Shown one piece after another: positions 1 to 64,000 of a stretch of 64,000 bases of DNA. Origin of the DNA: Acridotheres tristis (lineage: Eukaryota; Chordata; Aves; Passeriformes; Sturnidae); NCBI GenBank assembly GCA_037013685.1, contig CM072894.1:17478949-17542948 (forward strand). The letters run 5' to 3'. The translations under genes and the position numbers were made by a program. A model generated the notes under the pieces. That model worked only from the letters and a program-made list of their open reading frames with translations, was not told where the DNA came from and ran no database searches. The first letter of the stretch is position 1. Every line of letters starts with the position of its first letter.

Positions 1-298
1 ATTTTAATGAGTCTGAAGCAAAATTGTCCCCAGACCCCCCAATCGGTCATGCTATCAACACTTACCCAGTGAGTGATAGAAGCAATTCAAGAACCACTTT
101 AGCACTGGCTGTAATTGGAGTCAAATTAACTTGAGTGCTTGTTCTGCAATGAGAAGGAAACAATGGTGTTTATTTTACAAATTTAGTGGGTTTCTCTCTA
201 CTACTAAATTACTTCTGTGAATCAAGCAAACAAATGCAAAATGTTTACAACTGTATATCAAAGGAAAATGCAGATGCATGCACACAAAGAAAACTTAC
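1..298 (-). other. ITGA6: ITGA6 intron 17 (partial)
   Basis: Sequence downstream (in the gene) of the exon 17 donor. No exon-like frame with splice signals is seen here, so the next exon lies outside the window. Confidence 0.85.
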
Positions 299-378
299 GT
301 TTCCAGCTTCAGGTTAATTTCTAAGTCTGTTGTATCAACATTAACTTTAGTGGTACTTAAGATCAGATAAAAGGTTAC
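299..378 (-). CDS. ITGA6: ITGA6 exon 17 (calf-1, last exon in window)
   Basis: Eighty bases, residues 746-771 plus two bases. It encodes [20 protein letters not shown] and INLKLE, the calf strand found in all laminin-binding alphas. The donor AC|GTAAGT leaves two bases of a Thr codon for an exon beyond the window. Confidence 0.94.
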
Positions 379-3300
379 CTAAACAAGAAAGAAGACAAAT
401 ATGTGAGCTCCTTATAAGATACATTGATACATGAAATTTTATAGAAAATTTCAGTATTAAGTTCCAGAGTTAAAAAGATGGATCCAAATCACATTTTCAG
501 TTGCTACACACAGGAACTCTGGATGACTGCAGTCAGTCAGGACAAGATTTTACAACTTGAGTAAAGTAAGTGCAACTTACATTAGAATTTCTTTTGAAAG
601 GATTTCCAAGTTCACACTCTGCTTGAGAACCATTTTGGTTAGCACCACACGTTAGCTGTTTTTCCTGATTAAACAGAATACATTTACAAGTAAAAATATG
701 CTGGAATTTTTTTTACATTTTCAGTATTTTTTCTCTTAAAAATACTTACAGGATAAGCCCTCATCTCTCTGAATGCAGAGTATGTCAGACTGTCTGGAAA
801 AGTTGCAATTAGTTTAGCTTCATATGCATCTTCACCATCTTTTTGTGGATTTTTTACATCAGATGGATTGTTTGTCACTGTTATTTCTAGGGCAATATCT
901 TTCTGGTCTTTCAGAACAAGCACTGGCATGCCATTTTCACTGCAGAAACAGAATGTACAGGGTTCTGTGCATTAGGAAAACAAATGTGTATGAAAGTTTG
1001 CTTCTTATGATGGTTTATCCAAATACAATCTCCTCTTATTAGGAAGAATTATAGTAAAACTATGAACATGAATAATAAGTTTTTTCCCCCCACACCAGTA
1101 TTTCATCTGACAGTAGCCAACAGTTAAGAGAACAGAACAGGCTGATAAATCCCTCAAGTAGGAGTTCATAGTTCTTCTGAACCAGCACTTGCATCTGACT
1201 CACGTAGTGATGAATGTTCTCCAAATTAATCTACTGACCTGCTTTTTTCTTGTTAAGTATACACAGGATTGGCTTCTGAGTGTGGCACTCACTGCTAAAA
1301 ATGTCTGACTGCTGGCAGTAAATAAATGTACTCCCTTCTGTTTGTTTTACCCCCGCTGTAATTCCACTGGCCCTCCAGGAAGGAGGGATGCAGCAGGGTG
1401 CTGGGGCATGTGTTAAGATGAAACCGTTACTCCATTTCTCTTTAACTACTTCTCTTGGCCTATTAGACTATACTCTATTGAGTTGTCATACAGTCAAGTT
1501 TCATCTGCAAAATAATTAACAGTGTTACACAATAAACTACTGCAAGGCTGGTTTAGAATCTAATTTCTCCAGGTGTTAAAATGGTTTTATTTTTCTTTTA
1601 GCCTACTCCTGCACTATTGTGGCCACTTAGTATCCATTCAACTCTGAACCACTTTTCTTCTCAAGCTCTTCCCCTCTGCCCCCCTTCCTCGCCCTGACAA
1701 ATCAGTGCTACTACCAAGGGCTGTGTTTTCCAGACACAGAAAAAAAGCTGTTCTCTTTCCCAAAATCATCTCCTAAAAGTTCTTTTAAGCACTTGTTAAT
1801 AATGTGAACTTTAGAAGTGCATTAATCGAGACTTACAGTGGTAAATAAGTAAACCTGTCTTCATTTCCCTCTCTTGTACAAAACCGGTACTGAAGTTTAA
1901 GATTGCTGTGACATTCATTGTCGTCTCCACATCCTTCTTTTAAGAACTCCACCTAAATAAAACCAAAGCAATTTTACTGCCTGACACACAATACTAGCTT
2001 AAAATGAGATTTCTGAAGCACAATGAATAAAGCATCTACATGGAACTCACAAGGCACTTTCCTGGACAGAGTTCAGATTTTATCCTGACTTAATTCTTGC
2101 CTGTTGACTTTTACTTTGTGAGATACAGCCCTTGATGCTGGTAATTTAGAACTTTAAATGTGACTAAAAAGCAGAGTTGAATAATTCTAAGTGAGAGGTA
2201 CACTTCTAATAAGGAAATATATCTAAGTCTGATTCTTCAATAAGCATCAAGGGCATAAGAATTTTAACTGAGATATTCCCTCCCTTCTATGTTACTGCTG
2301 CAGTCATTGCTCAAATGCTGTTACAGCATCCTAACAGTGGAAGAATTAACAGTGTACATTATCGTGTTATGTTGGACAAGTGTTCCCAGCAGGAGACAAT
2401 GAATGTCCATTTTTAACTGAAAGTACATTTCTTCCTAAACTTATTGGGGAGAGGGAAGAAACTGAGGAGCTATCCCATCTTCACTTCTGTTGCAAAAAAA
2501 CACAGTACATAGTTCATAACATATAACAAGTTCAGAACAAAATATAAAATAATAATCCAATAGTTACATGTTCAGTGCCACCCCAGTTATTTCCTTTGGA
2601 CATAATTTAGCTTTCTACAGTCTACAAATAACATAAATTTAAAGAAGTGCAGATTTATGTGAATATGTGATATCAAAGGCTTACTTTTGTGGTCTCTGTT
2701 TCAGATTCATTTGAATTTAGAATTGGTATAAGATCTGGAAGTGTGCTCTCTCTTCTCTTGGATGATGACTCCAGGCCAGCAATTTTAACACTGACTGATA
2801 TTGGAATGGGACGTAGCTTATCTTTAATTTTTTCCTGTTAAAACATTTTAAATTGCATAGTTAGTGTACAGTGCAGAGAAGAAAGAAACAACACAAAGAT
2901 GAGCTTTTGAAACTGTATATAAATTCAACACTTTCTGAACATGCAGGAACACAAAGAGCCCAGCCCTACTGTCTTTTTTTTTTCCCTCTGGTTTCCCAAT
3001 CTGACGATTCCTCTCGCCATTAGGAATTCCTAGGAAGCACAGATGGCAATTCTGTGAAATTCACACAGCTACAGTAAAATAACACACTGGAACAGGTTTG
3101 AGTAACATGGTCTAGTAAAGGTGCTAATGGCACGGGATTTGGAATTAGATGATCCTTGAGGTCCCTTTCAACCCAAACCACTCTATGATTCTATTCTATT
3201 CATAAATTAAAGTTCTTTAATCTGCTGGGGTCAAAAGCAACCTTGGAGGCTGACTCATTCCTGCTGAGCCATGGAGAGGGAATCTGTTTAGCCTCTGGAG

Positions 3301-6300
3301 CAATACCACCTCTATGCACCACTACAGCAGCCAAGTCAAGAGACTGCATACCAAGCTTTCTTGTCCTGCCCATTCATCCACTCCAAAACCCATGGATTAA
3401 AATTCTTTTCCTGAACAGTCACACTATAAAATTCTGTAACAATTATTTCTGTTGGAAGCAGCCCTCCGTTTTTGGTACTTAGTCCCTCTCTATTGTTCTA
3501 AATTTGTTCAGCTCTATTGACCCCCAGAATGTGCTGCAGTGGCTACAGTTTTTATCCATACTTTGCAAGAAAGGCAACAGGAGGAAGTGGCATGTGTGTA
3601 GGGAATAGTAAACTATGGTGGGTTTCGATTTTTGAAGTTTTATATTGCATATGACTTTGAAATTATATACAGTTATATACAAAGGCTCCTTCCATGAGGC
3701 TGCAAAAAAAGGAGCATTCTTTTGTTTTAAGTGGATCTAAATAAAACAAGCAGTCTTCCTTACCTGCAGTATAAGCTTTGTGGTCACACACTCCCATGAG
3801 TTCTGTCCCCTGAGGGTTGTACTTGCAGTGAACTGATCAGACGAGTGGTCACTGAAGCGCACCCTGGAGGGCAGGCCCAGCTGCCGCCTCTCATTCTCCA
3901 CTTCGAACGTGTAATTGATTTCTATGTGAAAAAAAAAGTAGGTCACTATAGAAAAAAAATAATCATTTCCATATTAAAAAGAATGTTAATTTCACCAGGC
4001 ATGATCTTAAGCATTATTCTAGAAGACTGTTCCAGCCAGTGCTGAAGGTTTTAGTCATGTCGGTTTTGTCCTGCCACAGTTGAGGGCCAGGTACCCCATG
4101 TGTGAATCTGAGGAAAATTTTGAAAGCAAATTCTGTTATTCCCTAGTAAACCGTTCCCTTATGGGCATGCGGGGCTGGCTGGGGGAGCTGTAATTGCTGT
4201 GCGGAGCCAGCAGAGGGCTGAGCTACCCACTGTAAATACCCGGACTGCGCTGTAGGGGATCCCTCTTGGGTCCCAAATGGCACCTGAGAGCCAGCAGGAT
4301 TCTGAGGTCAAGGTACACTGAAAATTTTAACACTGAAAGCAGAAGTGCGACGAGAGCTGTCCAGTTGTGTGCTAAGATGTGTTTTACTAGATCTGAACTT
4401 GGTGTATCTTTCAATGATTACTTCAATGTGCTAATCCAGTGCTGCACAAGTGGAAACGGCCCTCAGTGTGCCAAGGCAGAGCTGCAAGCACTTCACCTGC
4501 TGAAGGACCAGCAACTCATTCAGGCACAGCCTTTGGATTTTAAGAGTAACTGAGAAACTCAAGACAACACAGGAGAAAAAGGGTCATTTGGCTTAAAGTT
4601 CCTCTCATTTCCTCTCAAAATCCTACAGAGTTCTCCAAGAGGTAGTAACAGCAGCATTTTAACAAGTGCTTTATGTTTTTGTGGCACAGTCTTCCAGTCT
4701 TCTCCTATTAATGCAGATTTTTTTATTTCCGTAAATAATTTCCACAAAACCATTTTCACGAATACAGGATAGGTTCATAGGGTAAGCCTCCAATAAGAAA
4801 TAATGCTCTCTAAAGATGTATCAAAATGTATAATTAAAAATTATTCTCTAAAGCAGCAGTAACCTAGAGAGGAAAAATGGTTTGGGATCTGTATAGCAGC
4901 CATTTGCTCACTGGCAGTTTTAATACTTAGAAAGCTTTAGTCTGTCATCCACAGAACAGCTTAACACACCAGCATGATATGACTCTAAATACAGACAGCA
5001 ACAGCTGAGCTTAGCACTGAGTCACATTTTAAATTTGTCAGTCACTATCTGAGATGAGTCACTATAATTTGAGCAATATTTTTCCATTATAAACTCTAAA
5101 AAGGAAAAAAAAAAAAACTAAGCAAACCATGTGACAAAGAGATCAAAAATATTTATCTTCAGAACTTACTTATTCTTGGATTTAAATCTCTGGGGTTTGC
5201 AGTATATTTAAAACATGCTTTCACATCCATCCTGTAAAAAGTGCCAAGAAATTAGTATTAACATTTAACAGGGCATGGTCCAAGAGAATGAAAAGTTTTA
5301 ACTGATCAGTCTTATGACTGATATTTGCTGCTTACTAGACTCAATTACAAAGCAAGAAAAAATGGTTAATAAGCAATTAAGCATTTGCTCTTATGTGTCT
5401 ACTCAAGACAAAGCTTTTCAAGCCAAGAGACTTGTGATAAAAGTCTAAAGAGACAAAGTGACACTCATTTTCAAAAATGAATTTTAGGAAAAGGACATAC
5501 TCCACATCTTATCTTTAGCACAGTAGCCTGATGAAATTCAGGAAGTCAAAATAAACATATGCAGATACATTTGCTTAACCTGCATGGCTCTTATATCCCT
5601 TCATTTAAACATGATCACTGAATGACTTTTGACAGCAGAAAGCTCAGCATACCAAGGCTTCTGGTAAGAGTAATTTCTTTTTTGCTCACCTTATTTCACC
5701 ATGGTCCTCAGAGTTTTTTTTCTTTAGATCAATTCTATCAGGGTATACTGTAATGTTTCTTCTAATGCTTATCACAGGCCGAGATCTTCATTTGGGGAAA
5801 AGAATGGAGAATAAAAAGAAGATGTAAAAAAAGAAGCCATTTCTGTTAAGATTAACAAAATAATTAGTGTGAATTATCAGATTCCCTCCACACATTCGTT
5901 GCATTGATTTGCAACAAAGACACCCCAAGAAACACAGAGTTTGGCTTTTATACTGGCTAGAAAAAAACCTGAAAACTATTAAAAGCTAAGCAAAGCAAAG
6001 GTCACTGAGAACAACTACAGATCATGAGGGGGAAGCAGGCTACACTAACATGATGTTGTTGTTGTCATTCTATACACTTATGAAAACCAGAAAATTCAGT
6101 GATGGATTCTACCACCAATAGTAATTCAGCTCCTGTGAACAGCTACAGGTACTACAGTTCAATCAGATTCATGTTCACAAGAGCTTTAATATGGAGCCTG
6201 GTGGCCATGGGAAATGATGTTTTCATTTCCTGCTTCCTCTGCATGTAGGCTGTAACCATACTTCTGCCTGACAACTTGTCTTTTCTCTTCCATTTCTGGA

Positions 6301-9300
6301 AGGGAAAAGGTATTTCACATGAACATACGAATGAGCTGATCCTATTATTAAAGCATCCAAAGGTTGTTTAAAATAGCTGGTAAGCCACCTGCTCCATTTA
6401 AGTGGGCCACTTAATCTACTGTGTATCACCGTAAGAGGTTTTTGTTCTCACCTTGGTAAAAGTTTTTGTCCTGCCTTTATCAGCAAAAGACTAAGGCTCC
6501 TTTTTGAGTAAGCAAAACGCTAAATAATCTGACCAGCACTCCTCTACCACCTACTCTGTTCTCTTCCACAAGCCACGTGAGTTGCTTTTCTTGGGCACTG
6601 TTCCAGTGTATTTAAGAACATTACAGTTACATGCACAGATACCATACACCTTTAGAGATGGGAGCATAAATTGCAGGAAGGGCAGTTCTGCCTGGAAATT
6701 AAAGTTGTTTGTCCCAGAATTCAGATAACCAGTTTTGGAGTTTCTGCTTCTCATCCTTTGGGACCTGACAACAACCACCAAAGACCTGAGCTTGATGCAG
6801 CATTCACAGTTCTGATGCTGAGACAGACAGTCAGTCCTCTTCCTGCCCATTACTAATGATTCAGCTTAACAGTACATTAAATTGGGGAAAAAAGCAGAGG
6901 TCTGCAAAAGACTAACTTCATCCCTAATTTAGGCACGTACTATAGAAATCCCAAAGGCTCCTAGCTGCAGGGCTTCCTCACTGTTTCATGGACCCCAGTG
7001 CAAGCTCAGCAAGGCTGTGTGCACTTTACTGGTTTGGATCCTCAGCTTCAAAAGTGGGGGTTGGTTCTGTTTTCTTCTCTTTTCAGTAAAGCACAGTTAA
7101 GTAAGATAAGGGAAGCAAATGTATTAGTTAACTTCTCTTTAAGGAATTACTTATCACCCTTAAATTCCATTCAAGGACACAAACATCCAAGTTACAATAG
7201 GACAAAACTAAGATTCAGGTACACTGTCCATATCAGCATTCTACAGGAACTGTCCATGTTCACCCTCTTACCCTGTAGTGATTGCAAGGCAGGTTCTCAA
7301 GGGGAGTATGGGGATAAAGAAACAAACCAATTTATGGAGTCTCTGCCCTTCCCCCCCACCTTCCCTCAAATTTCCAATTTCTGGTAGGAAAAGTACACTC
7401 AAAGCCAAACAGCTTTTTGTTACTTCTAAGTAAATTGTTTTTAAGAAACTAAAACCAAAGCCCTGGTGTAATTAATTAAGGTTCTGCGTATAATACCTGT
7501 ACACATTTACAGAATCTGATAGGGAACCAACGGCAACATCAGGGTAGGAATTTTTATCCAGGTCCATATTTCCAGCAATAGAGTAACCAAAGTAATTGGT
7601 GTGTGTTTTTTCTCCATCAAGAATCTAAAAAGCAAGCAGATTGAGGGAATTCAGACATTTAAAAGTGATAAAGGTGAAATAAGTAACAAGTGAACATAAC
7701 TGTCTTATGGCCAGAGAAAAAAGAGGGAAGAGATATAATGAAGTAGGACCTGTGAAATAGGACCTCTGTGTTCAGTTCTGCAAAAGGACACCGAAGTGCC
7801 AAGATGATTTGCTCTTCTTCCAAGAAATCAACTGGCAATAGCAGTGAGTACCAGAAATTACTCATCTGCAGAGAGCTTAGTTCATCTTTATTTACAGTAT
7901 TTATGGACTATAAATACTCGAAACAGAAAAAGCATTCTATGAAGTATTATAAAGTATTCAAGCAGTATTCTAGGGAGTATAATGAAGTTTCATTCCCACC
8001 CTGTAAATTGGACACAGTGACCCTCAAAAAAAATTTATTTTAAAAGCAAGTGAAACAGTAATAATGAAAGAGAAAACAAAGAAACTAATTGTTTTCACAT
8101 CACCAGATTTACTTTTTTAAAACCCAGAATTTATTTATATACACATCTTTTTTCCTTCTGCACATATTACTGGTGCCAATAGATGGCCCCAGAAATAAAA
8201 ATATATATTAAAATCAAGAATTCCTAATCTTTCCTGTCAGCAGTGCAATCTTTGAAAGGCCCCGTGGCTTTCCTGCATACCCACCACCCCATTAATAGCA
8301 ATGGAAAGGAAGATGGATGGCACTGTCATTCCTTTAATTTTGTTCAAGAAGAATCATATAGTAAAGGTCATTTCATTACCTGTGCTGGTTTTGTATTTAT
8401 TCCATTCTCGGATCCATGATAAATGTATACTTTGCCAAAACCATCATATGGAGCCCCTACTGCAATATCTGGTGAAAATAAGTTGCAACATCCAAAATCA
8501 TTCTTGCTCTTTCTGCAGCATGCAATCAAAGGGTAAGATACTGCAAGTCTGGCATTGGCCAAACAGTCTCATATTTTTATTGTCATTGTTTTCATTTACC
8601 TGGATATCCGTCCTGATTAATGTCCCCAACATTTTCAACTGCAAGTCCAAACATGGAGTCAGTGGTTCCATTTAAGCGAAGAGGCTTCACCCCTGCCCAT
8701 TTTCCCTGGTTGTTCATGTAGATGTACACGGCACCCCCGATATCCCCGCTCCTGTCAAAGTACTGCGGGGCCCCAACAACTATGTCCTGCCAGCTTAGAA
8801 TTAAAAGGAAAAAAAAAAAAAAGGTAGTGTTTTTGTAAAAGAACTCTGAAAAATAACTGCTCAGACTGTGAGCTCAAGCTCAGCTGCCCAAAGAGCTGGT
8901 GAACAAAGCCTAAAATGTGCATTAAACTGGTTGGGAATCAACAGCCTCATTGACACCGCAAGCTGGTTTATTCCCTTGAAGGCATACAAGGACCTTCTAT
9001 GGCCTTCTTGGGTATGAGACTGGTTTCCTGTTTCTCTGTTTATAATAATTGCTTAAATAAAACTCTTTATTAGAAAGGTAGACTCTGTCCTGATTGATTC
9101 TCAAGACACTCAGCATTTCCTCCAGGAAAACATGGAAGGTGGGATTTGTCATTCCTTATATTTCTAACGTGAAAAACCAAAGCAGAAATAAACAAGATGG
9201 CTATCCTTTATCATACAGGCAGCCGGAGTTAACCATAGCCATACCCATCACTGTTGAGGTCCACAACAGCAACATCATAGCCAAAAGAGGAGGCCAGGCC

Positions 9301-12300
9301 TTCTCCTTCAAACATGTGCTCCAGGGAAAGTGCTCTCTGATTTTTTTCTTTTTTCAGTAAAACAACTGCTCCGCTGTGGTTCGCTCTTGGGGCACCAGAC
9401 ACAAAAGTCATCTCATCTTGGGAGACAATTCCTTTACCAGAGTCCAAAGAGAAACCTTACACAGAGAAAGAAATACAAATTACCTAAGTAACAGCTTGCA
9501 TCTTAATATGAGAAAATAAACATTTCCCCTGCTATATTAAAGTGGTATATGGAATAAAAGTTTTGTCTAAAGCACAGAGTGCTCTGGCTGGGAATTCTTA
9601 ATTTCTGTTTGCATTGGTGGACACGTATTTGCAAGTCATCACTCCTCCATACATTGCATTTAGTATTTCCCCACAAAACATAGTAATTCATTGCTCACTT
9701 GGACCTGCTTTTCACAGACACCAAATACAGGATGTGTACATCTTAGACACAACTACAGCTTTACCACTTGAATATAGCTTGAGTACTTCACCTCTGGCAA
9801 AATTATCAGAAAACCTCCTAAGTAAAGTCAGTATCATTCTACTGCAAACATGCAAATTATACTGCACCAGCGTTTTCATATGAATGATGTACGCAGTATT
9901 TGAGAATCAGTTTACACAGTAATGGTGAAATGGGCAATTTTAAGTTAATGCAGCCCTAAACATGACATGTCCAAATTAATTTAGTCTTACAATACATTTT
10001 AAAATATGAAAAACCAAGTTAAAAGACTATACTACATATACCAGTAAAGGCCAGTAATATAGCCAATAAAGGCCAAAGTAGAAAACTGCCCACTTTGCAA
10101 GGAAGAAAGATACCAGCCAGCAGATGGGAGTCTCCCTCTGAAACACTTCACCACTACTATGGAAATTCTCAATTACAGCAATTCACAATGAGACAGTTCC
10201 AGAAAAACACCTGAGGGAGTCCCAACTGGGGGAAGGATGAGAAGGTTAGGAGAAATGCATGACAAGTCAGCACTTCTCTGAAGCCTTCTTACTTTTCTCT
10301 CTCCCCCTTATCTGAATCCCTGTTTTTTTCATGCTTTACTTATGATGTATTTGATATGAGAGGGGATAGAGGGGAGAGGATCATGACAAAGGTCTGGAGA
10401 TTATGTCTGACCAAATGCTGCCACCTCAAGTGGTCACAAACCTAAGTAGCTATTCATCATTATATCCACTGACTTGTCCACCTGTATGCTGGGAGGCAAT
10501 GTTTTGTACACAAACTGATCTGGATGAGTATCAGATACAGCTGTCAAAAATAGAAGACCTATAAATATGAGTGAAAGATTGAAGAGAAAAAAATAGCAGT
10601 TAAGCAAAGCACCTATAACCACATGTGCTTACAGTCTAAACAGACAGAACAGTAATGCCTGGGATGAGCTGGCTTGCCTGGAAGTGGTTCTGATTATTAC
10701 AACTCAAGGCAGCATTTACATTTAGAGATAAGTGCATTGGTTATTATGTACAGGAAAAAGTTGATATGACTGTTCACAGCAAAAGGCACCAGCCTCCACA
10801 GCACTCCTCACCTTAGCAATTCTTATTCCACCAGAAGATGCCATCAGCTTGTCTAACATAAGCTCTTAGGATGATTTTTCTAGTTACTTTTACACCCAGT
10901 AATTACTGCTGATATTTAACAGAAGTTTATGTGCTCTTTCTGTAACATATATGTAGCTCTACGTTTGCTCTCTTCTTGACTTGCTTTTTTACTTTTTACG
11001 TAAGCAATGCCCTTCCCATCTATTCAGCTTTCCATCACTCACATAGAAATTCCAGTCTCGGGTTACCAAAACTCTTATTTGTTGCATATGCCAAAAGCAG
11101 TGGATCAACACACCACAGAAATCTGCACTGGAACAGAAGGATTCTTTACACTTAATGCCTTTCCAAAAATGCAGCATAGCCTTTTCAGTGTATGTCACTG
11201 GTGTACAGAAAGAACACTGTACTAAGGACATATTCTTGCTTTCCTGACTGCACAAAGAGTGAGAGATTCACCTCCTGCAACACATACACAAGTATATAAA
11301 CAGTACTTATATTATGGTATTTTAAAGGTCTTTTAAAAGCCATTGGAGTTTTAAAAACTTGATTAATAATAGAATTTCACTTACCTACCAGGAGAGAAAA
11401 TCTGCAGCCTTAATAGTTACATCCAGAAACTGAAATTTTGGTAAACTTTGTGGTACTACATAGCAGAGACTCTGTGACTAAGGACTACAGACACATTCAT
11501 TGTACTGACTTGTCCCATCACAGTGATTATAATCCCTCCCTGAGATTCCGTAGGCCTTCAGCACAGCTCTCGAATCTCACATTACAACAGCAGCTCTTCT
11601 AGGTACCTCAGCAGTATCATCTTACACTTAAAATTGGCCCATCAATTTGGAGGGAGGCTGTGAATTATTCAGAACAGTTAAGGTGTTCAGGGTCCACAAT
11701 GGAACATCTGCTCCCATTTCAGATCATCACACCAGGCTGGGATCACAAATGTTTAAGAGACCTGAAGAGATTTACCACATGTACTTAATCCTACCTAAGT
11801 AACTGTTAGCTGGAACAGGAACTAGATTCTTATCCTGGCGGCTCTCATCACCAACTTCGTAAGGCCCATCATCAAAGATACCCAGATCATAAAATGTCTG
11901 ATTCTTTTGCTCTGCACGAACCACCCCTGAAAAAATGAAATGATAAAATAAAAGCAAATGAATGGTGAGAAAAATAACAAATAAATGTTCCCAACTTATA
12001 TTAATTATGATGAATGACAGTGACTGCTGTTAAAAATGGGACAAACAGAGAATAGTGCATTGGGTTAGTGTTTTGTCTCTGTTCTGTGTGCCAGAAACTC
12101 ATGCTGCTCTACGGAGAAGCCATACAATGATCTGGAAAATACGGGATACTAAGGAAATTCTCAAAAAAAACCCATTGAACCAGTTTGGTCATAAACCACC
12201 CTCATCCTGTATTTCTTAGCCTTATAAAGCTTCTCTTAAAAAGGAGGTAAGTAGACAGGAATTTTTTTTAAAATTACATTTCATTATGACAAACACCAGC

Positions 12301-15300
12301 AATATATTTAGAAATGGTATTTAAGAAGAAAAAAACTATTGTTCAATAAAAGGTGTGCTTCCCTTTTATCAATTGGCATAATTAAGGTTTTGGCAAGCAC
12401 AAACATGTCTTTCCATTATACAGAAGAGTACTCTTAGGACTGTCCTTGCACTTCTCTGCAATTAAAGTAAAATGGTGTCTGCACTCAGTATGCTGTTTCA
12501 GGTCAGTCAGATTTTGTTGACAGATACGTGGAAGATTAAGTTTTCACTAAAGTACACCTTGTGCCAGAGCTTAACACACTGATTTTGCACGGTTCATACA
12601 CCAGGCACAGGTGTACGAGGTGGAAAAACGCAGTGCTTGGAGGATCAGATGTTCTCAAGAGGAAAATATTTACAGCTGTTGGTGTAATGAAGTGTGATGG
12701 GAAAAAATCACTTCAAGAGACTGAACTGGCCATTTAGATGCTTCCGAATATAAAAACTAACAAAGAATATCTAGGGTTTTTTTTTCACTTATGTTTTGGA
12801 ATATCTCCTGGATGACACAGAGTACTTGGCTCTTAGATTATCCATGAAATTTTACACGGACACGCATGGATTTAGATTTGAATATACGTAGCATTGCTGT
12901 TCTCTTCCTGCAATCCTTCGATATTTACTTTGGAAAGTACTGGTTTCCACAAACTTCACAAAGAATAAAGGGGAGAATATTGCAGAATAAACAAAGAGTT
13001 CAGCAGCTATCTAACATTTGCTCAAATGCAGAAAAAAAGGCTGGTTAGGTAACTCATACAAATTCAGTAGTTTGTTCCTGTATGGAAGTGTCCAAGTAAG
13101 CCTTCAATCCTACTGTAAGATTAAAACTAATAAGGGGAAAATTTGCTGTATATACAAGTTCCATTAGCTATTCATATATACACAAAGATATTTAAAGAAA
13201 CTTCAGTAAATGTTAATACAGAAGCATAGCATTTTGTAAAAATAGGGTAAAATCATTACATCCCTATTACCTCCTCTCTCCTTAAAAAAAAAAAAATTAA
13301 AACTTTAGATGTAACCTTTGAGAGCAATCTCAGAGGAAATGGGAAGGGTAGGCAGGAAGGAAGCCAAGTCATACCTTTCCAGTTGTAAGTGCCTGGGGCA
13401 CCAAACACAATATAATGATAGTCTCTAGTAAAAGTAGCAGCAACACCTTGCTGACAGGAACCAAACTTCTCGTGGCCTCTTAAACGACCATCACAAAAAC
13501 TCCATACTCCATTATCCATATCATCCTTAATAGTGAGGTCCTGGCTCAGCACATAGCACCTTCCAATGATATCCCGGGTTTCTTGCACTGTGTTTACATA
13601 CTGCCTTTTCTCATAGCGATGTGCACACGTCTGCAAGACAGAAGAAATAAAGTGTGATGTTTCTGTGTGTTTTACGCAGGTCACCACAAGAGGCAGGGCT
13701 CATCTAGCAGTCACTCCTGCTACCAGTGCTGTAAGTCACCCTGCAGACACTCCTAAGGGCAGAGTCCAGTGTTTCCTACAGGCAACACAGGGCACGGGCT
13801 GGGCACCTACAGATACAAGTCAAAGCAGCCCACTTCATGGTCAGGGAAGGCCACGGGGTTAAATCCCTAAATCCCTTCCTGATACCACATCCCTCTCTTT
13901 CAAGAAGTGAGGAGAAAACCACCCTCCTCTTGAAGAAAGAAGTGGCTGTTTCCCAACAGCTCTCAGAGCTAAAGGACTGACACACCCGTGCAGGACACAA
14001 GAAGCTGATTCAACTACCATCTACCCAAGACTATTGTGAACTTGCCCCTTGCAGAAAAGTTCCACTAAGCCGAGGCTGAAAGCTTTTCCAGTGGAAGGGA
14101 CAGAAGTTGCTCCTACTTCTGCTGTTGGATGTTCCACTTACAGGGTAACTGTCACTGGGGCAGAGCTGTAGCACTAAACACATCCTGTTCCTTATCCTTT
14201 CAGACTATCCCCTGGGAAAAGAATTCTAATCAAATATTTAACACAAAGGATAATTATCCACTGGCTAAGCAGTGTAACCACCAAACCACTGTAAAAAATA
14301 TGAACAACCAAATGCCTTTGGCAGCAGTGTTTCTGAAGAATAACATGTAGCAGGTTTTGCAAAGAGCACAAGCAAGTCAGGTTTCTCAGCTGGCAAACCT
14401 TTTCTGTGGTTCCTATCAAAGCCTAAATGTTACACAAACATCCAGCTGCTCCACACTGGATCACTGCAGTGCTGTCCTGCTGCAGTGACCTCCTGCTCAC
14501 ACCTCATCATTCCCCACTTACCGCTTACAAAGAAAAGACAGGGCAGCATTCGCTAATGACCGATTATTCAGGGAACGGGTCTCTTTCCATGTGCTCCACC
14601 CCACTTTGGGTTCCGAGGCAGACCAAAGCTAGTTATTACCGCCTCTAAATGCTTAAATAACCAGATTCACATCCTGAAGTTGCCTGTCCCCAGGTTTGGA
14701 AGCAGTGACATTAACCTCCAATTAGATGAGGAAGCTTCACTGCACACCTATTTTTTAATGTATCTGGTATCCTGCAGGACTAAGAAAGGTTTATTTAACT
14801 GAGAATTTTAATTTTTAAACTCTTTCAACTCCCAAAAACTTTTTCTCTCTGCTTAAAATAAAATAAAGAATATCTATGTATTGTATAAAATAAAGAATAG
14901 CAAGTAGTCTTACTGCAGTGCAATGACCACATTAATTCACAGGAGCTACTCAGTGCAAGTCCCTGATAAAAGCCAAAGTGAGGCTGATCATCTTGGAAAA
15001 CAGGCTGGTGATAACCTGCTACTTTTACAGCCTTATCCACTATTCTTGCTCATTTCTGCAGCCAGTAATATTTTAAAAAAAAGATGTGTATACCACCAAA
15101 AAAAGTGTACCCCTTGAAAATAAACTGTCCATCCTAGATTGTTACAGAGGTTATAAAGAGAGGCTTACTCATAGAAAAATAATTAAAAGCTCTTACAACC
15201 TCAAATGCCTTATTTTGTTAAGGAGACGTTTACCCACAAGAAGTCAAGGAGTAAACTTAGGCAAGTTACCTTCCAGCAAGCTGCACAGAAACACAGACCA

Positions 15301-18300
15301 TTCAGAACATGTACTGTAGACCCCATATTTTTTGTAAGTTAGTCCTTTAGCACTTACCACCACATTTCCTCCTGGCCCCTGACTTTGGACAGTTACACCC
15401 ATCCATTGGTCTTCTTTACTCTCCATCTTCGGGTCAGCTGCAGAGTATCATAAAACAGCTTCATATATTAACAGTTCACTATGTTTTCTTTTTTCTAGTG
15501 TTTTTGGGGTTTTTTTTTGGTTTTTTTGTTTTTTTTTTAATTGTTGTTTGGTTTTGAGTGGTTTGGGTTTTTTTGATTTTGGTGGTTGTTTTGTTTGGTT
15601 TGTTTTCTGGGGTTTTTTTTGTTTTGTTTTTTGGGTTTTTTGGTGTGTTTTTGTTCGGTTGGTTTTTTGTTTGGTTTGGGTTTTGAGGGTTTTTTTGGTT
15701 GACTGGTTTTGGTTTTTTGTTTGTTTTTTCTTGAAGCCCATGTCAGGAGAGACTCTTCATACAGAACACCAGATAGTCTGCAGGTGGCAGTGTCTGTACA
15801 TTTTATCACTAACAGCATCCATTTTATTAAACTTCTAGCCTATTACTTCATGTTACATCAATTTACAAACCACTAAGAATCTGCCAATATTTAAGTATCT
15901 CATAGAATCTTAGCAATTATGCAACAACTTTCTCTGATGCAAAAAGCAGTTATGCATAAATCACTAGAAGCAACTGTCTGATACACTGCCTCAGGAAAGG
16001 ACATCAAACAAGAAGAATCAGACAACTGTTTCAATTCAAAACAAAAGCATTGAAGAACTTACTCTCCTCGTCAAATCTGACACGTATGCAATTTGTATTT
16101 GGAGATGCAATGTCACAACTGTACAGCCCTCCTGTTCTGTTGGCTTGTTGGGCTGGAAAGGCCTTTTCCCGAGGAGCTCCAACCAGCAACCTGCAGGGAA
16201 AGCAAAATAATTTAAAGAAATATGTAGAAGGAATGTTAGAAAAGAGAAAAGCAACAGAATTGGGAAGCATTTTTACCAAGTTGCTAGAGGTTGGACATGG
16301 CAACGTTTGAAGATGGAGGAAAAGCTACACCACAGCATTGCTCTTTTACAAAGAGAAAAGAGAGGTGAAGGAGAGAAGCTATAGAACAGTAATGCAGACT
16401 ACAATTATTGGACCTGCAAGCCAGTACCTGTACTATTATTACTGTTATTATTGTTGCAGTATTCACTGAGAGCGGTTGATAAAACATGTCTGGCAGTTTC
16501 AGGAAAATCATCTTTTTATCAGGGCATCAAGTGGAGGGTATTTTTTCCCTTAGTAGAAATCACTAATAAGGGTGGAAAAAGTCACTGAAATGACCAGAAT
16601 CCCCCACAACAGTAAATACAATTGTTCTCAGGCTGTCTTCTAGTTTTAGAAGATGCCTATGCCACTGTTTGCCTGAATTTAAAGGCACCTTAGTATCTCT
16701 GACCAAAGCAAGATCCCTCCTGGACCAAGGAAGTGTTCACTGAACTGTTCCAGGCTCTGTGCAAACCTGAACTCCCCCTCTCCATCCTTTGGCAGCTTCA
16801 TTTTGAAGCTGAAAATGGTTTTCTCCAACAAATCTGTCATCAAGAACAGGCCATTCCCACAAAGGACTTACTTCTATTAAACTGCTACTCTAAAAAGCTC
16901 TCCTTAGACACTGTTTTGGTACCAAATGCAAAAGGCTCTTATTTTAAGCACCGAGTAAAGTAAATTTCCTTCTGTATAGACTGTACATCACAAGTATTAT
17001 CACAAAACCACCAGCAGGCATATTTACTTGCAAAATAAGGTGTGTCTGAAAAAAAATCTTACATTGTCTATTTCTTTGTAGTGTCAAACACACAGAAGCA
17101 CAGCTGCCTCTCAGGCAGCTCACTGAAATTAGTAGCAGCCAGTGTGCAGTAGTTTGTGAAAGAAACATCAGGCTCAGCTGAAACACCAAGAATGAGAGAA
17201 CAGTGTGTGGTAAGTGCAACAAAGCAGGTGTGATGGATGGATGGATGGATGGATGGATGGATGGATGGATGGATGGATGGATGGATGGATGGATGCTGAA
17301 CCAGACTGTGCTTCCTGACCCTCAGACATAAAAACGCTTGAAGAGGTATCTCTGACATTACAGTGTCAAGGACAGCAAAGCTGGGACTACAGTTGGACCC
17401 ACAAGGCTCGAAGAGGACCTCAAACATATCCAACTCTAGTTCTGCTGTGTTGGGGCACTGGGTCAAAGCACACTGCTGTCCCTCAGAATGCTATTTTTAC
17501 TAAAGACAAGACTCCCTTTTCTTCATCTCTAACAATGAAGATTGGATCAGTTACGACAATATGTAGTTTTTCTTATTAAGAAAATGTTTATTCACTGTCC
17601 CTAAAGTAACAAGACTCGAAATTGATGTGTTATCAGAAAACATGGGTTTTTTTAAACACAAAATTCAATCTGTACTGCAAAACAACCAAATTTTCACTAC
17701 TTCTATAGGACTAAATCCTCCCACAATCCATAATTTATCCTCCTCATGAAGGTAAGCCTTCTGAATGCTGAAACCTTCAAGTAAAGTATTTGCCTTTGGA
17801 GCATACACAGGACACATGTGGGTGAGGTTTGGTTTAAAAGGTTGTCTGCTTTTCCCTCTGTACATCTGCCATCTTTTTCAGACTTTTTTCAGAAATGTAG
17901 CAGTCATCACAAGAGTTTGTAAACAACTGTGATTTTAGAAAGACCCTCAATAACTGAATTTTATAATTTTGGCAACAGTATATTTAACTGTAATCTCTTA
18001 AGAGTAATTCTTCTGCAAAGTATCTGTTTCTAAGTTCTTCCTTATGGCAGAATAGATACATTTTCTCCTCAGTTCTGTTACTGTCTTTTTTTAACATTAA
18101 CAACCATAAACTTTTAAGAAAGCAGAGGTACTGATTTTCTAACTTACAGAAATTTTTATTACTTCTACTTTTTCATTCAAAGTTTGGGGGCATAAAAAGG
18201 ATGTATTGAAATTAACTTAAAGGAATCAAAAACCTTTTGTTTCAACATTGTGAACAAAACTAAAAGCTTCCCAAATTTAAATACCTATTTTGGTTTAATT

Positions 18301-21300
18301 CATCCACCTGTATGCTACTGACAGTGGCAGTGCTGGGTCAAGAGAATTAACCCTGTTCTGTTCTACAGGATGGTGAGACTATGTCCTTCTCTCTAGCTGA
18401 ATGCCCTTTTACAGCACACCGTGATCCTGGTGACAAGAGAGGACCTACTGAAGCTCTGAGGGAATAAACAGCCTAGCCAACAGAATATGGAGTGGGAAGA
18501 TTCTGCCATAAAATGCCACAAACATTCAATGGTATCTCAGATACCTCTGAGGTCAGCAGATGAAAACTGAAATTTATCAACCTTAAAAAATGTAAGACTT
18601 CTATCCAACACAATCTCAAAGGAAACAGGCAACCTTAGATTCTTCCCAATCCCCAACACCCTCCCATTCAAATATTTCCTACGTTATTTTCCATTGTAAG
18701 CAAAGAATTTTAAAACAGACTTATTTAAAACCTTCCAGATTTCAAGCAACTGTTACCAGGAATCCTGTCAGTAATCTTCCAGGTTCATCAGATACAAAAA
18801 CTTGAATTCTCTTAGGTACTTCACTGCAAGTCCTTACAACAAGGCCAAGAGAAGCACACACTGAGTAAGTGCTCACAAAGGATTACATCTGTTCAAGTAT
18901 AATGTTATGGTAAATCCTGAAGTGTATTTTCAAGTAGCAACCAAAGATCCATCAAAAAGCAGCACAACTCCTTTGTATTGTTTACTACTTGTCTGTCCTG
19001 AAGACCAGAGCAGAGAAGACTAAACCTATGCCCCTGGGTTCTGCAAGGTTACTGAAGGTGATGATTATAAACGTTATAAAGATTATTAATGCTATGAGGA
19101 ATCTAAGTAAGAAAGTCATATGCATCTAATCTTTGGTGGAACAAATCAAGCAAAACAAAAAACTCCTTGCAAACACACTGTCACTTCTGATCAACAGAGC
19201 TGCTATTCAGCTTCCCTACCATTTAAAAGGTACATTTGAAAAATCAAAATTCTATTATAAAAGCCAAATTACTTAATTTAAAAATAAAAAGTGTGCACAG
19301 AACTCTGGAAGTATGACAGGAACCATGGATCAGTGCGAATTTCAGCATGACTGCAGTAGTACAAATGAATCAGCTCATATACTGAGCTATGCTATGTGCT
19401 CAACAGAGTCCTTCCAGAGACAGGACACATTCCAGTCATTACTCTGTGCTACTTACTCAGCTGTGATTTAATTAAAGAATTTTAATCAAGTTTGAGCGCA
19501 TTATGCCAAAACCAGGTTAGCTTTTTCTGCAGCTATGCATGTTCCATTTTAGCTTTCTCATTGGCAAGCAAAACCTCTTTCTGCAGGTCAGAGGTAAGGA
19601 CAGAATGAGGGGATGCTCTTCCAGCTATCTCTGTCTCCTTATATTGGCAGATGAAACACGGACACTTAAAACTAGGAACTTTTCCTCTGCAAATGAAGAG
19701 TGACAAAAACAAATTTTTAATATTTCTTCACCCATGCTCACAGTATGATTAGTTTTATTCACTGTGACTTCTCTCTGAAAGTCTGTGGACATGACCTACT
19801 GTAACTACTTTCAATTAAGTTTGAATACACAAAATCATGTTCTAAAATCCATATTCAGATAACAAAATAATGCCCCAATGTCAAGAATGCAGAGTGGGAG
19901 ATGAAAACCCAAGACACTCCAACATGCAGACAATCTTACTGATTTTATTATCCCATGGCAGATTTGCTTTGTTACTCTACAAAGAATGGAAGCTCAGCCA
20001 TACAGTATATTGAACGTAAACATCTCTGAGCATCAGTTCCTGTCAGAGACTTAGCTTTTTATTATTTGAGTTATGATGACTTAGTATCTAATGTTTACCA
20101 TGAGTCCAATGTCAGACAAAAGCAGACAATTGCTATTCCTCATGTAAATTACAGAAACAGATACTTCTAACTACTTGAATCCTGATTTTCCCCATACATC
20201 TTGCTTCAATACATACTGTAACCTAACTGGGTTTTCCCTGGGCCAATCAGACTGTACAGGTGTTAATCTACAGAAAGGTAACATAATAAACTATTAATAG
20301 AGTTTAATTTAAAATAAGCATCTATCAAGTGACAGTGTTGGGAAAAAACATCTGAATTCTCTCATACCCTGGCATAAAACTAAAATGTTTTTTAACTCTA
20401 GTTGTAATTAAAACATGTGTCTTCCAGTTTCAAGCTGAAATCCTCATTTTTAACCACATGAATCAGTCCAGTTGCTCTATCGACAAGAATTATTTTAATT
20501 ATTGATTTCTCTTAATTACTTCTTGAAGATACATGATAATAACTGAAGTCCGACTGCCAATTATGAGCATCTGCTGACTTACAGAACAGATTTACTCCCT
20601 TACAGCCCCAGATTCATAGCCAAATGTAAGATAATCCCTAAAAGCCCTAAGATTAGAGCTCCAGGATTGGTGCATAATGCTGTTTTAACTAACTGACCTT
20701 ACTGAGACACAGTTTTGGCTCAGGTGGGTGGTGCCTGGCCCACACAAACACCAGTGGCCCTGGCTGTACCTGTGTGCCAGGTGCAGCTCAAACACAACAG
20801 GGAGAGCTGGCCTGTGCTCTCAAGACAGGGACCAGCAGAGCACCACATCCCTCCATGGATCCCTATGGCACAGCTAACCCACCCCACCTCACTGCAGTGT
20901 TACACCACACCCGAACACAACAGCTGAGGGAAGACAAGCACCATTTCAACACTTCAGCCAAACGCTACTCAAGTCTCAGAAAAGGCATGAAGGCATCCTA
21001 CTGACTTTATCTACATCTGGAGCAGACCTTTGGATAGGTGTGTGTAGAAAACGTGGAAAACATGCTTCATAAACCTACATAGTTTCAAGAAGCAGAAGAA
21101 GGTGAAAACTCACTGCCCACATTCAGGTAGGCACCAGGCCTCAGTTTATCAGTGTTGCAAAAATGTAACTACAAGTCCGATTCTAGAAGTACAAACAGTC
21201 GATGAACTGTAGGTCTTTAGAAGAGCCAGCTGGATTCTGGAACAGCAAGGTTTATTGAATGCAACCTACAGCATTCCTCAGGACTGAGAGTGAGAATGCA

Positions 21301-24300
21301 TTAACTGCAGAGTACCTACATACAGCACTAACAGTGCCACAACAATCACAAGCTTAATATCCCAGGTCAACACTCAGCACAGCTGAGGACACAAGGCTTA
21401 CCAAACAATGTCCCTTCTGGGAAGAGCAAGGAGGACAAACCTATCCATCTGTCCCTGCAATTTCACTCAAATTCTCATCCCCCATTGGATGCAGAAGTGG
21501 GGTACTTTTATGCCTTATTCACTATTACTGTGCTAAGTACTGTGAGTGGGACTGCAGTCAAATCTTCCATTCTTTGTGGGCTCATTTGTAGAATATATGT
21601 TGGTAGGAAGTGTAGTTGGTTAGTACACTAACCACTAACCATTAATGCAAAACATTTCTGGGTATCAGGCAGAAGAAGGAGACCACGTGGCCTACACACC
21701 TCACTTCACATTCCCACCCCCAATGTCACAGCAACACAAACCACAAGACCTCCATATGATTTCCACACTTGCACCTAGAGGCACCATGGCATATTGAGCT
21801 TTGCATTTTCTTCACTACTTTATGCTTCCAACAACAAATATTCAGCAAGAACAGTTAAGTCAAATCCAAGAAGAAAGGGTGTAACTTCATTTAATCAGAT
21901 ATGGCCCAGGAGAGTTGTTAAAACCCAAAGTAAAATGCACGAGCTTTCCATTTCAACATATACTACAGAATAGTAAGGAGCAGGATGCAGATTTTAAAAC
22001 CCTCCCTGTTTTAATTGGTAATTCTTGAAATGTTTAGTAGGTAGCTCTGGCTCCTTCTCAGCTAATGAAAACAACAGTGAGAACTGGGAGTGGTTTACTG
22101 CTCACAGCTATCTGATCTCCCTCCAGTATTGCTCATGAAACTATCTTGGTCACATCCAAAAGGAAAGTCAAAGTTAAGATGAGAAAACCATATCAAAATA
22201 AATGCAGAAATCCTCCAAGGTCCTGGAAGCATTCCCTCATTCCACAGTGAAATTCTCTTCTTCACTTTCAGCCTGGAACTGTCCAAAGCTAATGTATGAT
22301 TTTCACAACATACTTCAGAAGAAAAATTATCAGCAATTCATTACAGTTCTGTTTTGGAATAAACACTCAAAAGAAATCAAGTAAAAGGAGGGAGAAGATC
22401 GTCAATGTTTTTCAGAGTAAATCCCTTTCATCACAGTAAGCAGCTTCCATTGAATAAATTACGTTTTGATTTAAACAAATACAAAAAATACCACAGTCTG
22501 CACCAAACTCAGATACTCTGCTATCTCCCTAAGTTTTCCTCATTCCTTAAATTCTTTCCTTTTCTATGGTATCCTTCTACCCAAACAAGGCACCACATCT
22601 TTGCCAGCCTTTCTTTAAAAGTAAAAGCAACACATTTGTAGTGCCTGCTCTGAGCCTTAATAGACTGGAGCAGAAATAATGAAAGTTTCTTTCCTAGGGA
22701 AGAAACCATTAACTATTTCTACCTATAGGCAAAATAAAATAGTCACTAGTTTAAGTAATTTCCAATTTTTCAGGCTCCATTGAGCACAAGTGTCAAATTT
22801 AATATTGCTGTTCTCAGGTAACGCTGCAGACTTTGCACTTCATTATGTTTTCAGAAAGACTCCACAAGGGCAAATTTGGAAACTGACAAAGCTAAATCCC
22901 ATGAAATGTCTCACCCTTGACTGGACAGTTAGACTCCTACATTCTTTCTCTCTCCCAGGCAAAAAATAATAAAAAATAATAAAAAAAAATAAGAGTAACT
23001 AGCTCTAACTCAGTTTAAATTTTACTACAAAATCACCAGTCACAAGTCATCTATCAAATGTTCAAAACCGCCAGGCAGAGACCCCTGATCACGATGTGGG
23101 CATCTACAGCCCTCTACCTGAGCTGTATTTTCAGTCTTCTGCACTGATTTAGTCTCAACTGTTTTTAAAATTAACAAACACAGAAGATGGATGCATTTAA
23201 CCACCACAGTATTTCACCATAACTGAAGTTGGTCAGCGGGTCAGGCACTGTGTGTGAATATTGGTGACACCACCCCCGCTTCATGCTTGGATTTGGCATT
23301 CCACAAGCAAAACGGGACAAGAGCACCTCAGACTAATTAGCACAGAGAGATTGTCCCTTCACTCACTCGGGCTGCTAATGGGAACTGGAGCTGAACCATG
23401 GATTCCTCCAAAAAAAAACCCTCCCCAGCAAAATACAACCAGTAACTGCATCAGCAGGGAGCTTGTTTGTGATGGTTTTTACAGAGACACTCATCATGGT
23501 CAGTATGTTATTAACAGCTATTTTAAGTGACTGAATATTCTCCTGATCTGCTACTCCATAGCTACATTTTGGAACTAACAGTGCAAAGCTGTGGCCAAGT
23601 ACATCGTTAATCTCTGTTGCCTGAAGGCTTGGCACTTGAAGGATTGCAATTTTATTTCTTCAGCCTTTTTTAGGAAAGAGACTATGACAGAGGCTGGAAA
23701 AAGAAGCCAAAAGCAGCACAAGGACTAGGACAAGCTACTACAAAGCAAAACTGGAACTACAAAGATACCTGTTGTTCTGGAAAGGCCACTTATTATTGAC
23801 TTTCTGAAAGTCACATGGAAAAATAAACACTTTCCCATCACAGTTCAGAGCCCAGCCTGTCTGGATTTGAAACAGGTTTTGCAGCTCTCATTTCCATTGG
23901 TACAAAGCAGTTTTCTTAGAATAAATGGTACAGTCTACTCCAAATTTGTGTTTCAAAATTCAGTTTTCCATTTCAGACACAACTGTCTGCCATTAATCAG
24001 CAGATAGCTCATAGTCTTCATATTGTCAAATAGGAAGTGCAACCTGTATACTGCTTACAGGTTTAATTTCTCCCTTACAATCTATAAATTTTTCAAATTT
24101 AAAAGGAAGAACGCCCATGCCAGGAACAGACCTGACTACATATTAAATAGTTTTATAATTAACTAATGATAAACTTCCAGAAGAAATAAAGGGATTTTCA
24201 CTCAGGTTTTTTAACATGGCAGTGCCTGGCACTGCATGAAATCCTCTTAGAAGAACATGCAGTTTAACTCAAGTGACAAGTGCACCATTTCAAGAAACTA

Positions 24301-27300
24301 ACTCAGGAGCCGAAGTTCTGGCACTTCTAGCTCAGCCCCTGCTCGAAGTCACCTTGTCTGCACTGGAAGGACGGAACTACGGCAATCCCACCACAGCCAG
24401 CCGGTACAACCAGCTGCTCTCCACTGCAGATGCGCCAGCAGCAGGACAAGAAAGCAAGGACAGCTGCAGCAAAGCAGCCGGGGTGCCCCAGCAGTCCCCA
24501 GCTACCTGCAAGCACAGAGAGAGCGAAGTGTCCATCGCCGCAGTGTGAGCACCCAGCCTTGTCCTGCTGCCACCAGCCCGCACAGCGGGGCCCTCCCCGG
24601 CCATCGCCCTGCGCCACAAGCGGCCCGGCAGAAGCAGCTGCTGCGCTGTGATCGGTGCCTTGTGGGCATGGCTCACTCTACAGGCTTAAGTAAACAAGTG
24701 CATAACAGAAATTAGGAATTGCTGTCTCCTGCACTTGGGCTGCTGGCCATTCATGTCGTAGAAAACTCCAGAATTCATTTAAACTTCTTCACATTTGCAG
24801 GACTTGTCTTTGTATCCCCACTACACATGGCATCTCTATATAAAGTCCGTTAAAAATTAAAGAAGTATCACATCATATATTAGGCACATGTTTAAGGAAA
24901 CAAACATGAAAGCAATAAAAATATGGAAACAGTTGCTCACTTTCTTTTTTGGGGGGAAAAAATCTGAAAGCAGTGCACCCAGTCAGTGTTTGAAGGCACC
25001 ACTTGTTTGAGAGGTAACAACCTTAACAGGCACATACTGTTCATTCAGTGTGCCAAAATCCATTTTTTAAAAAAAATTATAGTAGTTCTAATTCAGCACA
25101 AAACAAGCATTTGGGTTGAAATGTCATTCCTCTGTTTCCTTCACAGAATGACGTACATCAGTTTCATTTATCACCATAAATAAACTGTTAAAAGGCATTA
25201 AAGAAGTACAGCAAGAGGGATGGACATTTTACTGTAGAATCAATAAGCAGTGTTACACGCTACAGCAACTAATACAGCCCTGCAGAATGTGAAGAGCAAC
25301 CCCTCCCCATGCAAACCCAAGCCATAGTTCCTTCACTCCTACATCCAATTTTTGAGATACACCTCCTTTTCCAGACTTACCACCATCCCCCTCTAATTGT
25401 AGGGGGAATGCCAAGACAGGTAAAAACCTCCTGCACTAGATACACAACCACATAAATTCTGGCTGATTCATGGTCTGAAAGAAGTTCATCACACTTAGTT
25501 AAAACATACCAAGCAGCACCCTGGGGGGAAGGAAGCTCACCCACACCAGACCAACACTGGCACCCCTGAGCTGAGCTGTGCCCTGCTCAGCTGCCAACCT
25601 AAGCCTGTGGACTACAGAGGAGAACCCTGTGGGAGCAGGCTAAAGAACTCTGCACTTGTAGAATAAGCACGGACCTTCCTGATACTTCATCCCTAGTAAG
25701 AGCTTCAGAGAACGAGTACACGAACAGCCACCAAACTTCCAACAGCCTGAAGGCACTTGCATGCTAAAGCACAGTTCAAATTATTCCTTCAGTCTTAAAG
25801 TCATCATAGCCCTGGGCTAAAATGCCTATAATCGGATCCACAGTTTGAGTAAGACTTTTCTTCAAGCCGTGAATTTAATGACAAAAGCAGATGTGTCACT
25901 GGGTACGTGATGCACTATGTCCCCACGCCTTCAAATTAACTGAAAACACAGGCACTCAAATCACTTGGAAGAACATCACTCCAATAAGGTATTTTCCTAG
26001 GAGAAACAGGTCATAGAAATGCCTGTACAGCTGGGATGCTCAAAGAGCCTTTTTTTATGTTCCATGCAGATACTCAAACACTGATCAAACAGATCAACAG
26101 AATTAACATTCACGAGAAACTGCTCTTTATACACACCTGTGGAAGAAGAAGCCATTACATCTTACTATGAATAGGAATGTACAAACTGAGAATTTCAACC
26201 AGCTTTAAAAACTTAAAGACTTAAGTCTTTAAAACTTAAAGAACAAGACTTAAAACTTAAAAACAAGATTTTTTGCAAAATAACTTATATTTGAGACTAT
26301 GCCAAGAAACCCACTGCATTCTCTTACTCTATATACTGCTACTCCTCCACATGCACACATACCTAATTTTACAGGCATCCCCTCATACATTTTCTCTTTT
26401 GCCACTCCTCACATTCTCACTTGAGCAGTATCTAGAATTAATTAGGTTTTTGCAGGTATTTTTAACACCCTATGTTCCTGTAAGCTGCAGGTTGTGCAAA
26501 CAGTATTGCAGCTATTTCTAGGACTGGATGTGATCTAACAAAAAAATTATTCTTCCATTATATGCAGGAACACAGGTTGGCTGGGAAGAGAAGAAACTTA
26601 CATCTTCAGCAAAATTCTAGGACCACACTACATAATTATCAAACATTTCTCTAGCAGTAAAATAAATTGAGTGGATAAAAAATAACAGAGGCTTGCAAAA
26701 TTACGCCATATTTGTAGTAGTAGCTACAAGAGCTGACTGTATAAAAAAAAATATACCAAATTTATTTTAGCATCTTTGGCCAAGAAAACGTGGTTTTCAC
26801 TTGAGGGCTTTTTCACACTACACAAACACGGATAATTAAAATGGCTTTTCACACACTCTGCTAGACATCACTAGACATCACTAACATCTAAGAGCCAGCA
26901 GACTGAGCCACTATGCAGCTTCAGCTGCACCAATGACAAAGTGCAAGGCTAACCAATCTTTAAAATTCCCTCAGCAGAGTATTGTGAAAAGAGCAGTAAG
27001 AAAAGGACACAAAAAAATTCAGCCTCACATGACGATGGTGTCTTTGCTATCTGCAACAGCTGGTTGCCACTTCTGACCACTTCCAGGATAAACATGCATT
27101 TCCCTCAGACCTTTGACCCATGCATGTGCTGCTGAGCAAACAACCCCCACCAATACAGGAGTGAGTTATTCCCAGCATATTTGCAATTCTTTTTTTTTTA
27201 AGATGTATTTTACACACCTACTTTTGAGGAAGGTGACAATGACAGGTGAAACACACAGAGACTAAGCATATACAGCTCCACTTCCAAAAAAATGTCATCT

Positions 27301-30300
27301 TCACTAAAAAGGAAGTAACATTCAGTCTAAGAAAATTCTGCCATTCCTATGGACACCAGCTATCAGCAAACTCAATAATGCTGATCATTCCCATCTGCTG
27401 TTCGCCATTTCTTAGATGATCTCCAAACTCTTTGAAAATAGAAAACAAATGCAAGGAATACAGCTGAAAAGTACCCTAGAAACTTGCTAGCTGGCAGTGC
27501 AATCCTGTGCAGGATCCGTCCATGTTACCCTCGATGGACTAGAGTACATTTTAATGCTGTAGATGGCATCTTGACAGGGCCCATCCCATAAACCTCTTCT
27601 CATTTTCTCCTTGATTCAGCAGATCTTCTCCCTTCTTAACACAATCTAATCACCCTCACACACATTAGCTCAACTCCTTGAAGGAAATCTACCTTAGGAA
27701 ATTACATAATTTTAGATCTAGGTGTGTAAGAGGAAACATATAACAGCCACTGCTCCAGTAGATCCAAAAATGATCAGTGCATACTAATAAATGCTCCAAA
27801 AAATCACAATGCAAGAAGCGGCACCTTTGGCCTTTCACTGTTATTTTGATACAAAAATCTGTCTCAGGTGCTTCACAGCAGAACACCCACAGTCTGTCCT
27901 TTAAGCTAAACCAACATAACTGCACTTTCCCAAAGTCTCTTTTCCAAAGTTACTGCTATGGAATTCTCAAAATTATCTTAGAAAATGTGATACTCACAAT
28001 ACCTTAAACCCAAGGGAAGTGCATTTTAACAAGAATAGGATAGTGTCATGCTAGCACTGCAAAAAGAGCTTTATTAACCTATGGTATAGTTCATTTATTT
28101 TTAACATACAGAATGATTCCCTTGAAAATGAAAGCAAAACCTTTTTTCCACGTTCATGTTTGTTTTTCTAAGCTAAATTCTTCTCCCATTACATTCAAAG
28201 CAGTAACTTGCTTATGTATATTGCAATCACAAATATTCAGTGCTAATAAAGGAATTATTCAATGTTCTCCAGACTATTCTGCATAGTTTGCTCTCATCAA
28301 ATATTCCTGTGCTGTTACCTACCCTTGCTAAATACCACTATAAGGTGTTCATTTTCCAGCTAATGTTTCACTGTATAGACCACCATCTGGTCATTCAATA
28401 ATATGGAGTTTTACTTATTTGCTCTTAAACTGACATTTGCCCAATAGCATAATCTCAGTCTTGTCCTTTCCGCAGAAAATGTCCTCAAAATGTGGCATTT
28501 TTACAGTTATGGCCAGAATGATTCATCTAGACCCAGGGTGGTTCTGAAACATTTAAACAATAGCTGATTTTAAATGTAGTCCTTTCAAAAATGAATGAGG
28601 TATCTCCAATAAGAATTTGCCAGAATGCATTCCTTACAAAACTTACAGTTGCTCTGGCACATGCAGGTGGACTTTAACAGAGGAAAAAAGAATGGCCCAT
28701 GCTGACTGGTGAACAATTTACTGCTGTAACATGCCAGGCAACCCAATATGCTAATTTCATTTATTTGATGAAGAAATCAGACTGCAACAAATTAGATCAG
28801 TAATCATTCCTCTCTGCTTGTTAGGCCTTATGAAAAAAACATTCATGAGAAGCCAACCTACCTGTCTGGCTTCTGCCACCAATAACCATAAGTCAAAATC
28901 AGTACTGGGAAAAAACCCAGCCTTCTGCAGTGTGCTCCTCCTGTAACAACTACACACCCCTTATGCAACAAATTCATCTCACTTCTTTCACCCACAATAT
29001 TAGCATAGTGGATCTTCCTTGAAAATCGGCCCCTTACCACTAAAAGAAACCTCTTCAACTACTCCTCCCTCCTCCTTCCAACTTCATTAGATCCTGACCT
29101 TTGCCACAGGACATCTATCTTGAACACAAACTCCTCTACTATCACTAAGAAAGCAAATAAGCATTCTAAGCAGGTTATCCAAGAATAGTTTGCATAGACA
29201 AAATCAGAGAGACACTCAAGCAAAGAAAATACTAGATGCAGTGACACAGTAAAACTGCAGCCTAAAAGAAAAAAAGGAAATTTTTTATAAATCCTTTATT
29301 TTTTTAATTGACAGAAGCACTAACTAAAGACCATCACTATTACAGCTTTTAAACCTGAAGGTGTAAACATGCATTGTTATTAATTCAGTTCACCCAAAGT
29401 CTGAATTACACTACACCACCTCTGCAAGCAGAAATTGCCATCTTCCACTGCACGCCAGCATAATCCAGCTCTTTATTGCTGGAGCAAAGCATCTCTGAGC
29501 CCAAGGCCTCAGAGAACACAACAGTACTGGCTAAACGCCACCGAGGATGCAGTGCAGCAGTACAGCAATGTCAGCAGTCCTGCTGACCTAAGGCAACTTT
29601 GTTATGTATTGATATAATAGCTCACAGTAGAGACCTGCAGTATCAGCAAAATCTGTGACAAGTAAAAAAATTCCAATAAGACACTGCAATTTTTTGGAAT
29701 TTATGACTGGTAATGGTCAGTGCAGTTTTGACATGAAGTGCCTATATACAGCTTTCAATACAGCTTTTCAGCTGATGGGAGAATCCTGGATGTTGGTAAC
29801 TACAGCATCTTCCCTTTTTTGCCTCACACAATAACAAGATGCCTACCTGAATTCAGTTCCATACTTCTAATGAAAATAATATCCATTACTTGCAAGTAAA
29901 TCTTTCTGAGCCCCTCACAAATCAAGATATTTTGTGATTCTATCAATCTAAAGCACAAATAAAAACTGGCTAACGGGTGTTGACCTTAAGGATCTTTTCC
30001 AACCCAAGCGATTCTAAGATACTAAGATTCTATGAAAGTAATATACAAATTTAAATATTCTTGATGCTTGTGTTTTAATTCAAGATGCTTAAATCATTAC
30101 GAATTAAAACCAAACCGGAATGGACCTGCTGGACATCTTACATGGAGAATGCATACAGAGAGACCATATCTCTATATATTCTATAAAACTACATGTATGT
30201 GACTACATACACTACATATATAGTGAGTAGCTAGTAATTATATTCTTATTATTGTAGTAATATATTTATAACATATAGTAGCTAATATATGCATAGTCAG

Positions 30301-33300
30301 TGTAGTCCCCATCTAGAGATGCTGGATACACTCATTTTCATCACAGGGCCGCTTACATTTTAATCATGTTTCTCCTATAGCTATGCCAGTCTCAGACCTC
30401 TCCAAGCTACAAACCTTCTTGCAGTCTGCAGATGAAATGCACTGCTGTTGTGCCACCACTCCCCTGCAGAATCAGAACTCCCTTTCATCATATCAATAGA
30501 TTAAAAACAGAACAAACTTACACAGGGCAATATGCCCAGCTCCTTCAGAGCTCCATCAGCCTTTTCTGCTGCCTGATTCACCGTGCCTGACAATGAACCA
30601 GAACCATAACACAAATCCAGAGAGGCTGCCTCACTACCTCCAACATTAATGTTCCACAATGCACATAAAGTTTGTGTTCAGCTTTCACATCCACATACCA
30701 TCACGAGTGCACATTCAGGCACCATAAACTAACGCTTCTCTCCATCTGACAAACTTTCCAACTCTTCTAACCTGAAGATACTAAAAAAAAAGCAAAATCT
30801 TGTTACTAGTCCATAACTTTCCACTCAGTACTATTTACAACTGATGTCAAAGGAATTGAACAGTTCATAAAGTTGAAAGTTACATAATTCCTCATTAGCA
30901 AACATGACATTTGTAGCTAATACTAATAAATTAATTTGCCATTCAAAGCTAATATGCAACCCACAGTATTCTGTGACTAAGAAAAAAAGATGATCAAAAG
31001 CAAATACCATGTTTAATCCAAGGCTATTTCAGCTGTACCTTTATTTGTCACACTTCCTAGATATTCTCCACCCTCATCTTTACAGACAATTGTTGTAATG
31101 ATTAACACTGAGTAATCCTGTGGGAGGAAGAGGGAACCATTTCACTTAACAAATGCTTAAGTGAGGGAAGAGAAAAATTACATATAATTTTGTTTGTTTT
31201 ACCAAGCCTTGCTCCAAGCCATTAGCCCTTGAATAGAATCAATGTATTTCACTTTCTCCCATTTTCTTGTTTTACCAAAGATGGACTGATCTTGCACATG
31301 TCTATGACAACCTGTTTCTAATTTTGTAAAACTGGACAAGTAGAAAGGTGCTCAAGCTGACAGGTTTCTTTGAAAGCCAGATGAGATTTCGAGTATCACT
31401 TTTAATTACGTTTCAGTATGAATTGGAGTTTCTGTGGTTTTTGGCAACTACTTAACACTGTTCACACTCTAAATGAAACTGAGTTTTGAAACTAGCATCC
31501 ATTCAAGAAGAAGGGGTAAAATAACTACTTCTATCTAAGAGATAGCTGTACATAAATCCATTTTTGCAGCAGAGGTAAGACAGACCAAAATGAATCTGGG
31601 AATGCAGAGGTATTGCACCCCAAGTCCTGCCGTTCCAGGTAACAGGCAGCATGCAAGCATTAGACATCCTTGTTTCTCAGCAGTAGACCTCAGTATGACC
31701 TCTGTTCCTGTAACTTTCTACCTTCGCCATATATCTGGACAGTGGATACCAGTTGTTGCATCTATGAAGAGTCAATCAATTGAGAAACTGCATGAGGTTT
31801 CCATGGAAAACACCACACAAATCCTTTGGTATTAGCTCAACCTAGCTCATTTTTATCTGATATAAAAATGCAGTGTAACATGGAAGGCTTCTCTTCAAGA
31901 CTCCCCACCAAACCTCCTTTTTCAGAAGACAAAACCCACACAAAGTGAGCTCACAGCTCAGTCCCTAAGAAAGATAGTTTCAGTTCAGCATATTTAATGT
32001 CTTGTTCTCTTAAAGCCACACACTACTGCTCTTATAGACAGAAAAAATTTTGTCCAAAGTGATTACAATATGCCTATTTGACATAAAAGGTTTCATTCCA
32101 AGCATACTACCCAGCAGCTACCCAGGGTAGCATTCCAGTTCTTTATGCTAAAATTCGTGGATTTGAAAAATGGCCAGGACACCTCTTACTCAGAAGCACA
32201 TGTCACCATAAAACGCAGTTTGTCTAGTCTGGCTTTGTCTCTGTTAGAGACCCTTGCCTCTCATGAAAGCCTGGATTCAGAAAGCCATGTCGAGGCAGAT
32301 AGCATCTGGCTCTGCTCTTTCCCCACACTGGATTGCCCGAGGAAGCACTTACTAGACATACAATACAGAACTTTCATGCCAATAATCGCTGAGGCATTTC
32401 AGCCAAATAGCACATACCAGCTTGAATACTGTGACTGTCCTTGTGTTTCTGCTGTTTCTTTCTCCTCAGTAATTGGCTGCCTGCATATTCCTACACACTC
32501 ATTCTGCCAGTACTGACAATACAACAGGAGACTAACAAGCTTCAGGCACTGCTTTCTTGGTAGTACTAAAGTGAGACCTATGCAAGCATAATCCTGTCAA
32601 GAATTAAGATGAAGGCCTCTGGAAAGGAGTTCACAGATTTGCATTTCATTCCTCAGGATGCTATAGGTCATTTTATCTGCTAGATGGAAAATAAAACATG
32701 GGTATACGCGATTTATACTCCTCCATATACTGTAATTTTTATGAAATTATACAAGAATGCAACTGTGAGCAAAATGAGCCCACAGGATTTTTCAATTTAC
32801 CACCTAACTTTACGAAGAACACTATTTCTTTACAGCTTCCTTCTCTTGTTAACTCTACATGGATAATGGGCGTATCTTGCCTTAAATTAAAACTAAGTAT
32901 TTCAGGAGGGGGCATTTATTTAACAACAATACTTTATACTCACACTCCATCCAGCACTACTGAATAGGGTGAGGTGGGGTCCAGCACTGCTCCGCTATGG
33001 ACGCAAAGCAGCAAGGATGCCCAAGATGTACACAGGAGCCTTATTTTGCCTTCGTAATTTCCCAAAAGAAGTTTCACGCATATGCCACGAGCACCGACTT
33101 ATTTTTCCTGACTTCTTTGTATCACCTCTCATCTGCATTCCTGGGCAGGGTCCGTCTTGACCAGCAGACCCCGTGTTACCGGAGGCCGGGTATGCACAGG
33201 GAGAACAAACCCGAGAGGCCGGGCAGGCTGCGGCGGAGCAGATCTCCGCTGCCCCGGGCTGCAGCGTGTCGGCACGGCCCGCGCACGAGAGCGCTGCGGC

Positions 33301-33767
33301 GGGAAGGGCTCCCAGCGGCGGCTTCGCCTGCTTCCCCTTTCTAGCCCCGGCTCTCCACAGGTCCCCGGGGCGCGGGAGCGGCCCCTCGCCCCGCCGCTGC
33401 CCCGGCTCCGCAGCGCCCCGCGGCAGGTGCTGCCCCATCCCTCCGAGGGCCCCGCCGCCGCCCGGCCCCGCTCTCGCCGCCGACCGCACACCGCGCGGGG
33501 GCTGGCGACCCCGGCCCGCCGCCAGGGGAAGTTTCCCTGCGGTGGAAGGTGGGAGGGTACCCGCAGGCGGCCCGGGACGCGGCCGGGCGGGGCGCGGTGC
33601 ACTTACAGCCGCTTCTCCTGAGGCTGCAGCTGCCGGTGCATGGCCAGGGAGAAGCCGAAGAGGCTGCCCGTCTCCCCGCTCCAGCTGATCACATTGTCCG
33701 TGTCCAGGTTGAAGGCGCCGGCCAGCCCCGGCAGGAGGGGCAGGTAGAGGAGGAGCAGGGCCGCCAT
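299..33767 (-). CDS. ITGA6: Integrin alpha-6, 5' portion (17 exons plus alternative X2; gene runs off the left edge)
   Basis: Integrin alpha-6 pairs with beta-1 or beta-4 to form laminin receptors at the cell surface and in hemidesmosomes. Joining the 17 default exons (2315 coding bases) gives an open frame of 771 codons plus two bases. In order it encodes a signal peptide (about residues 1-18), a mature N-terminus beginning Phe-Asn-Leu-Asp, a seven-bladed FG-GAP propeller with three calcium loops (residues about 319-455), the thigh domain and the beginning of the calf region. Full-length alpha-6 is about 1070-1090 residues, so roughly 300 C-terminal residues, including the furin site, membrane span and tail, lie left of position 1. 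Every junction has GT donor and AG acceptor on the minus strand and phases match throughout. Paralogues ITGA3 and ITGA7 share this architecture, but residue-level agreement is with alpha-6. No break or frameshift is seen. Confidence 0.96.
581..664 (-). CDS. ITGA6: ITGA6 exon 16 (calf-1)
   Basis: This 28-codon exon, phase 0 at both ends (residues 718-745), encodes [20 protein letters not shown] and NPFKRNSN. It contains the sequon Asn-Gly-Ser and two conserved cysteines. A second sequon (Asn-Val-Thr) is formed across the junction with the next exon. It is preceded by an 85-base intron, the shortest here. Confidence 0.95.
750..939 (-). CDS. ITGA6: ITGA6 exon 15 (calf-1)
   Basis: The exon has 190 bases, residues 654-717. 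It encodes [40 protein letters not shown] and [20 protein letters not shown], ending Ala-Tyr-Pro. Acceptor TCTGCAG|T, donor CCT|GTAAGT. It is one of the best conserved blocks of alpha-6. Confidence 0.96.
940..1836 (-). other. ITGA6: ITGA6 intron 14
   Basis: AT-rich intron of 897 bases with GT-AG ends. Nothing further is recognised inside it. Confidence 0.85.
1837..1952 (-). CDS. ITGA6: ITGA6 exon 14 (calf-1 start)
   Basis: The exon has 116 bases, residues 616-653 plus two bases. It encodes [20 protein letters not shown] followed by [18 protein letters not shown]. The paired cysteines and FLKEGCG are hallmarks of laminin-binding alpha subunits. Acceptor TTTAG|G, donor CT|GTAAGT. Confidence 0.95.
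1953..2684 (-). other. ITGA6: ITGA6 intron 13
   Basis: Intron of 732 bases with GT-AG ends. No additional exon or repeat is recognised. Confidence 0.85.
2685..2834 (-). CDS. ITGA6: ITGA6 exon 13 (thigh/calf junction, basic cleavage-type motif)
   Basis: Exactly 50 codons (residues 566-615), phase 0 at both ends. It encodes [20 protein letters not shown], then [10 protein letters not shown] and [13 protein letters not shown]. The Lys-Arg-Arg at residues 591-593 sits where human alpha-6 has the basic site cut by urokinase to give the shortened alpha-6p form. Donor AAA|GTAAGC. Confidence 0.94.
2835..3763 (-). other. ITGA6: ITGA6 intron 12
   Basis: Intron of 929 bases. It contains the CR1-like tail at 3132-3202, listed separately. 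The short open frames in it lack splice context and family resemblance. Confidence 0.85.
3132..3202 (+). mobile_element. CR1 LINE 3' tail fragment
   Basis: The run TTGGAATTAGATGATCCTTG followed by AGGTCCCTTTCAACCCAAACC and ATGATTCTATTCTATTC matches the well-known 3' end of avian CR1 elements, including the short ATTCTATG-type terminal repeats. Only the 3' end (about 70 bases) remains, as is usual for 5'-truncated CR1 copies. It lies antisense to ITGA6 in intron 12. Confidence 0.85.
3764..3921 (-). CDS. ITGA6: ITGA6 exon 12 (thigh)
   Basis: The exon has 158 bases, residues 513-565. It encodes [20 protein letters not shown] with the sequon Asn-Tyr-Thr, a less conserved middle ([15 protein letters not shown]) and a cysteine-containing end [11 protein letters not shown]. 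The acceptor ACATAG|A is followed by AA-ATC, and the donor is CAG|GTAAGG. The middle differs from mammals but the frame is intact. Confidence 0.93.
3922..5169 (-). other. ITGA6: ITGA6 intron 11
   Basis: Intron of 1248 bases with GT-AG ends. Open frames on both strands at about 4220-4550 overlap one another and show no splice-compatible or family signal. Confidence 0.85.
5170..5231 (-). CDS. ITGA6: ITGA6 exon 11 (thigh)
   Basis: This small exon of 62 bases (residues 492-512 plus one base) encodes [20 protein letters not shown]. The conserved cysteine and YTANP motif are typical of the alpha-6 thigh domain. Acceptor TTTACAG|G, donor A|GTAAGT. Confidence 0.93.
5232..5689 (-). other. ITGA6: ITGA6 intron 10
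   Basis: Intron of 458 bases. Nothing further is recognised. Confidence 0.85.
5690..5785 (-). CDS. ITGA6: ITGA6 exon 10 (end of propeller, start of thigh)
   Basis: Ninety-six bases, residues 460-491 plus two bases. It begins with the conserved SRPVISI link from propeller to thigh, then a sequon Asn-Ile-Thr in [13 protein letters not shown], and ends with a charged, low-conservation stretch ([11 protein letters not shown]). Donor AG|GTGAGC. Confidence 0.92.
5786..7496 (-). other. ITGA6: ITGA6 intron 9
   Basis: Intron of 1711 bases. Small open frames near 6200-7390 have no recognisable product. Confidence 0.85.
7497..7624 (-). CDS. ITGA6: ITGA6 exon 9 (last propeller blade, third calcium loop)
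   Basis: The exon has 128 bases, residues 418-459 plus two bases. It encodes [18 protein letters not shown], the third cation loop DLDKNSYPD (DxDxNxYxD form) and [13 protein letters not shown]. The ILDGEKT start is the bird-like variant of this segment as I recall it. Acceptor TTTTTAG|A, donor AG|GTATTA. Confidence 0.94.
7625..8379 (-). other. ITGA6: ITGA6 intron 8
   Basis: Intron of 755 bases, AT-rich. Nothing further is recognised. Confidence 0.85.
8380..8468 (-). CDS. ITGA6: ITGA6 exon 8 (propeller)
   Basis: Eighty-nine bases, residues 388-417. It starts with the Asp that closes the previous calcium loop, then [19 protein letters not shown] and [10 protein letters not shown]. It is separated from exon 7 by a short 131-base intron. 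Donor CAG|GTAATG, phase 0. Confidence 0.95.
8600..8793 (-). CDS. ITGA6: ITGA6 exon 7 (propeller, calcium loops)
   Basis: The exon has 194 bases, residues 323-387 plus one base, acceptor TCTAAG|C and donor G|GTAAAT. It completes the first calcium loop (WQD), carries [20 protein letters not shown], the sequon Asn-Gly-Thr, and [19 protein letters not shown], the second DxNxDGxxD loop, whose last Asp falls in the next exon. The acceptor has a weaker pyrimidine tract than its neighbours. Confidence 0.95.
8794..9244 (-). other. ITGA6: ITGA6 intron between exons 6 and 7
   Basis: Intron of 451 bases with an A-run (plus strand) near 8808-8822, close to the exon 7 acceptor. On the transcript this run is the U-rich tract upstream of the acceptor. 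Confidence 0.85.
9245..9455 (-). CDS. ITGA6: ITGA6 exon 6 (propeller, blade 4-5)
   Basis: The exon has 211 bases, residues 253-322 plus two bases. It encodes [20 protein letters not shown], the FG-GAP core GAPRANHSG (with the sequon Asn-His-Ser), [23 protein letters not shown] and the first half of a calcium loop, which is completed as DLNSDGWQD by the next exon. The donor is GG|GTATGG. It is the common downstream partner of X1 and X2. Confidence 0.95.
9456..10441 (-). other. ITGA6: ITGA6 intron between X2 and exon 6
   Basis: Intron of 986 bases starting at the weak X2 donor GTTTGT. It holds one GCATG motif on the transcript strand (10330-10334), about 110 bases downstream of X2. No further exon is seen. 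Confidence 0.8.
10442..10558 (-). CDS. ITGA6: ITGA6 alternative exon X2
   Basis: Between X1 and the next constitutive exon lies a second open cassette with consensus splice edges (acceptor TTTATAG|GTC, donor TTAG|GTTTGT). It is 117 bases, 39 codons, phase 1 in and out, exactly interchangeable with X1. It encodes [20 protein letters not shown] and ends DIMMNSYL. This resembles the X2 exon of ITGA7 (GLLF start, PDQ-VYKT core, NSYL end) and the rare X2 of mammalian ITGA6. The X1 sequon is missing. The pyrimidine-rich acceptor looks functional, and the GTTTGT donor is weak, as expected of a regulated exon. Whether it is used in this species needs transcripts. Confidence 0.9.
10559..11794 (-). other. 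ITGA6: ITGA6 intron between X1 and X2
   Basis: Intron of 1236 bases whose 3' end is a long pyrimidine-rich tract leading to the X2 acceptor. An open frame at 10989-11255 shows no splice edges or family resemblance. Confidence 0.8.
11795..11926 (-). CDS. ITGA6: ITGA6 exon 5 (X1, default variant exon)
   Basis: This 132-base exon (44 codons, phase 1 in and out) encodes the X1 form of the propeller insert. It starts Gly-Val-Val-Arg-Ala-Glu-Gln-Lys, holds the sequon Asn-Gln-Thr and an acidic run around [11 protein letters not shown], and ends [10 protein letters not shown]. The acceptor TTTTTTCAG has a good polypyrimidine tract and the donor is G|GTAGGA. In mammals X1 is the predominant alpha-6 form. 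The following exon starts GT-TTC and completes a Gly codon from either X1 or X2. Confidence 0.95.
11927..13374 (-). other. ITGA6: ITGA6 intron 4
   Basis: Intron of 1448 bases ending in a strong U-rich acceptor for X1. Nothing further is recognised. Confidence 0.85.
13375..13630 (-). CDS. ITGA6: ITGA6 exon 4 (propeller; common exon before the X1/X2 choice)
   Basis: The exon has 256 bases, residues 124-208 plus one base. It begins [13 protein letters not shown] after acceptor TTGCAG and includes the [20 protein letters not shown] stretch and the FG-GAP motif [12 protein letters not shown]. It ends with a single G left over at donor G|GTATGA. That phase (1) is what both downstream alternative exons require. 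The cysteines match alpha-6 disulphides. Confidence 0.96.
13631..15357 (-). other. ITGA6: ITGA6 intron 3
   Basis: Intron of 1727 bases, with slightly GC-richer sequence at about 13690-13860. The overlapping open frames on both strands there show no coding signal. Confidence 0.85.
15358..15437 (-). CDS. ITGA6: ITGA6 exon 3 (propeller)
   Basis: Eighty bases, residues 97-123, between acceptor CTGCAG|CT and donor GTG|GTAAGT. It encodes [18 protein letters not shown] and then GPGGNVV, a signature of blade 2 in alpha-6. The incoming A completes a Thr codon and the exon ends in phase 0. An unusual GT-rich (transcript: AC-rich) tract ends about 60 bases upstream of its acceptor. Confidence 0.95.
15438..16062 (-). 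other. ITGA6: ITGA6 intron 2
   Basis: Intron of 625 bases. More than a third of it is the GT-rich low-complexity tract at 15498-15730. Confidence 0.85.
15498..15730. repeat. GT-rich low-complexity tract in intron 2
   Basis: About 230 bases built almost only from G and T on the plus strand, as irregular TTTG/TTTGG/GGTTTT units with very few A or C. The transcript strand is therefore A/C-rich. It is not a clean microsatellite. It ends about 60 bases before the exon 3 acceptor and produces long spurious Lys/Gln/Asn/Pro/Thr-rich open frames. Confidence 0.9.
16063..16190 (-). CDS. ITGA6: ITGA6 exon 2 (propeller)
   Basis: Acceptor CTGCAG|G and donor A|GTAAGT bound 128 bases encoding residues 54-96 plus one base. 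The peptide contains LLVGAPRE (the FG-GAP core GAP), the N-glycosylation sequon Asn-Arg-Thr, and the cysteine-bearing LYSCDI segment, all conserved in alpha-6. It follows the 17.4 kb intron 1. Confidence 0.95.
17232..17295. repeat. (GATG)n tetranucleotide microsatellite
   Basis: Sixteen uninterrupted copies of GATG (equivalently ATGG; CATC on the transcript strand). It is a likely length-polymorphic short tandem repeat in intron 1, 0.9-1.1 kb upstream in the gene of exon 2. Confidence 0.97.
24290..24660. other. GC-rich patch inside intron 1
   Basis: About 370 bases clearly richer in G+C and CpG than the surrounding AT-rich intron, with open frames of 73-99 codons on both strands that are composition artefacts. 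It could be an intronic enhancer, an alternative promoter or first exon, or an old insertion. Nothing in it matches a known protein. Confidence 0.5.
26213..26232. repeat. Perfect 20-base palindrome in AT-rich repeat cluster
   Basis: TTAAAGACTTAAGTCTTTAA is its own reverse complement. Around it (26207-26270) the unit AAAACTTAAA recurs three times, suggesting local duplication and inversion. Confidence 0.8.
29970..30034 (+). mobile_element. CR1 LINE 3' tail fragment
   Basis: The stretch TTGACCTTAAGGATCTTTTC then CAACCCAAGCGATTCTAAGA and CTAAGATTCTATG resembles the 3' terminus of a diverged CR1 with its short terminal repeats. Only the tail is left, in intron 1, antisense to the gene. Confidence 0.75.
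30165..30300. repeat. AT-rich low-complexity stretch
   Basis: Imperfect TATA/ACATA-type repeats (CTCTATATATTC, ACTACATATATAGT, AATATATTTATAACATATAG) with almost no G+C. It has no other visible function. Confidence 0.7.
33607..33767 (-). CDS. ITGA6: ITGA6 exon 1 (start codon, signal peptide, propeller start)
   Basis: The ATG is the complement of CAT at 33765-33767. It begins Met-Ala-Ala followed by a leucine-rich core typical of a signal peptide, with likely cleavage after Gly-Leu-Ala-Gly-Ala (residue 18), giving the mature N-terminus FNLDTDN common to alpha-6. The exon continues through [10 protein letters not shown], the first FG-GAP strand, to QPQEKRL. The donor reads CT|GTAAGT and leaves two bases of a leucine codon. 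The start context is CAG-ATG-G, with C at -3 and G at +4, so it is not an optimal Kozak site. The codons just before it (Gln-Glu-Gln) contain no in-frame ATG. The exon lies in a CpG island. Confidence 0.95.
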
Positions 33768-34150
33768 CTGCTCTTGCCCGGCACGGGAACCTGCTGCCAG
33801 TGCCGCCGCCGCTCCCCGCGCTCAGCGCGCTCGCTGTGCCGCGCCGGGCCCGCCCCGCCCCGCCCTCCGCGGGTGCCCGGCCCCCGGCACAGCACAAAAT
33901 GTCCCCGGGGCCGGGCCCCTGCCCCTGGGAGGGGCAGCCGAGGGCGTCGCCCCGCCCGCGAGTCGCCCACAGCGTCCCGGGGCTCCCAGGGGGCTCGCCG
34001 CCTGTCGCGCCCGCGGCCTCGGATGTCTCTGCCCTTGGCGACACAAAGTGAAGCCGGACCGGGGGCGGGTGACGGCCGCAGGTGAGGGCCGGGCCGCAGC
34101 CCCCGCGCACCGCTGGGGAAAAGGGCACAGAGCTCCCACGGCGGGGGCCG
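33768..34150 (-). promoter_or_regulatory. ITGA6: Probable ITGA6 5' UTR and core promoter
   Basis: Immediately upstream of the ATG there is GC-rich sequence with overlapping Sp1-type GC boxes at 33849-33868 (CCCGCCCCGCCCCGCCCTCC; GGGCGGGGCGGGGCGGG on the gene strand), about 80-100 bases from the start codon. No TATA box is seen. This fits a TATA-less, CpG-island promoter. The exact transcription start cannot be read from sequence. Confidence 0.65.
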
Positions 34151-37100
34151 GGACGTGTTTGAGACATGGAACCGTGTCCCCCGGGGGCTCATACCGGTCC
34201 GGCTGCTGCTCAGCGGCATCAGGTCGGTCCGGGTACGGACCACGGGCTTAACACACTGCTGAAGTGTGCCAAGGTTGATACAGAACTATGGACAGCATGT
34301 TGTCACTTTTCAGTCTGTTTTCCCCAAACAACACATGCAAGAGAAAAAGAAAAAAAGGAGAAAAAAGAAAAAGTATCACTGGTTTCCAGACTTTCACAGA
34401 GCACATGAAAACAGAGACTGAAAACTACCTGAATCTCCTCCAGCATTTCCTATCTCTGAACACATCTGAAAATTTCTTACTCCTACCTTTTAATTTTTTA
34501 AAAACAATATGTTGGTTTGGATCTCAGGTCACTTTCTCTTATGCTTTCACCCATAACTCCAAAAGGTTATTTGCAAGCATGCCTTACCAACTTCACCCAC
34601 TCTGGGGAGAGAGAGAGGTTTTGTTTTTTGAACAGAATCTTGGTTTAGTGCTCTGGTTTTGGGAAGCAGATGCAAATGTTTAAAACCTCACAAATTCCAA
34701 GCGGCATGACAATACTCAGTTGTTCTTTTCTACTGATATCCAGGGTATGAATAGAGAAGCTAAGATTCCAGAGACACTGAGAAAAGAGCAATTGAGACAG
34801 AGCACTCAAATATGTTGATACTCCAAATAACTCCTTCTGGAACAATACTCTGCTCCCACAAAGCTAATCCAAGCTACTTTTTCCAGAGTAATTATTCTAG
34901 GATAGCTCGGTGTATAGAAAAGTCTTTGGCTGAAGTCCAAAACACCCTTGATCAAAAGAGAGGAAGAAAATGCATCAGAAATGTGTATCTAATCTGTAAG
35001 CAAAGCATTTTGTGAAATTAAGCTCCCAGATATTTATGGCTAATAGAGTCCTTCCCTGCTTGCTCCTCCATGCCCAACTCATTCAAAATCTTAATCCAGT
35101 GTTCAATCACTGCCACAGCAGAAAACTGTACTGGCATAAATCCTGCCCTAGTTTCACTGAAGGACCTTGAAGAGGGAAGGGTCCCAGACTAATTACAAGC
35201 CGGTTTACTACAATCCACGTATTTTGCAGTAATTAGTGGATTTAATTTAAACAAGTCCTTTATAACAGTGTTGACATCTGTACCAAAGTCTTAGCAGTTT
35301 GCCTTTTGGGACAATCAAAACTTGCATGCTTCTAATACTCTTACAGTAACTATAGTTACTTTTAAGTAATGCCTGTACTCCATAACTTGAAAGAAGTCAC
35401 AGAAGTACTTTCATCCAGAGCTTCCTGAATGATACTGGCATATTAGGTTTATCTAACTTCTCCCCCTCCCTTTAACCAGAACTGCCTGAGCACGTTGTAC
35501 CTGTTTGTTGATATCCACAGAGATTGCTGAGGGGAGCCAGAATTTTCTCATCTCCAGAGGCAGTAACAAGCAAGACACAGTAACATTAATACTTGTCTCA
35601 AGGGACCATAGCAAAAACAACAAAAATAGAGTGTATACAAGGTGGAGCAAAACTGTACACGAACAGCTTAGAATTACTTTGGATAGTCTCTCATCATTTC
35701 GTACTATTTTCATTTGCTCTAGATGAGGAGTGAGAAAAAAAAGGTTTTACAAATATGTCAGTTTCCTTCCTTTGCTCTTCCTCCAAAACAAACATGCTGT
35801 GAGTTATCTGTAGCTAACACATACTTCAGGAATTCCTCTTTTGTACAATCCTGGTAAAAAGGGGGACCATATTAAGATTAGGTATGATTACCAATTAAAC
35901 ATGAACACTCTCTTATGCATAATAACACAGCGGTTCTAAGAAATGCAATGGCCAGATCAAAGCAGTTTCTCTTTTTTTGTAACAAACACTCTGCTATTGC
36001 TGAGTTTTCAAACTGTCTGCTCATTAATGGTGTGTTGATACTCAGTTGAAGGGCTACAAGATGTTTCCATGTTGTGTGTACATATTGAGCAAGCCTCAAT
36101 GTGTAGACATGCACATGACTGCCGGCAATATTTTCCTCCTCTATACAACCATATAGCTAATTACAAAGTAAAAAAATTAATTTCTGGAAAATAAAAGAGG
36201 TGGAATGCAGAAGCTAGAGCTTGGCAAGACATTTTAAGGTTTCCTTAAAAGGAAGGCAAGGCACAATATTTTACATTTCTGAAATTCTATCTTTTATATC
36301 AACAATATACTACACAAAGAAATACACAATTTGTGGATGTTCAGCTGTGCAGCTTTAACACAGCACATCAAATGGTCCTGAAAAGACAAAACATGTAAAC
36401 ATCCCCATCCCATTTCCTTTTAAAAAATGCTTGATTTCTTAATTTCTTAATTTATGTAATTCCCGATGAAAAAAATGATACTACAAAAAAGGTTTCGTTT
36501 GGTTCACTATACAAGTTCCAAAGATACAGCATTGTTTCAATTCAGAAATATAAACTAGATTTAAGCATTAGCAGCCTGAATAGTTGGATGGTTTCTGCTG
36601 AACACAATACGCATACTGTTGCTAGAACTGCATGTTCTAGAAAAGTTATTTCTTTTTATTGAACAGATGCATCTTAACAGCTACAATTAACACCTGAATT
36701 TTTATGCAGCTAGGTTATCAGACCATCTTTGCCAGTATATCCTCATAGCTGTGCTTGGTTCCCTAACAATCATTAGGAATAGCACACAGCAGCACAGGAA
36801 TTAAAGAGGCTTAGAATGATAAGTGAAATAAACTGCTCAACACCACGTAAGCAAAATGTTTTGCTTTTAACAGTCTAAACCCAGAGCATTAAAATAGTTA
36901 TATTTATACACTTGGTATTCTGACTTACACAGACATAACACTCATTGTATTTATGTCATTTACAACCAGATGAAGAATGTCTCAGTCTCTTTCTCTTTAC
37001 TATCTTTCCAGAAAGGTTACCAAAATGCAGCTTTTTTACTAGTTGCTCTATTTAAACTATATTTCCAAATGAAGATGGTACTATGTTCCTAATAACTCTT

Positions 37101-40100
37101 GTTTTTTTCTTTTTGATGTCTAAAACAACAAGATGACATTCCGCCATTCTTTACTTGCTTGTAATGTCAAAATATTTTACCTTGGTAGACATAGTATTAC
37201 ACAAATAAAAATATGAGTCAAAAGAAATGTTTCAGTCCAGACCTGGAATTCTGGTAAACACTAAGACCAGTGTGTACAGCACACACTGTATACTGCGCTG
37301 TTCTTTCAGTCTTTTACATCTAGAGAATGTTTTTCCACCCAAGTTGTCAGGTACATTCCTTAAGTAGTTTCAGAATGACGAGAACTGTTTGGAGAGTAAA
37401 CATCTATGTAAACATACATGGAGGCACTTTATGAGTGCAGCTGAGCAGAGATCAGAGAAACACTGGTGACAAATGGGAATCAAGCACCCATAGTTTGGAC
37501 TTCTATGGAAGGAATAAAGATGTGCCTTCAAAATTACTTAATAACTAAGGCATAAAATTGCAGTGATTTTGAATGTATGCCTGTGTTTTAGTTCACTAGT
37601 AACATATACCACTATGTAAGATTTGCCTCACCATAAGGTAAGATGAAGCTGAAACACCATTACACACATCATAGGCAGCTTTGCAGCCCCATTCTGTGAA
37701 TAAGACTGCTCTCTGAGAGACATTTATATGACCAAAGCTACATTACCACAGCTGAAACTTGTACCCCAGACCCATCTATACCATTCATGCTTCCTTGATC
37801 TGCAATATGTCCTGCACATGAAATCTTACCTCTCTTGTAGAACTTTTCATCAGTGTAGAGACAACCTGATGCCAGATGCAAACCTTTGGGCATTTCTAGC
37901 CAACTCTCCCTCAACGTGCATCTTGAACTAATTTGCACCAAAGCAGCCAACGATGGCTTACAAGCAAGCAGAGGAGATCTAAAAGATAAACGAGGTATTT
38001 CTTGGGTAGGTGTTGGCAGGGAGGGAAGAGAGAAGGTTTACAAGCAAGTTATTCACGGGATCTCCCTGGAGATTCTCCTCAGGAACTTTGAAAGCAAGAC
38101 AAACGTTCACAAGACATATTTTAACCCCATCAAGAGCCAGAAAGGATTATTTATTGTTCAGGACACTTTCATTCTCCTAGCTCACAGAGACCTGACTAAA
38201 GAGTCTTTGGCCATCACCCAGAACACAATTCCACACAACCTTGATAGCACTTACCTCCAAGATTGGCACTGGGTGCTGGATAGGACTTGGCCGTGGGACA
38301 GAATCTGCAATGCACAAAATCAGGAACTCCAGTCACTCAAGGACTCTGGTCTGTAGGTCACTAGCTTATTGCAACAGCACAGCTGGGACCCCCAGCACCA
38401 GTGGGAACAGCTGCTTGGTCATTTCCACACTTGTTACACCTGTCTTCCCATCAGTCCTGGATCATACCCAGCTGTGAGGCCAGCCAGCTGGCTTTTTGGC
38501 TTCCATGGGGGAGGTAAAGCTCTGTCAGATTGCAGAGGCTTCCAGTGATTCACAAGAACCATGCAAAGAAATCCAACTTCTTTTTTTTAATAGATTTAAA
38601 TTTTTCTACAGCCACTGTCTTTAAAAATTCTACTATTTCGATACTAGTGCCACCTCGTTTGCATGTGCTAACCAAACTGTGTCTGCCACTGATTCAAAAG
38701 GACCTGTGGTCTAGACATGTTAAAACATGGTTTTCAGACAGCTGCAGACAAAGCCAGCAGAGGCTGCTTCTCTGCTTAAGGTCTAAAGCTAGCAGTCTCA
38801 GAAAGATGCTTCCTCTACTTCCTTTACTTTTTCTTTGCTAAGAGAAAACATCTGTCTTCTTTTTTTCTTTTTTTTTTTAAACAAAAATAAATTAACAAAC
38901 ATATTCACTTTTCTCTTTAGATTAACATCCCAATTTCTAAAAAATTAATTAGACCAGGCAGACTTGAGCACCACAGGAATCTTTTTCTAGTTCTTTTGGA
39001 TCACCACCAGTTAAAACTATTTCTTTTCTGGAGAATATATAGTTTTAATTAATCATAGTTTTTTAAATCAATCCATAATTAGCAAATTCCATCTTTTGTT
39101 ATATAAAGTCTCACTTGTTAACACACTCACTCACAATGATGAAAATGTTAATTATGCAAAGGCTGTTTAAAAAAAATCCTAAGTTAAGTCTGTAAAGGCC
39201 CAGACCACTGAGGATCTAAGCTACTGACTGAGGGAAAAGCAGGCTGTTCTGTCTCCCTGCTTTGCCTGGATATGAATAGCAGTTATGTGGAGGCTGAGGA
39301 CACAATGCAGTTCTCATAAGCTCCCTGCTGAGCAATGCAACCTTTAATTTCTTGAGCTTCATAAGTTTTCTACAGAGACAAAAGATTCTTCTACCCTCAT
39401 GCTGACCTACCTATACCATCTTATATGAAAAAACTATCAGATACTTTAACTTTCTCATTTAGTCAAACAAATTAAGAAACTAAAATCAACAAATTAAGAC
39501 AATCTGTTATCCAAGGAAGAATTTTTAAAATACTACTTCTTTTTCAACCTTGAACCATTTATAGCCATCAAAGGAAAAAGACTGAGGATTGTCTGCATAT
39601 GCAGTATTTTCCAATTAACCACTTCTGTTTAATTATTAAACAACTACACTAGACTCAACAGGAAGGATTTTTTTTTTTCAGGATAAGACTGCTCACACAT
39701 GAGTTAATCAGAAACAATTTCATGTTTAAGCAAGTACTACAGAAGTATTCAGACAAAAAAATTAGTTCCTCTGAAATCCTAGTTTTATTCAATGAAAAGA
39801 TTCATTGCATGATGATGCCATGACCAGGCAGGCTTAGTGAGTGAACTGCAAATCTAATCAGTTTGGCAAAGGGTTTTATGGAAGCTGCTGTGCTGCCTTT
39901 GCCGACTTCAAGTGATTTTTTTTCCGTTGTTCATTTGTTGCAAACAACTAAAATCTAGGTCAAGGAAGGAAAGGTCATTCATTAATTATGAAAGTGCAAA
40001 TTTTTATACAGTATTGGCCAGGGTTCAAAAGCAGTTTTGAATTCTACATTCATTGTGTATTCTGTTTTCTCACTATTTCCACCCATCTTTCTATATATCT

Positions 40101-42724
40101 AAATTTCGAGCACCTTCATAGGAAAAGGTAAAATAACTTGTGCCTTGTAGGCAATTAAAATGTAATGTGTTGAGTTTAAAACAATTATTTCAGTAACATT
40201 ACGAATTGGTAAAAGATTTATGGCACAAACACGTTTCCACATTTCTGTACACTGTAACCGCTCTAATATTTATTGTCAGACAATTACTTGATTGGTCATA
40301 TTCTCCAACTTAATTCTGTCAGGGGAAGTTTTTTTTCTGGGAGTTCTAAAAGGTTTTGAACTTTCATATAGTAATAACATTTAAATAAGCCCAGTCTTAT
40401 TTTATGTGATAAAAGGAATTATTCTAAAATACGCATTATAACAACTGTATATATTTTCTTCAACTGCAATCATCAGTCCCTGTGCAGGTGTGCTGGGAGT
40501 GCTCTGCCTTGTTTGTTTACGTGTCTTTCACACCAGAAATCTCAAAGACAACACCCTAAATCTATCCAAGCTCATTCCACACATCTGGGAACACAGGCAA
40601 GTGAGGAAGGTAAAATGATCCAGTCCAGGAGAGGTGCTCTCAGTTTTCACTAGGGCTTTACCTTTCCTGTCATTTCCTGCATGGCACACATGTATTGCTT
40701 TCTTTACTTGTGGAAGTGTATTTTTAGGACACACCAGACAAATACTAGGTTTTCTAGCATACAAGCAAGTATGTGAATTTCTGATCACACAGAGTGAAAT
40801 GCATACATCAGTTCCTGTTACTCAGCTTCTTCTAAAGTCAATCAGCTTCTCCAAGGATCAAGGTTCACTTTCAAACAATTAAGCCACCTAACTGGCAGGT
40901 AGATTAAGGCATGATAATTTGCTTCTTGACTGCAAATAAAGATACGCTAACCCATTTTACTGCGGAACTGTTCTTAACATTAATAAAATAAAATGCAGAT
41001 ATTCTAGAGTAATGATATATTTTCTATGCAGAGCATAAACTACTATCTCAAAGCATTTTCGTTCTTCCCCTGTGACGTATAGCAGTACTACAATCTCCAT
41101 TTCCAAGTGGAAAAGTTTGACGATCTATTTAAGGGCAACAAAGTGCCCCAGTATCACGGAGGGAAGCTGCAGCAGAACCCACAGCCAGAGCTGGTTTCTG
41201 AATTCTCCTTCCTCCTGTGCCTTGCTAAAAAAAAAGCCCATCTAAACCTGAAAATTTGCAAGGTCACTTCTGCACAGCTAACAGCTGCTGAGCTGGAATA
41301 CAGGTATATATGCACATTTGGCTGACAGTTCCCTTCCAATGAGTAACACACTGTGTTAGTAAAACACATGCTCCATTGTAGGTAAGCACTAATGTCCCTC
41401 ATGCTTTCTGACTCTTCATCTCTGGAAATTTTTGCAGTACAGTGTGAGTTGCAGCTGTACTTATCAGAATATGTGTTCAGTGTCGAATCATTCATTCTGT
41501 TCCACTTCATTACTTCGTTTGCACTCCATATTTAAAAATCCCACAAGATTTCTCTGCTCCATTCCAACTTTCAACATACCAGTTTTCAAGCCCTGTACTG
41601 TCACCCCTGAAGCTGATTGACCATTATTGTGAGAAGGAACTGATTTGTCTGTATTTGTGGATAAACAACTATCAAATCTACCAGGTGTACAGCAGCTAGA
41701 AAAGAAATCTGAGCAGATGAGTGTTCTGCAGACAATAAACACCAATCAACAGATGTTACAAGCACTTGCTGACCAGCTGCACATGGAGGACAATGACCAT
41801 GTGGTGGGATCAGGTCATGGCACAAGTCTGTGCCTGGCAGCAGCGACTGCAAGCCTTTGGATCCCGTGTTCTGCTGCATTCCAAATTTATGCCAGCTTCA
41901 GGATAACAAAATGACAGCTGCTTTGAGAGGGAAGAATCAGGGTATCAATCTTACGAGGAAGGTTTCATATTCAACAATCTGTTTGGTGTCAGAACAGGAA
42001 GCTGTAACAGGAGGTAGTCAATTTTCAGACATGTATAACCATTAACCATAGCTTTCATGAGGAAGTACAAGTATGGATCAGGCACAGGAATTAATATCTA
42101 AGTCAATTAAATAGGCTTCCCTAGACTCATAGGTAACAGACTGTCCCTGTCTAGAAACCAAATCATTGTGATAAAGTAGGAACATAACAATACTCTATTG
42201 TAGACAGTAAAATTTGAATTTCATTTGAAATAATAGTCCTATCATATTATTCAGATAATAAATTGTTATTATCCACATTGCTTTGCAACAGCTCTACTTT
42301 TTCATAAATTTGTTGATATATGCTTAGTATTACTGGGTGTAAAGTGTTATTCCAATTTTGTGTTCATCATAATAGAAGAGGTATTTATGAGTTACTTCAA
42401 TTTGAATAGTGCCTTTTTGCCACTGTTTATGATAAGGAATGCTGCATAGTTTCAGTGTATTCACTCTGTTATTTTGCAGTTCTTAGCATCTAAATAATCA
42501 TAGGGTGATCTGCTAATTTCCACTACATGCCCTGCTTCCTATCCACCAGTAGCCCATTGCTATTTGAGGTACAAGGGAAAAAAAGAAGCAGCATGCCACT
42601 GTCCACTGAGAGTTATTTTAACACACACTTCACTTGTGAAGTATCTGAATTCTTTCATCTTTTGTGGATATCATCACACAATGTATTGAAATAACTTGGG
42701 CAGCTAAAAACAGTCTGACCATGG

Positions 42725-42750
42725 CTATATATATATATGTGTGTATATGT
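42725..42750. repeat. Short (TA)n/(TG)n microsatellite
   Basis: TATATATATATATGTGTGTATATG, a short alternating purine-pyrimidine run. Confidence 0.8.
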
Positions 42751-44597
42751 TTACAGATGCAGCAGTGAGCCTGTATTCCAGTGCTTCAGGCATGTAAGTA
42801 TGTTAAGTATCTGCCCCCTACAACAGACCTTTGTGAATCCCTTAGAAGTTTTTCCTTGTTTTGCTGGCCAGAGGTGCTTTTTGCTAAGGGGCATGGGAAA
42901 CACTGTCAGCTGAATGTTGCTGGTGTGCCCCAGTCTGGGGCTGCATTCTACAGAGAAATAGCAGCACTGACAAGGCTGCCACAAGTCTTGTCATATTTTC
43001 TGACAGTTTTCTTTATTCAACACCTCCTCATCCTTTCTGGAATATCTGAATAACTTTTATTCCTGCAGAATGTGTATACCTTGGCCTTGCATAGGCCCAT
43101 ACTGCAATTCTCGAAACAGGGCACTTGCAAGAGAAGTATTTTCAAACAGTAAAAGCTAGAAGTCCAAACATTGTGACTCAGACCTCCAGAGCTCCAAAAT
43201 GTAGCCAGACTTGGCTATGTCAGTGACACTATTAGTTGCTGGCAAGCTGTTTACAATATCATCATAATAATATAGTGATATAATAGCATGGAGCTGAAAC
43301 ACCTGAAGACTGGAAGCACTGTTTTGTCAGACCATCATAAGCTAACAGTTGTATCAGCAGAATATAAGGCTCAATGTGAACACATTCAACAGAAATAAAC
43401 ATCTCTAGCGGGACTCCATTATAGAAGAAACACAACACTCTTTTGAAAAGGCTTTTTTTTGTTGTTGTTGGTTTTCTTCCTAATCATTTGTAAGAGCAAT
43501 AGAATAATTTTTTTTGCAATCACACTGCTGGGAGGGGACGGGGGAGTAAAGAATAAAAAAACCCCCAAAGAAAACCTTAGTGTTACAAATACTCTCCTGG
43601 ACAAAATATTTTCACATACCCACTTCTGTAAATTTATGCTTTAAAGGCACTTTGTGTCAAGGAAAAAAAAAATCTAACTGTCAAGTTCCTGTATTATTCT
43701 GGCATCACAAAACACAAGACTTACAGTTTTCACTACAAGGAATGTTTTACTCTGGTTTGTATGAGGTTAATACCTAGCCAGCGTTTCTTTTATTTTTTTC
43801 ATTATTATTAGTAAGTCAACAGCAGCTTTTAGTACCTTGCGAGACAAGTTTCAACAAAGCTGCAGTATGATATTTTCTGTGATTAATAAATCAAGACTAG
43901 AGCATATGCCCACGCACATCCTCCAAAGTCTTTTCACAAGAGAGGGAAGACATGGGCTCTCTCTGTTGCAACATTCCTTATTTTTATCCCAAAGATCAAG
44001 ATCCTTTGAGAAAGGCAGGGCATGGCCTGTGAAGACACTAATTAAGGCTGCCTCATTAACCCCAAAAAAGTGACACTGCCTTGCCTTTAGCACAAATCTT
44101 CCTCTGCAGGGTTTTTCCTGCCGTGGAGGTATTGAAGAGGTAACCACAGCTAGGGAGGTCTCTTTAATAGCAACATTGCTCCACTGGCAGCACAGTGCAA
44201 CCAGAGGAGGCACTGCAACGTTTTAGGGACTCTTGGCTTTCTCCAAATCTTGAAATTTGTGAAGTTCAAATTTTGAGCTGTGATTTATTGAAGTTGCAAG
44301 GCAAATATTCACTTTTCTTAATAGACCAATATTGAGAAAAAGTTTCAATAGGACACTATTAGAGTTTCAGCCACTGTAACTTTGGTCCTTCACCAACAGT
44401 TAGAATTATAAAATTAAAATTTTAGTTTTATTAAATAACAGACATATCAACTCATAAAAATGTACAGATAGCTTAGTATTCTTCCTAAGAGTTGTCAATA
44501 GTATTCACCTTAGAGTGTAATAGAGTGGACCTTCTCTTGCTGTTTACTGCTGGTGCTCTGCAGATTACAGACCTTGTTTGGACATGAGTTCATCCAG

Positions 44598-44629
44598 TTG
44601 ACAGTTTCGAATTATTGACAGTTTCGAAT
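44598..44629. repeat. 15-base direct repeat
   Basis: TTGACAGTTTCGAAT occurs at 44598-44612 and again at 44615-44629, separated by two bases: a small recent tandem duplication. Confidence 0.85.
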
Positions 44630-47600
44630 CTATATAACCCAATTTTTATTTATAATTATATTACTGACCTCTACAGCACAGTGGTAACAAGATATGCAAA
44701 TAAATTGTACATTGTGTGAAAAGCGACTTTCAGCTTCAAACTCCACTGCTCCACTATTGTTATGTGATCAGATGTGAATGAACATTTCACAGTCATCTTA
44801 TTCACGATTTTATAAATTTCTGTCATATCCTGCTTCAATCACCTCTTTTTACACAGAAGTCTCATTGTCCAATTCATATCTCAAATAGATACCTTTATAT
44901 GCTTTTAAACACTTTGGGCATTCTTTGTACCTTTGTATTATGCCTTTTGAGACAGATTTGTCAGAATACCACAAAACATTCAAGATAAAGCAAAGACATG
45001 GATTTAGAGCCATAGCATAATTATACGCCCTGCTTCATATGGTAATTCCTCATTTAATAATTCCCTTTCCAATTGCTACTAAGCATTGAGATGATGGTGA
45101 ACTTACCTTAGGGAGACCAAGATCCTAAACGGAACAAGTTAGCACAAAGTCCATTTTTTAATTGAAGCAAGTTTCTTTGTACAGTAGGAATGTTAGTCTT
45201 GCTAATTTATTTCTTAGTCATTTATATAAAAACTTTTCTTCTTAATTTTGACCCAGAAAAAATGTATAGAGGTAGTAAAGACTAGCTCCCTAATGCTCAC
45301 ATCCCTTAGGTTTTCAAACATGGCAAATGGCATAAATTCCCCTGGGATTTGTGTCTGTGAGAAATATGATTTCCTTCTATTTTCTTCAGCCATCTCTTAA
45401 TCTACAAAAGGATCTTCTCTTCACTGCATATCCGTTTAAATTCTTGAGGGCTCAAAGCAACCTGAAAAATCAAAGTGATTGTGACAACTGACTCATTATC
45501 TACAGGCTCATTGCCTGCTTGAAAGAATTCCAAGAGGCATGAAGTCCCTTTGCCAACTCCGTGTTTTCCATGTTTCCACTAATACTGCTCTCATTACAAA
45601 TCCTATTATGTTCCTGGATTGAAAGTCATCTTAGTTTCTGTAGTTTCTCCCAAACACCCTACTTCAAACTTTCTCACATGTACTCCCCTTTACTCCTCTG
45701 GTACGTTAAAAACAACAGTTAAAACTCCATTTGGTGGAGTTCAGAAATTTCATATATGCTCTCATTCAAATCTCAAGGACAGTATTAAATCCATATAAAA
45801 CTCACAATTAAGAAAATATTGAATCAACTGATGATGTACAGAGGAAATAAGGTTGAACACACACAGATTCTTTATTTCCATGCTCATAATTATGCAATTA
45901 TATCTGTTAGAACATGTGTAATTGCCAAAGCAGAGCCTAAAAAAAAGGCAAGCTGCTATCTGTTCCTTATCCCCAGTCTTATCAAGCTATAATCTCAGGA
46001 ACTGAAGAAGCAGCATGAACCCAGAAGTCATGTCTGCCCTTCTGAAGGTTACGAGTGTTTCCTCCTCCCTTTGCCCCTCAAGTTCCCAGCAGGCTGGAAG
46101 TCTCCCTAGTATAAATGCTGCCAAATGCATCTACTCTTTTCAAGCAGGCTGCTGGTAGTAACTGACTCATTGTTACAATTCAACTGGCAGCATGAAAATC
46201 CTTTTAGAGAGCAAGAATCCATTAAAGTCTTTAGTTTTCTTGGGCTCATGCTCCTCTTCCAACAATGGCATCAGTAAAAGGGAGTTCTTTTTCAAACAAC
46301 AACAATTTTCTGAATTCTCCATGGTTTCCTATGCTGTATTCTACTGTCACCTTGTTTCTTATTTCATGACAACAATCTGGACTGTGCCCTGTGTACTTAC
46401 TTGGTTTTTTTCTTATTCACATAGTGACTCAGAACAAAAGCACTTCTCAAATATTTTACAAGACCTGTCTCTTTCATGTTAAAGAAGCTGCATGACTACA
46501 GTAAGCCAACACCTAAATATTTGTGTGCCTTGTCTCCACATGCCTTCATTAGAGAGACATAACCTTAGGTGTTATTCATATGGATGAACATTCATGGATA
46601 TAAAATTCCTGGCAGTTCCATATTATCCTACTTACAAACTGTGTAAATGATTGTAGTCTCCTGGCTGAGCAATACCCCTCCAAAGGATCAGCCTCTGTCA
46701 CCACAAGAGAAAGGGCTTCTCAGCATACATTGATCATCTCTACATAAGCAGGTAGCACTCTATTCTGTTTCGAAGACTAGGCAGATATTTTCCTTGCACC
46801 AAAAGGGATGGCACTTAACCCCTGAAGCTCCAGTGTGTTGTTATCTAGTAGTCAACATACTTCTCATTTTAATCCATACTATGCAACATAGCCTTTAATC
46901 TAATCCATAACATTCAGAAAACACATCCAACAAATGAATTTGGATTCTAAGCAGCACAGCTCCGCTTATTTGCAACTTATCACTCTTCCATACACTGCAT
47001 ATTTAATATTTTAAAACTTCATAGCATTCAAAAATACATTATGCAGAATGAAAATTCATTATTCAAAGGTATAAAAATATATAAAGACTTTATTTTAAAA
47101 TCTATAGCTCAGAAAGTAATCTTTAACTGTAGAAAGCCTAAAGATTTTTCCACAAATTACTAGTGGAAATAAGAGTGGATCTAAACAGAGAGGATGCTTG
47201 TATGTTCCTAAAGAATAACAGGAAAGATTAGTTAGGATAGAGGCAACAGAAAGTACTATTTTTAAAAGTTCTAGGTTTTTTTACTAGTTGCTTCAACTAT
47301 TTTATTTTCCTGAAAACTGCAGTTCTAGAACTTCTAAAAAAATATTACATCCTTTCTTGAAAGGGAAGATACAACCACCTGAGTTATGAGTCATTAGTTA
47401 AGTTTCCCTCTTATTCCCTCCCTTCTTTCCTTTTTCTCTAAAGCACTAACTGGTGTGATTCTTGTTATAAAACTTAGTATCTTGTGTATTTTATTTTTTT
47501 CAGTAATTCTGTTATTTAGCTTGAAAAATGAAAGGACAGTTGGAAAGAGAAATAAACAATTTAGTGATATTTAAGCAGAAGGGAGATGCGCATACGCTGA

Positions 47601-50600
47601 CTTTATTACAGGAGTATTTCTAATAATTGTAAAGGAAGCAATCATTGAAATACAATTAGATATATGAATAAATGCATCAAAAACTGAGGGCCTAGTCATC
47701 TTGTAAATATAGGAATTTACTCATTTTCTTATTTAAAACAAACATGCTCTAAATGAAACCTTCAAAGCTCTCAGACAAGGCCTGTGGATGCCTGACAATG
47801 CCTGATTTCTGGACGACATGGTCCAAACCACCCTTTTCAGATAAATAGTTTGATGCGCTGAATGATACAGACACAAGCTCAACTCCTGCACAGTGTCCAT
47901 CATATCTTTTGAGTGGTACTCATACTAACACAGAAAATACTCAGTTGTGTCTCCCTTTCCTCTCCCTGCTCTTTCCCAGAACACCAGAGTCTGGTGGGAA
48001 AATACGCAAAGCAGGTGCTCAGTGTCACTACATGTGGATATCTCAGCTAGCACAGCACTACAACTCTGTTGTCACCTTTTCTGGCTCTTGTGTAACTGCC
48101 ACTGTGGGACGCAGCCTGTGGGGATGAGCAGAAATTTGCATTTTAAAGCATTATCAGTTGGGACTTTGGTTTATGCTACTATCTTTCTTTTGCTTAGCCA
48201 CATACAGTTATTTATCTTTATTTCCCTAATATCCATTGTTACTCTTTAGATATGAGTGAGGTTCAGAATGACCTGCTCTGAACAGAGCAGAGGGCTGGCC
48301 CTTTGATATTTGAACTACACAGGCTCCTTTTCAGAGCAGAAGAGTGCACGAACCATATATGCTTATCACCTAAGGATTAAAGGGGCCCTGGCTCTCCACT
48401 GCTCTGTTGCAACTGTAAATACTTATGCCTCAGAAACTGCAGAATAAAGTTCTATCATAACAACTATTATTCCAAACAATGAAACCCCTTCAAATGTTTA
48501 CCTGTTAGTGATGGCCCATTATTTAAGGATTTCAACAGCTGCCTACACTTAACAATTACAGAACGATTCTTTGATCAGAACTCAATTTATCTTTCTGCCT
48601 CTCTGATTTAACCTTACTGAATTCTGTTACCCGAGTTTGGATTTACAGGAGAACAGTATTTTTGCATTTTTGTCATCTGTTCTCTAGAACAGTGTCTGAA
48701 TGATTGTCCTTTGGTTTCCACAACTACATTTGAAAGTCACATTAATGCATTTGAAGACTTTTTAAAAATAACTATCTTGCCATTATAGAAAAAAAACAAA
48801 TAAAATGAAAAAAAAACCACAAACAAACAAAAAAAACCCCTTATATTGTGAAAGAGTAAGTGATCTTGGCTTATTGTTTCCTTACTTTTCTGTCCTGATA
48901 ACCCAGAAATACTGTGAGCATCCCAAATCCCACTGTAAAATAAGAACTACATTTTTCAGAAATTACGTCTCATCCTCACTTTTAGTTTAAGAGGCATCAT
49001 TTCACCTGCAGCTAGAATGAGAGCTATAATAAATAAAACCTTTTTATAATTCTGAGAGGCACAAATTAGAACTAAAGTTTTCACATGTCATAAAACTGAA
49101 TTGTAAAGTATAAAGCAGCACATTATTTTGACTGCTGTGAATTAGGGCTACATGGGGCTTCAATTTTTACATAAGCAACACAAATAAGAAATGCACTGAA
49201 GCTAATTTCCATTCTGTTTATTCTTAGACTCTTAATATTTAAACTAAAAGTCACAAATGCAGGTTAAAGAAAACACACCAACAGCCCACCAGGCCATGAA
49301 CAACCAGCACAGATCACCTCAGATCTTCTTTGCATAACTGTGCTTGAAAAAGGAACACTCTCCTGGCTTGGGTAACAAAACTCATGAAATAAATTAAGCA
49401 GAATGACTGAAAAATAAAGTTAAGACACCACCTAGCACTCAGTGGAGAAAGGAGAGGGGAGGTGACATGCAGCCATTTTTCCTCTTCACACTTCTTAGTC
49501 AGCATCCATTAGGGCATCACCCGCTAACCATAGGAAATGGTGAGGTTCCCACACTGTCATTTTCTCTTAGCAAACTGAGAAAAAAGGGTCTTTTCACCCC
49601 TTCTATTTAGAATGTCGACCGAACCCTTTATCATATGAGAAACCTCTTCCTTGCAGCTGCTCTGCATCCTCCCACACAAACACCTCTTCCTCAAAGGGGA
49701 TCACCAGCTCTTGCTTTTCCTTTCTTTTACTACTGTAATTACTGGGAATTTTCACTTTCACTAGTGTAATTGAAGATTTCTTCCTTGTCTGTGCCTCTCC
49801 AGGATAGTGGACAGGCTGGGGGCTCTCCTGAAGACACTCTTGCCCCTGAGTGAGCTGAATCCAGAAGAAAAGTAGGGACTAACTCTGCAGGGACAGAAGT
49901 GCCCTGAATAACTGTGCATCACAAAATTTCTCTCAGTACTCACCTCACCATCAGCACGTACCAACAGCATGTTGCTGGCTTTCTCTACCCTGTGCCTTTG
50001 GGTCAGGGTGCCCAGCACTTGTCTTTCCTCCCATACGAAAGCAATGCTCATGTAAAAACACCAGATGCTTTGTTCCAGTGCCAGCTCAAGACTTTGGGGC
50101 TGTTGGCACCACAGCTGTTCACCAGATACCTCAAGGCAGGAAAAGAGCAGTGTGACAGAAAGCAGTTTGAATGCTGACTTTGTGGTCTGAAAAGGGGTGG
50201 AAACAGGGGATAAAGGAAAAGGAGAGCAGAACAGGCAAGACTGAGCAGCCTTGATGCCTGGAAAGTGAAAGCCAAGTAAGAATTGCTATTTCTCAAGTCG
50301 CATTCTCATTTCTAAGTGCCCTGTTTGTGGCTAAGAGGTGACAGCAGTGTCTTCCGATCAGAGGAGCTGCTCTCAGCTACACCAGCTAGGGAAGGGAGAG
50401 AACTGGCAGGAATTGGGTGCTCCAGCTGGGACCCCACAGTTGCTGCACTGACAGCTGGTAAAAGCATGCAGGCAATCCCTACCGACCCTGGGCTGCACGG
50501 TCAAACTGTGCTGCACCATTAGACAGCTATTTATAAATACAAGAATGAAACCAAATGCCTCTGCTTTGACTTCTTTAAAAGGCCAAACTCAGCCCTCGAA

Positions 50601-53600
50601 TTGGTCTATTTCTAGCCATCCATTCAATCTCTGATTCCAGCACAGGAGCTACCCCATCCAGGCATACAATTCCTGCTGACATAGCAAGGTCCATATCACA
50701 GCCACAGCAAGATGTGAAACTAGGCAGTATGAGGATTTGACAAAGTGAATTTTCTTACTGTTCAAGACATCCTTTTCCATATAAAGGAAATTGCACTTGC
50801 ATAGCAGTGCCTCACCCTCTAACCCCTTAGGCTTTTGCATCTCTGTCTTCCAGTCCTACTCAATAAACACAACTTCATATTTGATATTCTGACCCCCTTT
50901 CTGCATTAGAGAAGTCCCTGAGCAGCTGACTTACAAAAAGCCTCCTTTCTAAGTTTGCACAGACCATCTCTGAGGCCAGGAAGGGTTTGCATGAATATAG
51001 CAGTCTGGCTCTGAGAACATGCACATAACCACCATCATCACACTACATATGCATTAAACATGCATCTAAGCCAAGGGTCCTTGTAAACCAACAGACAAAC
51101 AACCAAACCCCTCAACTTAGTAATGATTTTGAGGAAAATTGTTTCTAAAACAGAACAACATTCTAAAAACATTCCCTGTTTTCTAAAGCATAAGTGGAGT
51201 TCCAAGTCTCCTCATGAAACTGCAATAAATATTCTTTCTTATTTTGCCACTTTATTAGCCATTTTGAGAACTGAATTACATGGAATAGTTCACATATAAT
51301 ATTCTTGGTAGCATATATTAATTTTATAAAGCTCCAGTACTGTCCATTTTCACATGGAGGTTATCTGTTGCAAAGGAAACAGTACTGTTACTGAGATGTA
51401 GAAGAATCATCATTTTGTCTGATGCAAGAGAAACTAGTAAAAAGTTTTAGAGGGCAAATAAGTGCCTGTAACAGCTTTCCTCTTTGGAGTTTTGGAGTTG
51501 GCTTGTTCCCTTTCAAGTGCCGAAAAACTCTAGAGGGGAAACAGTTGTTTCCTGCATACCAAAATACTTTGTCATTTACCCAAAAAAGCTGCCTGAAATA
51601 GTTGCTAACGTTTTTTTCCCCACCTTTCCAAATAAATGTGTAAATATGTTAAAAAATTGTTCTGTCTTCTCCATTCTCTTATTCATCTTTGATACATATC
51701 AATCCCCTTTCAGCAGCCAGTGCTCCCTGGGCAGCAGAAGAGGACATGTTCTGAATTTCCAATTCCCATTCCAGCTGCAAAGTCTCTCCTTCCTCCCACT
51801 ACTGCATTTAGCAGACTATGTTTATGGGTGCTTCTGAGAGAGATTAATAGACTTTTTAAGGAGTGGCATGGGCCACAAGGACAAAAATGCCACTGGCAGG
51901 AAACTGGTGGTGTAGGAGTTGTGTCACAGGCTCTCCAACATGGTACTGAGGAGTGATGCAATGAGAACATTCAAGAAATTGCTCAGCAAAGTGGGTCATT
52001 TGATCTCTTCTGGAAAATAATTGATTTCCCAGAGTAGCACATTAGCAAGTATGACTGGGTTTTGTAGAGATCCAGAACACAATAGAAAACATCAGTAAAA
52101 GATTTCTGAACTCCCAAGTACCTTCTAGATAACTTTTCCTCACAGAGGTGGGAGCAGCTGCCTCTTCACATGGCAGCACCACACTTTACCACACCCTTTT
52201 TGTCTTCTCTACTGGTTTTCACTGTTGATATTGTGTGTGTTCACACACTTAAATACCTTTGCTAACATCATGGGACAAAGCAGATACAGCTCTTGGAGTT
52301 TCATGGAAAACCCTGAAGAAAATGCAGCAGAAATGGAATAACCAAGTACCTCCTGATGTCAGGATACAATATGAAGCCCCCAGACGCCATTCTTCCACAT
52401 ACCTGAGATAGCACATGAAGTATTCTGGTTTTTATTCCTCTGCTCTTTCTCTATGGTCTCATTCTATGCAATGCTTACCCAGCTGCACCCAGCCCTCACC
52501 CTAAATAAAATAAAATGAGAGCCACAGCATTCAAGCAGCAGGCAGCTGCCAGGTCACGCAAGCTTGCAAGTTCTTGGCAGATTTTGGATTCTAGCTTACA
52601 GCTTTACGAGCACAGAAAGGAATTATAATAATTCTAAAAATTGAGATTTTTCCCAATAGCTACTGGTAACTAACTGCTGGCTGGCATCTTGGGACAAGGA
52701 CAAAGACAGCAGCGTTTCTTGCAGTGGCCACATTTAGCACCATTACGGAACCTCGGGTGACTTCAGCACATTAATGCTGATAATGAGCTTGTGGCACTGG
52801 CAATGAGCATGCATGGATGAGCATTCAATTACTCACCCTGTGGTTAACACGCAGTGAAAGCAAAGACTTCAGCCATGCAGGCCTCCATAACTTTCATTTC
52901 ATAAAGCACCATTAAATCTCCATGAAATAATGACAGCTTTGTCCCCAAGGGCTGGGGCTGAGCAGGGGGTGGCCCATCTTGTTTTGCAGAGCCCTCAGAA
53001 AACCAGCTCAGGCCCTCACCCACTGATACAGGGGCACTACTTACTACCACCTGAAGTGCTGACTTCAAGAAGAAAATATTCCTACTTCATTCCCTGCTCA
53101 AACATCCTCCCAGCCTTACAGACCAGATGCAGTTTTGTAGCTCAGCAGTCTCAGAAATAAAGAGATCTCCCTTGAAACCCTGAAATACATACTTTGATTT
53201 CTTTCTTTAAGACCTAGTTTAAGGAGTTGATCTTTTTTATCACAAAGATATGAAACATGAAGTGTAGTTGATGTGGAAAAATTTTGTAATGAACAAAATT
53301 ATTTCTAGTACTCTTGCCACAACCTGTGAAGCTGTATTCAAAAATCAATTCAATAAGACTCATGATGGTAAACATACCATCAGCAACAGCTTTGCTTCCT
53401 TGTGAAGATGTGTCCTCAGAAAAAATGGTATTTTCAAGGATCTTGATGTGCCTAAATAAACAGAAACGTTCTCTTTGGGACTGAAACAGGGAAAGAGCTT
53501 AATTACCACTGAAAACAAGGTAACCTTAAAATCAAAGCCACATGCTCAAACAGTCAGGCACATTGAAAAATGTGCTTTTTTAATCTGTCTGCATATTTAA

Positions 53601-56600
53601 GCACCTGTATATATTGAAGACATACCATCTCTGCAGTGTTACTCTACTATATGTGTTAGCTCTATTCTTAAATAAATTCTTACTTTAACAAAATCATTTA
53701 TCTGAAGATTATGCCCTCCAAAATGATGATAAATACTAGGAGTTAAAATGCTACTAACTAGTAAATCAGATTATTATTTTTAAAAAACAGCATTAAATAG
53801 AATATTTTAACTTCTTTAAGAGTAGATTATTTATTAGGATGCATTTTTTTAAAATTATATTTTTAAAAAACCCCAAACCACAACAAATCTAACAAAAAAG
53901 CAGTCCACAGATATTTCTGCTGGGTTCATTCTTTTAGAGTTGGTGCAAGCCATCTTTAAAATTCTCTAAGCTTTGCTATAAGAAGTATTCGGGGAGCTAG
54001 CAGAACTGACACTCCCAATTCACTTAACTTCTGGGCACAGCTTCTGCTCTTAAACTGCACAGTAAATGCAGTAAATACCAAGTGGAAACCATTTCCATTG
54101 GTAAGTATAGGTAGACTGCCCTTGTCCTGCTGTAGAAGCAAACCCACTGTTCACAACACTGAACAGTGATATTTGGAACAAAATTCTGTCATTCAAGGCT
54201 GTTGTTATTTTGTGACCCACAAAAATGCAAGTACTTAGACCAGCCTCTGTGCAACTATTTCAATGCAGTATTTGAAAGAGGTGAAATGGTAGATGACAGA
54301 ACAAAATTAACATTTCCAGCTTGTTGTCCCAGTCAGTTTTGTAACCAAACCAATTTAAGGTGAAAGCTTTCAAAGTGTTAAGTTGCTCATAAAAAGCTTA
54401 CTGCCAAAGCTGCCCAACTCAGCCGCCAGAGCTACAGGGGAACAAGTGTAGATGGAGACTTAAACTCTCTAGGGCACCATCTACATTGAAGATTTTCTCT
54501 CAATATACACCCAATACAGTGGCACAAAAATCTGCTTTATCCTCCTTTCACTTAAGCCTCTCTCCAGATGACACAAATTGGTCCTTCTGAAGATGAGTTG
54601 TAAGTGCTCACATGCATGCTCATGTTGTGACAAGAAGAAAGCTTGGACATATTGTAGAAAGGATGTGAACCATCTGACTTGGGTGCTGCCAAGCACAACC
54701 TGCTCATGAGTTTCTAAATTTTTAAACTTTAAAATAAAGAGAAAACTGAGCACTGCAATATCAGTTATTTTTGGAGAGTAAGATAGTTGCTATGTCCAGT
54801 TTTCTAAATCAGTAATGTACACCATAAACAGAGAACACAGCAACATTTCTAGAGAGCAACTACATTGAACTCCAGTTCTCTAACTGAGCCTAGGTACTGT
54901 TTTTGAAGACAGAGAGGTACCTGTTCCCCAGTTTGAAGAGGGATCCCATTCTTTTAATGATGGAAACGGTGTTGTGGCTACTATCAATAAACAAACAAAA
55001 AAAATTTAAAAATAAGAAGAAAACAAAAAAAAAAAGTCTTCAGCTATGCAGTTAAAATCTAAGTTCCTCAAGTTTTGCTGATTTTCTGACTGGCACCATC
55101 CCCACATTTCATATAGAATATGAAATCCCCACGATGTCATATAGAATACCAAAAACAAATGTAAATGGGACAGAGGAGTCATGCATGACAATCTAAACTA
55201 GAATCAGCAGATTCCACCACACACCCAACCCTGCTGCCTGCCCCGATTCAACATGAAAAGAAAAAGAATAATTTGGCATTTGCAAAAATATATTTTGTAT
55301 TTGCTGATTAATTTTTCACAGCTTTGCAGATACTTTAAAGTAATAATATTGTCAAAACGGTTGTACAACAAATTTGTGCCTAAACAGATAAAAAACCCTA
55401 CATGCCTGCGAAGGACCCAGCAGCAAGCATTCAGGGAATGGATTCCTTGGAACTGAGCATTCATAATCCAGTGCCCACTGTGCATTCACTCCCTTCAATG
55501 ACTATGGTAATTAGGTTGTCTCATGTTATTGTGACCTACAATCTATCTATGGGGACACTCCAGGGGAGCTCTGGGTCTTAAATCTACTAATTTCACATTT
55601 AGAAAGACTCAGGCATTACAACAATGCTGAATTGATATGCAGAACATTCAGATAATTTTAAACACTTGAATCATTGTCCTCGCATGTAAAAAGATCAGGG
55701 CTTCCTTCAAGCACACATTGTGCAAATTCACTGGGTGTGTCACAGCACACTGAAACGATGTTTGCTGAAATGCAACTGGGCCACGGAAGTGGCAGTCGAT
55801 TAAGTGGAAAAAAAGGAGCCTTGGTCACAATGACCTTTATAAATGACACACAAAATTTAAACTGAGATTTACAGCAAACTTTTCTGGTCAGATTTTTCTA
55901 TGCTGATAATAAACCATAATATATGGTTAGTTCCTTGCATAAATTCTAATCATCTCAGGAAATGTTACTCAACCATCTAGCTTCTGGCTTTAGCAATACA
56001 TATCACTTCATCCAATCCTAACAACAGGTCAGACAAAGCTACAGTCTCATAACTTCATGTTAAATAGTTCCTCAGTGCCTTGGTATTGGCAGTCCTAGTT
56101 GATTAATACAATGGTCTCACTCTACTCATTCATTATAGACATATGGGTAATCATACAGAAGTTTTGCAAACAAGTTTCCACATTAGACTAGAGCATCAAC
56201 ACAGATCAGGCAAACAACCTAGAATCTAAATCTGTATGAGAGTTTTGGGAATCTTCCTACCATCTCCTGGACTCAGATCTAACCCAATTGCCAGACAGGT
56301 CATGACAAGCAAATATTCTCTACAAATTTCTGGACATTGACAGATGAGCTCTGAGTGTCTTGCAGCATCTGCTCTTTTAGGACATTGCTAACCCTATCTT
56401 CCCAGCCCTTCACCAGTGCCTAAGTGCAGGAATCTGGGGATGAGAAAAGGAAGGCAAAAATACACATTTCCCTTCAGCCCTCACAGAGGATGCAAAGAAA
56501 GAGGAGGGAAAACACCTTAGAGTGAAAAATGTCAAACAGCCTCATAAGACACAACTCCTATTAATGCAATAAATTCATTTTTGGAAGGGTCAAAATAATT

Positions 56601-59600
56601 CAAATCACTGCCACGGTGAATGCTTAAAATTACACCCTATGAGTTAGATTGAATACAAAGTATGTACAGGTTCTCCACTGAGAAAACTGAATGTATTTAT
56701 CTTTTTTAATTTAATCTAGCCATATAAAATGATCCTGGTAAGTAGATTAGAAATCTTACGTACTGGGCCCCCATGTGGTTTGCCTTTAATATTTGTGCAT
56801 TCAATTACTGGTTTTAAAAAGCAGGAATTATTCATTGCAATCCTAATGCTATATTTTTTCAGGATTTTGGCCTATTTTAAGATTAGGCCTGACTTAATTG
56901 TACCAATCTATCAGCAATGTTGGAATCAGACTACTGTAACTCATTATCACGTATCTGCCTGATACCTGCCTTCTGCAAATCTGTGAAGAAGAATAAGAAA
57001 TTACTTTCTCTTGCTACTGTTGGAATAAAATTTGAGGATGTCTGGGAAGTCTTAAAAGCAGTTTTATCCAGATGCTCAAGTACGATACTTATTTTATGAT
57101 GAAAAAAGTTGAAACATGAAAGCTTTATGTGGTACAGAAAAATATGTACGACAGAGGTAATTTACATCTCCCTACATAACTCACAGGAAAAATCCATTTC
57201 TTTGTTTAACCACTAGCTATGTAAGCATATGTATGCACACCTATTTACCTTATTTCTAGCCTGTCTCTTCCTCAGCCACATTGTAATTCCTAGGGAGATT
57301 CCCACCACAGTTTCGAGAGCCTTCTTAAGCATCATGTTACAGATCTTGCAGAAATCCTAACCTTGACCTTGTTTTAGATGAGAAGTTCATCTGCAGAAGT
57401 TCAGTATAGCCACATGTGGTTCCAACTCTGGAGATATACAGCTTATATTATTTATCTAATGTAGATTAAATGTTACCTTAATTTGTAAAAAGAAATTAAA
57501 AACAAGGGCAGTAGGTGCCAGGATAGGAAAAAATGCAATTCCTAGGAAAAACATTTGCTTTCATCAGTCAATAAAACATCGCTGTAAATATGCCCTATAT
57601 TTGTCACACAGGAAAAAAAAAGTAAAAAGATAGTCACCAAGAGTTTGGTTGTTTTTCCTACATTGCAAAAGGATCGTTGCTTGCAAAATCTATGTTTTGT
57701 GTAGATAAGAGCAGGAAATTAGCAATAGTCACCACAGTTTTCAATGCAAGACAATATAAGCTTTCATAATGTAGAATAAAAGCCTTAGTCGTTAAAAAAA
57801 AAAAAAAAGGTATCCATAAATATATAGCTATAGGCATTCTGGACTTCTCTATTAGAGGTGAGTAATGAAGCAAGATAGCCAGGTTCAGACATTACTTCTG
57901 ACAGCTATACTACTATTATGCATCAATTTACATCCATTTCAAAAGACACTACACTACAAGCTTCCAATTTAGACTGACTTTTTCTTTATAATTTTTTTCC
58001 TGAGTAAATGCATCCTGTACTTGCACAAAAGTTCTATACAGGCATTCTTTAATTTACAGGCATATAGACAGCATTATGCAGAATACCTTTAAAATAAGAA
58101 AGCATATAATACATCTTTTTGTCTCCTAATATACAATGCCAAGGAATTTCTCTGTTTAATTACATAAACATGGCATTTTCAGCAAATGTTTTTAATATAG
58201 AAGATGTAAATGTTTCTATTATTATTTGGATAGAAAAGTAAATGAAATTACTTGGAGGTGGTAATTTCTACCTTACACAGAAAAGATGATGCCAAAGAGT
58301 CCAAAAATTCTTGGTGGCTGTCTTCAAAAAATATTCTAAAAATGTGGAGGACTACAATGTTTTCTGATTTTGAAATAGACAATCTGTCTGAAATTCCAGT
58401 CAAAGACTGAAGTGGGAACTCTGCCTTTGGAATTTATCATATACATAAAATAAAGGTTTACTGTGGAATAGTTCTGTAAGGTATCCATGAGTCATTTTTA
58501 ACCACAGTATTTCCCAGATAAACACAACTGCTGTATTCATAATGAAAATTAATTCAGTTACGTAGATAGTTCAGTTCATAAAACATCTGACAGAAAGCAA
58601 AAGGTATTTGACAAGTCCTAACTGATATTTTTTCTTTAATCTTTCAGTTGCTTTTTGGTTGTGAAAGAAGAAGCAATGAAAAGTATATGCAGAAAGAAAA
58701 ATCTAACTCTAAACAAAATCCATTCCCCAGAACGCTGGGTGCATTTGCAGAGATCAATAAGCAAAATTAATTAGAAAAAGCCTGGTTACTCCAATGATCA
58801 AACCCTCCTGCAGACTGGGCCCAGTGGTGCTTACTTTCATAAAAATTGTCAGCTAATCACTCTCTCTTATTTGACACAACAGAGGGTCAAATCACACAGG
58901 TGTTCATTTCCAGGTGTTTCTCATATATTGCCATTACCTAATTATTCATTCACCTCATTTGGTGAGGCTCTAGGAGTTGGAGCCAATCATTTCTGATCCC
59001 CTAAGCTTTTATAAGAATCTACCCCATATTTATTTCTCTCTTTACATACCCTTGTATGTAAACAATATAACAGGTCTCCGAGAGGACAATATCTTGCACA
59101 AAAGCAGTCACTGCTTGAGTCTCTCTCTGGACTCAAATGGAGCACCAATGCAGAAATAAGGAAGAAAAACACAAATTGGAATGTGCTCTTATAGTTAAAA
59201 ATGAACTGGATTTTTAAGGATAATTTTGAAGGAAAAGTGGGCAGCTAACATGTCAAGACAAAGAATGGAGCTGCTGCTAATGACCCTGTCTTCTACTGCT
59301 TAGTAAGCTAATTACATTAAAGAAAACCAGAGCAGAGGAAATTAGAAGGCATGTTGATGTTTCTATTCTTTCCACATCAAAACAGTAGCCAGCATGATGT
59401 AGGAAAGCCCCTTCAGGTTACATACTCTGAGAAAGCTATTGTATATGGCTTTGGCAAAGCCAAACAAACGTGCTAAGTATACTTGGGTTTTAAAGCCCAA
59501 AGGCTATCCCTACTATGGCTGTGCCCTCATGCTTTACATGTGCTCGATAAAGCAGAAATCCACCTTTCATATCAGACCCCAAAAGAATATTACAGTTTAA

Positions 59601-60881
59601 AGTGGAATTGAAGAACAGAAGTTATCTCCTGGAGCCAAATGTGTTTGATAATCTTGGAATGGGTAATAAAACTCTTCTGCAATCTTTTGTATGAGCTTCC
59701 AAGAAGTCTTTTGCAAGTAGGTATTTTCTGAACTTGTATCACAAAGCTACCAGTTAATAGTCATGGTTTCCACTAAAAAGCTATTTGCAAGCTCCTATTC
59801 CCAAATCATGACTACTGGAGCTCTGTAAGAATTATGTCAGCTCTGCTGAAATAGCTCACAAGCATGCCCAGCAGCTCCTAGCAGCTGACACAGCTACTGC
59901 TAAACACCCACCCTCCCGCAGGGGGATAGCAGGGCTCCTGAAAAGCTGGATAGTGTAACATGTTCAGACAGTGCATGCCTGCCCGTCCTCACTTGTATCC
60001 CATTCTTGAGGTGTGAGCATGAAACCACCTTTCTAAAGAAAAAAAAAAAACCATTATATTCTTTTGTTAAACTCTTGTATTAAAGATGGAAAATAATCCA
60101 GACAAGCTATTAATTTTAAAGTAGGAAATATTTAAATTAGAAAAGCTTAACCCATTTGGGATGAAACAAAAGTAAGTGGCCTTTTCAGCACCAGCTTAGT
60201 GGCGTGATCCCAACCTATTAATCCTATTTTTTACTGTGCTCCAGAAAAACCTACATCCTGACAGCATAAGTATCCTGGAGACCCACACTCTACAGGATGC
60301 AGTGACCTGATGAGGGATCCTTATGCATTCCGGGCTATGCCTGCCTGCCACAGCTAATACAACATCACAGCAAGTAATTTAATTACACAAAGATCAGAAA
60401 ATTCAGAGAGTGACAGCACCCAGTCTCTTGCGTAGTGCTTATCTTAAGCATAAAATCAGCATCAAAAATTACATGTGCAACAAGGAGATTTGTTGCTGCA
60501 GGCCTGTATATCTGAACAGAGCACGAGCACAGCAGCACTCTGTGCTGACCTCACAAACTGTCAGGTATAGAAAACACAACAGAAACCTCTCAATTTCTTG
60601 ACACAAGCAGAAAAGCAGAGAGCAGTGCTTCAGCTGCTCTAAGTTGCATTCAGTAGCAGCAGGCCAGCTGGAACACCATCCACACTTCCCTCGGGTTTGT
60701 CACACGAGGAGAATCCCTCCTGCCCCTCCTCAGGTCTGCTGGACTGTCCAACTCCTCCATGCACTCAAGTGAACTCAGTGCAGCCTGGTGAGCAAGCTGT
60801 GCAGAATTTTTAAGCTTCAAAACCTACATCCAAGTTTGCCAAAATCAGTGACCTATATTTAAGAGTAATTAAAGTATCACC

Positions 60882-60938
60882 AAAAAAAAAAGAGGAAAAA
60901 AAGGGAAAAAAAGGGGGGAAAAAAGGAAAAAAAAAGGG
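60882..60938. repeat. Pure purine (A/G) tract
   Basis: Fifty-seven bases of only A and G on the plus strand, with A-runs separated by GGG to GGGGGG. Such homopurine tracts can form triplex DNA. An ordinary low-complexity origin is likely. Confidence 0.9.
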
Positions 60939-63630
60939 CAGGGGAACAGGTTTGATTATTGTAGGAGGTTGATTCTTACAGGTAATTTTCTTGAAGGTAC
61001 TAGAAAAATAGAACATCAAACTCCCCAAAATCATTTTCTGCTGAAACACTTCTATCCTAGCTGATTACTGAAATGCTGCTTCCCTTCCCCCAAACCCACA
61101 ATCCTTTCTCAGCTCATGAGGACTCTATTTGCAATTCTACACAAAAGGATTAATTGTTTCAAGTTTTCTGTTTTCCTCTTTCCAAACAGCGTCAGTCATA
61201 TCTCTTTTGAGTGACCTCAACAGCATTTAACTCAACACTCTAGCCACCTATTTTTTCAGGATGGGGAGGAGGATGTGGGGAGGGAGGTTAGGAAGGAGAA
61301 GGAAAGAACCGAGCAATTTCATTTGACATCAGTAGAAAAATCAGAATAGTAAAAATATGCATTAATTTTAAACGCTGTTTTTGTAGCCCTGCATCTCTGA
61401 ACCAACCAAGCATTTTCTGCACTTTAACCTCTAGATACAGCACCTCAGGAAAGCATGCATTAAGTAAGCTAGAAAACAACAAATTTTAACAGTTACCCTT
61501 CAATGTTTACCAGTGCTATATTCTGTGATCTCAGACAAACCATTTGTACTTCAGCCTTCTTAACTGTAAAACAGGCAAAATGCATGCTAAAGCATCCTAG
61601 AACATTTTAAAAGTTTTGAAATTGAAAGCGACTTTGAAAAGATTGGCTCTAATACCAACTATTATTTTCATAGAATACCGACTGCACTGCTCATGGAAAA
61701 AATATCCTGACTGCATAATCACTTTCAGAACAGTGGCTTCTGTATATGTGCTAGAGGAGTTTCAAAGGAAATGTCATATTTTTAAAGTATGTGTTCTACT
61801 ACCATATTTAATAGAAAGTCATCCCTGGTCTTTTGGTGCCATGAGTCTTTGGAGCCTTAGTATAAAAGCATTAGGTTTTGTACTAGGTTATAATCACTCT
61901 GCAGGAGCTGTCGGGATTTATCACATCAAAAATCCATGCACAAAAAAAAAAAAAGGAGTGGTTGTCCAAAGAGGGCTTGGTACTTTAGAGACATTAGAAT
62001 CTATTTCGTTAATAACACCTATTTGTGCACTTGGTCTTGGTGGCTCAGTGTGATTATATTCAAGTATTGCCCATTCTCTCTAAGAGGCTTTTGTTGTGGC
62101 ACTTCAAGGGCAGATCCTCGAACAACAACAGTAAGTGTTCAGGAGCAGCCAAATTAGAGAGGCTCAGGTGCTAGAAGCCCCATCAAACCCCAAAGCCACT
62201 GTGAGGATTTACTCACAGTGCATCAACGTCTAGTTGAATATTTTGTGCACAATCTGATTCAGTACCAAGTTGAGAACATCAAATCATGTAGTGTCCAAGG
62301 CTTGGAAGAACTGTTAACTGAAAACAGGGTTTTCCAATTTGAGGCTGTCAGAACTGAGGATGCAGTTCACAGGGATGAGGCCACATGCAAAGGTGTTTAC
62401 ATGCGAGGAACCAGCAGAGCTTAGTAATTCTTCTTTGTGAACATTTATCAGGACAAGATCTTTCTCAATGACTTTCCAGTACCCGATTTGAAATCTACAC
62501 AGCGTTGCTTTAAAAAAGAATAAAGATATATCCTTTAATGTGGTCTATACAATTTCTTTTAGATGCCAAGACATATAGGTTCTTGAGTGATAAATTATTT
62601 TCTTGAGGAAACAATCCTTTAGTGAAAAACTTGTGTGATTGTTTCTTTAAAAGAGAAAGCTTCTGTTTTACAAAAGGCTTTAGGCTCAGCAGTCTTTCAG
62701 TAGGAATTTATATATATAGAAGGAAAACTCAAAACAAAACAACTCACCCAACAGTCATAAAGAACAGCAAGGTTTCTGCCCTTTGAAACTACAAGAATTA
62801 CTAAATACAACATCATTATATGAGTTGTATGCAGAACTGCAATCCTACTAAGTGCATCAATAGCAGACTGTCAGCACACTACTGAAAATATTTCAAAACA
62901 AATTAAAGTATTGGTAAATCACATTCAACTTCCATTGCCACATACACATTTGCCTTGAAGTTAGAGACCCAGAAACAAGGAGCTTTACAAAAAAAAGGTA
63001 TTAAACTAAGAAGGTTAAGTGAAGAACACATAAATAAAGGCAATGTCCTGAAACAGCTGAAGCATAAAAAGCAAAAGACCAAAAAAGGCTGGTTTTAAGG
63101 ACACTTCAAAACTGTTGAAGTCCATCTAAAGCAGCAAAAGATGGATGGATTTCTGGGGGAGCAAAGGAACAGAAATCACACATTTCAATTGAGCTGTTTC
63201 AAACTAAGGGCATTGTAGGTTTTTCTAAGCTGTCTTAGACTACAGAACTCAGTCATATTGAACCCATAGAAAATCCATGTTGTCATGTTACAATACTGGT
63301 TTTCTATGCTGTTGTGTATGTTGCCATTACCATTAGCAAAAATTCATCAAACCAAGACAAGGGCTTTGTTGCAAAGAAGATACATTGCTGTGAGAAATAA
63401 AAGATGTTCTGTTGAGGACTGATCTTCCATGACATGCATGCATGGCAGATCAGAATATTACAAGTTAGCAAGAGAGAGAGAAAGACACAGTCAAGCACTG
63501 GTCTTTCCTTGGGGTAGTTGCAAACAAGAGGTGACATATTAATCCACCTGAAAGTCAAGTGAGATTTTTACCATTGATTTCATGGAAATAGGACCTTGGT
63601 TTCTTAGAAGTAATAATATCTTCTCTGTCA

Positions 63631-63723
63631 GAAGAGAAGAGAAGAGAAGAGAAGAGAAGAGAAGAGAAGAGAAGAGAAGAGAAGAGAAGAGAAGAGAAGA
63701 GAAGAGAAGAGAAGAGAAGAGAA
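63631..63723. repeat. (GAAGA)n pentanucleotide microsatellite
   Basis: About eighteen uninterrupted GAAGA units, a purine-only array, probably highly length-polymorphic. Confidence 0.97.
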
Positions 63724-64000
63724 TCTATATAACCAATCCATATTAAATAAAAAGATGCTTTATACTACTCTAGCAGTGTACACTTCATATTCTTTTACAA
63801 TTCTGAAGCAGTGCCAAGCCAGAAGAGCCAGACTCAAGAGAATGTATTTTTACAGAGATATTAATTTTGATTAATATAATATCTACTACTCTCTTGCATT
63901 CAAAGATTTCAGCTATACAGCTTTCAGAATCAACTTTCATTTCTTTTTATGTTAGCATGCTTTTCCTTTTGAGCTAGCTATATATTTTCCTTTCTTTCAG

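Follow-up and report, generated by a model that had tools for sequence, protein, structure and literature searches.

The 117-nt segment at positions 10558-10442 (minus strand) of the window, i.e. of the whole 64,000-nt stretch of DNA analysed here, is an in-frame, phase 1-1 cassette of the integrin alpha-6 gene (ITGA6). It is the bird orthologue of exon X2, a known alternative exon of this gene. Most probably it is rarely included, being skipped by default, joined to exon X1 when included, and used to tune the receptor.

Position and frame of the cassette

A human ITGA6 bait served to locate the exons of ITGA6, whose boundaries were then adjusted according to GT/AG edges and reading frame; exons 14 and 15 and the ends of the model were set by eye. 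The gene is encoded on the minus strand, with the coding start at 33767 (coding part of exon 1, 33607-33767), and exits the window beyond exon 19 (143-66). The gene model is supported by later comparison with database proteins, since its spliced product of 836 residues is 97.2% identical to an ITGA6 protein of Taeniopygia and 96.9% identical to one of Chamaea, values that point to a passerine as the probable source. Exon X1 (11926-11795, minus strand; 132 nt, phase 1-1) matches integrin alpha-6 in the PDB (7ceb_A, E 2e-15). Repeats in the window include a degenerate G/T-rich array (15500-15729; A/C-rich on the gene strand) in the second intron of ITGA6, some 60 nt before the acceptor of exon 3, and two perfect microsatellites, AGAAG (18.8 copies, 63630-63723) and GATG (16 copies, 17232-17295).

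The initial annotation had described a 39-codon cassette with AG and GT edges in the right phase, whose peptide starts with GLLF, has the core DQFVYKT and ends with MMNSYL; all of these features are present. The cassette is flanked by X1 and by exon 7 (9455-9245, minus strand), the constitutive exon that follows. Its length is a multiple of three and its edges are canonical, with the 3' splice site TCTTTCACTCATATTTATAG at 10559-10578 (AG at 10560-10559) and the 5' splice site GTTTGT at 10436-10441. The X2 peptide comprises 40 residues, of which the first and last G are common to the neighbouring exons. The joins from 13375, the end of exon 4 (13375-13630, minus strand; donor GTATGA), or from 11795, the end of X1, to 10558, as well as the join from 10442 to 9455, are all frame-preserving, and each of the four combinations (X1X2, X1, X2 and neither) is free of stops when the 19 modelled exons of the window are translated. 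X1 and X2 each have phase 1-1 and a length divisible by three, so that X2 could either join X1 or replace it with the frame intact.

Orthology to the X2 exon of ITGA6

A search of 5.8 billion proteins with the 40 residues of X2 alone returned 50 matches at E <= 10 among 51 candidates, the best with E 2.9e-16. All but one of these (49 of 50) were named integrin alpha-6 or ITA6; the remaining one (P0027) is called a 'hypothetical protein' and its second name begins 'Integrin al'. The matches comprised 15 bird proteins from 11 species, five turtle proteins, one lizard protein and 29 mammal proteins. Identity over the 40 residues ranged from 98% (Chamaea) to 65% (Suricata), bird matches being 80-98% identical over the region and the human isoform Alpha-6X2A 73%. 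The X2 peptide was present in all 50 matches, together with X1 in 18 and without X1 in 32; since X2 was the query, X1-only forms do not enter these figures. The listed proteins are representatives of 90%-identity clusters and many are predicted models, and therefore show annotation, not expression.

This similarity exceeds chance and thereby establishes orthology of the X2 peptide to the annotated X2 of ITGA6. Position, frame and sequence confirm the window exon as the bird orthologue of X2; the initial annotation had already named it X2 of integrin alpha-6. In contrast, the designation of the exon as unlisted is untrue in general: public databases contain X2-bearing ITGA6 proteins from many mammals and from no fewer than 11 species of birds, so that X2 is an already known exon, found here in a further species. 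The warning that annotation can miss X2 was justified, as illustrated by the case of rhesus macaque described in PMC12564407. Among the papers listed by literature searches, none dealt with bird X2 of ITGA6, and searching PDB sequences with X2 alone, at E <= 1 and then at E <= 10, gave no match.

The X2 paralogue in ITGA7

When the same genome (1.04 Gb, 85 contigs) was searched with X2, two candidates were scored (scoring being confined to the best ones) and both matched at E <= 10, namely the window exon itself and a segment of another contig (C33:1543642-1543764). This second segment is the X2 exon of ITGA7; in that gene, whose 20 modelled exons are collinear with those of ITGA6, X1 (132 nt) is likewise followed by X2 (120 nt) in phase 1-1. 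Two matches in the genome, ITGA6 and ITGA7, were also reported for X1. Searching proteins with ITGA7 X2 gave 14 matches at E <= 10 among 45 candidates, of which 13 bear the name integrin alpha-7 or alpha-7-like; the other is an 'Integrin alpha-2 domain-containing protein'. The resemblance to ITGA7 X2 that had been noticed initially amounts to 18 identical residues of 41 within this genome, and peptide comparison identifies the X2 exons of ITGA6 and ITGA7 as paralogues. The assignment of the window exon as the orthologue of ITGA7 X2 was rejected: ITGA7 possesses its own X2 on contig C33, and the identity of the window exon to ITGA6 X2 (65-98%) is higher than that to ITGA7 X2.

As for the origin of X1 and X2 from one another, a profile comparison (hhalign) aligned only 12 C-terminal columns around NSYLG, with probability 33.8 and E 0.00043 for a single comparison. 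On the strength of such an alignment we do not claim a tandem duplication, while noting that ITGA6 has been counted among tandem-duplicated-exon events (PMC9741552).

Repeats were also noticed at the ITGA7 locus (L002). A tandem array (G000:C33:1542142 onward) in the intron preceding X1 repeats the last part of exon 4 together with the donor (GTHSWKG/GTGAGG); its units measure about 90 bp, with 3.5 copies at L002 1-312 and a further copy at about 351-449. The units also hold an acceptor-like TTGCAG and could serve as decoy splice sites. Furthermore, an 11-bp minisatellite of 97.5 copies (L002 1630-2701) starts just past the X2 donor, 8 nt beyond the last base of the exon.

Joint or exclusive use of X1 and X2

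The region encoded by X1 belongs to blade III of the propeller, where it contributes strand IIId (DGPYEVG) and long mobile loops at the contact with laminin LG2; D211, E215 and E219 of this region are described as essential (PMC8241838). DGPYEVG and the acidic residue two positions further on are retained in the window X1 and absent from X2. X1 has eight acidic residues and a net charge of -4, X2 four and a net charge of -2. From this comparison, a protein carrying X1X2 would retain the contact made by X1, followed by 39 additional residues, whereas an X2-only protein would lose this contact.

The alternative that survives best is that birds use X2 mainly in place of X1, as in ITGA7, which would yield an X2-only alpha-6 without the acidic segment needed for laminin-511 and with a preference for other laminins. 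X1 and X2 of ITGA7 are indeed described as mutually exclusive and as differing in laminin preference (PMC8860092, PMC12564407), X2 has no DGPYEVG segment, and databases list X2-only models of ITGA6 from Corvus, Numenius, Pogoniulus, Apus and Athene. However, we could see no sequence feature that would enforce exclusion: the X1-X2 intron of ITGA6 measures 1236 nt and double inclusion is in frame. X1X2 forms moreover make up 18 of the 50 listed proteins, including those of Chamaea, Oxylabes, Taeniopygia, Athene, Nipponia, Acanthisitta and Tinamus, and one report states that alpha-6 has no X2 variant except a minor X1X2 form (PMC8241838). We consider use of X2 mainly in place of X1 unlikely.

Under the preferred reading, i.e. 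joint inclusion, the 39 residues of X2 would form an additional flexible segment of lower acidity, placed directly after the X1 segment (strand IIId of blade III) and beside the contact with laminin LG2. Such a segment might tune receptor assembly or laminin engagement without an outright switch of ligand. The initial annotation had held that the choice between X1 and X2 alters a propeller loop and, in alpha-7, the preference for laminin isoforms. The altered preference stands for alpha-7; for alpha-6, X1 and X1X2 forms are reported to show no difference in ligand specificity (PMC5930856, PMC12564407); a need for co-expression of beta-4 is also cited (PMC12564407). Since the alpha-6 X1 and X1X2 forms are reported to be alike in this respect, we infer a role of X1X2 in tuning or assembly in preference to a ligand switch. 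AlphaFold2 models of the X2-only ITGA6 of Corvus and the X1X2 ITGA6 of Taeniopygia (20-sequence alignments) were too poor to place X2, with mean pLDDT of 61.0 and 48.8, respectively. Confidence in the propeller was low in both, and the strands at 210-215 and 223-227 of the X2-only model, with local pLDDT near 50, were disregarded.

Splice sites and proposed default skipping

When splice sites were ranked by position weights, the X2 donor (TAG/GTTTGT) scored lowest of the 19 ITGA6 donors, and the X2 acceptor was middling, 10th lowest of 18. By the same weights, the acceptor of X1 is good (14th lowest of 18) and its donor ranks 6th lowest. A T at position +3 occurs in one of 19 donors in ITGA6 and one of 19 in ITGA7, and both times the donor is that of X2 (GTTTGT in the window and GTTCGT at G000:C33:1543763-1543768). 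In human, the X2 donors of ITGA6 and ITGA7 are given equal scores (HSF 85.11, MaxEnt 4.07; PMC12564407), which would fit a common donor sequence. The same source gives the two X2 splice sites of human ITGA6 lower scores than the X1 sites, most notably at the acceptor; it reports X2 levels close to zero in GTEx and describes X1X2 as the known minor form (PMC12564407).

Such a poor 5' splice site would be expected to cause skipping by default, leaving most of the message X1-only, and X2 would be included where a cell-specific factor assists. Scans of the window for the QKI motif ACTAAY and for the RBFOX motif TGCATG found 54 sites against 78.07 expected by shuffling and 56 sites against 50.28, respectively, neither result being notable. 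Given these counts, no weight was attached to an ACTAAC (12069-12064) located 138 nt upstream of X1 or to a TGCATG (9854-9849) located 588 nt downstream of X2.

It can be speculated that the X2 donors of both genes (GTTYGT, with T at +3) have been kept since the gene split as a built-in brake, making X2 dependent on a cell-specific activator. In birds, certain tissues would then make an alpha-6 that carries X2 and differs in its choice of laminin or beta subunit, and the two genes would possess one ancient shared switch, not two separate ones. We regard this extension as rather doubtful.

Conservation of X2

Conservation was compared across 11 proteins, codons being assigned by their first base. 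X2 is identical to its counterpart at 28 of 39 positions in Macaca fascicularis (X1, 30 of 44; whole model, 72.3%), at 31 of 39 in the turtle Terrapene (X1, 38 of 44; whole model, 81.4%) and at 31 of 39 in Tinamus (X1, 41 of 44; whole model, 88.6%). It was conserved less than X1 in nine of the 11 comparisons and less than the whole model also in nine, mostly by a few per cent. Among 64 X2 peptides (from 50 ITGA6 and 14 ITGA7 proteins), 49 comprise 40 residues, 14 comprise 41 and one comprises 39. Judging from these alignments, X2 is kept nearly, if not quite, as well as the rest of ITGA6.

X2 might nevertheless be a relic, an ancient exon still recognisable and devoid of a role in present-day birds. 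This would agree with its lowest-scoring donor, with the near-zero expression described for human X2 (PMC12564407) and with the slight deficit in identity noted above. On the other hand, the frame is open, the edges are intact, identity to macaque X2 is close to that of the whole model, and the length has been kept. Near-equal identity and kept length together favour continued constraint, and we consider a relic very unlikely.

Open cassettes as such are frequent at this locus. The 2339-nt interval 11794-9456 contains 70 open phase 1-1 AG...GT cassettes of 20-69 codons (a count that takes in X2 itself and four other cassettes with its donor), 13 of which have at least 39 codons; the 1448-nt control interval between exon 4 and X1 contains 11, one of them of at least 39 codons. 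Edges and openness alone therefore prove little, and similarity decides: the reading of X2 as an accidental open frame that happens to have AG and GT at its ends, for which its place among these 70 cassettes might speak, is refuted by the annotated X2-bearing proteins that the 40 residues match, and its probability is practically nil.

Significance and comparison with known systems

Thus, a songbird has an intact copy of a rarely used exon that has been described in human and whose annotation in mammals is inconsistent. Because of this, the neglect of X2 is more likely a matter of annotation and expression than of loss. The exact X2 junctions are now available for mining of bird RNA data, and the weak donor common to both X2 exons offers a small, testable idea on default X2 repression. 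Otherwise, the finding belongs to routine gene annotation.

The closest known counterparts are the ITGA6 X2 of human (isoforms Alpha-6X2A and Alpha-6X2B, UniProt P23229) and of the bird models of Chamaea, Taeniopygia, Corvus and Athene, among others, which share gene, position and phase with the window exon. With respect to the 29 listed mammal ITGA6 proteins, 25-35% of the 40 residues differ. Furthermore, in human ITGA6 X2 it is the acceptor that is stressed as weak (PMC12564407), whereas in the window X2 it is the donor that scores lowest. X2 of ITGA7 resembles the window X2 in the order X1-X2, in phase 1-1, in length (120 vs 117 nt) and in the T at position +3 of the donor (GTTCGT and GTTTGT). 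The two genes differ in the X1-X2 intron, which measures 116 nt in ITGA7 and 1236 nt in ITGA6, and human ITGA7 X2 is described as strongly and tissue-specifically used, unlike ITGA6 X2 (PMC12564407).
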